Made by a program: the position numbers and the translations under genes | DNA from: Edaphochlamys debaryana | Lineage: Eukaryota; Chlorophyta; Chlorophyceae; Chlamydomonadales | Assembly (NCBI GenBank): GCA_016858145.1 | Contig: JAEHOE010000235.1 | Span: forward strand, 26,036-90,035 | Direction of reading: 5' to 3' | Length of the DNA: 64,000 nucleotides | Notes under the pieces: model-generated | The model's database searches: none | Told to the model about the DNA's origin: nothing | The model's input: only the letters and a program-made list of their open reading frames with translations | Shown here: piece after piece, positions 1 through 64,000 of the stretch | How the letters are laid out: each line of letters begins with the position of its first letter | How positions within the stretch are numbered: the stretch's first letter is position 1

Positions 1-137
1 CACGAGGGTGGGCCTCAGGGGCCGTCGCTGGGGCCCAGGGTCTAGCTCAGGGCTCCCTTTTCATTTGCCGAGACCGCTGGCATCCACGCAGCCCTGGCTT
101 CCCTCCTCCCCTTGACATAGGCGTCACCGCTCCGCAG

Positions 138-2783
138 GAGTACGGCGGACTGGGGCTGGGCTACAGGCGAGTTGGGTTGGCTTGCCCTTTCAACCATTGC
201 AGGGGCCGGCAAAGGCCGAAGGGCAGGCGCAAAGCACTGCCACGCGGGCAGACCGTTGCCATGGCGTCTTCCCCTTCCCCTTCCCCTCCCCTGCCCCTCT
301 ACCCACACCCCTGCCCTGCTTCCACTCCCCCTGCCCCCCACCCCCGCCCCCAGTGAGCACTGCGTGGCGATGGAGGAGCTCTCGCGGGCCTCGGGATCCG
401 TGGCACTGTCGTACGGCGCCCACTCCAACCTGTGCGTCAACCAGATCGTTCGTAACGCCAGCGCCGCACAGAAGGCCAAGTACCTTCCCCGCCTCATCAG
501 CGGTGCGTACTTGGCGGAATGCCGGGCAACGCGATTTGGGGCTGAGTAAGGGAGCGGAGGAGGGAGGGGGGTTGCAACATGGGCGGAGAGTTATGGGGCC
601 CGCCGGGAAGCCGCGTCAGCTCGCTGCGTTCTGCCCGCCAGGCTGACCCTCCAGCTTCCCTCTTCCTGTCAGGGGAGCACGTGGGCGCTCTGGCCATGTC
701 TGAGCCCGGATCTGGATCCGATGTGGTCTCCATGAAGTGCCGGGCGGAGGCGGTGGCCAACGGTGGCGCATACGTGCTCAACGGCAACAAGATGTGGTGC
801 ACCAACGGACCCAAGGTGTGGACCTGAGGGGGTGGGTCGGGGCCAGGATGACAGCGGCAGGCAGGGTGGATGAAACCCCTTCAGGGAAGGGTGCGGGATC
901 GGGGTGGACATCAGGGCGGGGCGGGGTGCCAGGAGGTCCCCCCAGCTGGGCCCAAGGGTGCGGCACCGTAGGTCGATGGCACGCACGGCCGTAACGACAG
1001 GGGCCCTCTTACAGAGCGCTTGTCCCCAGTCCTGCCGCCCTGCTTACCCCTCCCCCCACACACACACCAGGCCGATGTGCTGGTGGTGTACGCAAAGACC
1101 GACCCCGCGGCGGGGCCCAAGGGCATCACCGCCTTCCTCATAGAGAAGGGTGGGGCGGGGGCGGGTGGTGGTGGTGGGATGGCATGGGCAAGTGGCGTTG
1201 ACTTATCGCCTGCTAGCATCATCACCCTCCCCTTTCCCACCCCCCAGGCATGAAGGGCTTCTCCACCGCCCAGAAGCTGGACAAGCTGGGCATGCGCGGC
1301 AGCGATACGTGCGAGCTGGTGTTCGAGAACTGCGAGGTGGGGGGGGGGGGGCCTGCGGGGGCTGGCCGGGGCCGGGTGGAGCGCGGGTGGCTGGCAGGCG
1401 CTTGGCATTGGCAGGGACTCGCGGGCCCTTGCATGGGGTGTGAGGTGACGCACCGTATGACCACGTGCCCGTGCAACCCCCGCGCCCACCGCCACCCACC
1501 CCCTCTGGCGTAACCCCAGGTCCCCGCCGAGAACGTGCTGGGGGGCGTGGGGCGCGGCACCGCCGTCATGATGAGCGGCCTGGACCTGGAGCGCCTGGTG
1601 CTGGCGGCGGGGCCGTGCGGCTTGATGGCGGCGGCGCTGGACGTGGCGCTGCCGTACGCCACGCAGCGGAAGCAGTTCGGGCAGGCCATCGGGGAGTTCC
1701 AGGTGGGGGGTGGAGGGGTGGAGGGGGGAGTGAGGGGGGGAGAGGAGGGAAGAGGGAAGAGGGAGGGGAGAGGGGGGAGGGGGGAGGAGGGAAGAGGGAG
1801 GGAGAGAGTAGAGGGGGAGGGAGGCGAGAGGTAGAGGGGAAGAGGGAGGCACGGGCTTGGTCGCGCGTCAGGCAGGGCGTGTCCAGCATGCGTGCCAGGG
1901 GCGTGCAGCGCACGAGACAGGGTACGGTAGGGGTGGGACACGCGGAGGGGCTGGCAAGCACCGCTGCGTGCGTGCCGTGCCTCCTGCCCTCCCCCTCCCC
2001 CTGTGGCGCTGTGCACCTCCCCCCACCTCGTGCCTCTTCCTCACCGCCCCACAGCTCATCCAGGGCCGGCTGGCGGACATGTACACGCGCCTGCGGGCCG
2101 CCCGCGCCTACGTCTACTCCGTCGCTGCGGCGGCGGACGCGGGGGCGGCGGACCGCAAGGACTGCGCCTCCGTCATCCTGCTGGCGGCGGAGAGCGCCAC
2201 GCAGTCGGCCCTGGACGCCATCCAGGTGCGGGATGGGAGTGGGGGGTGGGAGGTGGGGGGGGGGGGACTGTGGGGGGGAGGGAGTAGGAGTGGGAGGGGG
2301 AGCGAAGCAGGGAGAAGGTCTGTGCGGTGGATGCGGTCCACGCAGCCCAGCACCGCGGTTGGCGGTGGTTGATTGCTTGACCGCTCGCCCTCCTGCCTGC
2401 GCCTCCCCCTCGCTCCCCTCCCGACCCAGATCCTGGGCGGCAACGGCTACATCAACGACTACCCCACCGGTCGCCTGCTGCGAGATGCGAAGGTGCGGGG
2501 GGGCAGGGGCAGGGGCAGGGGCTTGGAGACTTAGGGACCCCCAGCCTGCCCTTAGTCGGGCAAGTCCTGGCTCCACTCCAGAAGGGCGGAAGCCACTGCT
2601 AGATGCCGCTCGAGTGCGACCGCGTGAGCTGTCTCGTGCCGGATGCCCGTACCTGACGCCCGTTTCCATGCCCGCCACGTGCAGCTGTACGAGATCGGCG
2701 CCGGTACGTCGGAGATCCGGCGGTACCTGATCGGGCGGGAGCTGTTCAAGGAGAGCAAGGAGGGGCGGCTCAAGTACACTTGA
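138..2783 (+). CDS. IVD: Isovaleryl-CoA dehydrogenase, C-terminal nine exons (5' end outside window)
   Basis: Mitochondrial FAD flavoenzyme of leucine breakdown that oxidises isovaleryl-CoA to 3-methylcrotonyl-CoA. Exons read by eye: 138-166, 354-502, 673-815, 1071-1149, 1248-1336, 1520-1702, 2055-2225, 2430-2492, 2685-2783 (TGA). Joined, they give an uninterrupted acyl-CoA dehydrogenase. Family motifs in order are [32 protein letters not shown] (substrate/FAD region), [39 protein letters not shown] (the Glu of LDLER fits the catalytic base position of IVD-type enzymes), [12 protein letters not shown], and a C-terminal [12 protein letters not shown]. The order and spacing match animal and plant IVD. 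The first visible intron starts with GC (GCGAGT at 167) instead of GT; the others are GT-AG. The N-terminus and transit peptide lie before base 1; bases 1-137 are intron. The identity as IVD rather than another acyl-CoA dehydrogenase rests on the LDLER and YAKTD motifs. Confidence 0.95.
1703..1855 (+). repeat. Polypurine (GGA-rich) tract inside an IVD intron
   Basis: Most of this stretch, at the start of the intron between IVD exons 6 and 7 of this window, is an almost pure purine run on the plus strand (GGGAGG and GAGGGAAGA units). A shorter G-rich run follows at 2226-2300 in the next intron. Such tracts can form triplex or G-quadruplex DNA. No coding role is visible. Confidence 0.75.
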
Positions 2784-2960
2784 AGAGCCTGGACGCGGAT
2801 GCGGAGAAGTCGTTGTGCTCTGCGTGTGCGGCTAAGCGCGCCAGTGCGGACTAACGAAGCAGGGCACCGCTGTCTGGAGGCAAACGCCAACGCCAACGCC
2901 AGCGGAGGACCTGCCGTACCATACATGTGTCGGGAGCAGTGGAGCCTGCTCCCGTTCCAG

Positions 2961-3000
2961 GCTTATTCGGGGCACAACAGGCTTATTCGGGGCACAACAG
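2961..3000 (+). repeat. Two perfect 20-bp tandem copies in the IVD 3' UTR
   Basis: The unit starts GCTTATTCGG and ends GCACAACAG and occurs twice head to tail about 180 bases after the IVD stop codon. It lies in the presumed 3' untranslated region (2784-3541), where I see no gene. Confidence 0.85.
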
Positions 3001-3464
3001 GAGCAGTCAGGGAACGAGGCCGGGTGAGGCTGCCCACAGTTGAGCTATCGACTGTACTGTGGGGTTGGCGGTTGCTAGGTTTGCCAACAGGTCAGCCAGA
3101 GGGCCCGGGAGAAACACATCATAAACATGTATCTCGATGATGCTGGGCTGCGTACACCCGCACGGCACAGCCGCGTTGATCGCTTCACGGGTCAGCCACG
3201 TGGCCCGCACCCGACGGAGGTGGGACACAGCAGTGTGGTGGTGGTCCGTCGAGGAGGTAGGAAGCAACCCGTACTTTCCAGCATGTGTTGCCGGTTGTAT
3301 CCTCTTGTATGTTATGCTCGGACGAGCGTGTTGTATCCTTCCGTTATGTTGTACACTGTCGCAATTCTGTTGTACCGTACGCCTCGCGCTGAAGTTATGA
3401 GAGTGCATTCGTAGTGTGCAAAGGCTCGCGCCAAAGGTAGTAGACTCTCAACCGTCTGCAAGGC

Positions 3465-3469
3465 TTACA
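3465..3469 (-). terminator. Candidate poly(A) signal TGTAA for gene A
   Basis: TTACA on the plus strand reads TGTAA on the minus strand, about 590 bases after the stop of gene A. It lies upstream of the IVD signal at 3537, so the two convergent transcripts would overlap by about 70 bases or more. Bases 3542-4055 would then be 3' UTR of gene A; nothing else is visible there. Confidence 0.45.
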
Positions 3470-3536
3470 TGCATGTGTGGATGAGGCAGGTTCGCCGGTC
3501 ACTCGCTGGCTTCACTTCGAGATAGGGCTCTGGAGG

Positions 3537-3541
3537 TGTAA
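3537..3541 (+). terminator. Candidate poly(A) signal TGTAA for IVD
   Basis: TGTAA is the usual green-algal polyadenylation signal. This one lies about 750 bases after the IVD stop; I saw no earlier plus-strand copy. Confidence 0.5.
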
Positions 3542-4055
3542 CACCAAGGACCAAGCTGGCGTGCCTGACAGCAAGCGCCCAGAAACGTTGAGCACCAGAC
3601 CACCGATAGACAAGGGTGGCTGCCCGAAGGCAGGAACAGGGCTGAGCCCCGTGGTCCCCCCCAGGGGGCCAATGTTCGAGTCTGGCTCCGTGCAGCCGGT
3701 ACCCTCTCGGCCTCTCGCAAGCCTACACTTCAGTTCAACGCCAACGAAGCCCTGCACCGTATCCAATGCCAACCACTGAGAACACACACACTCCGGACGT
3801 CAGTGGCACCCACAGTCAACTCCATGAAGCAAGCAATGCTAACGTGCATAGACCCCACTGCCCCCACAGTCCAAGCACCTTGCCACGTGGAGGGGTGGCC
3901 CTGCGGGGTACCCCCCTCTTGCGTGCTCTCTTCTCCTACACACATCGCGAGACTGCCCTCTCGGCAGGCCCACCTCTCGACGCGGCAACTGCCAGCCGAC
4001 ACGCTACCGGAAGCAGTATTTGCAGGGGGGCGCTCAAGCCCGGTCGCTGTCTCTC

Positions 4056-7000
4056 CTAGGGCCGCTCCCCCTCCACCACCTTGACCTTCCCGTCCTCCAG
4101 CGTCCAGTGCCGGAAGTGCCGCATCCAGGGCTCGAGCGCCTGGCCCCGCCGCATCCATGCGGGGGGACAAACGGGCGAGCTGTAGCGGGCAACGCAGGAG
4201 GGGGCGGGTGAGCACAAGTCCGAAGCAGGAAACGGAAGAGACCGCTGCTTCTGGCCCATAGATGGCAACGAGCAAGTGCTTCCGCCAATTTCAGGTAAGT
4301 ACAGTCTTCTTGCAGCGCTGATGGTCGCCTCTCAGCTCTGCAACCACAGACCTTCCTCGCTGCACCCCTGCGTACCTCTCCAGCACGCGCAGGGACAGGC
4401 CGTCGGCGAAGACGCCGTTAGCCAGGGCTATGGCGTCGTACAGCTTCCGCAGCGCCTGTGCCTCCAGCTTGGCCCACGTGATGCCGCCCCGCGCCTTGAG
4501 CGTGCACGAGCCCGCGGCGTTGGAGCCGCTCGGCCCAACCACCTCAAACCAAGGCCAGAAGAGCCGTAGGTACGACAACAGGCGCTTGGGCTTTGCGGGG
4601 TCGACCACGGACCGCGGGATGCCGAGCGACTTCCTGCGGTTAGAACCACACGTGGCGCGGGCAGTCAGGGTGCTAGGGTATGCAGACAGGCAGGAGGCAA
4701 GGGAGCCCAATATCAGCCCCGACAAAGCCAAAACACAACCGCGCATGTATCAAACCCCGAACGCGCCTGCGGATCTGCTGGTAGGTCGCCTGGGTCTTGG
4801 GCTGGGTCCGCAGGAAGCGGAGTACCCGCTCCGCCCAGGCCACGGCCGCCCGCGGTAGCTTGCTGGCCGCGGCCTCGGCCTTTGCGGCTCGAGCCGCTGC
4901 CTTTCCGCCGAAAGCCGCACTGCTGCGCTTGGTGTCGCGGGAACGCTGCCCGCTCTGCCCCGACCGCTGGCTCGGCCGCGACTCCCCGCAGCCCTCGTCG
5001 TCACTGTCGGGGCCCTCCTCACCGCTCGCGCTGCCGTCACCATCCCCGTCTCCGTCCGCCGTTGTGCCCGCTGTTGGGCCGTCGCCAGCCCGCTGGGACA
5101 GAGGCTGCACCCGTGCCGGTGGCAACAGAGCCGCGGCTGGGGCCTGCACCCCCAGCGGTGCCGCGGCCCCGAACGTAGGGCTGCCAAACAGCCCACCGGC
5201 CCCAAGCCCCCCACCGGCTGCTAGCACACCCGCGCCGGGCGCAGCGGGCGCCGCAGGGAGGGGCCACAGCGCAGGCAGGGGAGCCGCGAGCCCGGCCAAG
5301 GGCCTGGCTAGCAGAGCCGGCGGGGCCAGGCGCACACCTCCGCTGCAGCCGGCGACCTCGGCTGCCGCGTCCTGCCCCCCTGCTGCCAGACCTGCGGCAG
5401 CCGCCGACCGCTTGGAACCAGCGCCGGGGAGGGCGAACGGCTGCGGCGCCGCCGTAGATACCGGTACCATACGGGTAGCCTCCTCCAGGGGCCACGGATG
5501 TGGCGCGGGCGCAGGCACCGTAGCCTCCGCCGGGGGCCCCGCGCCGGCTGCTGCCGCGCTGCCATCCAGTGCCGCCACCGCGGCGCGCACCTGCGCCAGC
5601 CTTGCACGCAAGGCCGCAGCAGCGGAGCCCGCCGCCGCCGGAGCCTGCCACGTGGGTGCCTGTGCGGCGATCATGGGCTCACCCCAGCCCGACAGCTGCG
5701 TCGCCTGGGGCCAGACCATGGATGGCGCCGCCGCGGCCGCCGCCGCCAGTGCAGTTCGCGTGGCGGTTACAAAGTCGGGGTGGTGCTTCATGTGCCGCCA
5801 CCTGAGCTCTTCGTGTTCCCAGGGCATGTGCGGCGGTTGGAAAGTCGGCATGGCCGAGATGGAGATCAGTACGGCACTCCGATGCTCGCTGTAGTCATCG
5901 ACGCCCTCCATGGGCTGGGGCCCGTTCGCGGCGGCGGGTTTAGACGTGCAGCTGTGAGCCGTGACCGCAGCCTGCGGCGGAGCGGCGCCCGTAGCGCCTT
6001 GCGCAGGCGCGGCCGCTCCAGACCCCGCCGCTACCACCGCCGATGGCCGGAGCGCTGCGGCCCCTGCCTCGGGCGCACCTGCATTAACGACGGCTGCAGC
6101 TGCCGCTGCCGCGGGCGGGGCGGCCGCGGCCACGGCCGCTGGGCCCGTCGCTGCAGCCGGGCCGGGGGCCACGGCCAGCGCTACCGCTGCTGCTGCCGAG
6201 GGCCTTGCGGCCGCAGCCGAGTCCATGGCTGCGGCTCCGGCGCCAGAGGCCGTTGCCGTGGTTCCAGGCGGCACAGGAGCCGGCTGCGGGGCAGGTGCCT
6301 GGCTGGATTCCGGGGCCTGCTCCCTCCGGCCTGCGCGCAGGTCGTACCACCGCAGCTCCTCGTGGGAGCGGGGCTTGTTGGGCGGCTGGAAGCAGGATAT
6401 GGACGAGATGGATGCCATGCAGCCGCGTTGGCCGGGCCTCGAGGGGCCAATATCCATCGGGGCGGCCCAAGAAGCGGCCAGGCCCGCGCGTGTCGACCCG
6501 TCCGGAGCAGCGAAGCCCGCTTCCTGCGCCGCAGACGCTGCTGCTGGGGCGGCAGCGGCAGGGCCGGGCGGTGAGGCAGCAGCCTCTTGAGTCTCAGCCT
6601 TGGACGCAGCCTGGGGCTGTGTCTGGGGCCGGGTCGCCTGCTGTTTCGCAAGCTGGGTCGCCAGCTGCAGAGGCTTTGCGGACGCAGGCTGCTGCGGGGG
6701 CGCAAAGACCGCCGCCTCTGCGCCTCGAGCATCAGGCCCTGTAGCCAACGCAGCTGCGGCAACCCCAGTCGCCGGGTCCAGGAACTGTGCGTGCGCTGGG
6801 GGCGTGCCCCAATGGTGCCGCGACCCGCCGGCAGCCGCCGCTGCCGCCGCCGCTGTGGAGTGAGCAGCCACTGCAGTTGCAGTGGCCGCTAGCGCAGCTG
6901 CAGCCGCCGTCAGCTGGGCGCTTGCAGCCGCCACGGAAGGCAGCAGCACGTCGGGGGTCGGGGGCGGCCCCGCCCCGGTCACCCCGGACGCGGGTGCTAG

Positions 7001-10000
7001 GAGTTGTGCGTGCCCTTTCGGCGTGCCCCAATGGTGCCGTGGCCCGCTGGCCGCGGCCGCCACCGCTGCCTCGGTCCGGACAGATGAGGCGGCCGCGGGC
7101 AGTGCCGGCGCCGCTGCCGGCTGCGTACCCCCCGACGGCGGCGGCGCGGGCAGCGGCCCGGACGGGGCTGCGGCGGCGGGGTCGGCCGGCAGCTCCCGCG
7201 TCACAGCCGCAGGGCCGACGGCGGCGGCAGGTGCTGCCCCATGGTTCGGCGCCGCCCCCGTGACAGGGCTTCCAGGCAAGCCGCTGGTGCCGGGCGCTGC
7301 CGGAGCCGGCTGGCTGCGCTCCGGCGCTGCTCCGTGAGCAGAACCGGGGCCCGCCACACCGGCGCAGCCCGCCGCTGTGGCTGCGCCCGAGCCATCCGCC
7401 GAGTGCGCAGTTGCAGTTGCTCCTGGCGGTGCGTTACGGGGCTGTGGCTGCGGAGGAGGGCCGTGGGAGCTACGGGCTGCAAGGGGCGCCGCGGGCAGGT
7501 CGGCCGAGCGGGGCATGGGCTTGGTCCCGCTAGGGGCCTCAACAGACGCGACCAGGCCTGCAGCCAAGGCCGGGGCTGCGCCTGACGCGTATGCCGGGGC
7601 AGCCAGCGCCAGGTCGTCCTGTGCACCGCCGCGGGCGGGCAGACTCCTCAGCTCGTACAGCTCCTTGACCCCGGGACGCTGCTCAGGCTGCAGCCTCGCG
7701 AGCAGCGGACGCGCGGACACCCCCTGCGCCTGTGCCCCTGCGCACGGTGGCTCCTCCTCCTGCCTGCGCCGCTGCTCCGGCACCTGCCCGTGCTCGGCCA
7801 GCAAGAGTCCCAAACCCCTGGCCCCGTGCGCACCATCGCGGCTCCGCCCATGCACCGCCTCGATTGGGTCCGGCGGCGCCGATGAGGGCAGCGTGCGCGC
7901 GCCGCCTGCCTCCGGCGGCTTCTGCCCCCGCCCCTCGGCCCAGGGCGGCACAAGAGCCGAGGCTTGGGAGACCATTGCCCTCACCTTCTGCGGCTCCTGC
8001 GCCTGCGGGGCCGCCGGCTGCGGTTCCTGGGCCGGCAGGGCCGCTGGTTGCACTGCCTGGGCCGCCGGCTGCTGCTGCAGCTCCGCTGGGGGCGCAGCGC
8101 TCGGCGGCTGCAGCCCCTGCGGCCCCTGAACCGGCTGGGCCGCCCCGGAAGCCGACTGCGACTGCGACTGCGGTTGCGTTGGAGCCGGCGTCGCAGCACT
8201 CAACGGCTGCAGCTGCGTGGCTGCGTCGGGGCCCGGGCTCGCAGCGGGTGAGGCTGCGGGGTCAGCCCGCGGCTGGGAGGATGGAGGCCCAGGCACGGGC
8301 TGCGGCGATGCGAAGCGGTGCTGGAGCGGTGGGGCCTGGGCGGAAGCGGCGGCGGCAGGGGCGAGGGCAGGGGCCTTGGCAGCTGGTCTGGTGGGCAACG
8401 GCTGTGCAGCGGCCTGGGAGCCGCCACGGAAATGCTGCTCCTCCGTCTGTGCTTCCGGCGAAGGGACCGGGGCCGCGGGCAGCTGTTGCACCTGCGCCCC
8501 ATGCCTCGCCTGCGCCCTGGCCATGGCTGAGAGATCTTTCCCCATGGAGGCCGCACGGACGCTGCTGGGGCCGGGGGCGAATGCAGCGTCTGCAGCCGCC
8601 GTCTGGGGAAGGACTGCAGCCGGCGGCTGTAAGGCAGGGCCGCTAACGAGGGCTGCGGCTGCGACCCGCCCCGCGGCAGCCGTGGCTGAGGCCGGGCCTT
8701 GGGATGGTGGCCGCTGCGCCTGCTCCTGGTCCGGCTGTGGGCCTGCCTCCGGAGGGACCTCGGCGCCCCCGGGGGGCTCCCGTGCAGGAGGTTGCCGCGC
8801 TGGCAGCGGCTGCCGTGGCAGCAAGGACGCAGGTTTAGGGGCCTGGCCCGGTTGCGTGAGCAGCGGTAGCCGGGGCTGGGATGGCTCATTGCCTGCCGTG
8901 CCCTTCGCATGGCTCGGGGCTGCGGGGGACTCAAGCTCCCCCGCATCCGCCGGTTCCCGGCGTCGCCTGGGGTTGGGAGCGACGGGCCCCGCCTGAGGCC
9001 CCGCAGCCACCTTGGGAGGCGTGCTGAGGCCCGGCTGAGCGGTTGGCGCCCCAGCGGTGTGTTTGGCGATAGGCTGGGTCGGAACGTCAGGCCGAGCGCG
9101 CTTGCGCGGTGGCTGGGTTGTAGTGGTGGCCGCGACTCCGTGAGCGGGAGCAGCAAGGGCCAGCGCTGCCGGAGCAGCCGGAGCGGCAGCAGCAGGGGCC
9201 GCCGCCACAGCGAGGACGTTCCCTCTCGCGTGGGCATCGGCCCCCGCTGGTGCTGCCGCGGCGGCCGGAACGTGCCCCAGTGCGTGCGTATGGGCCGTTG
9301 CGGACAGCTGCACCCTCGGGGCCTGCAGGCTGCCGCCTCCTGGTGCTACAGCTGGCGCCGTACGCACAGTCTGCGCGCCAGGGCCTGGCATGGGCCCGGC
9401 TGTGGTTGCGCTGGGCCCGGCTGGGGCCGTCGTGGGCCTGGTGCGATTCTGCGCGGCACGCGTGACGATGGCGCCCCCGCGTGCGGCGCGCAGGGACCTG
9501 GCCGTTGCCGCCGCTGCAGAGGGGGCGGAGGCCACTCGCACATGCTCCGCTGCACGTTGGAGGGGCTGTGTCGCTCCAAAGTGGATGGTCTGCTGACGGG
9601 CTCGGCCCGCGGCAGCCCTCCTCAGCCCTGGCACCGCCGCTCTCACTGGCACACGGCCAGCCTCTGGGGGCACAGCTGCTGCCGCTGTTGTGTTGGGCCC
9701 AGCGGGTGTGGCCGTCGCAGCCTGCACGGCAGGTGCGGCCGACGTGCCTTGGCCCCCAGCCGTAGCCGCGGCGGATGGCCCGGCAGCGCCCGAGGCAACC
9801 GCTGCCGCCGCCCTCCGAAGCGCCTGGATGGCGTCCGCTGTGGTGAAGGGCAGGAGCTGCGAGGCGTGCTCCCGCCACTGCTCATCGCTGATGCGGGCGC
9901 GAACCTGCAGGTCGGGGCTTGCGGCGGGGGAGGCCAAGGGGGGCCTTAGCGACAGCAGCCCGCCTCATGATGTATGCCCCATGCGAGAGCCCTGAGAGCC

Positions 10001-11153
10001 TGTTGCCCCAGTGCTGCGACACCGCCGCCCTCATCACACTAGTAACCCCCTGCAACTGGCACCTCGCACTGCCCCAAGGCCCCCAGACCCCCTTGCTGTG
10101 ACTGCGCTGCCAAACCCACCCACCTGCAGCACCTCGTACAGCCGCTCCCTCAGGGCGTCATCCCCCGGCCCCTCGGGCCTCGCCAGCTGCCGGGGCCGCA
10201 GGAAGCTGCGTCCCGGAAGCGCCTGGGAGGGCCCTGCGCCGTCCTGCGCGGCCCTGCTTGGCGGAAGGCCCGGGTCTGAGGTGCGCTGCTGTTGCTGTGC
10301 CTGCCGGGCCGAGGGCTGGGAGGCCGCGTGCGCTGCGATGGCCTCAGAGGCCAGCCGCAGCTCCAGCAGTCGCTGAAGAGTGAAGCGGACCTGCAGCGAT
10401 AGGGCATAGCACGACGTGGGTAGCCGGATAGACGCAGGCGAACGCGATCCAGTCACAGAGACTTGCCCTTCCATGCTTTTACGACAGACGTGGACAGGGC
10501 AGGGCTAGAGAGGCTGCCACGCCCCACACACCTCTGCGCACGTCCAGTGGCGCAGGCTGCCCCGCAGCAGGTGGCCCGCCGCCTCCACACACGCCTGGCG
10601 CCACTGCGCGTCCGTGGGCTCCTCCTCGAGCACGGAGGCCATAGGGAGGGAGCAGGACACACCGCGGGGGCCCTCCACGCAGACACTGTCTCCATCTGGG
10701 ATGAAAGGGAAGGAAACGAAGTGCGCAGCGTTCAGCCCTTGGCTTGCGCGTAGCGTCAGCGCCCCGGCCCTAGTGGGGCACGATGGCCGGCACGAACCCA
10801 CGCCCCACGCCGACAGCCCCAACGCGGCGGGATCCCAACTTCGAGGTCGTCAACCCCCTGGAGGATGTGCCCTCAGCCTAAAACCTCTCACCTAATGCCA
10901 GGAGCCGGCGCACCACGACGCTGCCGCCCGGCACCTCGCAGCACACGATGGCGCCCCGCAGCGCTGCCGCGCCATACGGGAGGCTCAGCTGCTCAAGCCT
11001 CAAGCAGGCAGCATGGAGGTCGACTAGCTGGCTCCTTGTGAGCTTGATTGGCCCGAACAGCGATTCCCATGGAAAGAGCCCTGCGTGAAGCCGGCGCCGC
11101 TTGAGGCGGTCGTCCGAGTTTCCAGCACCTTGTGCGTCTACCATCAGTCCCAT
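4056..11153 (-). CDS. Gene A: 2,070-aa Ala/Pro-rich protein of an unrecognised tandem family
   Basis: Six exons join in phase without a stop: 11153-10892, 10695-10532, 10390-10124, 9904-4767, 4633-4376, 4179-4056 (TAG); total 6,213 nt. The family is not recognised. Residues 1-142 are a compact conserved region (PYGAAALRGAIVC, then EEPTDAQWRQACVEAAGHLL). Residues 143-270 contain RFTLQRLLELRL and ISDEQWREHASQLLPF. A huge Ala/Pro/Gln-rich middle follows. It holds two copies of a module with FQPP, PW or PR, and HEELRW, and two of RHHWGTP..HAQ. The C-terminal 170 residues are again conserved (AERVLRFLRTQ, YQQIRR, SLGIPRS, LLSYLRLFWPWFEVV, WMRHFRHWTLEDGKVKVV) and look like two successive winged-helix-like units. 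Exon 4 ends at a GC donor (GCGCGT) conserved in all copies. The ATG at 11153 was chosen as the first in-frame ATG; a TATA box lies about 95 bases upstream. A DNA- or RNA-binding regulator is only a guess. Confidence 0.82.
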
Positions 11154-11244
11154 CCACACTGTCGCGGATGCAAACTTTGAGAAGCCATGATTACGACGGG
11201 CTGCCGATTGGACGCGGCTTGGACTCTAGTTGTTTTAATTGATG

Positions 11245-11250
11245 TTTATA
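11245..11250 (-). promoter_or_regulatory. TATA box of gene A
   Basis: TTTATA on the plus strand reads TATAAA on the minus strand, 92-97 bases upstream of the gene A start codon, in an AT-rich island within very GC-rich DNA. The equivalent site of gene B (17473-17478) reads CATAAA. Confidence 0.55.
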
Positions 11251-11631
11251 TTTTGCTAACTCTAGCGATTATGAAGGTGTATGTGGCATCTGTGCCGACG
11301 TCTCCCCGCTCCTGCCCCACACCCAGGGCACGGACCCGACCCTCCCCGGGCCCCGGGCCCCGGGGTACCCCCTCCCCAGGCCTTGCCACGCTCCGCAACA
11401 TTTCTCACGCGCCCCCCTGCACGCTGCCTCTGAGTCCTTGCCTTATAACTTTCTCGGAAAGCGACCAAGTGACTCAGCGTATCTGCTCCCCAAAGAGACA
11501 ACTTGACGGCTCGCCCGTGCGGGGAAATCTCCAAGGACTCCCACAGCGCACCCACAGCGTCCCACCGCCTTGTAAGGAGCTTAACGCCCTCGCACTACCG
11601 GTATTCCGGACCGTCGGACACGCACTGGCGC

Positions 11632-11636
11632 TTACA
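11632..11636 (-). terminator. Candidate poly(A) signal TGTAA for gene B
   Basis: The minus strand reads TGTAA about 285 bases after the gene B stop. The same site at the same distance follows the paralogous last exon at 19377 (19090-19094), so its position is conserved. Confidence 0.6.
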
Positions 11637-11917
11637 ACACCAGCTGATAGCGAACATGGACTGCGTAAATCGGCCAGCTCAACCGTCGAGCCGGCCCCAA
11701 CGGCCCCAAAGCCAACGGCCTTCCGTTGGCAAAGCGAGCGTCCTGCGCTTGTCTTAGGGAGACCGCAGCCCGCTCTGTCCACCGCAGCCGGGGACTCCGA
11801 TGCCTCCCCAACCCAAGTCGGCCCGAGCTGTTGTCGCCGGGTCCGAACACACTTTCCATCACCACACATCAACGGTAGTACATGCAAGGTTGTGGGCCCC
11901 GCCGCTGGCCGCTCCTT

Positions 11918-12247
11918 TCAGGGCCGCTCCCCCGGCACGACCTTGACCCACCCATCCTCCAGCGTCCAGTGCCGGAAGTGCCGCATCCACGACTCGAGCT
12001 CCTGACCCCGCAGCATGTGCCTCGGCGGGCAAGCGGGCGAGCTGTAGCCGGGAGCGTGGGGGGATGGAGGGGGCAGGCTTCAGCAATATGTCCCTGGAAG
12101 TAAAGAGGAATGGAGGATGATGCGGCGGTGGCCTGAGCCTTGAGTTGTGCCCGCCAGCACCAACCCACATAGCTCCCTCGGAGCACAGAGCATTGGGCTC
12201 CCTCCCTCCCAAAGTCCCAATGCCTCCATCACGCTCCGCCCGCCTCG

Positions 12248-12297
<50 letters not shown>

Positions 12298-15200
12298 CCC
12301 CGCCCCCCCCCGCCCCGCCCCGCCCCGCCCCGCCCCGCCCCGCCCCGCCCCGCCCCGCCCCGCCCCGCCCCGCCCCGCCCCGCCCCGCCCCGCCCCGCCC
12401 CGCCCCGCCCCGCCCCGCCCCGCCCCGCCCCGCCCACCTCTTGAGCACGGTCAGTGGCATGCCCTCGGGGCACACGGCGGTGGTGAGGGCGACCAGGTCG
12501 TACAGCCGCTGCAGCGCCCGCGCCTCCTCGCGGGCCCACGTGCTGCCCCCCGCGGCCCTGAGCAGGCAGCAGTCCACGGGGCCTGAGCCGGCGCCCCCCG
12601 GCGGCACCAACTTGAACCAGGGGCTGAAGCGGCGGAGGTAGACCAGGAGGGACGTGGGCTGCTGGGTGGGGTCCGCAATGGACCTGGGGACGCCCAGCGA
12701 GCTCCTGCGGGCGAGCAACGGATGCAGCGAGGGCGGGGCGGCGAGAAGGGTGTAGAAGAGAATCAACAAAATAGAACAACATGGACACAGGCGAGCCCCT
12801 GGCCCTCGACGCCCAGAGATGGTGGACGGTAGACTCCATACACCCCTCGGACAGGCGGTGGAGGCACAGCGGTGGCGGCCTGGGTGCGGTCGCGGCACAA
12901 ATATCCATGTGTTACCCGTAGGCACGTTACCCAAGCCACGCGCCTGCGGATCTGCTGGTACGTCGCCTGGGTGCTGGACTGGGTCCGCAGGAAGCGCAGC
13001 ACCCGCTCCGCCCAGGCCACCGCCGCCCACGGTAGCTCCCTCACCACCGCCTCGGCCTGGGCGGCCAAGGCAGCCGCACGCCTGCTCAGGCCTAAGCGGC
13101 CGCCGCCGTTGGCGCCGCCGGGGCCCTGCCCGCTGCGCCCCGCCTGCTGGCGTGGGCTCCAGTCCCCGTGCGCCTCCTCGCCGTCGACGTCACTGCCGCT
13201 GTCCACACCCGCATCGCTGTCCAGGGTCCCTTCAGAGCCCTGCTGTCCTTCGGCCTCGCGCTCCTCGGATCGCAGCAGGTCCCCAGACCACCTGCCTGGA
13301 GGTGGCGAACCCGGCGTGACCGCCGGCGGGGAGGCTCGCAGCGGCTGCCAGGGGGCCGCCCACGGGCGCAGTGGCTGGGACAGCGGAGTGGGAGGGGCAT
13401 GGCTCTCCCGAGCGTCGTGAATGCGGAGAGCTGCTGAGCCCAGCCCCGAGTGGGGTGGCGAGTCAGGGCCCCTTCCGAGGATGTCCGCCACCCCCAAGCC
13501 GTTATGCGGCGACATGGGCATATGGCCCGGCGAGATGGGCGCGTAGGCGGGCGAGTACGGCGAGCACTGCGGGGTGTCGTGAAGCGGTGAGAAGCCATCC
13601 GGCCCAGGAGACCACGGCCACCAGGGCGCTGGCGCCATTGCTGGGCCCACAGCCGCACCCGCACACGGAGCCGGAGGCGGAGGCGGGGGCACAGCTGCGA
13701 GCGCGGGCGCAGCCGCAGCAGGAGTTCCCGCAGCTTGCGCGGGCCCGGCTGCAGGCTGTGGTCCGGGTTCGTGCGTCCGTGCAGGCGCAAGGGCAGTGGC
13801 AGGGGCTTCCGCCGCCAGTCCCGCCGGTTCCAAAATACGGTCGTTAGCAGCTCCACCTGTGCCGGCGGCGGCGGGCTCGAGGGCTTTGGCTAGCGGAGGG
13901 GCCGCCCGACCCTGCTCCCCCAGGCCCGCGGCATTTGCGGAGCGCTTGCTGCCCGCCCCAAAGCCGAGCTCAGCGCCGGTTGCCGGCACTGAGACTTGTT
14001 GCTCCAGGGGCCGTGCACTCGCTGCCCCATCTGCCGCCGCGCCACTCGCCGCCGCCGCCGCATCACCCGCTCGGCGCGCGGACCATGCCTGTGGCGCGAG
14101 GTGGCCCGCACCATGCGCTTGCAGCCCAGGCCCAGGCCCAGGCCCGGGCGCAGGCCCAGGCCTGTGCACGGCTATCACGGGCTCGCCCCAGCCTGGCAGC
14201 TGCGCAGCCAGCGGCCAGATCACCGGTGGCGCCGCCGCGGCCGCCGCCACGCGCGCCTGCTTGTCAGAGGCCACTGCGTCCGGGTGGCGCTGCACGTGGC
14301 CCCAGCGGAACTCCTCATGCGACCAGGGCATGCGGGGCGGCTGGTAGGCGGCCTGTGCGGAGACGGAGGTCAAGCGCGCCCCCGGCTCCCTGGCGTGGTC
14401 GTCGATACCCTGCATGGGCTCCGGACCGCCTGCCGCAGCCGTCACCGCCACCATTGGCGCGTCTGCAGCTGCGACCGGCGCTGGCGCGTCTGCAGCCGCT
14501 GCCGTTGCAGGGGCATGTGCTGCGGCCGCCGCCGGGGCTTGTGCAGCGCCCGCTGCCGCAAGTGGCGCGTCGGAGGCGGCGGCGGCGGTGGCGAGGGCAG
14601 GGGCCTCGGCAGCTGGTCTGTTGGGCAACGGCTGTGCCGCGGCTTGGGAGCCGCTAGGGACATGCTGCTCCTCCGTCTGTGTCTCCGACGAAGGGACCGG
14701 GGCCGCGGGCAGCTCTTGCACCTGCGCCCCATGCCTCGCCTGCACCCTGGCCACGGCTGAGAGATCGTTACCCATAGCGGCCGCACGGACGCTGCTGGGG
14801 CCGGGGGCGAGCGCAGCGTCTGCAGCCGCGGTCTGGGAACGGACTGCAGCCGGCGGCTGTAAGGCAGGGCCGCTGATGAGGGCGGCGGCTGGGGCTGGGG
14901 CCCGCCCCGCGGCAGGGGCTGAAGCAATGGCCGCGGCCGGGCCTAGGGACGGTGGCCGCTGCGCCTGCTCCTGGTCCGGCTGCGGGCCTGCCTTTGGAGG
15001 GACCTCGGCGCCCCCCGGGAGCTCACGCGCTGGCAGCGGCTGCCGTGGCAGCAAGGACGCAGGTGCCGGGCCGTGGCCCGGTGGCGTGAGCAGCGGTCGC
15101 CGGGGCTGGGGCGGCTCATTGCCTGTCGTGCCCTTCGCATGGCTCGGGGCTGCGGGGGACTCAAGCTCCCCCGCATCCGCCGGTTCCCGGCGTCGCCTGG

Positions 15201-17380
15201 GGTTGGGAGCGACGGGCGCCGCCTGAGGCCCCGCAGCCGCCTTGAGAGGCGTGTTGAGGCCCGGCTGAGTGGTTGGCGCCCCAGCGGTGTGCTGGGCGAT
15301 AGGCTGGGTCGGAACGTCCGGCCGAGCGCGCTTGCGCGGTGGCTGGGTTGTGGTGGTGGCCGCGGCTCCGTGAGCGGGAGCAGCAAGGGCCAGCCCGGCC
15401 GGAGCAGCCGGAGCGGCAGCAGCAGGTGCCGCCGCCACAGCGAGGACGCTCGCACTCGTGTGGGCATCGGCCGCCGCTGGTGCTGCCGCGGCGGCCGGAA
15501 CGTGCCCCAGTGCGTGCGCATGGGCCGCAGCGGACAGCTGCACCCTCGGGGCCTGCAGGCTGCCGCCTCCTGGTGCTCCAGCTGGCGCCGTACACACAGT
15601 CTGCGCGCCAGGGCCTGGCGTGGGCCCGGCTGTGGTTGCGCTGGGCCCGGCTGGGGCCGTCGTGGGCCTGGTGCGGGCCAGTGCGGCACGCTTGACGACG
15701 GCGCCCCCGCGTGCGGCGCGCAGGGACCTGGCCGCAGCCGCCGCTGCAGCGGGGGCGGAGGCCACTCGCACATGCGCCGCTGCACGTTGGAGGGGCTGCT
15801 GACGGGCTCGGCCCGCGGCAGCCCTCCTCAGCCCTGGCACCGCCGCTCTCACTGGCACACGGCCAGACCCACGGCGCGAAGGGACCGCCCCAGCTGCCGC
15901 CGCTGCCGCTGTTGTGTTGGGCCCAGAGGCTGCGTTGCCAGCTCCAGCCGTCGCAGCCTGCTCGGCAGGTGCGGCCAACGTGCTTTGGCCCCCAGCCGTA
16001 GCCGCGGCGGATGGCCCGGCAGCGCCCGAGGCAACCGCTGCCGCCGCCCTCCGAAGCGCCTGGATGGCGTCCGCTGTGGTGAAGGGCAGGAGCTGCGAGG
16101 CGTGCTCCCGCCACTGCTCATCGCTGATGCGGGCGCGAACCTGCAGGTCGGGGCTTGCGGCGGGGGAGGCCAAGAGGGGCTTTAGCGACAGCGGGCCCCC
16201 ACAACTCTATAGGTCCAACTCTCGAGCCCAACGCAAAGGTCCTTCAAAGCTCCCTCGTAATGACACCTCGCACTGCCCCAAGGCCCCCAGACCCCCTTGC
16301 TTTGACAAGCTGCACGCGCCTGCACGACCGCCCCTGCCAAACCCACCCACCTGCAGCACCTCGTACAGCCGCTCCCTCAGGGCGTCATCCCCCGGCCCCT
16401 CGGGCCTCGCCAGCTGCCGGGGCCGCAGGAAGCTGCGTCCCGGAAGCGCCTGGGAGGGCCCAGCGCCGTCCTGCGCGGCCCTGCTTGGGGGAAGACCCGG
16501 GTCTGAGGTGCGCTGCTGTTGCTGTGCCTGCCGGGCCGAGGGCTGGGAGGCCGCGTGCGCTGCGATGGCCTCAGAGGCCAGCCGCAGCTCCAGCAGTCGC
16601 TGAAGAGTGAAGCGGACCTGCAGCGACAGGGCATAGCACGACGTGGGTAGCCGGATAGACGCTGGCGAACGCGATCCAGTCACAGAGACTTGCCCTTCCA
16701 TGCTTTTACGACAGACGTGGACAGGGCAGGGCTAGAGAGGCTGCCACGCCCCACACACCTCTGCGCACGTCCAGTGGCGCAGGCTGCCCCGCAGCAGGTG
16801 GCCCGCCGCCTCCACACACGCCTGGCGCCACTGCGCGTCCGTGGGCTCCTCTTCGAGCACGGAGGCCAGAGGGAGGGAGCAGGACACGCCGCGCGGGCCC
16901 TCCACGCAGACAGTGTCTCCATCTGGGATGAAAGGGAAGGAAACGAAGTGCGCAGCGTTCAGCCCTTGGCTTGCGCGTAGCGTCAGCGCCCCGGCCCTAG
17001 TGGGGCACGATGGCCGGCACGAACCCACGCCCCACGCCGACAGCCCCAACGCGGCGGGATCCCGACTTTGAGGTCGGCAACCCCCTGAAGGATGTGCCCT
17101 CAGCCTAAAACCTCTCACCTAATGCCAGGAGCCGGCGCACCACCACGCTCCCGCCGGGCAGCTCGCAGCACACGATGGCGCCCCGCAGCGCTGCCGCGCC
17201 ATACGGGAGGCCCAGCTGCTCAAGCCTCAAGCAGGCAGCATGGAGATTGACCAGCTGGCTCCTTGTGAGCTTGATTGGCCCGAACAGCGATTCCCATGGA
17301 AAGAGCCCTGCGTGAAGCCGGCGCCGCTTGAGGCGGTCGTCTGAGTTTCCAGCACCTTGTGCGTCAACCATCAGGACCAT
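11918..17380 (-). CDS. Gene B: 1,426-aa paralogue of gene A
   Basis: Exons 17380-17119, 16922-16759, 16617-16351, 16140-12944, 12704-12438, 12041-11918 (TGA); 4,281 nt, all phases as in gene A. Exons 1-3 and their introns are nearly identical to A, and so are the first part of exon 4 and the upstream region, so the duplication or conversion is recent. The Ala/Pro-rich middle is about 650 residues shorter. It has one FQPP-type module (here YQPPRMPWSHEEFRW, near 14290-14430) and an Asp/Ser/Glu patch (DSDAGVDSGSDVDGEE) before the C-terminal region. That region keeps RVLRFLRTQ, YQQIRR, SLGVPRSIADP, LLVYLRRFSPWFKLV, CPPRHMLRGQELESWMRHF and WVKVVPGERP. The exon 4 donor is again GCGCGT. The intron between the last two exons contains a large GGGGC expansion. 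Function unknown; probably the same as A. Confidence 0.82.
12248..12434 (-). repeat. 49-base homopolymer plus about 25 GGGGC repeats in the last intron of gene B
   Basis: The plus strand has 49 consecutive C (12248-12296), then a second C run and about 25 units of CCCCG. On the transcribed strand this is poly-G and (GGGGC)n, a strong G-quadruplex former. The same intron in the downstream pseudogene (19694-19710) has only about three units, so this is a copy-specific expansion. Length errors in sequencing are possible here. Confidence 0.9.
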
Positions 17381-17760
17381 CCACACTGTCGCGGAGGCAG
17401 ACTTCGGGAAGCCATGATTACGACGGGCTGCCGATTGGACGCGGTTTGGACTCTGAGTTGGTTGTACTGATTTTTATGTTTTGCTAACTCTAGCGATTAT
17501 GAAGGTGTATGTGGCATCTGTGCCGACGTCTCCCCGCTCCTGCCCCACACCCAGGGCACGGACCCGACCCTCCCCGGGCCCCGGGCCCCGGGGTACCCCC
17601 TCCCCAGGCCTTGCCACGCTCCGCAACATTTCTCACGCGCCCCCCTGCACGCTGCCTCTGAGTCCTTGCCTTATAACTTTCTCGGAAAGCGACCAAGTGA
17701 CTCAGCGTATCTGCTCCCCAAAGAGACATCTTGACGGCTCGCCCGTGCGGGCACATCTCC
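17381..17760 (-). promoter_or_regulatory. Upstream region of gene B, duplicate of gene A upstream region
   Basis: This stretch is nearly identical to 11154-11520. The AT-rich island is kept, but the TATA motif is changed to CATAAA at 17473-17478. No gene is visible. Confidence 0.55.
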
Positions 17761-19012
17761 ACCCCACAGCGTCAGGCCACAGGCTACGAGGGAGCGTGGC
17801 CGGGGAGTTGTACGGGCGTAGGGCGGGGCCCGTGTTGCGGGCAGCCGGGGATCAGCGGGTACAGCAGGGCTCCGTCGCCCACAGCCCGCCTTGTCCTTGT
17901 TCTCTTGTTGCTAGCCCTTACGTTTGCTGTCCTCTTGTGTTGGATGCAGGGCAGTTTTATGTTCCGGTTTATCGACGCATCACCAATGGGACGGCTGTCA
18001 TCACTGGGGAGCTCAGCGGAGCCCGGATACGCAGCAAACAGGACGAAGCCTCGCCGCCGCTGCCCCATCACCGACAGCCCGGCCCTCGCCTCCGTGCCTG
18101 GCGCCCAGCCCGTCGTCCCCACCCGGCCATCCCTCGGGCCCCAGCCCTCCCGCCCTCCCGTGCCTGTGCCTGCGGCTCTGCCGCCCTCCCCCGACCGACG
18201 CGCTCAGCCAACGCCTCAGGTCCCACCCTCAGCGGCACACGCCTCGCACGTCCCTGTCGCGTGGCACGCTCGCACGGCTTCTTCACCGTCGCCAGCCACC
18301 AGCTCCAGCCGCAAGGCCAGCGCGTCCAGCCCTCCGCAGCTCCGTGAACGCAGTATCGACCGGTCGGTGCGGCCAGCGTCTACGAGCGCAGCTGCCTCAG
18401 ACTACGCTACTTCCCACTTCCCACCCACGTGACGCTCTTCGTCTCCCAGCCGCCGGCTCCCCGCTCCCGCTGGTTTCCTCCCGGGCCTCGTATTGCCCTA
18501 GGTCCCAAAACTACCTTTCTCCTGCCGCTTCACTCCTAGACGCACGGGTTTTGGGAACGGGTATCTTCCTGGTGGCATCTTCCGCCTCGTACGTCAGTAT
18601 GGAGCTCAGTCTTCAAGCAGCATTCCGCAGCCGGCTTCTTTCCCCCAGCTCGCATTTGCACACACCGCACTTTAACGCTCGACTAGCCCCTGTAGCTGAC
18701 TCGTCGTCTTCGTCTACGCCACCTGCAGGTGCGCGCTCGCGCATGATGACCATAGACGACCGGCACGCTTCACGGCTGGGGGCTTCTTCAAGCGGCTCAG
18801 GAAAGTGCTATTCGCGCCTGTCTCCCATAGGACCTGTATCAGCCTGCTAGACGTATCCGGCACAGCTCTACACCGTCAACAGCAACAGCAAGCCGGTTAC
18901 TCTAGCGTAGCCGTTCTCAGCCGCACCCCCGACTACATCTGCTGCGCATACCGCTCCGTGTAGTGCTAGATAGCCCTGTTGCTAGTGCACTGTATGGAGG
19001 CTATGCCCCCCG
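17761..19012. mobile_element. 1.25-kb insertion between the two halves of the family spacer
   Basis: Comparison with the A-B spacer shows extra DNA here. The 13-mer ACCCCACAGCGTC stands at 17761-17773 and again at 19013-19025, flanking the extra segment. The uninterrupted spacer has a short related tandem (11540-11560), so the duplication could also come from slippage. I see no convincing gene, terminal inverted repeat or long terminal repeat inside. It is less GC-biased than its surroundings. It may be a non-autonomous element, but the class is not recognised. Confidence 0.5.
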
Positions 19013-19089
19013 ACCCCACAGCGTCCCACCTCCGTGTAAGCAGCTGAACGCCATCACATTGCTGCGGAACGTCGGACACGCACTGGCGC

Positions 19090-19094
19090 TTACA
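19090..19094 (-). terminator. Family poly(A) signal TGTAA after the pseudogene
   Basis: The minus strand reads TGTAA about 285 bases after the conserved last exon at 19377, as in gene B. Confidence 0.5.
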
Positions 19095-19376
19095 ATATCA
19101 GCTGATAGGGAACATGGACTGCATGAATCGGCCAGCTCAACGGTCGAACCCGCCCCAGGACGGCCCCAAAGCCAACGGCCTTCCGTTGGCAGGCCAGCGT
19201 CCTGCGCTTGTCTTAGGGAGACCGCAGCCCGCTCTGTCCACCCCAGCCGGGGACTCCGATGCCTCCCCAACCCAAGTCGGCCCGAGCTGTTGTCGCCGGG
19301 TCCGAACACACTTTCCATCACCACACATCAACGGTAGTACATGCAAGGTTGTGGGCCCCGCCGCTGGCCGCTCCTT

Positions 19377-21860
19377 TCAGGGCCGCTCCCCCGCCACGAC
19401 CTTGACCCACCCATCCTCAAGGGTCCAATGCCGGAAGTACCGCATCCAGGACTCGAGCTCCTGGCCCCGCAGCATGTGCCTCGGCGGGCAGGCGGGCGAG
19501 CTGCAGCCGGGAGCGTGGGGGGATGGAGGGGGCAGGCTTCAGCATCATGTCCTTGGAAGTAAAGAGGAGTGGAGGATGATGCGGCGGTGGCCTGAGCCTT
19601 GAGTTGCGCCCGCCAGCACCAACCCACATAGCTCCCTCGGAGCACAGAGCATTGGGCTCCCTCCCTCCCAAAGCCTCCATCACGCTCCGCCCGCCCCGCC
19701 CCGCCCCGCCCACCTCTTGAGCACGGTCAGTGGCATGCCCTCGGGGCACACGGCGGTGGTGAGGGCGACCAGGTCGTACAGCCGCTGCAGCGCCCGCGCC
19801 TCCTCGCGGGCCCACGTGCTGCCCCCCGCGGCCCTGAGCAGGCAGCAGTCCACGGGGCCTGAGCCGGCGCCCCCCGGCGGCACCAACTTGAACCAGGGGC
19901 TGAAGCGGCGTAGGTAGGCCAGGAGGGCCGTGGGCTGCTGGGTGGGGTCCGCAATGGACCTGGGGACGCCCAGCGAGCTCCTGCGGGCGATGAACAACCA
20001 CGGCCGGGGGGGGTGAGGAGGAGGCTACTGAGAAGCTTCTAGGCACTGCGGGACTGAGCAACATGGTCAGGGACCAGAGTCGGCCCTTGACAGGCAGACG
20101 GTACATGGCTCGGCCCAACGGTAGACGCCCGGGTGCAGCCGGTACAGTCGTGTCACCCAGCGTAGGAAACCTCTGCGGGCGCTGGCAGGCCCAGGTGCGG
20201 CCGGTAAGCCCAGGCTCCAGGCCACGCGCCTGCGGATCTGCTGGTAGGTCGCCTGGGTCATGGGCTGGGTCTCTGGGTCACTGCGGTCTCGGCCTGGGCG
20301 GCCAGAGCGGCTGCACGCCTGCTTAGGCCTGAGCCGCGGCCCCCGTTAGCGCTGCCAAGCTGTGGCCCGCTGGGCCCCGCCTGCTGACGCAGGCTCCGCG
20401 GGCTTCCGCGCCCCCCCTCCCGGTCGCCCTCGCCCTCGCCGTCGCTGCCGCTGTCCACACCCGCATCGCTGTCCAGGGTCCCTTGGCCGGCTTGCGGCAG
20501 GGTCCCAGGCGGCAGCCCCCACGTCCAAGCCGCCGGCTGCGCTAGCTGTGCCAAGGCCGAGGGACCCGCAGTGCGGCACCGCCTGCCGGCCCCACACCCG
20601 GCGAGTAGGGCGGCGTATACGGGCCCCTCGCGAGGGTGCCTGCCGCCCCGAGGCCGTTGCGTGGCGCGCAAGGCGGGTAGCTCAGCGAGGTGGGTGAGAA
20701 GGCGGGCGAGTACGGCGTAAGGAGAATACCTCGCACCGGCGTGGCTCCGTCTGGTCCCGGCGACCCGGGTGCGGGCAAGTGAAGCCCTGTGGGCCCAGGC
20801 GGTCCTTGAGCCGGAGCCAGGGGCACAGCTGCGAGCGTGGTTGCAGCCCTGGCAGTGGCGACCGCGTGCGTAGGCCCGACGGCGGGGCCTGGTCCCGGCG
20901 TGTGCGTCTGGGCAGGCGCAGCGGCAGGCGCCGCCGTGCGCTGGGGGGCAGGGGCTGCCGCCGCCGGTCCCGCGGAAGGGCCGGCAGCAGCTCCGCCCGC
21001 GACGGCGGCGGCGGGCACGGCTGTCATGGGCCCACCAGGCCCAGGCCCAGGCCCAGGCCCAGGCCCAGGTCTGTGCACGGCTATCATGGGTTCGCCCCAG
21101 CCCGGCAGCTGCGCAGCCAGCGGCCAGATCACCGGTGGCGCCGCCACCGCCGCCGCCGCCGCCGCCACGCGCGCCTGCTTGTTGTAGGCCACGACGTCCG
21201 GGTGGCGCTGCATGCGGCCCGAGCGGAACTCCTCATGCGACCAGGGCATGCGGGGCGGCTGGTAGGCAGCCTGCGCGGAGACGGAGGTCAAGCGCGCCCC
21301 CGGCTCCCCGGCGTGGTCATGGATACCCTGCATGGGCTCCGGACCGCCCGCCGCAGCAGTCACATCTGCCATTGCTGGCGCCTTGGTCGCCGCTGGCGCG
21401 TCTGCAGCTGACGCCGTTGCAGGGGCATGTGCTGCCGCCGCCGCCGCCGGGGGTTGTGCAGCGGCCGCTGCCGCCAATGGCGCGTTGGCCGCCCCCTCCG
21501 CCGCCGCTGGTGCATGCGCAGCCGCCGTCAGCTGGGCGCTTGCAGCCGTCGCAGAAGGCAGCGGCACGGCAGCGGCCGGGGGCGGCCCGGTGAGCTGTGC
21601 GTGCGCTGGCGGCGTGCCCCAATGGCGCCGTGGCCCGCTGGCCGCGGCCGCCACCGCTGCCTCGTTCCGGACAGATGAGGCGGCCGCGGTAAGTGCCAAC
21701 TGCAAACCCCCTGGCGGCGGCGGCGGGGGCAGGGGCGCGGGCGGGGCTGCAGCAATGGGGCCGGCCGTCAGCGCTTGCTCCGCCTGCACCGCCTCCGCGG
21801 CCTCCGCAGGCCGCTGGGGCTGAGTCTACGTCCGCTGCGCCTGCAGAGGCCGCCTCCTTG
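19377..21860 (-). pseudogene. Decayed C-terminal part of another copy of the gene A/B family
   Basis: Exon 5 (19980-19714) and exon 6 (19500-19377) equivalents are intact, with the same lengths and splice sites as in gene B. The exon 4 equivalent is broken. An open stretch 21822-20542 matches the middle of A and B (RRHWGTP, YQPPRMPWSHEEF, PYSPAFSP). The frame then shifts near 20560, continuing at 20671-20258 (GTLDSDAGVDSGSD, GLSRRAAALAAQAE). The helix that precedes YQQIRR in A and B (about 22 residues) is deleted, leaving an in-frame TGA. A TAG also closes the frame near 21823. It lies directly downstream of gene C and could be the severed 3' end of C or of a lost fourth copy. Extra introns that skip the lesions cannot be excluded. 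Confidence 0.65.
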
Positions 21861-22194
21861 GCCCTGGCGAGCTGCCCTGGCTTTGATGTCGCAGACCGCG
21901 AAACTGCCTGCGCTTGTGGCCCTGTACCCGGCTACCCCTACCCCGTCCCTGCACCTGCTGAAGCGGCGTGCGCACTGCCTCCCAAGGCGCAGCCTGAGCC
22001 TGAGCAGCAGCGCTCGGCGTCCGGTAGTCAGGCGCCTGCCGCGCCAGAGCCGGCGCCGATGATACTTGCTGCTCCACCGCTGAGCTCATAGTGACCCCCG
22101 CGAGTGCCTCAGCTCGCTCTGCCACGTGCCCCTGACCACCCATGAGGCCCGGTACCGGCCCCCGCCCCTCGACCCGCGGCAGAGGAGCCGCGGC
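21861..22194. other. Gap between gene C stop and the family pseudogene
   Basis: No frame continues across this stretch. If C and the pseudogene were one gene, an intron would have to lie here, but the only phase-compatible donor I see (GTCTGA at 22200) is poor. No TGTAA on the minus strand was found. Confidence 0.4.
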
Positions 22195-25100
22195 TCAGAC
22201 CTCCGGTCTGGCCAACTCCTGAACCCCCCGCTCCGCCCCATCCGCTAGCTGTGTCGTCGGCGTGGCGGGCGGCGCAGCGCTCAGCGGCTGCAGCGCCTCG
22301 GGCCCTGCCGCCGCTAGGAGCCCTGGTGAGGCGCGGCCTCGCTCAACGCCGCCGCCCACGCGTCGCTGCCTCACCCGCGCGTGCAGTGCCCGGGCGTTGG
22401 CCAGCTGCGGCGCAGACATTCGGGTCAGCAGGGGGAAGGCGGCCGCATCCAGCCCTGGTGAAGCCGCAGCCGCTGCCATGCCTTGCCGCCCTCCTGCCGC
22501 CCACTGCTGCTGCTGCTCCGTGTGGGCTTCCAGGCGGTCCAGCTCCGCCATCAGCTGCAGGTGCCTCTCGCCGCGGGGCGGCGAGGCCACCGACGCGCGA
22601 GGGCCATCGGACCCTGGCAGGAGGCGCGGAGGCGAGGGGGAAGCGGCGCGTGCCGTCGTGGCTGCGTCGGGGCCCGGGCTCGCAGCGGGTGGGGCTGTGG
22701 GTTCAGCACCGCCTTGGCTCCGCGGGCTCAAGTGCTCGAGCTCAGGGCTCCGGCTGACCGGGTCCCGGCTCCTGCCCCGGCTTAGGTCCCCGCTTTGGTC
22801 CCCGCGCCGGTCCACACTCCGGTCCCTGCTGCCGCCTCTGCCCCGGCCCTGGCCCCGGTCCTGCCTCCAATCCCCGCGCCCGTCCCGGCTTCGGTACTGG
22901 TACCCGTCCCGGTCCCCCTCCGCGCTCCTGCTCCGGCTCCGGCCCCTGCTCTGGCCCCGGCTCCGGTCCCAGATCCGGTCTCGGCCCCGGGGGCGCGGAC
23001 CACCGGTCAAGACCACCGGGTTCCGCCCCTCTGAGCTCCTCGGGGCAGGGCTGTCATCCACCGCTGCCTGGTTGACGCCAGTGGCAGCACCCCGGACAGG
23101 CGGCGGCGGGCTGAGGGAGCCCCCGCCGCCGTCCCTCCCGCCATGGTCGCTCGGAGACGCCCCGCGGCGTCTGTCCACGCTCCTCCGCCGCTCCTCGCCG
23201 TCACCCCGCCTGCCGCTGTCCGCAACCCGGGTGCCGCTGCTGCCGGCCTCCTGGCTCCGACGGTTCGCGCTCGAGCAGCCGTCGCCACGAGGCTCTGGGC
23301 CACGACCGTCCGTGCCCCCAGCACCAGGCCCGCCGCCAGCCGCGTCATTGCCCCGGCCTTCGTCGCGCCTAGCCCCGGGCTCGGCCGCGCCTCCCCAGCT
23401 GCGTCCGTCCAGGCGCTGCGGTCGCTGCTGAGAGGCGCCGGCGCTGCCGCCCCGGCCGACCCCGTCAGTTGGGCGGCCGAAGCGATCGCTGTCGGCGTCC
23501 CTCGCCACGCCCTCGCACGGGAGCGTGGCGGAGTGTCCGTCGAAACCCTGGTTTGCTGCACCGCCACCTGCAGCAGCGGTGACGGGCGAGCCCGGCCGCG
23601 CCCTTGCCGCGCTGTCCTCCCCCCGCTGCGCCGGGCCGTCCTGGGCAACCGCGGCGGCCGCGGCTGCGGCCTCAGCCTCGGCCTCAGCCTCAACCGGGGC
23701 ACGCTCGGATGCGGCTGCGAGCCCAGTCGCTGCCGCTGCGGCGCCGCCAGGGACAGCGGCCTCGGCTGCTGCTGCGAAGCCGGCCGACCCAGTCGTGCCC
23801 ACCTCAACGCAGGCGCCGAACACGGGCGATTCGCCGGTGTTGTAGCAGGCCCAAGTCGGCGGCGCGCCCTCGCCTGGCAGGTTCTCGGCCTGCCTCCAGT
23901 CCTCGACCGGCAGCCCTCTGGCCCTGTCCTCCGCCGCCCGTGCCGCTGCGACCTCCTTCAAGGCTTTCCGCAGGGACCTGTGGTCATCGGGATACTTCTT
24001 ACGAAAGTCCCTCCGCTTCTCCTCGTGAGACCAGGCCCCGTCTGGCGACGGCCAGTCCTTTTCGTACAGGGCAGACATGGACAAAATTTGTACCCGCCGC
24101 CGGTCGCCCTCTTCGTTGACGCCCTGCATTGGCTCCGGTCCGCCCGCCTCGCCGTCGCGCCGCTTCAGGGCTTGCGGGCTGGCGTGCGGGGACCACGGGG
24201 GCGTGGGCCTGACACCAGGCTCAGCGCCGGATGGGTGAGCGGAGGAGGGTGCGGCCGCGAGAGAGCTGCGGGGCCCATCCCACGGAGTAGAAGGCAGGGG
24301 CATGGACACGGCCGCCGGCAGTCGGACGGTGGGCGTGGGTTTGAGCGGGGAGCGCGGGGGCGTGGGCGGGTTTGCGCCCGCGGCCCCAGGCGGGGTGCGA
24401 TGGGCCGGCCCAGAGGTGGTGCCCGCAACAGTGGCCGCAGCACTGGCAGTGCCGAGTGCTGCCTGCGGTGGCGGGGCTGGATGCGGCTTCTGCCCCAGCC
24501 CGTCTGCAGCAAACACGGAGGGCGCAGCGGCGGCTTGCGCCGACGCCACTGCGGCCGTGGCCGGCAGCGACGATGCGGCGGCGGTCAGGAGCGGCGTGGC
24601 GGATGCTGGCGGCTGGGAGGATAGCCTTTGGCCGGCGGGGAGCGCAATGGCGGTGACGCCGAGAGGGGAGCTTTCCAGGTCGAAGGCCGTGTGGTCGAGA
24701 CCCGCAGGAATGGCCGCCGCGAAGGGGCTGGGCAGCGGGGCGCTGCCAGCTGCAGGCCCTGCCTCGAGCGATTCATTATCGCCAGCTCCAGCGGATGCAG
24801 ACCTCAGCGTCTGCTCGTGCCCCGCCTCCGCCTGGCCGCCAGTGCTCCTCCCCACGCCAGGACACGCTCCGGCAGCCTCTGCAGCATGCGCTGCGGTGGG
24901 GTCCAGCTGTGCGGCCGCCTCAGCGGAGGCCAGCGCCGCCGCCGCTGTTGCGGGTTGCGGAGGCGGCCGCGTCCCTCCCCCGATGGGGCTCCGCTTCGCT
25001 GCCGGCTTCTTCCGCACCGGCACCGCTGGCCGCTGGGCGGGGCTCGCCTGGTCTGGCACCCCTGCCGAGGCGGCTGGGGGTGAGCTCCGCGGGGGACCTT

Positions 25101-28088
25101 GCGGTGACGGACACAAGCTGGCGGCGGGCTCCGAAGCGCCAGCGTGCTCGATGGCTGCGGCCTGCGTCGCTGCTGCCGCCCTCTCGGCCGCCACCCCTGC
25201 CGCTGCCGTGCGTGCGGCCGCTGCAGCAGCTCGTTCCGCCGCCACCCCTGCTGCCGCCGCGCGCTCGACCGCCGTTGCCGCTGCCACGGCTCTGGCCCGC
25301 GGCGTACTGTCGAGCGCAGCGGGGAACGCAAGGGACGACGCGGCCGGCGGAGCCGTCTGACGGGGGACGGCAGCCGCGTGCGAGCCTGACGGCACCCGCT
25401 GCCCAAGGCTGGGCGCTGAGCTCTGACGGGCAGGGGCGAGCGGCGTCGCGGTAGGGGCAGCAGCAGAGGCGGGGCTGCCTGACAGGCGGCCCTGAGACGG
25501 CCCGGGCTGGCTAGCACCTCGGACGTTGCGGGGGCTGGTGGCGGCACCTGCTCGTGCCAGCTGCGTGCCGGTCCGCAACCATGACGGCCCCTGCCGCTGA
25601 GCTGGCGACTGAGGCTGCGGCCGCGACTGAGGCTGCCCATCAGACACTGACTGCTGCTGCGGTCGCTGCCCCTGCCCCCGGAGCTGCAGGTGGGGCTGGC
25701 CTTGAGGCCGCGTCTGCAGCTGCCGCTGAGCTGCAGGGGACGGCATCTCGCGCTCGGGGCCGCCTTCCAGGTGCGGTTCCGGCCCTGACGAGCCCTGCGC
25801 CGGCACCGGGCGGCCCTCGTGAGGTGTTGCTCGAGGCAAGGCCGAGCCCCCAGCTGTGCCCTGCGCTGCGCCCGCATCCACCCGGCGAGGACCCTGCTTG
25901 GCCGCCGAGCTCTGGCCTATGGTCTGCGGCCGAGACGGCGGCTGCTGCTGTGCAGGCGGGCGTGTGGGCGACGGGTCCCGGGCGCGGGCCGGCGGCGATG
26001 GCTGTGGCATAGCCTGCTCCGGCTGCTGTTGCGGCGCTGGTGAGCGGCAGGAGCCAGCCGGGCCCAAGTCAGCCTCTGGCGCTGCCGCTCCCCCTGCCAC
26101 TTGCCCGCCCAGCTCTTCATCAAGCACGGGCCCGGGGGCTGAGAACGCCGCCAAGCCGTTGCTCGAGTCCGGGTCTTGCTTGATCAGGGCGCCCACCGTC
26201 AGCCCCTCTGATGCCTCGGGCTTGACCTGCGGCGGCCGTGCGTCCCGCAGCTTGACGACCACCTCGCGGCCGTCGTCAAGGAACATGACGTTGCGCATGT
26301 GAACCCGCCGCTTCGCCGGAGGGGTGGGCAGACCAGCCTGGCCAGACCGCTGACCCCGCGGGGGCGGCGAGCTGGGCCGCCACCGCTTGCGCGCTCCGGG
26401 GCTCCCGGCGCCTGCGGATGCGGCCCCGCCCAGCCCGTCATCGCCTGTGGGCTCTTCTGTGTCCTCCGAGCTCTCGGCCGCCGTTGGCGACTGCGGCGAG
26501 GTTGCTGGGACAATGGCCGTGTTTGGCGGCGGGGGTGCGGAGGGTCCGGCCTCGGCCACGGCCTCGCCCTGCAGCGGCGGCGCGTGTTGCTGGGAGGCCC
26601 TGGCGGGCGGGTGCTCGCCAGAGCCCGAGCGGCTTGCCGGCTGCGATGCTGAGCCGGGCACACGACGCATGGCCTCAGCGACCAATCTGTCGGCCCGAGC
26701 CTGGTGGATGGTCTTGGTGGCGGCGAGCCCTCGCCGAGGTGTCGCGGCGGCACCGTCTGCCGCCGGCTGTTGCCGACCGGCGGGCCCCAAGGCCATGGTA
26801 GCCGGCCCCAAGGCCGCGCCGGCAGAGGATGGGCCTGCCCCTGCTGGCGCCGACGCCTCTTTCTGCAGCATCTCCTCCACGACCGCGGGTTTGAAGGGCT
26901 GCAGCCGTGCGGCATGCTCCCGCCACTCCGCGTCGGGCATCCGGGCGTGCTTCTGGGCGGGAGGTAAACGGGACAGGGAAAAGAGGGCTTGATGGTATAT
27001 GGCCCATGGTCACCGGAGCAAGGGGCAAAGCAGGGACCCGAGAGCATACTTCTCATCACCACACCGGTGCGAGGATCCTTGCGGTTGAGGTTGCGGTCCA
27101 TCCTTGCGGGACTAACACAGGCACAGCCCCAGGCTCCGTGGGCCAGCAACAAGCCCGCCTGTTCCTTTCACCTGCAGCTCCCGGTGAAGCAGCTCCCTCA
27201 GAGCGTCATCGCCCGTCGCTTGCCGCCTCGCCAAGTGCCGGGGCCGCATCCAGCCCGGAGCCGTCACGACTGAAGCCGGGGAGCCGCCACTCCCGCCGCC
27301 GTCGCTGCTGCCTGCACCTTGACGCTGCCCCGCCGGCCCAGATGGTGTCGGCCCTGGCTCCTGCGCCCCCAGCGCCCGCTGTCCAGCCGGTTGCTGGCCG
27401 CCGGTTTCGCTCGCCTGACTGCTGGTGATGATGTCCTGGGCAGCCCTCAGCACACGCAGGTGTTGCATGGTGAAGCGAACCTGGCAACGGGCGGGGCGAC
27501 GGCACCATCAATGAGATCCCGCCGCAAGGGCACGCTCACAATGGCGGGGACCGACAAGCAGATGTGCCCTCGCCGTGGCTCACCTCTGCGTGCGTCCAGT
27601 GACGAATGTCGCCCCGCAGCAGGTGCCCCGCCGCCTCCACACACGCCTGGCGCCACTGCGCGTCCGTGGGCTCCTCCTCGAGCACGGAGGCCAGGGGGAG
27701 GGAGCAGGACACGCCGCGGGGGCCCTCCACGCAAACGGACTCGCCATCCTCTGGGGACACAGCGGTTGGGAGAAGGGGCAAGTCGATGAGCGGCGGCCCT
27801 GGAAACCTGATGGCCGACCAAGCCTCAACCTTGCTCACCAAAGCTTATCAAGCGGCGCGCAGCGACGCTTCCGCCGGCGAGGGTGACGCACACGATGGCT
27901 CCCCGAAGGCTCGCCGCACCGTAGGGCAGCCCCAGTGCCGCAAGATCCCCGCAGACATCGCTCAGCTCAAGAAGACGACCTCTCGTCAGGGCAAGCTTGC
28001 TGAACAGCGCCTCGGAGGGTTGGATACCGCATTTGAGGACTCTGCGCTGCTTAGGTTTCTCCTTGACCGGGAGCTGAGACTGGGCCAT
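22195..28088 (-). CDS. Gene C: divergent 1,827-aa family member with an Arg/Ser-rich tract
   Basis: Exons 28088-27839, 27750-27584, 27480-27172, 26952-22195 (TGA); 5,484 nt in phase. The first three exons match A and B in order, phase and motifs (LPYGAASLRGAIVC, then EEPTDAQWRQACVEAAGHLL, then RFTMQHLR), and exon 4 opens with MPDAEWREHAARLQPF. The rest of exon 4 is mostly unlike A and B. It has a basic, ordered-looking stretch near 26200-26310 (VHMRNVMFLDDGREVVVKLR) and one diverged module (EPMQGVN, then AWSHEEKRRDF, near 23960-24140). An RS/RG-rich region follows at about 22740-23010, with many SR, DR and RGR units, as in splicing-type SR proteins. The protein stops before the winged-helix-like C-terminus seen in A and B; that part survives only in the adjoining pseudogene. 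Function unknown; RNA association is inferred from the RS tract alone. Confidence 0.7.
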
Positions 28089-29151
28089 GCATCTAGCGTT
28101 TTCAGGACAAGTCCGGTCTCCTCCGGCCTCAGCCCGCGAAGGACTCGCTGGTCAGCATGCTCCTCCGCTCTCGAGCGACTGGTCGCTGAACGATTGATCA
28201 CGTTCTATGAGGTATAGCCTCTCCAGGCTGCGGTGAAAAGCGAAAGGCGCGATGCCTGGGCGTTGGCACCCCGTGCAGGCGGTTCGCGGCCAGGCGTCCA
28301 GGTGGCTGAGGCAGAGTACCGGTACTGTAAGGGCACGCTTGAATTATTGCAAGGTGGTGTTATACTGCGGCAGTAGAACGACAGTCGGGCGTGCCCGAGC
28401 CAGCCGCAATCTCCCGCCCTGCAATCTCCCGCCCTCTCCGGGCTCTCCCCGAGCGCCCCCGCCCTCCGTCTCGCTGGGTCTCGACACATTTACCCCCTCT
28501 CCCCACTCCTCATGACAGCCTCCGGCAATGAAGAACCGGACAGAAGCTGGAAGTGTTGCAAACACAGGCCAAGCGACAGCGTGCAGCCCCTGACCTCCCT
28601 CCTCTTCCAAGCCAAGCGTGCCATCGTGCTCTGCGCTGCATAGCGCTTTGCTTTCAACCCTTCTCTTCCAGTGGAGTTCATCTGATGATAGCTTCGTACT
28701 GTTCATCCTGGGCGGACTGGGCAGCGCTATCTGGTCTGGCCATGGAGAGGAGCTGCCGTCCGGCGCTCCGGCCCATGAAGCAGACGGGCTTCGCTGGCGG
28801 AGGTAGGGTGGGACGCTCGGAGCGGACAAGGTGGAGGGCTGCGGAGCGCACACGGACGTCGGGTGTCAGGTCCCCCCCCTTGATTGATCGGCAATTCGGC
28901 ATCTGCGGACGTCCACACCATCCTCCTCGCCCAGCCTAGTTGGATGTGCCCGTGCTACATACTGTCCTACTGGCGCTCAAGGATGAAGGCAAAAGCGGGG
29001 GCAAGGGTGGCAGCGGCGAATTCCCGGCGTGCAAGAGGAAGGTTAGCAAAGCCAGGAAGGGGGCATGTAGGCTGGAGCCTGGAGGAGGGTTCACCCTGTG
29101 GTGACGGGCAAGGAAGGCCTTTTGGCAAGGGACGCAGTCTCAAGGAGACCC
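28089..29151. other. Intergenic region upstream of gene C
   Basis: I see no convincing gene. Open frames here lack splice-site support and have mixed codon use. It should hold the promoter of gene C and, at its far end, the 3' UTR of the next minus-strand gene. A run with lower GC content near 28330-28380 might be promoter-like. Confidence 0.4.
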
Positions 29152-29156
29152 TTACA
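29152..29156 (-). terminator. Candidate poly(A) signal TGTAA for the 27-exon gene
   Basis: The minus strand reads TGTAA about 540 bases after the stop at 29696. Bases 29157-29695 would be its 3' UTR; nothing else is visible there. Confidence 0.45.
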
Positions 29157-29695
29157 TGTTTCCCCATATACGGTAGCCTGCCACGCACGGGGGGGGCGGG
29201 GCACACCGCCGCAATCCGAGTGCAGGGCCGACTGTACAGCTTTCATACGGAGATAAGCGCTGCAAGCTCGATGCCGCTGGGCATCGAAACTAACAGCCCT
29301 CTGCCCTCTGGGCCAAAACTCGACATTTCCCACATCACTTTCATGGAAGCTTATGTAGCGCGTACTAACAGTGTCATCCGAGACGGTATGCTGTATGCAC
29401 CAAAGCCGTGACTAACATGACCGTGCTTGCATCTCTGACCTACCCTGCAAGCAACCACCCACACTACGTAGGCGTCTTCATTCGTCAACGCTGGATGCTC
29501 ATACTGTCCGGATAGAACGGATCCCTTCTGTGCACGAGACCAGAGGCGTGCCTGACTCAAGCCAGCGCTCCTACACATCAGACCTGAGCCAGCAGTAGTG
29601 TCGGCTCATTCTGTCAACTTCAGGAATCCTCCCTTCATATCCAGCACACCTGAATCTACGAAATTGAGCTGGATCCAGGTACTTGCCGGGTTCGT

Positions 29696-32600
29696 CTACA
29701 GAGCCATGCGGCGGGTGGCAGCCCGGCGCCGCTTGGGATCCGGAAGCGGAATCTGGGTGCCGGGCGCCGAGTTGATGAGGTTCGCGGCGCAGGGCTTGGG
29801 GTCATAGTTGTTCAGCCTGGAGGTGGGAGGAAGCGGGAGGTTGGGGGAGCCGTAAGGACCGGCGACACGGGCTGCGGCTAGGGTACTCTTGCCGCTAAGA
29901 GGTGGGAGAGGGAGACGGGCCACAGCACTCTGCGGTGCTGCTGCTTGGAGCCTGGATTTCAGCGCGCTTACTTGTCATAGTAGGAGGCAAGCGAGTTGAT
30001 CTGGGTGCCGGTGTAGAGGCCAGTGTTGGTGGCAAAGTTCCAGGCAGCGAACTCGCCGCGCTGGTGGATCACCTCCGCCATCCACTTGGGCTCCACAATG
30101 TAGCCCGCCTTGGTGGCAATCTGTGGCGGGATGATGTGTACGGGATGTCAGGGTTCAGAAGGATGTGTATGGCATGTCAGTTCATGGAGCTTTGCCTATT
30201 CCGGGCTGGACCAGGACGGTTTGCACGGACACCGCATCAGCCCCCGCATCAGCGCCCACGCGCATGCATGCATCTTGCCCAGGCAGACCCCCTGCCCACG
30301 GACCTCGTTGGACAGCAGCTGACGCAGGAGCTTGGCCAGGTCGGTCTTCTCATCGTTGATGATGTTGATGACGTATTGGAACTGTACCAAGAAAAACGGG
30401 CCGGACCGAGGAGTCAGTTGCATGCGTGACCCATCCCGACAGCAGAGGAGGCATGGCATGCAACAGGCACGCCCAAGCAAGGTCCGTTGGCACGGACTCA
30501 CTCACCTTCCAGTTCTCAGAGCACTTGGTCTCAAGGCTCGCCTGGCCACCCTTGCACGCAGTGATGTAGGTCTCGTTGCGGGGGAAGTGGAGAACGTCCG
30601 TACGCATGTAGCCCTTGGGCGCGATCAGGGCATCCAGGATGGGCAGGAACTCCGGGCGCGTGTACTGCGTCCTGGTGTCGGTGATGCAGTTGGCAGCCTG
30701 GTTCTTCCTGCAAGGCGCAAGTCGGACAGTGGATCAGGTTGAGAGAATGGTACAAAAAGGATTCAAGGATGCTGATGTATCCCTCCACCCGGCAAGCTGC
30801 ACATGGCCTCACCCCACAGGGGGATGCCCTTTCGAGTCAAAAGCCCTATGCTGCTCACCAGAAGCCCAGGGTGTGGCCGCATCCGGCGAGGTCGTTGTTG
30901 TTGGGGCGGTACGGGAAGTTGACAACGAAGTTGTTCCCCTCGTTGGCGGTGGCGGGGACCGGGTAGTTGGGCAGCACCAGGTCGAAGTTGTTGGCCACAC
31001 CCGTGGTGGTCTGGCCGTTGGGGTGCTCGTCGCACTGGAAGGTCAGCGGCGTCACCGTGTATTGGCCGCCAGAAACCACGGTGGCCGAGAAGGCGCCGTC
31101 GATAGAGGTGACGGTGGCGGTGGTGACGGGCGCACCGTTCACGATGATGAAGCTGCCCGTATCGGGGACGGCCGTGATGACCACCTTGATCGCGCAGGGG
31201 AAGGTGCGGTCCTCGGTGGGCGAGTACTGCACGGTGTTGTCGAAGGGCTGGTTCATCTCAATCCAGATCTGACCCGAGAGGTTAACTGTCGATTTCCCAA
31301 CTGAGAGGCAAGGTACGTTGATGGTGGCGTCGTTGGCGCACATGTCACCGGTGCCGAAGGCGGAGATGAGCTGGGCCACGGACTGAGAGCGGATCTTCTT
31401 GTAAAGATTGGCGTCGAAGGTGAAGTAGGGGGGCGTCGAGGGCTTGGGGTCGACAATGAAGGTCACTGGGAAGGGGGGCGGGGCAGGCAGGGGGATGCGG
31501 CAAGAGCATGTGGGCGGGGCACGTATCAAGGCAACAGGGCGTCCTAGGTTGAGGCTTTCGAGACACGGTGGTGGGAGCTTGAGGCGAGCAGTCCTGCCCA
31601 CGTCCTCTGCGCCCCATAAGCTGCCCGCACAGCCTCTCACCATCCCCTAGGTCGAAGGAGTAGGTGGGGATCGTGAAGAGGCCGCCGGAGTACAAATCGG
31701 AACTTCCGGTCACGGTGCTTGTGACATTGATGTCACTGTCGTTGGGCCAGTTGGCGTGTGCGGGGCAGGTGTCTTGCGGGAGCTCAGCGCGGAAGTCGAA
31801 GTCCACGGGGCCCTGGAGCTTGAAGGTGCGGGTGATGTAGAAGGGGGTGGGGATGGTGACAGAGGTCGAGGTGACAGTGACGGCGCCCTGGACAGGGACA
31901 GTGGGGTCTGCCAGGACGTCGTAGGCGGCGCCGTCGGCCATAGAGGGGGTGACGGAGCTGCCGGGCGGGATGTTCTTGACGGTGAAGCACCACTTGTCTC
32001 CAGAGACAGTGGGCCCCGAGGTGATGGTGCCGAGGGTGGCGCTGAGGCTGACGGCGGAGGAGAAGCAGGTGGTGGTCTTCTCCAGGTCCAGGTCGGCTGG
32101 GGGAGGGGGCGTGGGGAGGCAAGCGCGGGGCAGGGGGGTTAGGCATGAGGCAGTTCAGTGCAGACGAATTACAGAGCGTGTCTGCCTAGGGCCAGCGCCC
32201 GCCCAGGCCTTCCCAGCACCCAAGGTGTAAAGCCTGCTGGGAGCCGCCCCACCTGTGGTGATATCGTTGTTGAGCTCCCACTTGGTCTGGCCGCACGCGG
32301 TGGCCGGAAGCAATCCGACAGTTAGACACACCGGGGTGGTCTCACCGCACTGGGGACAGGAAGGAGGAAAGGGCGAGGGCAGGGTGAGCCACCACGCGCA
32401 GGCTTACCGGGTCTGTGCTTCACACGACAAGGCCCAACCTCCATAGGAGTGTGCTGAACCCAACTGCTGAACCCAGCACCCACAGCACGGCCCTACGCAA
32501 CGAGTGTTTCAACATGCAAGTACCCGAGCCTCGCCCTACCAGGTCTGCCTTGAACAGGTCCATCAGGTCCCCGCTGGTGGTGCGGAAGAAGTCAGCGTGA

Positions 32601-35600
32601 GTGTCCAGAAGGTTCGAGGAGGTTGCCAGCGTGGCGGCCAGGGCTGCGTGGGGGCAAAAGCAGGAGGAGTTAGCGCAAGCGCGCAACGAAGAATGCAAGA
32701 ACAGGGGGCAACTTGAACCAAACAACCACAGGCGAATGTAGCACTAGCCCTCGGACTCACGGTCAGTCCCAAGCGCAATGCCAGACTTTGTGAAGGTGCC
32801 AGCAACGTTGTCGAAGGCCGGCGCCTCGAGCAGCTCAGTGCCGATAGAGACTTGGGCGTAGGTGGGCACGTCGGGGAACTTGGGGAAGGAGGCCGAGATG
32901 GAGGTGACGCTGCCCTCAAGCAGGTTGCACTTGTCGGCGGTGGGGGAGGTCTTGGAGGGGGAGGCGCGCAGGTCGTAGCGGACCATACCGGCCACAGAGA
33001 AGGTCCTGGTCACCTTGGTCGTGTCCACGGTCCAGGCAGCCGTGTTGGACGACTCCGAGTCGCTGGTGCCCGAGACGTAGGAGGCGGTGGTCGACTCGAG
33101 GGCCTCGGCGCCCACGGTCAGCGTGATGCCGGGGGGGATGCGGTCCAGGTTGGAGTCAAAGGCGTAGGCGCCAGCGGTCTGGCCGGTGAGCGCCTGGTCC
33201 GCGGTGTCGATGGTGACCGGGCTGGTGGCGGAGGGGTTGGCCACGTTGGGCGCAGACAGCGTGAAGGTGACGGCCTCGCAGGTGAAGGCGGGCTTGTCGT
33301 CCGGGCTGTTGGGGAAGCTCCACTCGATCTGTGGGGAGCAGTCCGGGAAGCAAGGCAGAGGGGGTCAGCCGGGCAGCCGGAAAGCCAACTGTATGAAGGC
33401 GGCATTTATACACAAAGCAGCCCCTCAGGAAAGCCGTAGACAGGAGGCGCTTGGGGAGAGGCTTGCAGGCAACCGCTCCCCGCCCGCCAGCTCCTGGCCG
33501 GCCCGCCGGTCTCCCCTTGACCTCCCGACAGACAGCCACACTCACGTTGCCCCCCGCGGTGATCGGCCGAACGCCGAGCGTGAGGCACACGGCGTAGTCC
33601 GCGAGGCACAGGTTCGAGATTGTGACGTCGTTGGTGGTGGTGCTGCCCAGGAACACGGTGCGCAGGTCGGGGGTGGTAGTCAGGAAGGTGGAGCTCGAGT
33701 CATCGATGCGGCTGGCAGAGCTGGGGAGGGCCGAGGTCGTGGCGTACATGGCTGCGGGTGGGAGGGAGGAAGAGCGCGAGCGCACAGGGGCGGTAAAGGC
33801 AAGCACAGGGGTCAGTTGGGTGGAGCGCTTGGCTCGCAAGGAAAGCGGGCGGGATTAGCTAGAAGACAACCTCGCCACGCAACCCCAGCCATGCCCCCCG
33901 CCTGCCAACACAGGCCGCCACGGGACTTCCAGTCCTAGGCGCACCCTCCCACACCCCGAGCCGCCTCACCGGCCGAGCCCAGCTCCAGAGACTGCTCGAA
34001 GGTGCCGTCAGCCGCAAGGGACAGGGGCGTGGTGCTGTCGTCGGTGCACGTCGAATCCACGCACACCTTGGCGAACGTGGTCGAGGGGAAGGCGGGAGAC
34101 CAGTCGGGGATGTTGAAGAAGGCGCGGGTGGCGGTGGCGCAGCTGGCGGGGGCGAAGGTGTTGGTCTTGGTGGCGTGCATATCGTAGCGAAGCGCACCCT
34201 TGACCTTGAACTGACGAGTGACCTTGGTCGTGTCCACGGTCCAGGCAGCCGTGTTGGACGACTCCGAGTCGCTGGTGCCCGAGACGTAGGAGGCGGTGGT
34301 CGACTCGAGGGCCTCGGCGCCCACGGTCAGCGTGATGCCGGGGGGGATGCGGTCCAGGTTGGAGTCAAAGGCGTAGGCGCCAGCGGTCTGGCCGGTGAGC
34401 GCCTGGTCCGCGGTGTCGATGGTGACCGGGCTGGTGGCGGAGGGGTTGGCCACGTTGGGCGCAGACAGCGTGAAGGTGACGGCCTCGCAGGTGAAGGCGG
34501 GCTTGTCGTCCGGGCTGTTGGGGAAGCTCCACTCGATCTGTGGGGAGCAGTCCGGGAAGCAAGGCAGAGGGGGTCAGCCGGGCAGCCGGAAAGCCAACTG
34601 TATGAAGGCGGCATTTATACACAAAGCAGCCCCTCAGGAAAGCCGTAGACAGGAGGCGCTTGGGGAGAGGCTTGCAGGCAACCGCTCCCCGCCCGCCAGC
34701 TCCTGGCCGGCCCGCCGGTCTCCCCTTGACCTCCCGACAGACAGCCACACTCACGTTGCCCCCCGCAGTGATCGGCCGAACGCCGAGCGTGAGGCACACG
34801 GCGTAGTCCGCGAGGCACAGGTTCGAGATTGTGACGTCGTTGGTGGTGGTGCTGCCCAGGAACACGGTGCGCAGGTCGGGGGTGGTAGTCAGGAAGGTGG
34901 AGCTCGAGTCATCGATGCGGCTGGCAGAGCTGGGGAGGGCCGAGGTCGTGGCGTACATGGCTGCGGGTGGGAGGGAGGAGGAGCGCGAGCGCCCAGGGGC
35001 GGTAAAGGCAAGCACAGGGGTCAGTTGGGTGGAGCGCTTGGCTCGCAAGGAAAGCGGGCGGGATTAGAAGACAACCTCGCCACGCAACCCCAGCCATGCC
35101 CCCCGCCTGCCAACACAGGCCGCCACGGGACTTCCAGTCCTAGGCGCACCCTCCCACACCCCGAGCCGCCTCACCGGCCGAGCCCAGCTCCAGAGACTGC
35201 TCGAAGGTGCCGTCAGCCGCAAGGGACAGGGGCGCGGTGCTGTCGTCGGTGCACGTCGAGTCCACGCACACCTTGGCGAACGTGGTCGAGGGGAAGGCGG
35301 GAGACCAGTCGGGGATGTTGAAAAAGGCGCGGGCGTTGGCGTCGGTGCAGCTGGCGGGGGCGAAGGTGTTGGTCTTGGTGGCGCGCATGTCGTAGCGAAG
35401 CGCACCCTTGACCTTGAACTTCCTCGTCACCTTGCAGGGTATGGGTTAAGAGGGGAAACATCAGGTTGGCAAGCGTGCGCAGCGGACTTGCAACCTAACC
35501 TCAGCACTTGGATACAGCCCGGCGGAGCCCTTGCCCGGCTGCGGAGCTAAATGTTATGCTCCGGCCGCCCACCTTGAGGTCCGAGACGGTGTATGCCGTC

Positions 35601-38600
35601 GTGCCAATGGCGAAGGGGGCTGTGGTGGTGCCCACGCTGCCAGTGACCGGGCCGGCGGTAGGAGGGGCATTGGCCCCCATGTCCTTGATGACCACCTGGT
35701 AGGTGGCGCCAACGTCCAGCTCATCGAACTGGGCCGCGGGCACCGTGAGCGTGTAGGTGCCCGTGTTGGTCATGGTGGTGATGGGGGTGGCGAACGAGAC
35801 CCAGACGCCGCCAACCAGCTTCTGCAGCTCGACCGTCACGTAAGAGCAGCCGAAGGGCGCGCCGTTGAACTCCCAGTTCACGGGGCCGGAGAACTGGACG
35901 TCCTTAGGTTCATACCCAACGTTGAGGCAAGCGGGCGGCAGGTTGCCCAGGCACCTGGCAAGGCGAAGCGGGGTGGGGTGTGGCAGCAATCATCGGGTCA
36001 GCAGGGCACGCACGCCGCGTCCCATGCATCCCGATGAGCAGCAGGACGAGGAGGTTCAGGCGAGAGCGGAAGGCGTGCGGCGCGTGCGCACCTGTTGTCC
36101 TTCCCGTCGGTCACAGTGTAGAAGTCGGCGTCGGCGGTCCAGATCTTCTCCCTGAGGAACCTGGAGTCGACGATGTAGCCCTGGCCGTTCACCGCACCAA
36201 CGCTGGCGAGGACGGAGCCTGCGGGCGCATGGGCGAAAGGAGGGGCTCAGCGGAATCAGTGCCAGGAGGCCCCTTCCAGAAACCCCAACACCCCCAAGGG
36301 AAACGAGTGTCACAGAGAAACCAGAGCGGTCGAAACCCTTTCAGCAGGCGCTAAGGCAGGCAATTAACCATCTGCTGACCAGGGCTGACCTGTGGCGACG
36401 GGAGCGAGCACCGACTTGGTGAAGCTGCCGAGGGCGTACTCAGCGGGCGTCAGTGGGCTGCCCGCCACGGTGACGGTGGTGGCGCCAGCGGCCGGGGCCA
36501 CGTTGGACTCCACGCAGGCAGTGGCGGAGGCCTGGCTGACCTTGATGGCGTGAACCTTGCCGCCGACCTGCGTGGGCGTGCAAAATAAGTGCAACACCGG
36601 TCGAAAAGCATGCGAATATGCAGCCCACATGGAGTATTGAGACCCACAGGAGGGTTGCGGACAAGTGACCCGACCTCCTTGTTGGCTTCCTGGCCCCTGA
36701 CCGATCCCCACCTGGAAGGGGCGTGCCACCGTGCTGTCCGCAATCTTGGACGTCGTGGGAAGGGACCCGCCAATAACGTTTCCTGCCCGCGTGACGGTCC
36801 AGGAGGAACCACCAACAATGGTGTAGGACCAGCCCGTGGGGAGTCCGGTGATCTCGAGGGAGACAGTGCTCGACGCAGCGTCCTACGGAACCACACAGCA
36901 GGGGGCCAAGGGTGGACAGAGCAGCGGCGGCAATCCAAGGCTGGATCGCTTGGTGAAGGTACGGCAGGCAGGGCAGGGCAGGCTAGACGCCTGCCAGGCT
37001 AGGTCACGATGATGAAATGGGAGGGCGAGCAAGGGCGCAGACAGGAGACAAGTGATGTCCCACTCGCTCGTCCGACCCTGTGCGCTCGCTCAGTCATAGA
37101 ACACGCACCGAGAGGTCGGTAACCGTGAAGGCGTACGTGCCCGTCGTGCTGATGGTCACCGGTACGGACTTAGGGATCCCGTCCTGGTCGGTGTACAACA
37201 GCTTCGCCGTGAGGGGCGTAGCCTGTGGCAGGTAGGACGACGGGAGAGGGATGGGCCCTTGCCTTTGGACAGCCTACGCTCTCCTCCCAATTCAGCGGGC
37301 AGTGCTGATGAGTTGAGGCTGAGCGGCGGGTACCGTTTGCCATTCACACCCCATCCACTCACAAGGGCGCCGTAGATGGTGTTACTGCAAGTGTAGGGAT
37401 CAGAGCCTCCAATGCTCCAGCGAAGCTGCGCGTGTGGGGGAAAGCAGCAGGGCACGTGCCTTAGATAGAGCAAGAGACCCAACATTGCTAAACTCCCAGC
37501 ATCAGGCCGCTGCTGTTGCACTCACCGTGCCCTCCACTCGGTACACCGTGTTTGTGGCAGGCTTGCAGTTCTCGTTGGGCGGGTACGTGTCACCGGGGCA
37601 GCACGTGGTCAGGCTACTGCACACCGGAGGCTTGCAGGTGGGTCCCGGCAGGGACACGGAGCCTGGAGACAATACACAATACACAATACACAATACACAC
37701 CACGCGTAGGACCTAGCCCTACGGTAGCCGCCATGTCTCGCTCCTACGGAAGGAATTGGCTACACAACATTGGCACACCAGCCGAGCAGGCGGCTCACCG
37801 GAAGGCTAGGGCCGAAGCGAGAGCTGAGCACAAGGCTCGCGAGGCGGAGCGAGCTGAGGGCGAGGCTGCCATGTGTCCCGAGGCGAAGCGGATTCAGGAC
37901 GACTTTGTGGCGCTCCTGGATTCGGTGCTAGAGAAGCTGCGCTGCATTCACTCGCCCGCTCTGAGGGAGGTTATCGTCCACGCGGTCAACGAGCTGGCCG
38001 CCAAAGTCCGCGACGAGCTGCGGGCCGCCGCTGAGCGGCACGCTGCCCTGCAGCGCGACGTATCCACGCTTAGGGAGGAGCTCGCTTCCCACAAAACCAA
38101 TGTCTTCGAGGCGTTCACACTCGCTGACAACGACGTCGACCAAATCTTCAAGGACATCAACCGCGTGGAGCGGATTACCGAGCTGATCGTGGAGAACACC
38201 CCCATGGAGGACCCAGGCCGGCTGCTGCTGCGGGGGGTTTCGGACCAGATGGCCGACCGGCTGAAGTCGGGCGACATGTCAGGCCTGGGCCCATCGGGCG
38301 CCAGCCAGCTTAGCGCGTCAGTCCAGCGGTGCTGGAAGGGTGAGGGGGGCTGGAACGTCGTGCTGGGGGTGACGACCGCACAGCGGGCGGAGTTCCGCCT
38401 GCGGGCTAAGGAGGTGAGGGAGGCGAGCGGGGTGGTGGTGGCGCCCTACCTCACGGCCCTAGGGAGGGCGCTGCGGAAGAAGCGGCAGCCAGTCTTCGCT
38501 AGGCTCCGCACAAAGGGCCTCAAGCCTCGCTGGATCAAAGGGGCGGATGTCCTGTACTTAGAGGGGGAGGGGTGGATGCGGCAAGGTTGTCTGTGAGCCC

Positions 38601-40236
38601 GGGGGCATGGTGTGTGGCTGTCCAGCCCTTGCGGTCGGTGGCCCACGGACGGGCGGGGACACTCCCCTTGGCGGCTCCCTAGCTGAGGCTTCGTTGGTGA
38701 TGGCCGTGGCTCACCGCCCTTGTGGGCTGCTGTTAGGGGGCACCCAGGCTTGCAGGCGGCAAGCCCGTGTGGTCGACCAGCCGGTCGGAGCGTTCTGCGC
38801 TTAGACCCCCTCGAAGGGGTCCCTCATTGTAACCACCAATGACTGGAGCGCAGCAGAGCCACAAGCAAGGGAGAAAGAAGAGGTTTAGCGGCTCAACCAT
38901 CATCGAGGTGCATTGCAGGCCACCCTTCGGCAGCGCAGCCCACAACCACGCACATACGGTACACGGGCCCTGCTGCTCACTTCCGGCGGTGACGTTGGAC
39001 CAAGAGGTGCGGGTGGCACTCTTCATGGCGAAGTAGGTGTCACCAATGACGGAGGGGTCGGTCCGGTTGCCCTGAACCGCCAGCAGGAACTTCAGCGTAG
39101 AGCCAGCGTTCTCTACGGTAGGGTGGGTATGGGGATAGCTTCGTGTAAGAGCAACAGTACGTAGCGAGCACATGGGCCCCGCCGCCTCCACGTTTTCGGT
39201 GCGGTCCTCACCGCTGGGAGCGTTCCACTTGTAGCCCGTGGCACACGATGACAGGTCCATGACGACCCAGCCTGTCATCAGGGTAGCAAGCAAAAAAAGT
39301 GAGCAGGCGGAGGGGGACAAGCAGCTCACAGAATCATCCCCAGGCCGATGACATGTAGCACCCGTGCGTGCCACTCACCGCCGCCGGAAGTAGGCGAGGA
39401 AACGCTGTAAGGGCTGTCCTTGCATGCGTCAGGCAGCAAGAGCGTCCAGTGCGAGAGGCCCTGGCCCTCGCTGGGTAGGTCTGGGGAGGACACGGGGGCA
39501 GAAGTCAGACGTCGGCGGAGCTTGCCGTCAGCCGGGTTCTGAGTGTAGTGTCTATCCCTCTTCCGTCAATGGCGATCCATGTTCCCACTCACTGCACTTC
39601 TCGTTGCCGGTGCCAACTTGGCAAGAACCTGAGGGGAAGAAGGGTGCCGTCATTGTCAGACAGATAGACATCAGGGCCAAAGCCCCGGACCCTGGCTTCT
39701 CCCGGTAACGCTGTGCAACTAGTGCAACAACTCAGGTCGACCTCACGCACCGCAACGCAGTGTCTCATTCCACGTGATACCAGTCTTCTGAATGGTTACC
39801 AAGTAATAGAAGTAGGTCAGGTCGACGCTCTGTGGGCCAGATATCCGCCGGAAGGCGGGCGGGGATGGGGGTCAGAACCTGAGCAAGGCCCCCCAGCAGG
39901 GGCACAGCAGTGCCTCAGGTGCGCACAAGCAGCCATGAAGCCCGCGAGCTGCTTGCTTCCCCTCGCCGCTGCAAGGGCGCACCTGTCTGTACCAGGGGTT
40001 CTTCTGGGTGACGGCAGGCACACCGGTCTCCACGGCGCTGGCAGGAATGTCAGTAGGGAAGGACGCGCGCCACTGCGGGTCGGTATCACGGGGCGACACG
40101 AGGGGGCGGTGTTAGCACGCACGATGTGGCTAGCGGAGGGGCCCTCCCTCGTGCTGAACCGCACGCGCCGAGTCCAGTAACACTAGCACCCCTTAGACCG
40201 CCGCACCTCGGCGAACTGGTAGTCGACAACGCAGAA
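29696..40236 (-). CDS. Gene D: large repeat protein, probably secreted or cell-surface, 27 exons visible
   Basis: Exons (minus): 40236-40207, 40072-39983, 39829-39751, 39628-39593, 39480-39379, 39271-39212, 39112-38981, 37662-37526, 37425-37363, 37222-37109, 36882-36712, 36567-36390, 36218-36092, 35954-35573, 35430-35175, 34960-34755, 34537-33970, 33751-33546, 33328-32761, 32643-32540, 32349-32253, 32096-31641, 31465-30859, 30707-30506, 30381-30304, 30120-29972, 29816-29696. All phases fit: 5,319 nt, 1,772 codons plus TAG. The protein is Thr/Val/Ser-rich with beta-sandwich-like segments (GTYTLTV, TVSDL, NVTS), scattered Cys, and repeated pairs of CLADYAVCLTLGV-type and IEWSFPNSP-type units. 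Near the C-terminus GCGHTLGFWKN resembles the GFWKN / GYWKNHP motif of surface proteins. No membrane segment is seen. The 5' end is not resolved; a possible signal-peptide exon lies at 47624-47689, beyond a retrotransposon. A cell-wall or matrix role is inferred, not shown. Confidence 0.8.
33012..35425 (-). repeat. Tandem duplication of about 1.2 kb inside gene D
   Basis: Unit 1 (33012-34220) and unit 2 (34221-35425) are almost identical over coding and intron sequence; the second lacks 4 bases near 35065. Each unit carries one 206-nt exon, its flanking introns and parts of the neighbouring exons. The breakpoints fall in a shared CACCTTG-like stretch at the codons for VTR, as expected for unequal crossing-over. 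It adds a pair of repeats to the protein without shifting the frame. Confidence 0.9.
37669..37696 (+). repeat. Four copies of ACAATAC at the edge of an intronic insertion
   Basis: A 7-bp microsatellite lies just inside the gene D intron, at the 5' side of the ORF1-only element that follows. Confidence 0.8.
37697..38829 (+). mobile_element. ORF1-only LINE-like element in a gene D intron
   Basis: The element lies in the 37663-38980 intron, on the opposite strand to the host gene, so it does not break the coding phase. It carries a single ORF (37733-38596). About 230 bases later come a GC-rich hairpin (GACCCCCT, then AGGGGTC, near 38800) and the tail CATTGTAA (38824-38831). The second, truncated copy at 49140-49600 ends in the same CATTGTAA, which fixes the 3' end of the family. 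No endonuclease or reverse transcriptase is present. Target-site duplications are not clear. Ends are approximate. Confidence 0.65.
37733..38596 (+). CDS. L1 ORF1p-like protein, 287 aa, intact
   Basis: ORF1 proteins of L1-type retrotransposons are coiled-coil trimers that bind element RNA. Residues 20-50 here are Ala/Glu/Arg-rich and helical, residues 45-150 look like a coiled coil (heptad Leu/Ile/Val), and the last 70 residues follow the L1 ORF1 C-terminal pattern. That pattern is a basic helix (RAEFRLRAKEVRE), then VVVAPYLTALGRALRKK, PVFARL, and a final KGADVLYLEGEG. The reading frame is uninterrupted with a good ATG context. A truncated paralogue lies at 49316-49600 with about three quarters of residues conserved over the shared part. 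The match to ORF1p is by pattern only. Confidence 0.6.
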   Translation: MSRSYGRNWLHNIGTPAEQAAHRKARAEARAEHKAREAERAEGEAAMCPEAKRIQDDFVALLDSVLEKLRCIHSPALREVIVHAVNELAAKVRDELRAAAERHAALQRDVSTLREELASHKTNVFEAFTLADNDVDQIFKDINRVERITELIVENTPMEDPGRLLLRGVSDQMADRLKSGDMSGLGPSGASQLSASVQRCWKGEGGWNVVLGVTTAQRAEFRLRAKEVREASGVVVAPYLTALGRALRKKRQPVFARLRTKGLKPRWIKGADVLYLEGEGWMRQGCL

Positions 40237-40729
40237 CTGGGAGGACGGGGCGGTGGGGGGAGGGCCAGTGGGGGCGGGAAGACGTCAATTTCTGGTGGTT
40301 AGGCATCAATTCGATACGGTTAGTTAGCTGATACGGGGGGGCAGGCAGGGGGGCAGGGGGAGCGGGGCGTCGGGAGTGCGGGGGTGCGCGGGTAGGGCGC
40401 GGGCAGCAGGGGGAGTGCGGGGGCAGGGGGAGTGCGGGGGCAGGGGGAGCGAGTGCGGGGTCCAGTGTGAGTTAGGGAGGAGGGCGCGGGTGAGGGCACA
40501 AGGACTACTTGTCATGACAAGCCCCAGGTGAAATTGAGCGAGCATGAGGGAAAAGGAAGTTTGCAGACGTGTGGCGGCGGGTTTAGCAGCCACTACGCAC
40601 GCACCGGTTTGCCGCCCTCATTCTTGGGAGTGCAGCCGTTTGCAAAAGTATAGGGACCGGACCCGAGCGCGGGCAGCGATGAGATCGGGGTCTGCGCAAC
40701 GACCTCAGCTGCCCCTAAGCACAGCGCGG
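40237..40729. other. G-rich repeat and gap next to the LTR element
   Basis: No exon could be placed. Bases 40340-40470 are a G-rich degenerate tandem (GGGGGCAGGGGGAGTGC units). If gene D starts further right, this is intron; otherwise it is promoter or broken host DNA. Confidence 0.45.
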
Positions 40730-42089
40730 TGTACTGCCGGGTTGAGGGGGTCACGCGATGTGTGTGGGCACACGCACGCCGGCTTGCTCAGGATTCTCTG
40801 TGCTCACGCCAGGCCGCACGCTGCATACCGGTAGGCCTGGGCTACCACCAAAGGAAAGGGGTTTTGGTTGAGCAGCGAGATTTGGGGGGGGGGGGACGCA
40901 GCAAGGGGACATGGGAGACGGGAGCAGGGCAGAAGGTGCCCGTTTGGAGGGCCTTCAGCCTGGAACAGGAGGGGTAACGGGACGAGCGCCATAGATGCGT
41001 ACGGCGCATGAGAGAGGGATTGACTATGGCGTTATTCGTTGACTGGGGCGTTGACTTTGGCCCCATACATTGACCCAGTTGTACGGCCGTCGGAGGCCTT
41101 ATGTATTGAGCTGTTGAGGTACAGGGCACGCAGGTGGTGCACCTGCGTGGCAAGTGAGGGTTGGAAGCGGTGCTTCGAGGAAGTAGGTACTATACGAAGG
41201 GATCGTAGAGGGAGTTGCGCGGTTGCTTCCTCTGGCGGGCGGTGCCCGTTGTTCTGTACGACACCCAGGCCGTATTTAAGGCCGGGGGTCGCCGGCTGCG
41301 ACAAGCCCCGGACCCCAAGAACAGGTCGACTGGAGCACCGAACGGAATTGGTGGACCCCTGATACCCGAGACCTCTGATAGGTCCCAAGCGCAAGGAAAC
41401 AGGAGGAATCTCTCGTGTAAACGTGTGTGCTCGACTGAGGCCCTGTCCCTCGAGCCCCTCTGCGCCATCGAGCGCCCAGCCTGGCCCTTTGGCCCCTGCA
41501 CGCAGTCAGCCTGCGTTGCGACCCGTGCCCCTAGCCCCCACGGACTGAGCCTCAGCGCCCTCCGTCGAGTGGAGCTACTTCTCTGCTGAGCAGCCCAGCT
41601 CGGCCCCCTTTCCAGTGTCAGCCCGGCTCTAACCCGCTGCGTTGCCCTTGCTGTGCGCGCGAGCAGAGGCGAGCGCGTGCCTTTTAGCCCGCTTCGCTTG
41701 TTCTCTCCTTGGCTCTGCCCGTCTGCACGCCAAGCCCGTGTCCTGCGGTCACCCCTTGACCCGACACGCCCTATCCCGGAGCCCTGTCGTCACCCCGACG
41801 CCGTCAGTGCCTCCGTCCCCCTCAAACCTACCTCAATTACCCGCAACGCTTCCGCAAAGCAAGTCTTCCGCTGCGCAGTATCCCTGCTGCTATCGCCTGT
41901 CCGTTGATTGAGCCCCGCAACGTGACACGCACCCAATCCGGCATTGACAGAGACTGGTGCCAGTGTCCTCACACACTGAGCCCCGGGCACCTCACGGCGC
42001 AGCAGAACGGTCCTAGGGCAAGCCAGCACACCACTCCGGAACGCGCGAAAATTTTGTGTGGTTACGTGTTTGGTGTGGCTTCGCTTTCT
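40730..42089 (+). repeat. Left long terminal repeat
   Basis: It starts TGTACTGCC and ends about GCTTTCT. It holds a TATA-like TATTTAAG at 41273-41280 and TGTAA at 41416-41420, consistent with promoter and poly(A) functions about 140 bases apart (U3-R). The last base is uncertain by one because the next base matches in both copies. Confidence 0.85.
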
Positions 42090-42102
42090 TGGTAGCGGGA
42101 CC
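42090..42102 (+). other. Candidate tRNA primer-binding site
   Basis: TGGTAGCGGGACC directly follows the left LTR; TGG complements the 3' CCA of a tRNA. Which tRNA primes was not determined. Confidence 0.6.
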
Positions 42103-42207
42103 ACGTTGCTTGTCTGAGCTTGCAACTCTGGTCAGTCAGCCGCAACAGACAACTCCACCCCCTCTTCCCCACACACGGCAAGCCCAGCTCAGAGCTGTGC
42201 CCCAAAC

Positions 42208-44826
42208 ATGGAGGATTATGGGCAAGAGCGAATCCGAGGCGTCTCCGCCTCCAGCCTCAACACAATACCCCTCTTCGTCCCCGATCTATTCGATGCCCGA
42301 TCATGGCTCACACAGGTCGAAAACTTTGCCCGTCTGTTCCATTGGACGGATGAGGACAAGCTGATTGCTGCCAAATGCCGGCTAGGCTCCACGGCTCAGA
42401 TATGGGCGTGTGGGAGCGGCCCCGAGCTTGGCAACTGGCCCTCCTTCCGGCGAGCGTTCACAGACCGCTTTGCGGTGCGAGAGGATGAGTTGTACAGCCG
42501 CCTGGCGAACTGCAGGCAGGGCAAGAAGGAGACGGTCAGGCATTATGCGGACCGGTATCGGCACCTCTGCTCCCAGCTGGGCATTGACCCCGCCGAGGAC
42601 CCAACCTACATGTACAACTTCCTGCGAGGACTGCAGCCCCGAATCTATGCCAAGGTTTACCTGATGAGGCCCAGGGACCTTGAGGCGGCCATCTCCGATG
42701 CCATTTACGTGAGCGAAGGCATGGATATGATGAGCCGAGGTGAACAGGGGGATGAGGAGGAGCATGATGACATCACACGTCATGCTCGTTATCGGCGGGC
42801 TCGGGAGTATGTGGAGGAGGAGGCACCTGCAAAGGCGGAGAAGGCGGAAAGGGTGCGGTATGAGCTGGTGAGGCCTGAAGCCCGAGGACCACCGGGCATG
42901 GCACGAGGCCGGGAACAGGACACGCGCCCACGGGTGCGATGGGAGGACCGGCGCGATCCCCAGCCCCGGCGCGATGAGCCACGGGGTGGCATGCGCCCCT
43001 CTGCGGCGGCGGCAAGAACCCCACCGCCGGCTGCCCCTTCTCGCAACACACCTGACCTGGAGACGCTGGCCAGGGACTTCGCGAGACTCTCATTGAACCT
43101 GCAAGAGATGCAAAGGCGGCAGGAGGGCGGATTTGGGTCACAGGTCAACCGGGTGGAGGTAGTTAACACTCCTGAGGTGTATCTGGTGGCGGGAGTGAGC
43201 ACAGCCGAGGCCCCGAGGCCCACGGACTGGAGGTACCCCGGCCTTCCCAAGCCCCAGCCTTGGCGGCGCACCTGGAGTGTGGCGCAGCGGAGAAGCCCGG
43301 CCCAGGCCATGGAGCGGGTCTCCATGAGCCTTGAGGTTGCCATACTGGATAAGGAGGAGGGAGGGACCGTGCGCCAGGCCCAGAGTCATCTAAGGCGCAT
43401 TGGAGCAGCGGTAGCTGCGGCTCCTGGACGCCCACCCCACGAGGAGCAGCTGGGAACGCAGAGATCCGCACCACGACCTTGTCGACTCACCATGAACGTA
43501 ACGACTGGAGGCCGGCCGTTGCAATCCGCCGCACAATCAGAGGAGGAGGCGCAGGAAGGGGAAGGTGACGGAGACGTCGCACCGCCACCATCAGATGACG
43601 AGCAGCTGCCTGCTGCGGTGGTGCAAGGTCTTGACACGGAGAGGCAGACACCGCCACCTCTGTTGTCCGATTCTGAGGAGGAGATGGAGCACGAGTGGGA
43701 ACGGGTCAAGAGACAGCGGAGGCGCAGCACCAAGCGGGCGGACTACGTGGGCCCAAACCAGGCCAGGTCCCAGCACACTGCGGCTGTCACGAATTTTAAC
43801 CCAGCGATTCGCTCTGAGGTCTGCTTGGGCCCGCATTCGCCGCCCGCGGCCACCCCCATGCAGCCAGCGGCCCCTCACCAGAATTTGGAGGCGATTGAGA
43901 TTGATCCGGATAAGGAGGAGCAGGCCGAAGCCCCAGAGGTCGGGGGAACAGAGGAAGGCGATGAGGAGGAAGAGGAGGATGGGGTGTGGGAGCCTGAGGA
44001 GGGCGGAAAGGAGGCAAGCAGTCCGTCAACGGAGCCAGGGATTGAGAGGGAGGGACACGAGGAGTCACCGCGAGCGGGAAAGGCTGGGCCCTCCCGGCCC
44101 GAGCCCCACACCGTTGAGCGCTCACCTTGGGTGGATACGGCGAGGATCAACGTCCTGCAGACCCGCAAGTGGAGCCTCCCTGCTGGAATACCGGCGGGCA
44201 CTATTGTCAGGAAGACGTGGGGCAGGGAAGGCGCCAGCGGCTTGAGGCCCTCGTCCTTGGGGGGAAGAAAAGGCACATGGAGGCAAAGGAGAAGGCAAAG
44301 CGGATTTATGAGAGGCACCGGCATCAGTCCAAACCGCGCAAGCCAAGAACTAACGCGGGGGATAAGCCTGTGGGAGCACAGGCACCGCCTGCAGCTGTTC
44401 AAGGGAACCCTGAGGCCCCGGGGACCGACACCAACCCGCTGGGAAAGGAGGTGGGGGCGGCTGCCCAACAGCCCTCGGTACGGACTGCTCGCGGCGCCCA
44501 GGGCGCCACCCCAGCAGTTGGGGCCCAGGCGAAGTACCCCCAGGAAGGACCCTAAGCCCAAGACCCGCGGGCAGTCAAGCCCCAGCGCACCTGCAACGCC
44601 TGCCAAAGTCGCAGTTGATGCGCCGGCGAGAGACCCAGTAGCGAGCCGCCGCACGGTGCCGGTGGCGACACCTGGGATGGGGGGGCGTAAGGCACGAGGA
44701 GGAGGCGCACGGAGTCAGGCCCGACCTTCTGCCGCTGGACGCCTAACGTGGCGACTCAAGCGGCGCGACAGCAGCTGGCCAAGGACCGGGAGGAGCCCTA
44801 CCTGTTGCAGTTCCACCGAGCCCTGA
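42208..44826 (+). CDS. gag: Retrotransposon Gag, 872 codons
   Basis: Residues 15-190 show the Retrotrans_gag capsid pattern: FDARSWLTQVENFARLFHW, a conserved W near residue 70, FRRAFTDRF, KETVRHYADRY, LCSQLG, YMYNFLRGL and LEAAISDAI. This domain forms the capsid-like particle. A long acidic and Pro-rich tail follows (runs of Glu near 43910-43990). No CCHC zinc knuckle was found. From about 44200 on, the +1 frame (KAKRIYERHRHQSKPRKPRT, 44127-44555) looks more like real protein, so a one-base indel may have displaced the C-terminus. The ATG is preceded by CAAAC, a good algal start context. Confidence 0.8.
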   Translation: MEDYGQERIRGVSASSLNTIPLFVPDLFDARSWLTQVENFARLFHWTDEDKLIAAKCRLGSTAQIWACGSGPELGNWPSFRRAFTDRFAVREDELYSRLANCRQGKKETVRHYADRYRHLCSQLGIDPAEDPTYMYNFLRGLQPRIYAKVYLMRPRDLEAAISDAIYVSEGMDMMSRGEQGDEEEHDDITRHARYRRAREYVEEEAPAKAEKAERVRYELVRPEARGPPGMARGREQDTRPRVRWEDRRDPQPRRDEPRGGMRPSAAAARTPPPAAPSRNTPDLETLARDFARLSLNLQEMQRRQEGGFGSQVNRVEVVNTPEVYLVAGVSTAEAPRPTDWRYPGLPKPQPWRRTWSVAQRRSPAQAMERVSMSLEVAILDKEEGGTVRQAQSHLRRIGAAVAAAPGRPPHEEQLGTQRSAPRPCRLTMNVTTGGRPLQSAAQSEEEAQEGEGDGDVAPPPSDDEQLPAAVVQGLDTERQTPPPLLSDSEEEMEHEWERVKRQRRRSTKRADYVGPNQARSQHTAAVTNFNPAIRSEVCLGPHSPPAATPMQPAAPHQNLEAIEIDPDKEEQAEAPEVGGTEEGDEEEEEDGVWEPEEGGKEASSPSTEPGIEREGHEESPRAGKAGPSRPEPHTVERSPWVDTARINVLQTRKWSLPAGIPAGTIVRKTWGREGASGLRPSSLGGRKGTWRQRRRQSGFMRGTGISPNRASQELTRGISLWEHRHRLQLFKGTLRPRGPTPTRWERRWGRLPNSPRYGLLAAPRAPPQQLGPRRSTPRKDPKPKTRGQSSPSAPATPAKVAVDAPARDPVASRRTVPVATPGMGGRKARGGGARSQARPSAAGRLTWRLKRRDSSWPRTGRSPTCCSSTEP

Positions 44827-46264
44827 CGGCTCGCACGAAATCGTGGAGGACGCCCAGGGGGTGCTCTTCCTACCCCCACGCACCTCCAGCCGTGCCCAGG
44901 TCATTTCCTTAGCACAGCCGCTGCGCCAGGAGCATGAGGAGCTGCGAGGAGGGACGCGGAAACAAACCCTCAAAACAAAAGAGCCCGCCAACATCCAGCC
45001 AGCAAGCTGCCAGTATGCTGGAGAGAGAGAGCGGCAGCGCAGCCCGTGACGCGAAGGCAAGGAAAAGGGCGAAACAACTGCAGGCTCACCAACAAGATTC
45101 CGCGACGCAACCATCAGCCGCGGCGCTGTCAAAACTAGGACTGCAAACCCGCATGGGCCAGACTATTGCGTGCAGTAGGATGAGGACGGAGTGCAAGGGA
45201 GTGGCCAAAGAACTGAAGAACCGCAGTCCACTATGCGGCAGCGGCGGAGCAGGTGCAGTGCGATGTGCACACGTTCAACCCGCGCATGAGGCGGATATCC
45301 GGACAGTTCCACATATTTGACCAGCGGAAAAAGCGTAGCTAGAGCTACCTAGAACAACGCTCGGGCGGGCGGAAGCGTGAGGGAGGCCAGGTTGACGGGG
45401 ACGCCCGCCGCTGGAACCGAAAAACCGACAAACGCCCACAAGACCGCAGAAGTGGTCCAGACTTCTGGCCCGGAAGCGTGCAAGGAAGCTCGCTACATTA
45501 CCTTCATAGCGCGCCTCGCAGCAAGGCGAGAGGCGGCGCCTGGGGCGAAAGCGACCGGTGCACCGCGGCCCATCGCGCCAGCCACCCGGCGTCGTCAAGC
45601 CCTTTCTCTCCTCTTGTCTTTCCAACGCGTTCAAGGGAGTGGTAATCCTGCGTCACGCAAGTGCACTGAAGCTGTTGGCGGAGCTTAAGGAGGCCCATGC
45701 AGTGCCCATTAAAGGCAAGGCGACCGAGGCGCGACCCACAAAGTCAAACTCAGCCAGCCCAAGACCTTGGTGCTTTACCAACATCATAATCCAACTTTCA
45801 AGGCCCACCGGGCAAACATGGAGCCCACTCCGGACAGCCTGCCGGCCCAGGCTTTAGGCACGCCGCGCTATGCCGTGAGCATGGCCGGGGCCCGGCAGAC
45901 TAGAGCCCGTGCGAGTGTTGTCACCGTCGACATGGACATGGAGTGCTACATCAACCGCCTCCAGCTCGACAAGCAACACCTGCTGGCCTCACGGGTGCGC
46001 CTGACAGGGAACAACAGCAACTCCTCGCTGGCGAACGCCCCGCTGTTGCTGCGGAGCCGCATCAAGGCGCTGGAGGCCGCTCGGAGGAAGGACCGGCACC
46101 TCCAAGCAGAGTACGAAGGCTCAGCCCCAAAAGGCCGCCGCCGCTGTTGCCCTCACTGCGGACGAGACCAACAGGAGCAATGAGGCAAGCGGCGTGCAAC
46201 AACAATAGCGTGACCCGGGTCTAGGTAGGGACACCTAGACGGCGCGGGGAATAGCCATGGCAGC
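44827..46264 (+). other. Internal tail of the LTR element, no recognisable pol
   Basis: Short open frames (44843-45049, 45377-45688, 45767-46183) overlap in different phases. The last contains Cys-Cys-Pro-His-Cys-Gly near its end but no known domain. The usual YADD/FADD polymerase motif and the DDE integrase motifs are absent. Confidence 0.55.
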
Positions 46265-47623
46265 TGTACTGCCGGGTTGAGGGGGTCACGCGATGTGTGT
46301 GGGCACACGCACGCCGGCTTGCTCAGGATTCTCTGTGCTCACGCCAGGCCGCACGCTGCATACCGGTAGGCCTGGGCTACCACCAAAGGAAAGGGGTTTT
46401 GGTTGAGCAGCGAGATTTGGGGGGGGGGGACGCAGCAAGGGGACATGGGAGACGGGAGCAGGGCAGAAGGTGCCCGTTTGGAGGGCCTTCAGCCTGGAAC
46501 AGGAGGGGTAACGGGACGAGCGCCATAGATGCGTACGGCGCATGAGAGAGGGATTGACTATGGCGTTATTCGTTGACTGGGGCGTTGACTTTGGCCCCAT
46601 ACATTGACCCAGTTGTACGGCCGTCGGAGGCCTTATGTATTGAGCTGTTGAGGTACAGGGCACGCAGGTGGTGCACCTGCGTGGCAAGTGAGGGTTGGAA
46701 GCGGTGCTTCGAGGAAGTAGGTACTATACGAAGGGATCGTAGAGGGAGTTGCGCGGTTGCTTCCTCTGGCGGGCGGTGCCCGTTGTTCTGTACGACACCC
46801 AGGCCGTATTTAAGGCCGGGGGTCGCCGGCTGCGACAAGCCCCGGACCCCAAGAACAGGTCGACTGGAGCACCGAACGGAATTGGTGGACCCCTGATACC
46901 CGAGACCTCTGATAGGTCCCAAGCGCAAGGAAACAGGAGGAATCTCTCGTGTAAACGTGTGTGCTCGACTGAGGCCCTGTCCCTCGAGCCCCTCTGCGCC
47001 ATCGAGCGCCCAGCCTGGCCCTTTGGCCCCTGCACGCAGTCAGCCTGCGTTGCGACCCGTGCCCCTAGCCCCCACGGACTGAGCCTCAGCGCCCTCCGTC
47101 GAGTGGAGCTACTTCTCTGCTGAGCAGCCCAGCTCGGCCCCCTTTCCAGTGTCAGCCCGGCTCTAACCCGCTGCGTTGCCCTTGCTGTGCGCGCGAGCGG
47201 AGGCGAGCGCGTGCCTTTTAGCCCGCTTCGCTTGTTCTCTCCTTGGCTCTGCCCGTCTGCACGCCAAGCCCGTGTCCTGCGGTTACCCCTTGACCCGACA
47301 CGCCCTATCCCGGAGCCCTGTCGTCACCCCGACGCCGTCAGTGCCTCCGTCCCCCTCAAACCTACCTCAATTACCCGCAACGCTTCGGCAAAGCAAGTCT
47401 TCCGCTGCGCAGTATCCCTGCTGCTATCGCCTGTCCGTTGATTGAGCCCCGCAACGTGACACGCACCCAATCCGGCATTGACAGAGACTGGTGCCAGTGT
47501 CCTCACACACTGAGCCCCGGGCACCTCACGGCGCAGCAGAACGGTCCTAGGGCAAGCCAGCACACCACTCCGGAACGCGCGAAAATTTTGTGTGGTTACG
47601 TGTTTGGTGTGGCTTCGCTTTCT
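46265..47623 (+). repeat. Right long terminal repeat
   Basis: Same sequence as the left LTR, with TATTTAAG at 46807-46814 and TGTAA at 46950-46954. AGCCATGGCAGC precedes it (46253-46264) and follows it (47624-47635). Confidence 0.85.
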
Positions 47624-47689
47624 AGCCATGGCAGCGGCAAGAGCCGCGATAGCCGCGACCGCGAGGACGTCGCGGCGGCGGGTACGCAT
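47624..47689 (-). other. Possible signal-peptide exon of gene D cut by the LTR element
   Basis: The minus strand from ATG at 47689 reads MRTRRRDV followed by a hydrophobic Ala/Val/Ile/Leu run of about 14 residues. That is a typical secretory signal. The start context CTCACAATGCG is acceptable. The frame then enters the right LTR. Since gene D lacks a first exon and looks extracellular, this may be its start, now separated by 7 kb of retrotransposon. I could not place a good donor site, so the link is a hypothesis. Confidence 0.3.
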
Positions 47690-47999
47690 TGTGAGTGCGT
47701 GACTCCTCAAGCCAGCCACAACTACTGGATTGCTGTAATTATAAACGTGTGAGAGTTGCTTGTGTATGCGCAGTCTCTGTAGAACTGCGGCTCAGGCTGG
47801 CGAACAACGGCTTACGTGCTCGTTGTAACTTAAACACGGCTCGCGCTGACCCTGGGCCAGGCAGATACAGTAGCGAGGGAATGGGTGAAGCTATATACTA
47901 CTGCAATGAAGACTGGCATCGGGTTGCGCTCGGTTGTCTCCAATGAGCCCGGTCGCTCCTTTCGGGTTCCAGCCCGTCGCGCCCCCTACCTCGAGCTAT
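47690..47999. other. Short host-like spacer between two mobile elements
   Basis: AT content is higher than average and no ORF is convincing. It could be the promoter of the possible signal-peptide exon. Nothing more specific is visible. Confidence 0.3.
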
Positions 48000-48350
48000 G
48001 GGTACGACCACTATACCAGTCCCAGGCATGCCTGGGCGAGTGGCCCATACAGTGGTACCAGGCATGCCTGGCGATTACCTCCTCAAAACGCTTGTTTAAT
48101 GCATGGTTATATAAGCACTAACCTATGCGCGATCGCTGGAGCTGAAGCCGCGACGAACGGTTGACCATGAGCGGACATGTCGCCCATGACATGAACAGCC
48201 CACTCGCAGCCAAACCCAAGTCCATACCGCCAACCTGGGCGTGGTGCAAGCTAGGAGCTTAAGTGCACGTATATATGTAACCATAAGCTATCGCTGGGCC
48301 GGCGGGCAGGCGGTGGGGGCATTCGGGTGGGTGGGTTTTAGCCTGTTGTG
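48000..48350 (+). repeat. Left terminal inverted repeat
   Basis: It begins GGGTACGACC and is the reverse complement of 56450-56800 with few changes. Palindromes CCCAGGCATGCCTGGG (48021-48036) and CCAGGCATGCCTGG (48058-48071) could be transposase-binding sites. Confidence 0.88.
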
Positions 48351-48401
48351 GGTGTCAGGACACACTATGGGCTACGGCAAGGTGCAGCCGGCTGACCGAA
48401 C

Positions 48402-49749
48402 TGCTTCTGACTTAGCGTATGGCTTCGAGGCCGCCTGACTTCGCGTTTTTGGCTCTAGAGTCGCCAAGGGGGGGAGTTCGGTCAGCCGGCTGCACCTTGC
48501 CGTAGCCCATAGTGTGTCCTGACAGCTGACAGGGCACAGTACGGTCACTGTCACAGTATGGTTGCCGGTTGGGAGTTGAGGTAGGTTGCTGGAGGATTTG
48601 TGGTTGGTCTGCGGGTTGGTGCCGGAGGTTACGTCTAGGGTTGAGACTAGGGTTGTGACACCAGGGTTTGCCTCGTGGGACACGTGGCATGAGCACCTGA
48701 GGTACGGCAATGAGCCCTTCCGATCGGGGGGACTTAGGCGAACGCCCAGCTTCCGACTGGCAAGTCGGAAGCACTACTTGCGGCGGATCTACTCTGCTGT
48801 GACTGTAACTACTAGAGTGTTGCTGCTCTGCTGCCTCTAGCGCCTGCGGCGCGGTCTCTGTGCCATCCGACGACTCTAGTAGTTACAGTCACAGCAGAGT
48901 AGATCCGCCGCAAGTAGTGCTTCCGACTTGCCAGTCGGAAGCTGGGCGTTCGCCTAAGTCCCCCCGATCGGAAGGGCTCATTGCAGTACCTCAGGTGCTC
49001 ATGCCACGTGTCCCACGAGGCAAACCCTGGTGTCACAACCCTAGTCTCAACCCTAGACGTAACCTCCGGCACCAACCCGCAGACCAACCACAAACCTCCA
49101 ACAACCTACCTCAACTCCCAACTGGCAACCATACTGTGACAGTCCTCGGGTTTACAATGAAGGATCCTCAAAAGAATCACAGCGCTGGACGCTGCGGCCG
49201 TTCGGCCTACTCCACGGGCCTTGCCTCCTGCAAGACCTAGAACTGCGCAAAGCGCGACCATCAACCGCCTGGGGCTTGACCCCGCCCGTAACTGGGCCAT
49301 AGAACCGCCCATCCCCTAAGGGTACCCCTGCCGCATCCAGCCCCCCCCCTCACGAAACAGGATATCCGCCCCTTTAAACCAGCGAGGCGCCAGGCCCTTG
49401 GCTTGCAGCTCATCGAAGATAGGCTTCCGCTCCTTCCTCAGCGCCCTGCCGAGCGCGTTGAGGTAGGGCGTCACCACCACCCCGCTCACCACCCGCACCT
49501 CCTTCGCCCTGCGCCGAAACTCAGCCCGCTGTGCTGCCGTTACCCCGACAACCACATTCCACCCCCCCTCCCCCTTCCAGCTCCGCTGGACGGTAGCCTG
49601 GAGTGACCGTACTGTGCCCTGTCAGCTGTCAGGACACACTATGGGCTACGGCAAGGTGCAGCCGGCTGACTGAACTCCCCCCCTTGGCGACTCTAGAGCC
49701 AAAAACGCGAAGTCAGGCGGCCTCGAAGCCATACGCTAAGTCAGAAGCA
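48402..49749. repeat. Fold-back (long palindrome) with arms of about 417 bp
   Basis: The left arm 48402-48818 and the right arm 48873-49749 are inverted copies around a loop of about 54 bases. The right arm is split by the ORF1 fragment (about 49141-49600). A further inverted piece of the arm lies at 48362-48402. It may be a MITE or fold-back transposon nested in the larger element, or part of that element's own end. Confidence 0.85.
49141..49600 (-). mobile_element. 5'-truncated second copy of the ORF1-only LINE-like element
   Basis: The minus strand 49555-49316 encodes the C-terminal 79 residues of the ORF1p-like protein (RAEFRRRAKEVR, PYLNALGRALRK, KGADILF; ends with TAG). A 3' tail finishes in CATTGTAA, as in the intact copy at 37697-38829. 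It interrupts the right fold-back arm; a 3-base AGT at the junctions is the only possible target duplication. Confidence 0.75.
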
Positions 49750-49873
49750 GCTTGCTCAAACTGTACACAACAGTTCCCTCCAGCAGAGAAGCCTCAATCC
49801 TCCCCCATGCTCGCTAAGTGCTCTCACCAGGCTACAGCCAGCAGAAATCGTCTCCCTCGGTTCACCACCCTAT

Positions 49874-51419
49874 CTACGCATGCACCCAGTGCCCAGCGCC
49901 TCCCTTCCCGATACCCCTCATCAGCTGCGCCCTCATGGTCGCATCCCGGAACACTAACAGCCAAGCTCCAGGCTTTCCGTTGACGTATCCACAGGTGTCT
50001 CCAGTGATGATGGCCAGCCGCTCGTCCTCCGTGAAGGTGTTGAGCAGGGCAGCCCATGCGTCCGGCGGGGCCGTAAGCATGCGCCGTGGGATGAAGGCCA
50101 CGACTAGCGGCACCATGGCGACGGCCAGGGGCAGCCAGAAGGGCAGAAGCTCCGGGTGCGGAGCGGAGATGATGAGCCAGGACTCGCCGGGCGTGGCGAG
50201 GCGGCGGTAGGTCCCAGGTTGCAGGGGATCCAAGCGGGGCCAGCCTGGGGCCTCGGTGGCCCGGCCCCCGTTGGCGCAGACGGAGTAGCCTCTCGCGCGG
50301 AGCGCGTTGGCTAGAGTCTCATCGCCGGCGCAAGGGTCCAGAATGACGGGCGATCGGCTCGCGTCCAGGTGGTCCAGAAGTAGGTTGAGCACCTCCTCAG
50401 CGGGCGCAGGGTGCGTACCCGTGGGAAAGGACTCAGGCAGGCTAGAGGCCAGCCCGGGCACGGAGCGCAGCTGCAGCAGCGCCGTGACGAGGGCCGTGGT
50501 GGACGGTTGAGCGCATGCTTTGGCTGCTCGCAGAGTCAGGCGCTCCGCGGTGCCGTCAGTGTAGCGCGCCTCAATGGGGCGAGAGTGCGGTTCGTCTGAT
50601 TTGTAGTGCAGGGTGCCCCTACGGTTCACGAAGGTGTTGGTCGCGGGGTCTCGGACCTTGCGGGAGCAGGGAATGCCCTCCAGCGCCTTGGCCTCGTCGA
50701 GCCGGCGGCGCGCTTGAGCGGAGGGGAAGATCTGCGGCTGCGGTGCCTCGCGCGGTGCGGGGGCAGGCAGCTGATCAATTGTTGCCGGTGTCACGCCGCG
50801 GGCATGGCAGTCGGGGCAAGTCCAGGTGCCACGGGGCACGCGCTGGAGCGGGGGTCGAAGGCAGTACAGGTGCCAGCCGGTGCCGCACCCGTCGCACATG
50901 ACCATCTTGGACTCGTCGCCTGGGAAGGCACAGATCTCGCAGGGCAGGTCCAGCGGCGGCACTGCGATGCGGGAATCGACGATTGGGTCCAGGTCTTGGA
51001 GGTGGCAGGGAGCAAGGTTGCTCACGTGCTCCTTGCGGATGGTGCCGTTGCGGCCCATCAGCTCGGCAACTCCCTCTGGGCTCACGGCCACAATGCGGAG
51101 CACGGTGTCACGGACGGGCAGTTGGAGCGCGTTGTTCTGGTTGCGTAGGATGACGTAGACGTAGTCACCTACGTTGAATTTGGTAAAGCGGGGCTTGTAG
51201 CCGCCAGCTCGCACGCGGGCGTACTTGTGGCGGTCCCGCCACTGCGCCGTCAGCAGGTTCTGGCCGTTGAAAGGCGCGGCCTGTTGCACGTTGTGTGAGC
51301 GCAGCATGACGAGTTGGTCGGCCCATTGCGGATCGGCATCAGGGTCGATCGCCTCTGCCCACAGCTCGGCGGCGCCGAGGGGCACAGCAGGCGGCGCGCC
51401 GTACATGAGCTCAGTACGC
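49874..51419 (-). CDS. Integrase C-terminus, PHD finger and methyltransferase-like domain (part of element polyprotein)
   Basis: After the ELMYGAPP motif of Ty3/gypsy integrases comes a basic region with NVGDYVYV (51175-51150), the usual integrase C-terminal beta-barrel. Next is a C4HC3 PHD finger (50950-50800: CEIC, CDGCGTGWHLYC, then WTCPDC), a histone-tail reader fold. A linker follows, then a Rossmann-type stretch: VILDPCAGDETLANALRARGY (near 50345-50280) fits the SAM-binding motif I of DNA methyltransferases. Further on, SAPHPELLPFW sits where an NPPY/DPPY catalytic motif would be, so the enzyme may be inactive or of another kind. The open frame runs upstream to 51661, but that part lies in the inverted segment and is not genuine. 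Domain calls are by motif only. Confidence 0.65.
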
Positions 51420-51535
51420 CTCCGCCGAGCGCTGGGACGAGTACCTGCCTTGGGTCCTGATGGGCTACCGCTGCTCCCCTCAGAAGTCCACCGGCAAGTC
51501 CCCGTCCCAGCGCTCGGCGGAGGCGTACTGAGCGC
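51413..51535. repeat. Micro-inversion breaking the integrase
   Basis: A 28-base sequence appears in opposite orientations at 51413-51440 and 51508-51535. Between them the plus strand, not the minus, encodes the missing integrase piece (YLPWVLMGYRCSP, then KSTGKSP). The minus-strand frame hits a stop at 51480. The segment has been flipped with an arm duplicated, as in template switching or fold-back repair. Confidence 0.85.
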
Positions 51536-53280
51536 AGTACTTGCGCAGAGAGCGTTTGCAGACCTGCACGACCCTTTCCGCAGCGCCGTTGGCCTGCGGG
51601 TGGTTGGGCGACGTGTGACGATGGTCGATGAAGCATTGCTCGAGCAGGGCGGCAAAGGCACCTTGGAACTCGGAGCCTCCGTCGGTCACAACTTTGGCGG
51701 GCGCCGAGAAGCGGGCTAGGACGTTGGCTAGGAAGGCGTTGGCCACCTCCTCAGAGCCCTTGGAGCGAAGCGGAATCATCTCCACGTGCTTGGTCCAAGC
51801 CTCGACGCAGACCATGACGTACTCGTAGCCGGAGCTCGTGCGAGTGAGAGGCCCAGCCAGGTCCACGTGCCAGCGGAAGAAGGTCCCACGGATTGGCAGG
51901 GGGTGCAGCTCGGGCGGAGTGACGTTACCGACGGTGTTGGCGCGATCGCACAGGGGGCAGCGCTGAACCACATACTCAACATCCCTGGACATGCCTTGCC
52001 ACCATTAGCCGTTCTGGACCAGGCACAGGGTGCGGCGAGCTCCCCAGTGCCCCAGGCGGTGGTGGGCCTCCTGGATGATGGCTTGGCGGCGCTCAGGTGG
52101 AGGTACCTCGCGAATGGTGCTGTTGGGCATGCGGCGGTACAGGCGGTTGCTCCGGTCGTCAAAACGGTAGTTGATAGCATGACGCGCTACCCGTCTAGCC
52201 GCCTCTCCGACAATGCCGGCGGGGCAGGTGCCCTGGGCGAGGTAGTGGAGCAGTTGCTTGTCCTCCCAAGGGTCGCAGTAGCGGGACTCCTGGGCGTCGG
52301 CGACTGCCGAGACCAGGGCAGAAGTCCAGTGCTCGTTGGATTGGTGGTGCTGCAGCGCGGCGGTGACCAGGGCTGCAGGCTGTGCTGCTGTGTTGTTTTC
52401 AATCTCCCTACCCCCCCCCCAGCGGGGCAGCCGGTGGCGCCTGCTGTGGTGGCATGCGGGCCATGTGGTGCGGGGTGACGAAAGTGCGTTGAAGGGCTTG
52501 TGCGCAGAGACAGAGGCGTGCAGCAGCTGGAGCATGGTGAAGAGGCCAGCCGCCCAGTCGTCGGGGACGACCAGGAAGTCCCCGCAGACGCGCAGCTTGG
52601 ACGCGGTGCCGGGCGTGATGACGTTCCATACGCGGGCGATGCCGAGGGGTCGGCTGCTCTGGCGCAGGGACTTGACGCCGGCACTGCAGGGCTCCAGCTT
52701 GACGCCGAGGCTCTCGTACAAGCTCTGGACCATCAGACCCACCGTGTTGCACATAGTGTCGGGACCGATGCTGGGAGGGAAGATCAGGGTACCGTCGGCC
52801 TTGAGCAGGCCAGCGCCGCGCTTGGGGTCGCTGTTGTCGACGTAGTGGAGGGAGCCGGCGAGCTCGCTCCTCAAGTACTGCTTGATCTCCTCCACCTTGG
52901 AGCCGGCGGTGGCAGCTGTGGATGAGCAGGCGAGGGCGGAGGCCTCGGGCGCCACCTCAGGGGTCTTGAGCAGATCCAGCAGCTCGGCCATCATCTTGCC
53001 CAGGATCTCGAGCGCCGCAGCCGTCTTGCCTGGCCCCATGGGGCCGAAGCGGACGTTGGAGCTGCCGTCCTTCATGTGCGAGAAGGAGACCTGCTCCACG
53101 GGCGGCAGGCGCATGGAGCTGGGCAGCGGCCCGGGGGGCAGCTGCCGGAAGCTGGCAGGCATGGGCTCCTTGGTGGTGTTGAAGGCTGCGGCCGAGGAGG
53201 CCTGCGGCGGCCACACGGTCTGGCCCTGGACAGGCATTGGCGGCCCAGTCGGTGACACGGCGGGGCTGTTGAACTGCTGG
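51480..53280 (-). pseudogene. pol: Protease-integrase part of the element polyprotein, disrupted, no reverse transcriptase
   Basis: Read on the minus strand. A retropepsin-like region lies near 52760-52540: DTM replaces the DTG/DSG active-site triplet, then YESLGVKLEP and LRVCGDFLVVPDDW. It runs directly into the stretch that normally sits just before integrase (DKQLLHYLAQG, LYRRMPN). There is no room for reverse transcriptase or RNase H. The integrase zinc-binding motif (HHRLGH, then CPLC) is cut by TAA at 52005-52007, where WW follows in the same frame. The catalytic core is present: WHVDLAG, VVTDGGSEF and PQANGAAERV give the D, D, E triad at Ty3/gypsy spacing. The frame ends at the micro-inversion (51480). 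The junction with Gag needs a one-base shift near 53275. Confidence 0.75.
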
Positions 53281-55575
53281 TGACACGAACGTACTGTTGT
53301 ACGGGTGCTGGGCCACCGAGAGGACGTCCGTGTGCAGAGCGGAGGCCGAGCTCGGCGCGTACGAGGATGGCGGTGGGTGCGAGAAGGGCGGAGCCCCGTA
53401 GCCCATGGGCCAGGACGGTGGCGGCGGCACACCGGGCGGCGGGGCCGCCGGGGCCCGGAAGGAGGCCGAGGACGTGAAGGCACCTGCAGGCGGAGCCTGA
53501 GGGCCCTGGCCGTAGCCGTAGCTGTGGCCGTACGACGAGGGCGGCGGCGTGGAGTAGCCGTAGCCGTAACCGTAGGACGCGGGACCATGGCCGTAGTGCA
53601 GCGCCGCAGGCGGAGCCTGGGACCGCAGGTACGGCGAGGCCTCTGCAGCGTAGGCCGCGTGCTGCGGGTTGCCCTTGCCTCGGTTGTTGTCCTTGGGCTT
53701 GGCGTAGTCCTGCCTGCGGGGGCGGTCGCCCTGCGGCTGCTGCTGGCGCGGCGCCGAGAGCAGCGCCGCGTACTCCGGCTTCTTACGGACCAGCTCCGCC
53801 CAGGCATTGTCCATGTTGATGGACTTGGGGTGGCCGGGCAGCGCGGTCAGGTTGCCGGCCTTGGCGTTGGCCGTGCAGAAGTCCACCGAGTGGTGCTTGG
53901 CGTTGCAGAAGGAGCAGTCGCCCGTGGAGCCGGTGGCGGGGCCGGGCTCTGCCTTGGGCCAGCGGGGCTTGCTGCCGCTGCTCGACTGCTGCTGCTGCTG
54001 GCGCCCGCCCGCCTGGCCGCCGTAGCCCTTGCCGTGGTCCTGGTGACCGGAGTGCGTGGCCAGAGCCGAGACGCTGTTGGCCATGCGCTCGATCTGCGAC
54101 GAGAGGCGGGCGATGTCGGCAGAGCCCACGCCGGGGGCGCTGGTGCTCTCGGAGACGGGGCCAGCAGACGTGGCGAACGCCTTGACCTTCTTGGGGTCCT
54201 TGACCTTGCTGTCGGCCACCTCCTGCTCGATCCGGAAGGCACTGTAGATCTCGTGGCAGCGGACTATGGCCTTGGCAAGGTCCCAGGCGGTGGGGTCGCT
54301 GTCCTCCTTGCCCAGGTAGCTGACCTTGATGGTGTCGTTCATGAAGCTGGCCTTGACCCAGTGCGACTCCATGACGGCCCGGAGCCAGCGCTCGGTGCGG
54401 ACGCGCCTCGAGATGCTGGCCTCGCTGATGGGCCTGACGATGGAGAGGAAACGAGCGCCCGCCGTCATGGGGTCCTCGAGGGGCTCGACGCCGAAGGTGA
54501 CGTAGCTCTTCTTGGACGTGGGGTCCTCGCGGCCGAACTTCTTGGCCAGGGCCTCCAGCAGGTGCTTGCAGGCGTCGAGCTTAAGGTCAGGGAGCTTGGC
54601 CTGGCCCTTGTACTCGGGGGGATTGGCGTCGCCGGCGTGGAGCAGGGTCCACTTGTCCTTGTGCTCAGCCAGGGCCTCGGCGCCCTCGGTCGCGCACCAG
54701 CCTTGCACAACCAGGTTGAGGTTGTTGCCCCCATCCTTGGTGAGCCCCCCGGCCATGCCGGCGAGGATGAGCTCGGCAATCAGGGCCTTGTTGTCGCCTC
54801 GGTCACTCATGGCCCACTGCTTGACGAACAGGCGAGCGGACTGCAGGAAGGCAGGAAGGGAAGTTGGCTTAGCATCGAAGCTGGGGCAGTTGCGGTCGCC
54901 CATATCTTCGTCTTCACTCCACCTGGGCGGAGCCCGGGGAGCTAGCTGAGCAGCAGGTGCCGGCGCAGGCAGCGCCGGGGCGGGAAGCGGAAGGCCTCCG
55001 CCGTCCCCCTCAGCAGGTGCTAAGCCTAGGGCCCCCTCAGCCGCAGGCTGGGGGTCTCGTACTTGATCGGCCGGGGCGGGGCCCGGGCCGAGATCTTGCT
55101 GCTCACCAGGCGCGTCGGGCAGTGCCGGCAGGCGATGCCCGAGCTCCTCGGTGAGTGCAGGTAGAGCCCCCGCAGCCGAGGGCTGCGGGGCTGGCAGAGA
55201 GGGAACGCGGGCGGGGCCCGGTCCCGAAGGCGCTCCAGCAGCGCTGCCACCGGAGTTGGAGCCAGAAGGACCTGCAACGTCGTTGCGGGTTGGCTCAGTC
55301 GCGAGGTCGGCCGAAGGCGCGCGATGATGTTGAAGCTCACCGGAGCCTCCGGAGTTCGACGGCCCAGCACCGGCGGAGCCGGTGGGGTCTTGCTCAAATA
55401 GCGGGTTGCCGCGAAGAGCAGTTGTAGCCGCTCGCGGGTCAGCGAGGCCTCGTCCGCGAGTTGGGCTTGCAGGTGCCGAGCGTATGGGAGTACCTGCGTT
55501 TCGGGCGTTCAGCAGAGCAGCCACATCTAGGGACCATAAGCTATCGCTAGGCCGGCGGGCAGGCGGCGGGGGCAC
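52957..55575 (-). CDS. gag: Gag-like protein with CCHC zinc knuckle
   Basis: The open frame spans 55575-52957. The first ATG in frame is at 54903 (MGDRNCPSF), so 55575-54904 is either leader or uses another start. Residues after the ATG resemble a capsid domain (SLPAFLQSARLFVKQW, then DACKHLLEALAKKFG, then FLSIVRPIS). A zinc knuckle CSFCNAKHHSVDFC (CX2CX4HX4C) lies near 53925-53880 after a Gln-rich stretch. A Tyr/Gly/Pro-rich tail (YGYGYGY, near 53530-53600) follows. After about 53275 the frame is out of register with the protease-integrase frame, and its last 100 residues are probably not genuine. The open frame begins inside an inverted unit of the element's own satellite. Confidence 0.75.
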   Translation of the reverse strand: MPPPPARRPSDSLWSLDVAALLNARNAGTPIRSAPASPTRGRGLADPRAATTALRGNPLFEQDPTGSAGAGPSNSGGSGELQHHRAPSADLATEPTRNDVAGPSGSNSGGSAAGAPSGPGPARVPSLPAPQPSAAGALPALTEELGHRLPALPDAPGEQQDLGPGPAPADQVRDPQPAAEGALGLAPAEGDGGGLPLPAPALPAPAPAAQLAPRAPPRWSEDEDMGDRNCPSFDAKPTSLPAFLQSARLFVKQWAMSDRGDNKALIAELILAGMAGGLTKDGGNNLNLVVQGWCATEGAEALAEHKDKWTLLHAGDANPPEYKGQAKLPDLKLDACKHLLEALAKKFGREDPTSKKSYVTFGVEPLEDPMTAGARFLSIVRPISEASISRRVRTERWLRAVMESHWVKASFMNDTIKVSYLGKEDSDPTAWDLAKAIVRCHEIYSAFRIEQEVADSKVKDPKKVKAFATSAGPVSESTSAPGVGSADIARLSSQIERMANSVSALATHSGHQDHGKGYGGQAGGRQQQQQSSSGSKPRWPKAEPGPATGSTGDCSFCNAKHHSVDFCTANAKAGNLTALPGHPKSINMDNAWAELVRKKPEYAALLSAPRQQQPQGDRPRRQDYAKPKDNNRGKGNPQHAAYAAEASPYLRSQAPPAALHYGHGPASYGYGYGYSTPPPSSYGHSYGYGQGPQAPPAGAFTSSASFRAPAAPPPGVPPPPSWPMGYGAPPFSHPPPSSYAPSSASALHTDVLSVAQHPYNSTFVSPAVQQPRRVTDWAANACPGPDRVAAAGLLGRSLQHHQGAHACQLPAAAPRAAAQLHAPAARGAGLLLAHEGRQLQRPLRPHGARQDGCGARDPGQDDGRAAGSAQDP

Positions 55576-56515
55576 TCGGGTGGGTGGGATCCAGCCTGTT
55601 GTGGGATTCGGTGCACCCCGAGGTCACGAATCCCACGTCGCAATGCATAGCGCCGCCGGTGCAGGCCTGACCGGAAGCGGCCCTGCAGGTCTCAGCGTCT
55701 CAACGGTCAGGCCTGCGCCGGCGGAGCTAGGCATCGCGACGTGGGATTCGTGACCTCGGGGTGCACCGAATCCCACAACAGGCTCAATCCTACCCACCCG
55801 AGTGCCCCTGCCGCCTGCCCGCCGGCCTAGCAATAGCTTATGGTCCCTAGATGTGACCTGCGGGGGCGCTTCCGGTCAGGCCTGCGCCGGCGGAGCTAGG
55901 CATCACGACGTGGGATTCATGACCTCGGGGTGCACCGAATCCCACAACAGGCTCAATCCCACCCACCCGAATGCCCCCGCCGCCTGCCCGCCGACCTAGC
56001 GATAGCTTATGGTCCCTAGATGTGACCTGCGGGGGCGCTTCCGGTCAGGCCTGCGCCGGCGGAGCTAGGCATCGCGACGTGGGATTCGTGACCTCGGGGT
56101 GCACCGAATCCCACAACAGGCTCAATCCCACCCACCCGAGTGCCCCCGCCGCCTGCCCGCCGGCCTAGCGATAGCTTATGGTCCCTAGATGTGACCTGCG
56201 GGGGCGCTTCCGGTCAGGCCTGCGCCGGCGGAGCTAGGCATCGCGACGTGGGATTCGTGACCTCGGGGTGCACCGAATCCCACAACAGGCTCAATCCCAC
56301 CCACCCGAGTGCCCCCGCCGCCTGCCCGCCGGCCTAGCGATAGCTTATGGTCCCTAGATGTGACCTGCGGGGGCGCTTCCGGCCAGGCCTGCGCCGGCGG
56401 AGCTAGGCATCGCGACGTGGGATTCGTGACCTCGGGGTGCACCGAATCCCACAACAGGCTAAAACCCACCCACCCGAATGCCCCCACCGCCTGCCCGCCG
56501 GCCCAGCGATAGCTT
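55526..56515. repeat. 169-bp satellite, about five direct units plus one inverted unit
   Basis: Direct units start at 55711, 55880, 56049, 56218 and 56387 (GCCTGCGCCGG), exactly 169 bases apart, the last partial and passing into the right terminal repeat. One unit lies inverted at 55526-55690. Each unit contains short inverted segments (GTGGGATTCG and CGAATCCCAC). The short ORFs it produces are by-products: 169 is not a multiple of three. Confidence 0.92.
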
Positions 56516-56800
56516 ATGGTTACATATATACGTGCACTTAAGCTCCTAGCTTGCACCACGCCCAGGTTGGCGGTATGGACTTGGGTTTGGCTGCGAGTGG
56601 GCTGTTCATGTCGCGGGCGACATGTCCGCTCATGGTCAACCGTTCGTCGCGGCTTCAGCTCCAGCGATCGCGCATAGGTTAGTGCTTATATAATCATGCA
56701 TTAAACAAGCGTTTTGAGGAGGTAATTGCCAGGCATGCCTGGTACCACTGTATGGGCCACTCGCCCAGGCATGCCTGGGACCGGTCACATGGTCGTACCC
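56450..56800 (-). repeat. Right terminal inverted repeat
   Basis: Mirror of the left repeat, with the same paired palindromes at 56729-56742 and 56764-56779. Its inner end merges with the last partial unit of the 169-bp satellite. Confidence 0.88.
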
Positions 56801-59800
56801 CTTACTGCTACCTCGGCAAGAACTGTGTTCGCTGCTCCAGCGCACTGCATTGCTGTGATGGTAAGCTGTTACTGGCGATGCTCCCTCAGTTGTCGAAAAA
56901 GGTGCTCTGGTTGCGCAACCAGGTTGCGCAACCTCGGGTTGCGGTCCCTCCCGTTGCCAATGGCCTTTCGGGTTCCTCCCGGGCTGACCATTCTCGCGAC
57001 TGGGAGCAACCCCGACTTCCTAACACTCACCAGCACAGCCAGAGGCTGCTGAATTGTGAGGACCCTACTGGAGCAGGCCAAACCAGGCAATGCAGCCAGG
57101 CCGTAAGCGCGCTCCCCTCGTGCTCGTCCAAAAGCTTCTGTTTCTCCCGTGTTCCACTGGGAGCCTGCCTGTCGTTCTCTCAATCGGCCTGGTCTGTAGG
57201 CTTTCCGCAACCCGGTTGCTCTTAGGCGTGTGCGCATGCCTTGGCATGACAATCAGCAAGGTCTCCAATCGTAGAATCCTCGCTTCATCAGAGGAGGGGT
57301 TTGCACGCTCATGCCCCCACGCACGTTGTGATGAGAGTCACCCCAGGTCCAGTGGGTCTGCCTTGGATACCGGTACTGGCGTCCCAGTGCTTGCGGCTGC
57401 TGCTAATGCGATGCAGCCAGCACGCGACCAACAGAATGCGCTTACACGCGCACGGCCTCGCTAGCCTCGCCTGCAAACATGCGTCTCGCCAAGCCCGACA
57501 GAGCTCGCTTACTGCACTAGTGCGCACTGCACTAAGAAAGATTGGTCCGGCTCCCTCTATCGCTGGTCGCGGTGCACGATGCCCCGACCACGGGGTCCCG
57601 CTGGACCCGCCCTCCCACCGCACTCTGACCAGCCGTCGTGTCAGATAGGTACATAACCTCTCCTCCACGGCACCGCTCCCTGAACGGTATCCTTCCCATG
57701 GACATGGGGAGCGGCCCGCTATGCTATGCTATGTCAAGCTAGCTGTGCTATATCCTCGCAGCGCGTTGACGTTCAGTGCACGGCACCTGCACGCTGGACG
57801 CTAGGTGAACGACTCCCCCTCGGCCAGAGACGTATCCGCACAGAGGCCCTTCCCTTCCACGCTCCCAGACAGGTCTGCGTGATTCGCGGTGCACGCGTTA
57901 CGTGCGCCCCACAACCATGCGCTGCGCTTCGTCGATGTCTTCTACCCCCCCATACCTGTTAGCCATGGCGGTCAGCCCCAGTGTGTCCCCACATGGATGG
58001 CGCTTTGTGCGCGGGGGCACGGCGCAGTCCAACGCTGGTGAGCGCTTTGCATGAGCTGAGGAGAGGGGAAGGGCAAGCATCCGTCGGATGACCGCGTTGA
58101 AGGCTTCAGCACGCAGCACCAGGCAGCACGAGGCACGAGGCACGTGGACAGCAGCGGACGGGGCCCCGAGTCAGCCGGCCTGCTGCCTGCTAAGAAGGCC
58201 GCGGCCGAACCCTAGTCGTGTGCCCCTACCTCAAGCCATTACCAAACCCCTCCTGCCCCCCAGTTGCGTTGGCGAGGCCGTAAGCCCATAGCTTGGCCCC
58301 CTTTCCTCCCCCGCGCCCAGTGTCCGGCCCCACAGGGATGGGCTAACTCTGCGGTTACGCTGCGGTCGAACCCTAGTCATGTGCACCTTAAGCCATTACC
58401 GACCCCCTCCTGCCCCCCATGAGCAATGGCTTGGCCCCTACCGGGCCCCGTCCGGCCCCTCTCTCACGCTGACCTGCAGATGGCGCCATCGCGTTGCGCA
58501 TCGTGTTGCGCGCCCGAGTGTCTTCCTCACGTCGCATCGGTCCTTTGCTGGCGTGAATTGACTGCCAACAACGCGACATGGCGCTGCCGTCCAGTAGACT
58601 GGCAAAATGCGCGAAGCTGCAGCGCTCGCGTGTCGTGCCCTGCCAACGTCTCGATCTACTAGCTTTGCGGAAGTCCGAAAGGCAAGACATTGCTTGTGGA
58701 GCTTGTGGGGAGGCCTCGTCGAGGTTTGACTTCAAGTCTGTTGCTGTAGTCAACGCGAGACGAAGCAAGAAGCTATGGATTGTGAAGCTCTTTTACGAAG
58801 GTATGTCCCGCTGAAGGCTCGACAGCGGCACGCTTGGCCGCGTGACCCCGCGTGGCACGTACCCGACGATCATCTTCCAGAGTGCGCACGCCCCCACTTA
58901 CCGATAGAATGGCAAATCCAGCCCTGCACAGCCGCCACCCCGTTCCCTCCTCTGCCACTTACCCCATCGCAGTCGCCCCCTTCGCCCACCCCTCCAGCCA
59001 TCTGTTCCCCCTGGCCTCCCCTCCTCCTTCACCCTGCGGGAGTATAAGCAGCCCCCACACGCAGTCCCTTCTCCCATGCTACATGCCTGCAAAACTCGCA
59101 CAGTCGCCCTGCCCCGGGCGAGCCTCCTTGAAAGCGGCCCAGCCGATAATTGCTTCATAGAGATCACTTCGTGATCCACCAACTTTCCGGTCTTCCGGTC
59201 CGTGGGGGCGCCCCGCTTGTCGGTCTGAGGCGCCGTCGAGCTGTCGCGAGATGCACAAAGGGGCATCGCAAGTGATACCGGTAAGTGGTGCTGAAGCTTT
59301 TAAGCCCAGTCGTCCAACGATCGAGTAGGGCCGGACGGTCTGTCGGTCGTGTCGCATCCCCGTCCGCGTCGCATCCTCCCTCGCTCCCCCCCAGAAGCCC
59401 TCCCAACTCCTCGCGCACTCCCGCACCGTGCACACACAATAACGGTGTCGCATCGTTCACAAGCGCCAAGCGCCTGCCAAGGCTGGGCACCTTGCTCTGG
59501 TCTCGGTTTTGTCGGCGGTCGTACCTCCTCAACGCCGCTCCGGCGCGGCACCGCAATCCGGGACCGACGCGTCACAAGCTGCATCACACTTCGTGGTCAT
59601 TGCGCCGCGCCTTGCTTTGTTTGCCTTCACCTTGCCCCTGCATATCCTCCCCTCCCTGCCCTTCCCCGCCCGCCCGCCATCCCCACCACCACGCCACGCA
59701 GGCATGCACCCCACGCCGCCGCAGCCCCGACCACCCCATCCCTCGACGCCAGCGCCTTCACCACCCCTGGCCTCAACCGCCGCCGCCGCCCCCGCACCGC

Positions 59801-59934
59801 CGCCACCGTATCATCCTCACGCCCTGCCGGCTCCCGCTCCCCAGGCAAGAGTAATATGGAATTATGGATGGTGTCATGACACGGCCGGCGAGAAGACCTA
59901 GAGGTAGCGCTTCGCTTCGTTGATATTTTCTAAC
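56801..59934. other. Gene-poor stretch with scattered repeats
   Basis: No gene could be supported. Two adjacent palindromes GGTTGCGCAACC lie at 56909-56920 and 56922-56933. A degenerate direct repeat of about 63 bases occurs at 58200-58262 and 58362-58425. A minus-strand frame at 58143-57898 contains GDTLGLTAMANRYGGVEDI, faintly like a LysM repeat. Another at 59266-59140 (TDRKTGKLVDHEVISMKQL) looks coding-like but has no context. Confidence 0.4.
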
Positions 59935-61002
59935 CTAGAGGTAGGGCCGCCCGTGCTTTACTTTACCGCTCGACCGCTCCCAACAGCAGCAACCACGCAT
60001 CCAACACGCACCCGCCAGCCTACATACCCGGCACGCACCACCGACCACCCCCTCTCTACCTCCGCGGGCATGCAACCTCACGCTCACCAGCTGTGCTCCT
60101 TGGAAAGATACAGACCGATGCGCTAGGCTACTGTTATTGCGCCGCGGCCGCACCAGGAACTCAATGTCAGCCCCCTCGCACCAGCGGGGCGTCAGGCCAC
60201 TGTCACAACAACGTCGCCCCCATGCGGGTCCGGCACGCAGCACTAGTCTTCGTGCCTTGGGCTGGGGTGGGCTCAGGAAGCGTGGGGGCACGAGAGACAG
60301 GGTCGGGTGCGCGGTGGGGTCGATCTCTAGCAGGGGTTGGCTGGGCACGGGCTCCTTGAGCCCAAGGCGCAGCCAGCGCTCTGCGGCCTCCCAGCGCTTT
60401 CGTCGCTGGGCTGGGCTCAGCGCTTTCTTGTACTCCACGTGAATGCATTTGCTGATGCATGGGTACTCGTCCAGCACCCGCCTCCACACCGTGCCTGGTG
60501 ACACGTGGTACAGGTCGCAGAACGTGACCCAGTTCTCATTGTGCCGCATAGATTTCTGTGAGTTTGGCCGCTGTCTGATGATCAGGGTGGCTGCGACCTT
60601 GATGGCGGTTTCGTCCAGCTTGGGTGGACGGCCGGTTGACTTAGCATCGTCAACTGAACCCCTGTTCTTGAATGCCCAGTACCAGTATCTGATGAAGCGC
60701 GTTGGCTGTGCGGGCGTGTAAACCTCAAGCCCCCGCGCTCGATCAGCTGCCTGGGCTTTGGCAAAGAGCCGTGCCGCCTCTGGTCCCCAACGGGCCTGAG
60801 AGCCTGTCAGGCGCCGCTGGACTGCCACAGCCGACATGGCGCTCTGCACGGCGTCCATCCGCGCCCTCCGCAAGGCTGGCAGGTCCCAGCGCTCCGTGCA
60901 GTTGCTGTCGGAATCGTCTGCATCAGTGTCACTGCCGTCGGACTCGTAATCCGAGCTGTCATGGTCTGACAGCTCGGTGCCACCGGCTGCGGGCTGCTCC
61001 AT
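59935..61002 (-). CDS. Tc1/mariner-type transposase, N-terminal fragment
   Basis: An open frame of 355 codons runs from ATG at 61002. It has an acidic N-terminus (SDHDSSDYESDGSDTDADDSD) and a helix-turn-helix region of Tc1/mariner/IS630 pattern (RYWYWAFKNRGS, STGRPPKLDE, VSPGTVWRRVL). W..AAERWL precedes the place where the DDE catalytic domain should begin. The match to the second copy (62884-64000) ends near 60250, after VPPRFLSPPQP. From there to the stop at 59935 the sequence is unrelated and no catalytic Asp/Glu motifs are seen, so it cannot be active. The start is the first ATG before the acidic tract. Confidence 0.65.
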   Translation of the reverse strand: MEQPAAGGTELSDHDSSDYESDGSDTDADDSDSNCTERWDLPALRRARMDAVQSAMSAVAVQRRLTGSQARWGPEAARLFAKAQAADRARGLEVYTPAQPTRFIRYWYWAFKNRGSVDDAKSTGRPPKLDETAIKVAATLIIRQRPNSQKSMRHNENWVTFCDLYHVSPGTVWRRVLDEYPCISKCIHVEYKKALSPAQRRKRWEAAERWLRLGLKEPVPSQPLLEIDPTAHPTLSLVPPRFLSPPQPKARRLVLRAGPAWGRRCCDSGLTPRWCEGADIEFLVRPRRNNSSLAHRSVSFQGAQLVSVRLHARGGREGVVGGACRVCRLAGACWMRGCCCWERSSGKVKHGRPYL

Positions 61003-62883
61003 GCAGGCCCAGGCACTGAGGGCACAAGGGACAGGGCCGGGATGAGCACCAGGCACGTCAGCTGAGCACTTGGAATTAAGCGGAGAGGAGGGGGAGTGGT
61101 GGGGAAAGCGGGGGAGGGCAGCGGGGGGTGGCAGTTGGGTGGGCGGGGGAGTCAGGGTTTGTGCCACGGGCAGCACCCATCTGCCCATGCACAGCGTGCC
61201 CTGGCGGTTGACAGTTGTGCCGTACTGTATAGACACTCCCACGATCTATTGATTACACCGCTAACCCCTTGCGAAACCTGGGAGGCGCAGCTTTGTCCGT
61301 ACATCACATCTCACTTCTCTCCCTGGCGAAATGTTTGGTCGTTTCGGCCCACGCCAAGCCCCGACCCGCACCCCTTTTCCGCACCCTTTGCACGTCTCTC
61401 CGCAATATTTGACCTTCTCTATCGAATGGTGCCCGGCCCAACTCCCAACGCGCTCTATGCTGAGAGAACGAGCCCCCCCCCGTACAACTTTGCTCGCACA
61501 CTCAGCGCGCCGGAGTTACGGCCACAGGCTCAATCAGCTTGATGCGCTGCGTTGCGCTGTGTTGCGGGCTTGAGCGCCTTGGGGTGGCCGATTCGGGGGT
61601 GCATTACCCGCGCTTGGGGCCGCCTCTCCCGCGATACATGCTACATGTGAAGGTCTCTAGCAGCTACAGCCGCGGTGGCTGCAGTGCGCGGCTGTGAGGC
61701 GCAGTCGTACGGGGCTTGAGCGGGCTGGTCTGTTGGGCAAGCTTGTCGCCGCGTGGCATAACTGAGCTCACTGCTACACACACATAGCTTGAGAGAACGA
61801 CCGTAGGGCACCCCAGCCCCGTGTAGTCCCTCAAGTCCTCTTGGCCATTTCGCTTTGGCGGGAATAGCCGGCTTCCTCCTGGCGCGCTGCTCCCCTACGG
61901 CACCTCGACGGTGCTACACGGCGGACACGAACCCGCTGCCCCCAGCAGCCCCCTCCAATCGGGTAAGCCAGGGCTACTGCCCCGTCATTGCAGGCCCCTA
62001 GGGACTCGTTCACACCGGACTGCGTGGGTGGTCGCTTGTGCGATGGCGCGGCATCAGCCTGGATGCGGACGGCGCGCTAAAGCCCAAACATTCCTCCCCG
62101 GAGTGAAGAGCCGGCCTTCGCCCCCGAGCCCGTGGCGTTTTGAGCCCGGCAGAGCGCGCGCTGCATACATACTTTTGCTAGCTTTAAGCTAGCCTGCTTG
62201 CGGTACACAATTGCCGCTGTGCCTGAAGCGGGCCCGACGCATTTCCACGAGACCATGTCCCTTTCTCGCCATTCGACAGGCACGCTTTACATACACACCT
62301 GAGCAGCAGCACCACCACGATACATGCAGGAGCCAGTGCTGCTTGGGAGCCGCTGCTGGCGCGGATGCCGCGATATAATTACTTCCGAGCGGAATGCTTT
62401 TCTGCAAGGTGCGTGCCCGCGCTATATGATAGCAGGGTTGAAGGTGTACTATTTGAGAGTCAGGCCCACTCGGCTGGCATCACTCGCTAACCCTAGCCCC
62501 CGGCATTGCACGCGCGACACCCGTCCGAAACCCCTCGCCGGGGTATCCAGCTACGTGCTCCCCGCGCCCCTCCCCTCCACGTAAGCGTACAGCATGATAG
62601 CTAAATAATCGCCTGTACCGACCGCGTCCGATAGGACGCACACTGCAAGGAGTAGATGCCCAGCGCATGCGTTCATGACACCAGCGACACACCCCTTGGC
62701 AAGCAAACGCCCCCGCCAACACATAACGAGCTGCGTTGGAGAGATCACTGACTAGCAAAAGAATTTACACTAACAACAGTATCTATGCATGCCCGGAGCC
62801 GTGGCTTGATCTCCTGGTAGGGCTGCAGCTTGCATGGCCCCTCCCCAGCCGCAGATTCCCTCCCCTCGCGTCCCACCCCGCCC
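61003..62883. other. Gene-poor stretch between the two transposase copies
   Basis: I see no supported gene. TTACA at 62765-62769 reads TGTAA on the minus strand and could be the poly(A) signal of the second transposase copy. AT-rich patches near 62180-62460 may mark old element ends. Confidence 0.4.
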
Positions 62884-64000
62884 TCAGCGCGTGCCCTTCT
62901 TGCCCCAAAACCCCTTCTTGCGCAGGATCTCGGGCAGCGTGACCTTGACAGCCGGCGCACGGCGCGCTCGCCCCAGCCCCCTGTCCAGCTGCTCCTTGAA
63001 GTAGTACTGGAGCCGCTCAATGAAGAAGGTGAGGGGCTGGTGGGGGTTTCGTTGATGTCCACCTGCAGCGCCCTCTCGAGGATGGCGTGGGACGGCTCGA
63101 TGACGTTGTGTAGGTCCGGGCCGTAGGGTGAAGGCCGCTGTGGTTGGCGTCGTGATGCCCAGGGCGCTCCCATCGCCAGGGTCGCCGCTGGCGGATCCAG
63201 CCCCAACACGGCCGTTGCAGCGCGGATTGTCCCATGACCAGATCCAGTCCCTCGGGGCCCAGATCCGAAGAGCTCGCGCAGCTTGGCCTGCGACGTCGCG
63301 CACAAAGTCCTGATGGTGGCGAGCTTGAGGAGGGATCCGCCAGTCCGGAAGCTGACGGCGGAGTAGTAGTAGATGCAGGGAGGCCTTGCTTAGCAGCCGC
63401 TTGTCCCCTCCACCGTGTGCGGGGCCCCAGCCATGGCCCCATGACATGTGCGACTCGGGTATGTTCCAAATCTTCTTGGCGTCGATGAAGATGAGGCGCT
63501 TGGCCCAGTCGGTGAGGAAAGTCGAGCGTGTCGGGGAAGGGCTGGGGTGGGCTCAGGAAGCGTGGGGGCACGAGAGGCAGGGTCGGGTGCGCGGTGGGGG
63601 TCGATCTCTAGCAGGGGTTGGCTGGGCACGGGCTCCTTGAGCCCAAGGCGCAGCCAGCGCTCTGCGGCCCTCCCAGCGCTTTCGTCGCTGGGCTGGGCTC
63701 AGCGCTTTCTTGTACTCCACGTGAATGCATTTGCTGATGCATGGGTACTCGTCCCAGCACCCGCCTCCACACCGTGCCTGGTGACACGTGGTACAGGTCG
63801 CAGAACGTGACCCAGTTCTCATTGTGCCGCATAGATTTCTGTGAGTTTGGCCGCTGTCTGATGATCAGGGTGGCTGCGACCTTGATGGCGGTTTCGTCCA
63901 GCTTGGGTGGACGGCCGGTTGACTTAGCATCGTCAACTGAACCCCTGTTCTTGAATGCCCCAGTACCAGTATCTGATGAAGCCGTTGGCTGTGCGGGCGG
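62884..64000 (-). pseudogene. Second Tc1/mariner-type transposase copy, frameshifted, running off the window
   Basis: Bases 63538-64000 repeat the N-terminal region of the copy at 59935-61002 (VSPGTVWRRVL, KKALSPAQRRKRWE) with several one-base insertions that break the frame. Unlike that copy, this one continues into a DDE catalytic domain spread over three frames: IDAKKIW (first Asp, 63481-63483), WDNPRCN (second Asp, 63229-63231) and NVIEPSHA (Glu, 63096-63098). The spacings are about 84 and 44 residues. A basic C-terminus (PEILRKKGFWGKKG) ends at TGA 62884-62886. The order and motifs fit Tc1/mariner/IS630. The extra bases are mostly in G or C runs, so sequencing errors could account for some breaks. 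Confidence 0.7.

Follow-up and report, generated by a model that had tools for sequence, protein, structure and literature searches.

A rearranged Ty3-like retrotransposon copy inside an inverted-repeat element of Edaphochlamys debaryana, and a probable route of integration of its family from circular cDNA opened inside the LTR

In most accounts, LTR circles are products of reverse transcription that lead no further. For foamy virus, however, the contrary has been argued, and its integrase cuts the palindrome of the closed LTR-LTR joint in vitro (both in passages of PMC1180852). Tf1 and Tj1 are self-priming LTR retrotransposons, in which a stretch of the 5′ LTR or RNA 5′ end can pair with the primer site, as described in part of PMC4600332. 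Split direct repeats in the order A1-B1-A2-B2 are known from PAT, Kangaroo and TOC elements, and a putative methyltransferase domain from the DIRS group (sections of PMC4157794). KnitGypsy-Dnmt3 from Klebsormidium nitens has DIRS-like repeats together with Gypsy-like domains according to the legend of Fig. 4, as well as a DNA methyltransferase in Pol, and it is the published precedent for the A-B-A-B layout described below (PMC5890265, in the portions available). Section 9 of that paper gives no integration mechanism, a text search of the available text found no mention of PHD, and the name KnitGypsy-Dnmt3 was found in no other paper of the open-licence literature searched. Ginger1 transposons combine a gypsy-like integrase with inverted repeats and CCGG/CCGT duplications, and one listed family carries a PHD (excerpts of PMC2836005). 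In the accessible parts of the open-licence literature searched, we found no description of elements that integrate from circles by opening them within the LTR.

The window analysed here is a stretch of 64,000 nucleotides from Edaphochlamys debaryana. The original prediction, made from the letters alone, had described an element with Gag, integrase, a PHD finger and a methyltransferase-like domain but no reverse transcriptase (RT) between inverted repeats, and had proposed either a new element class or a dead chimera. We are fairly confident that it is a dead RT-less copy of a retrotransposon family, F4, lying in an unrelated inverted-repeat element, and that its relatives likely keep RT and RNase H and likely integrate from circular cDNA opened inside the LTR. 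The dead chimera is thus the half of the proposal that stands, while the new RT-less class does not.

The outer element spans 47993-56808, limits that were set by comparing its inverted-repeat ends with other copies. The ends are ~360 bp long, in good agreement with the predicted ~350 bp, and the 6-bp target duplication TACCTC lies on either side. Six ends were compared, two from the window and four from elsewhere, and they are of two types, GAGCTATGGGTACG and GCAGTAAGGGGTACG. A search for further copies between the same inverted repeats had been proposed. Among the best 39 of 58 candidates scored, four other ends were found, and each of them is followed by 169-bp satellite arrays. The sequence adjacent to these four ends showed neither Gag nor integrase, and the contigs that carry them have no entry among the gag matches listed. 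The outer element is a TIR element with long satellite arrays as cargo. Two of the four ends, in C360 and C252, have a common outer flank and thus are probably one event that was duplicated. When an empty site was sought, the left-flank query (693) recurred only from 1 to 324-348, and the insertion point was not found. Part of this flank (window 47300-47623) occurs as a repeat at dispersed genomic sites. In C222, C128, C360 and C252 the satellite arrays adjoin 353-bp inverted-repeat ends, and in the small contigs C318 and C349 the 169-bp satellite is spread over much of the contig.

The cargo of the window element belongs to a different family, F4, of ~14-kb Ty3-like retrotransposons, and this copy has been rearranged. 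Window positions 52531-55520 match at least 39 other loci with 93-97% identity (best 40 of 192 candidates scored). What comes after the counterpart of 52531 in C81 is not the integrase but another 6.8 kb, and only then does window 52390-52532 resume. This 6.8-kb stretch carries RVT_1 and RNase H; therefore, RT and RNase H are absent from the window, as predicted, because 6.8 kb were deleted at 52531/52532. The other predicted domains, namely the Gag knuckle, integrase, PHD finger and methyltransferase-like domain, are all present in the window (Table 1). Pfam matches in the C81 copy (RVT_1, RT_RNaseH, Integrase_H2C2 and rve) are in the order of Ty3/Metaviridae Pol, and C81 is the one F4 copy in which RT was confirmed. 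RT-side sequence follows gag in 27 of the 29 loci examined (in L051 in part only; not in L036 and L042), and none of the 29 matched the satellite or the outer inverted repeat. Other copies with LTRs and RT, with the window copy an internal deletion in an unrelated inverted-repeat element, are what the original prediction had named as speaking against a new class, and C81, with its terminal direct repeats, RT and RNase H, is such a copy.

The Gag-side region stops at the satellite, so the 5′ UTR and A1 were lost from the window copy. Since the left joint, satellite/TGTCAGG, is the retroelement's own terminus, the retroelement was probably inserted into the satellite and rearranged later. The fold-backs at the two inner joints of the window (48353-49143 and 55522-55704) could include assembly error. 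For annotation, the locus is a warning: where integrase without RT is found between inverted repeats, a nested deletion can be the cause.

Table 1. Features of the outer element and its retroelement cargo in the window
Feature	Position	Strand	Remark
TACCTC target-site duplication, left	47987..47992		ends set against other copies
Left terminal inverted repeat of outer element	47993..48352	+	inner 73 bp (48280-48352) satellite-like
B repeat of retroelement	48353..48402	+	starts exactly at F4 3′ terminus (TG), abuts satellite
Retroelement 3′ end, duplicated and inverted; includes an internal piece, B (48475-48524) and part of A	48401..48875	-	L063 3845-4321 reversed
Second A part, oriented oppositely to 48401..48875 piece	48873..49143	+	L063 3902-4175
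458-bp insertion without match in C81 copy	49144..49601		overlaps 101-aa ORF 49316-49621 (minus)
A2 start, integration terminus TGACAGGGCAC	49602..49625	-	
B1 repeat, upstream of A2	49627..49676	-	
Polypurine tract CCAAGGGGGGGAG at B1 start	49675..49687	-	
C-terminal methyltransferase-fold domain (as modelled)	49877..50401	-	motif IV degenerate (SAPH)
PHD finger	50807..50941	-	
~105 bp inverted relative to C81	51401..51505		between integrase core and C-terminus
Integrase core (rve)	51597..51875	-	D, D, E present
Stop codon splitting integrase H2C2 finger	52005..52007	-	
Deletion joint	52531..52532		6.8 kb (RT, RNase H, upstream pol in C81) missing
Gag-side region	52533..55523	-	~100 bp missing at 53266/53285 vs C81
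Satellite unit, inverted orientation	55522..55694	-	
169-bp tandem satellite array of outer element	55704..56510	+	
Right terminal inverted repeat of outer element	56437..56808	-	
TACCTC target-site duplication, right	56809..56814		

The C81 copy of F4 is ~14.1 kb long. Its 5′ end is formed by the direct repeat A1, of which a 99.1% identical copy, A2, lies close to the 3′ end, and a 50-bp repeat B flanks A2 on both sides, so that the overall order is A1-internal-B1-GC-A2-B2. For the 3′ ends of the family, the best 40 of 147 candidates were scored. The order B2-A2-B1-internal was found in 38 of the 40 (C81 included), with matches starting at query base 1-3, and the two exceptions were C278, which starts at the contig end, and C24, which is without B2. 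All 29 of the 5′ ends begin with TGACAG against other DNA, and B-GC precedes none of them (two pairs have common flanks). The two ends of F4 are unlike each other, with A only at the 5′ end and B1-GC-A2-B2 at the 3′ end, and there is no identical LTR at both ends. Exact 4-bp target duplications were present at the A1 and B2 ends in 14 of the 15 paired copies and no target duplication in C463; C15, whose 3′ end was not located in the stretch taken, was left out of the pair counts. TG...CA ends with a short target duplication are present as in Ty3/Metaviridae, and open frames of >4,300 codons are kept in some copies.

In the 15 F4 copies, A1 and A2 were 99.2% identical within copies vs 95.1% between copies (210 cross-comparisons), and the nearest match of A1 was the A2 of the same copy in 13 of them. 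Similarly, B1 and B2 differed by 0.27 mismatches per 48 within and 0.80 between copies (0 of 20000 shuffles), and four copies had private substitutions common to B1 and B2. The likeness within copies suggests that A and B alike are made afresh in every cycle.

Matches to protein P0047 in the genome fell into about four groups according to our grouping by identity and coverage. One of them, F3, is a sister family with the same A1-internal-B1-GC-A2-B2 layout, which was thus found in two families. Among 40 scored F3 matches, 14 span B1-A2-B2 and 21 contain A alone. The remaining five are a split match in C3 and four A-B forms, which probably arose by recombination. Twelve F3 copies were paired on one contig each, with ends 11-17 kb apart, and the target duplication is exactly 4 bp in ten of them (3 bp in C48, 5 bp in C454). 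The F3 copy in C177 is A1-internal-B1 without A2 and has a GGAT duplication on both sides. This is the product expected of a 1-LTR circle, and recombination of B1 with B2 also gives it. A further B copy, 378 bp beyond the B1 end in L096 (C177:125150-126550), is fitted by no model here. At C48:5108 and C19:15466, F3 copies are nested in F4-like B sequence. Two more PHD-integrase groups, F1 and F2, have long open frames (C65, C57, C62, C115 and others); when the layout of C115 (F2) was compared, a 511-bp unrelated repeat dominated the result. KnitGypsy-Dnmt3 resembles F4 and F3 in its DIRS-like A-coding-B-A-B repeats and Gypsy domains; beyond what the available portions of PMC5890265 report for it, F4 and F3 have a DDE integrase with PHD, 4-bp duplications, a putative self-priming site, a purine tract and variable A2/B2 joints.

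A purine tract, CCAAGGGGGGGAG, is at the start of B1 and is exact in 14 of the 15 F4 copies, and it was also present at both F3 3′ ends read. Directly after A1, F4 carries GCTTCCGACTT, which can pair with AAGTCGGAAGC within the A of the same element and was exact in 27 of 29 (the L051 row of this count reads a neighbouring inverted A-B piece). The F3 priming site GCTCCCGTCTT was predicted from the F3 hairpin before the stretches were read, and was then found in 12 of 12. In C89, 0 of 5000 shuffles of A gave a match as long (one F3 copy, plain letter shuffles). Because the purine tract is at the B1 start, plus-strand synthesis would begin at B, and the tract and the priming site together predict cDNA ends of AGTTCGG and CCGATTT. 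With the purine tract before B1 and the putative self-priming site after A1, the LTR of the cDNA is likely B-GC-A. Like Tf1 and Tj1, F4 and F3 have a complementary segment (11 nt, just after A, with the RNA 5′ end predicted), but they differ in that their LTR would be B-GC-A with the integration ends ~50 bp inside (compared with the available part of PMC4600332). A search of 38 sequences with aragorn found no tRNA, which says nothing on tRNA priming. In C24:1141679-1142138, one match reads B-GC-A and then the priming site; it looks like an LTR with an internal region on either side, as in a tandem or recombinant.

The A2/B2 joint equals the predicted cDNA ends AGTTCGG/CCGATTT joined to each other, with a variation of 1-2 nt. 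In 40 F4 matches the joint contained AG (30), TAG (7), TG (1) or no extra base (2), and the 12 F3 copies were in four classes, CGCAATTT/AGTC (8), CGCAATT/AGTC (2), CGCAATTTT/AGTC (1) and CGCAATTT/GTC (1). The B1/A2 spacer, for which 0-8 nt were allowed, was 2 nt in all 67 matches (two of them the window's own), and its letters were GC in all 28 shown. The variable A2/B2 joint and the constant B1/A2 spacer suggest that A2/B2 is made anew by end joining, while B1-GC-A2 is copied. When 15 copies were compared, each of the four joint variants had a copy of the common class as its nearest neighbour (C242 and C463 are 99.8% alike), a weak comparison since 11 of the 15 belong to that class. The variants may be partly inherited. 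In the C81 form, the sequence CCTGACA-GC-TGACAG extends to a 14/16 palindrome, or 12/16 with the commoner next base.

From these sequence features we lean towards the view that a giant Ty3-like clade obligatorily integrates from end-joined LTR circles, and that its DDE integrase bypasses the ends of the cDNA to cut a closed palindrome ~50 bp inside U3. The RNA would start at a predicted AAGTCGGAAGC in A (F4) or at AAGACGGGAGC (F3) and, as in Tf1, would prime itself on the site just after A (GCTTCCGACTT in F4). The plus strand would start at B, so that the linear cDNA would be (B-GC-A)-internal-(B-GC-A). Joining of its ends would give a 2-LTR circle, the joint of which would be the later A2/B2. 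The integrase would then cut the closed attachment site CCTGACA-GC-TGACAG built into one LTR (U3), with CCTGACAGCTGACAGG as the predicted substrate and a cut at CA/TG; GC would be discarded, and A1...B2 would be inserted with a 4-bp duplication. The PHD finger might tether the integrase to histone H3. With the cut inside U3, every insertion would carry the circle joint as a scar in the obligate-circle reading. A linear concatemer joined head-to-tail gives the same product, and the sequence here fits both. The single B-GC-A-priming-site arrangement in C24 is counted against the circle model. In foamy virus, the palindrome cut is that of the LTR-LTR joint, whereas in F4 the closed palindrome (14/16) is built into U3 (compared with passages of PMC1180852). 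A family that has the predicted circle joint in its insertions would be a natural system for testing LTR-circle integration. If integration does proceed in this way, DIRS-like split repeats would arise without a tyrosine recombinase, which would also explain those of Klebsormidium, for which section 9 of PMC5890265 gives no mechanism.

The order A-B-A-B equals that of PAT elements and of the Klebsormidium Gypsy element, and thus the repeats of F4 and F3 might be genuine split direct repeats like those of PAT, Kangaroo and TOC, in which case the RNA spans A1 to B2, B1-A2 bridges circle formation and all joints are inherited through the RNA. Such DIRS-type bridging was our first model, and it was dropped once an LTR of B-GC-A was seen to agree with the purine tract, with the priming site and with the varying joint. 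We now consider it unlikely, since the A2/B2 joint varies even between near-identical copies while the B1/A2 spacer is constant, and since a purine tract at the start of B and a priming site at the end of A are present. Moreover, both families have 4-bp duplications, and we know of no target duplication in PAT, Kangaroo or TOC elements. No tyrosine recombinase match was found by Pfam in the five C81 ORF pieces scanned, in which rve is present. F4 and F3 therefore share the A1-B1-A2-B2 arrangement with these elements but differ in having a DDE (rve) integrase and target duplications (compared with sections of PMC4157794).

An ordinary LTR retrotransposon would also show the observed TG...CA termini and 4-bp duplications. 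These are ordinary for Ty3-type integrases, and the integrase might simply trim ~50 bp off the end of a linear cDNA, with B2 added by another route. Such a cDNA would have no B after A2, yet B was there in 38 of the 40 scored F4 3′ ends, and it is joined to A2 at the predicted cDNA ends; this explanation is quite improbable. We give next to no credence to the new class, in which an integrase element without RT would have inverted repeats that belong to it. Gag and integrase in the window do lie between inverted repeats with a 6-bp duplication, but among the loci with 93-97% identity to the cargo the 29 examined all lack these inverted repeats, and 27 of them have RT-side sequence. Besides, satellite flanks the four other inverted-repeat ends found, the retroelement ends at its own terminus in the left joint, and the window integrase has a stop codon and an inversion. 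Membership of the Ginger transposons fails on the same evidence, with satellite at the four other ends and no inverted repeats at any of the 29 cargo loci, and the duplication is TACCTC and not CCGG/CCGT. In contrast to Ginger1 as characterised in excerpts of PMC2836005, the inverted repeats of the window are unrelated to the integrase. The preferred reading is still that of a deleted F4 copy whose relatives likely integrate from circular cDNA.

The integrase ORF has 90 homologues (7,990 candidates scored), including entries from Volvox africanus and Tetrabaena socialis and Chrzof1-coded entries, which we take to be Chromochloris. Taken by themselves, these homologues suggest that the host is likely a volvocine alga. 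Many of the 90 carry a PHD and seven carry the C5 methylase PF00145, while the C-terminal domain is present in 13 (phmmer). One scan of viral contigs with P0005 as query found no relatives. H3-reading PHD fingers are among the best matches of the window PHD finger. A check of the methyltransferase fold had been proposed, and modelling of the C-terminus indeed gives a class-I (M.TaqI/KsgA-like) methyltransferase fold, the catalytic motif of which is degenerate. In most relatives, motif I is DP[WFC]xG-like. Of the 12 relatives that extend as far as motif IV, 7 have SPW there, but the window and P0001 have SAPH, which makes catalysis doubtful, and the fold is probably non-catalytic in the F4 family. 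Pfam detected no C5 methylase, remnant included, in the C81 ORFs scanned; by eye only, P0002 and C81 have a C5 methylase remnant without PCQ. A C5 cytosine methylase is ahead of the integrase in P0020, P0027, P0041 and P0053, looking intact by eye (PCQ motif) in the first three, and a PHD follows in P0020, P0027 and P0053.
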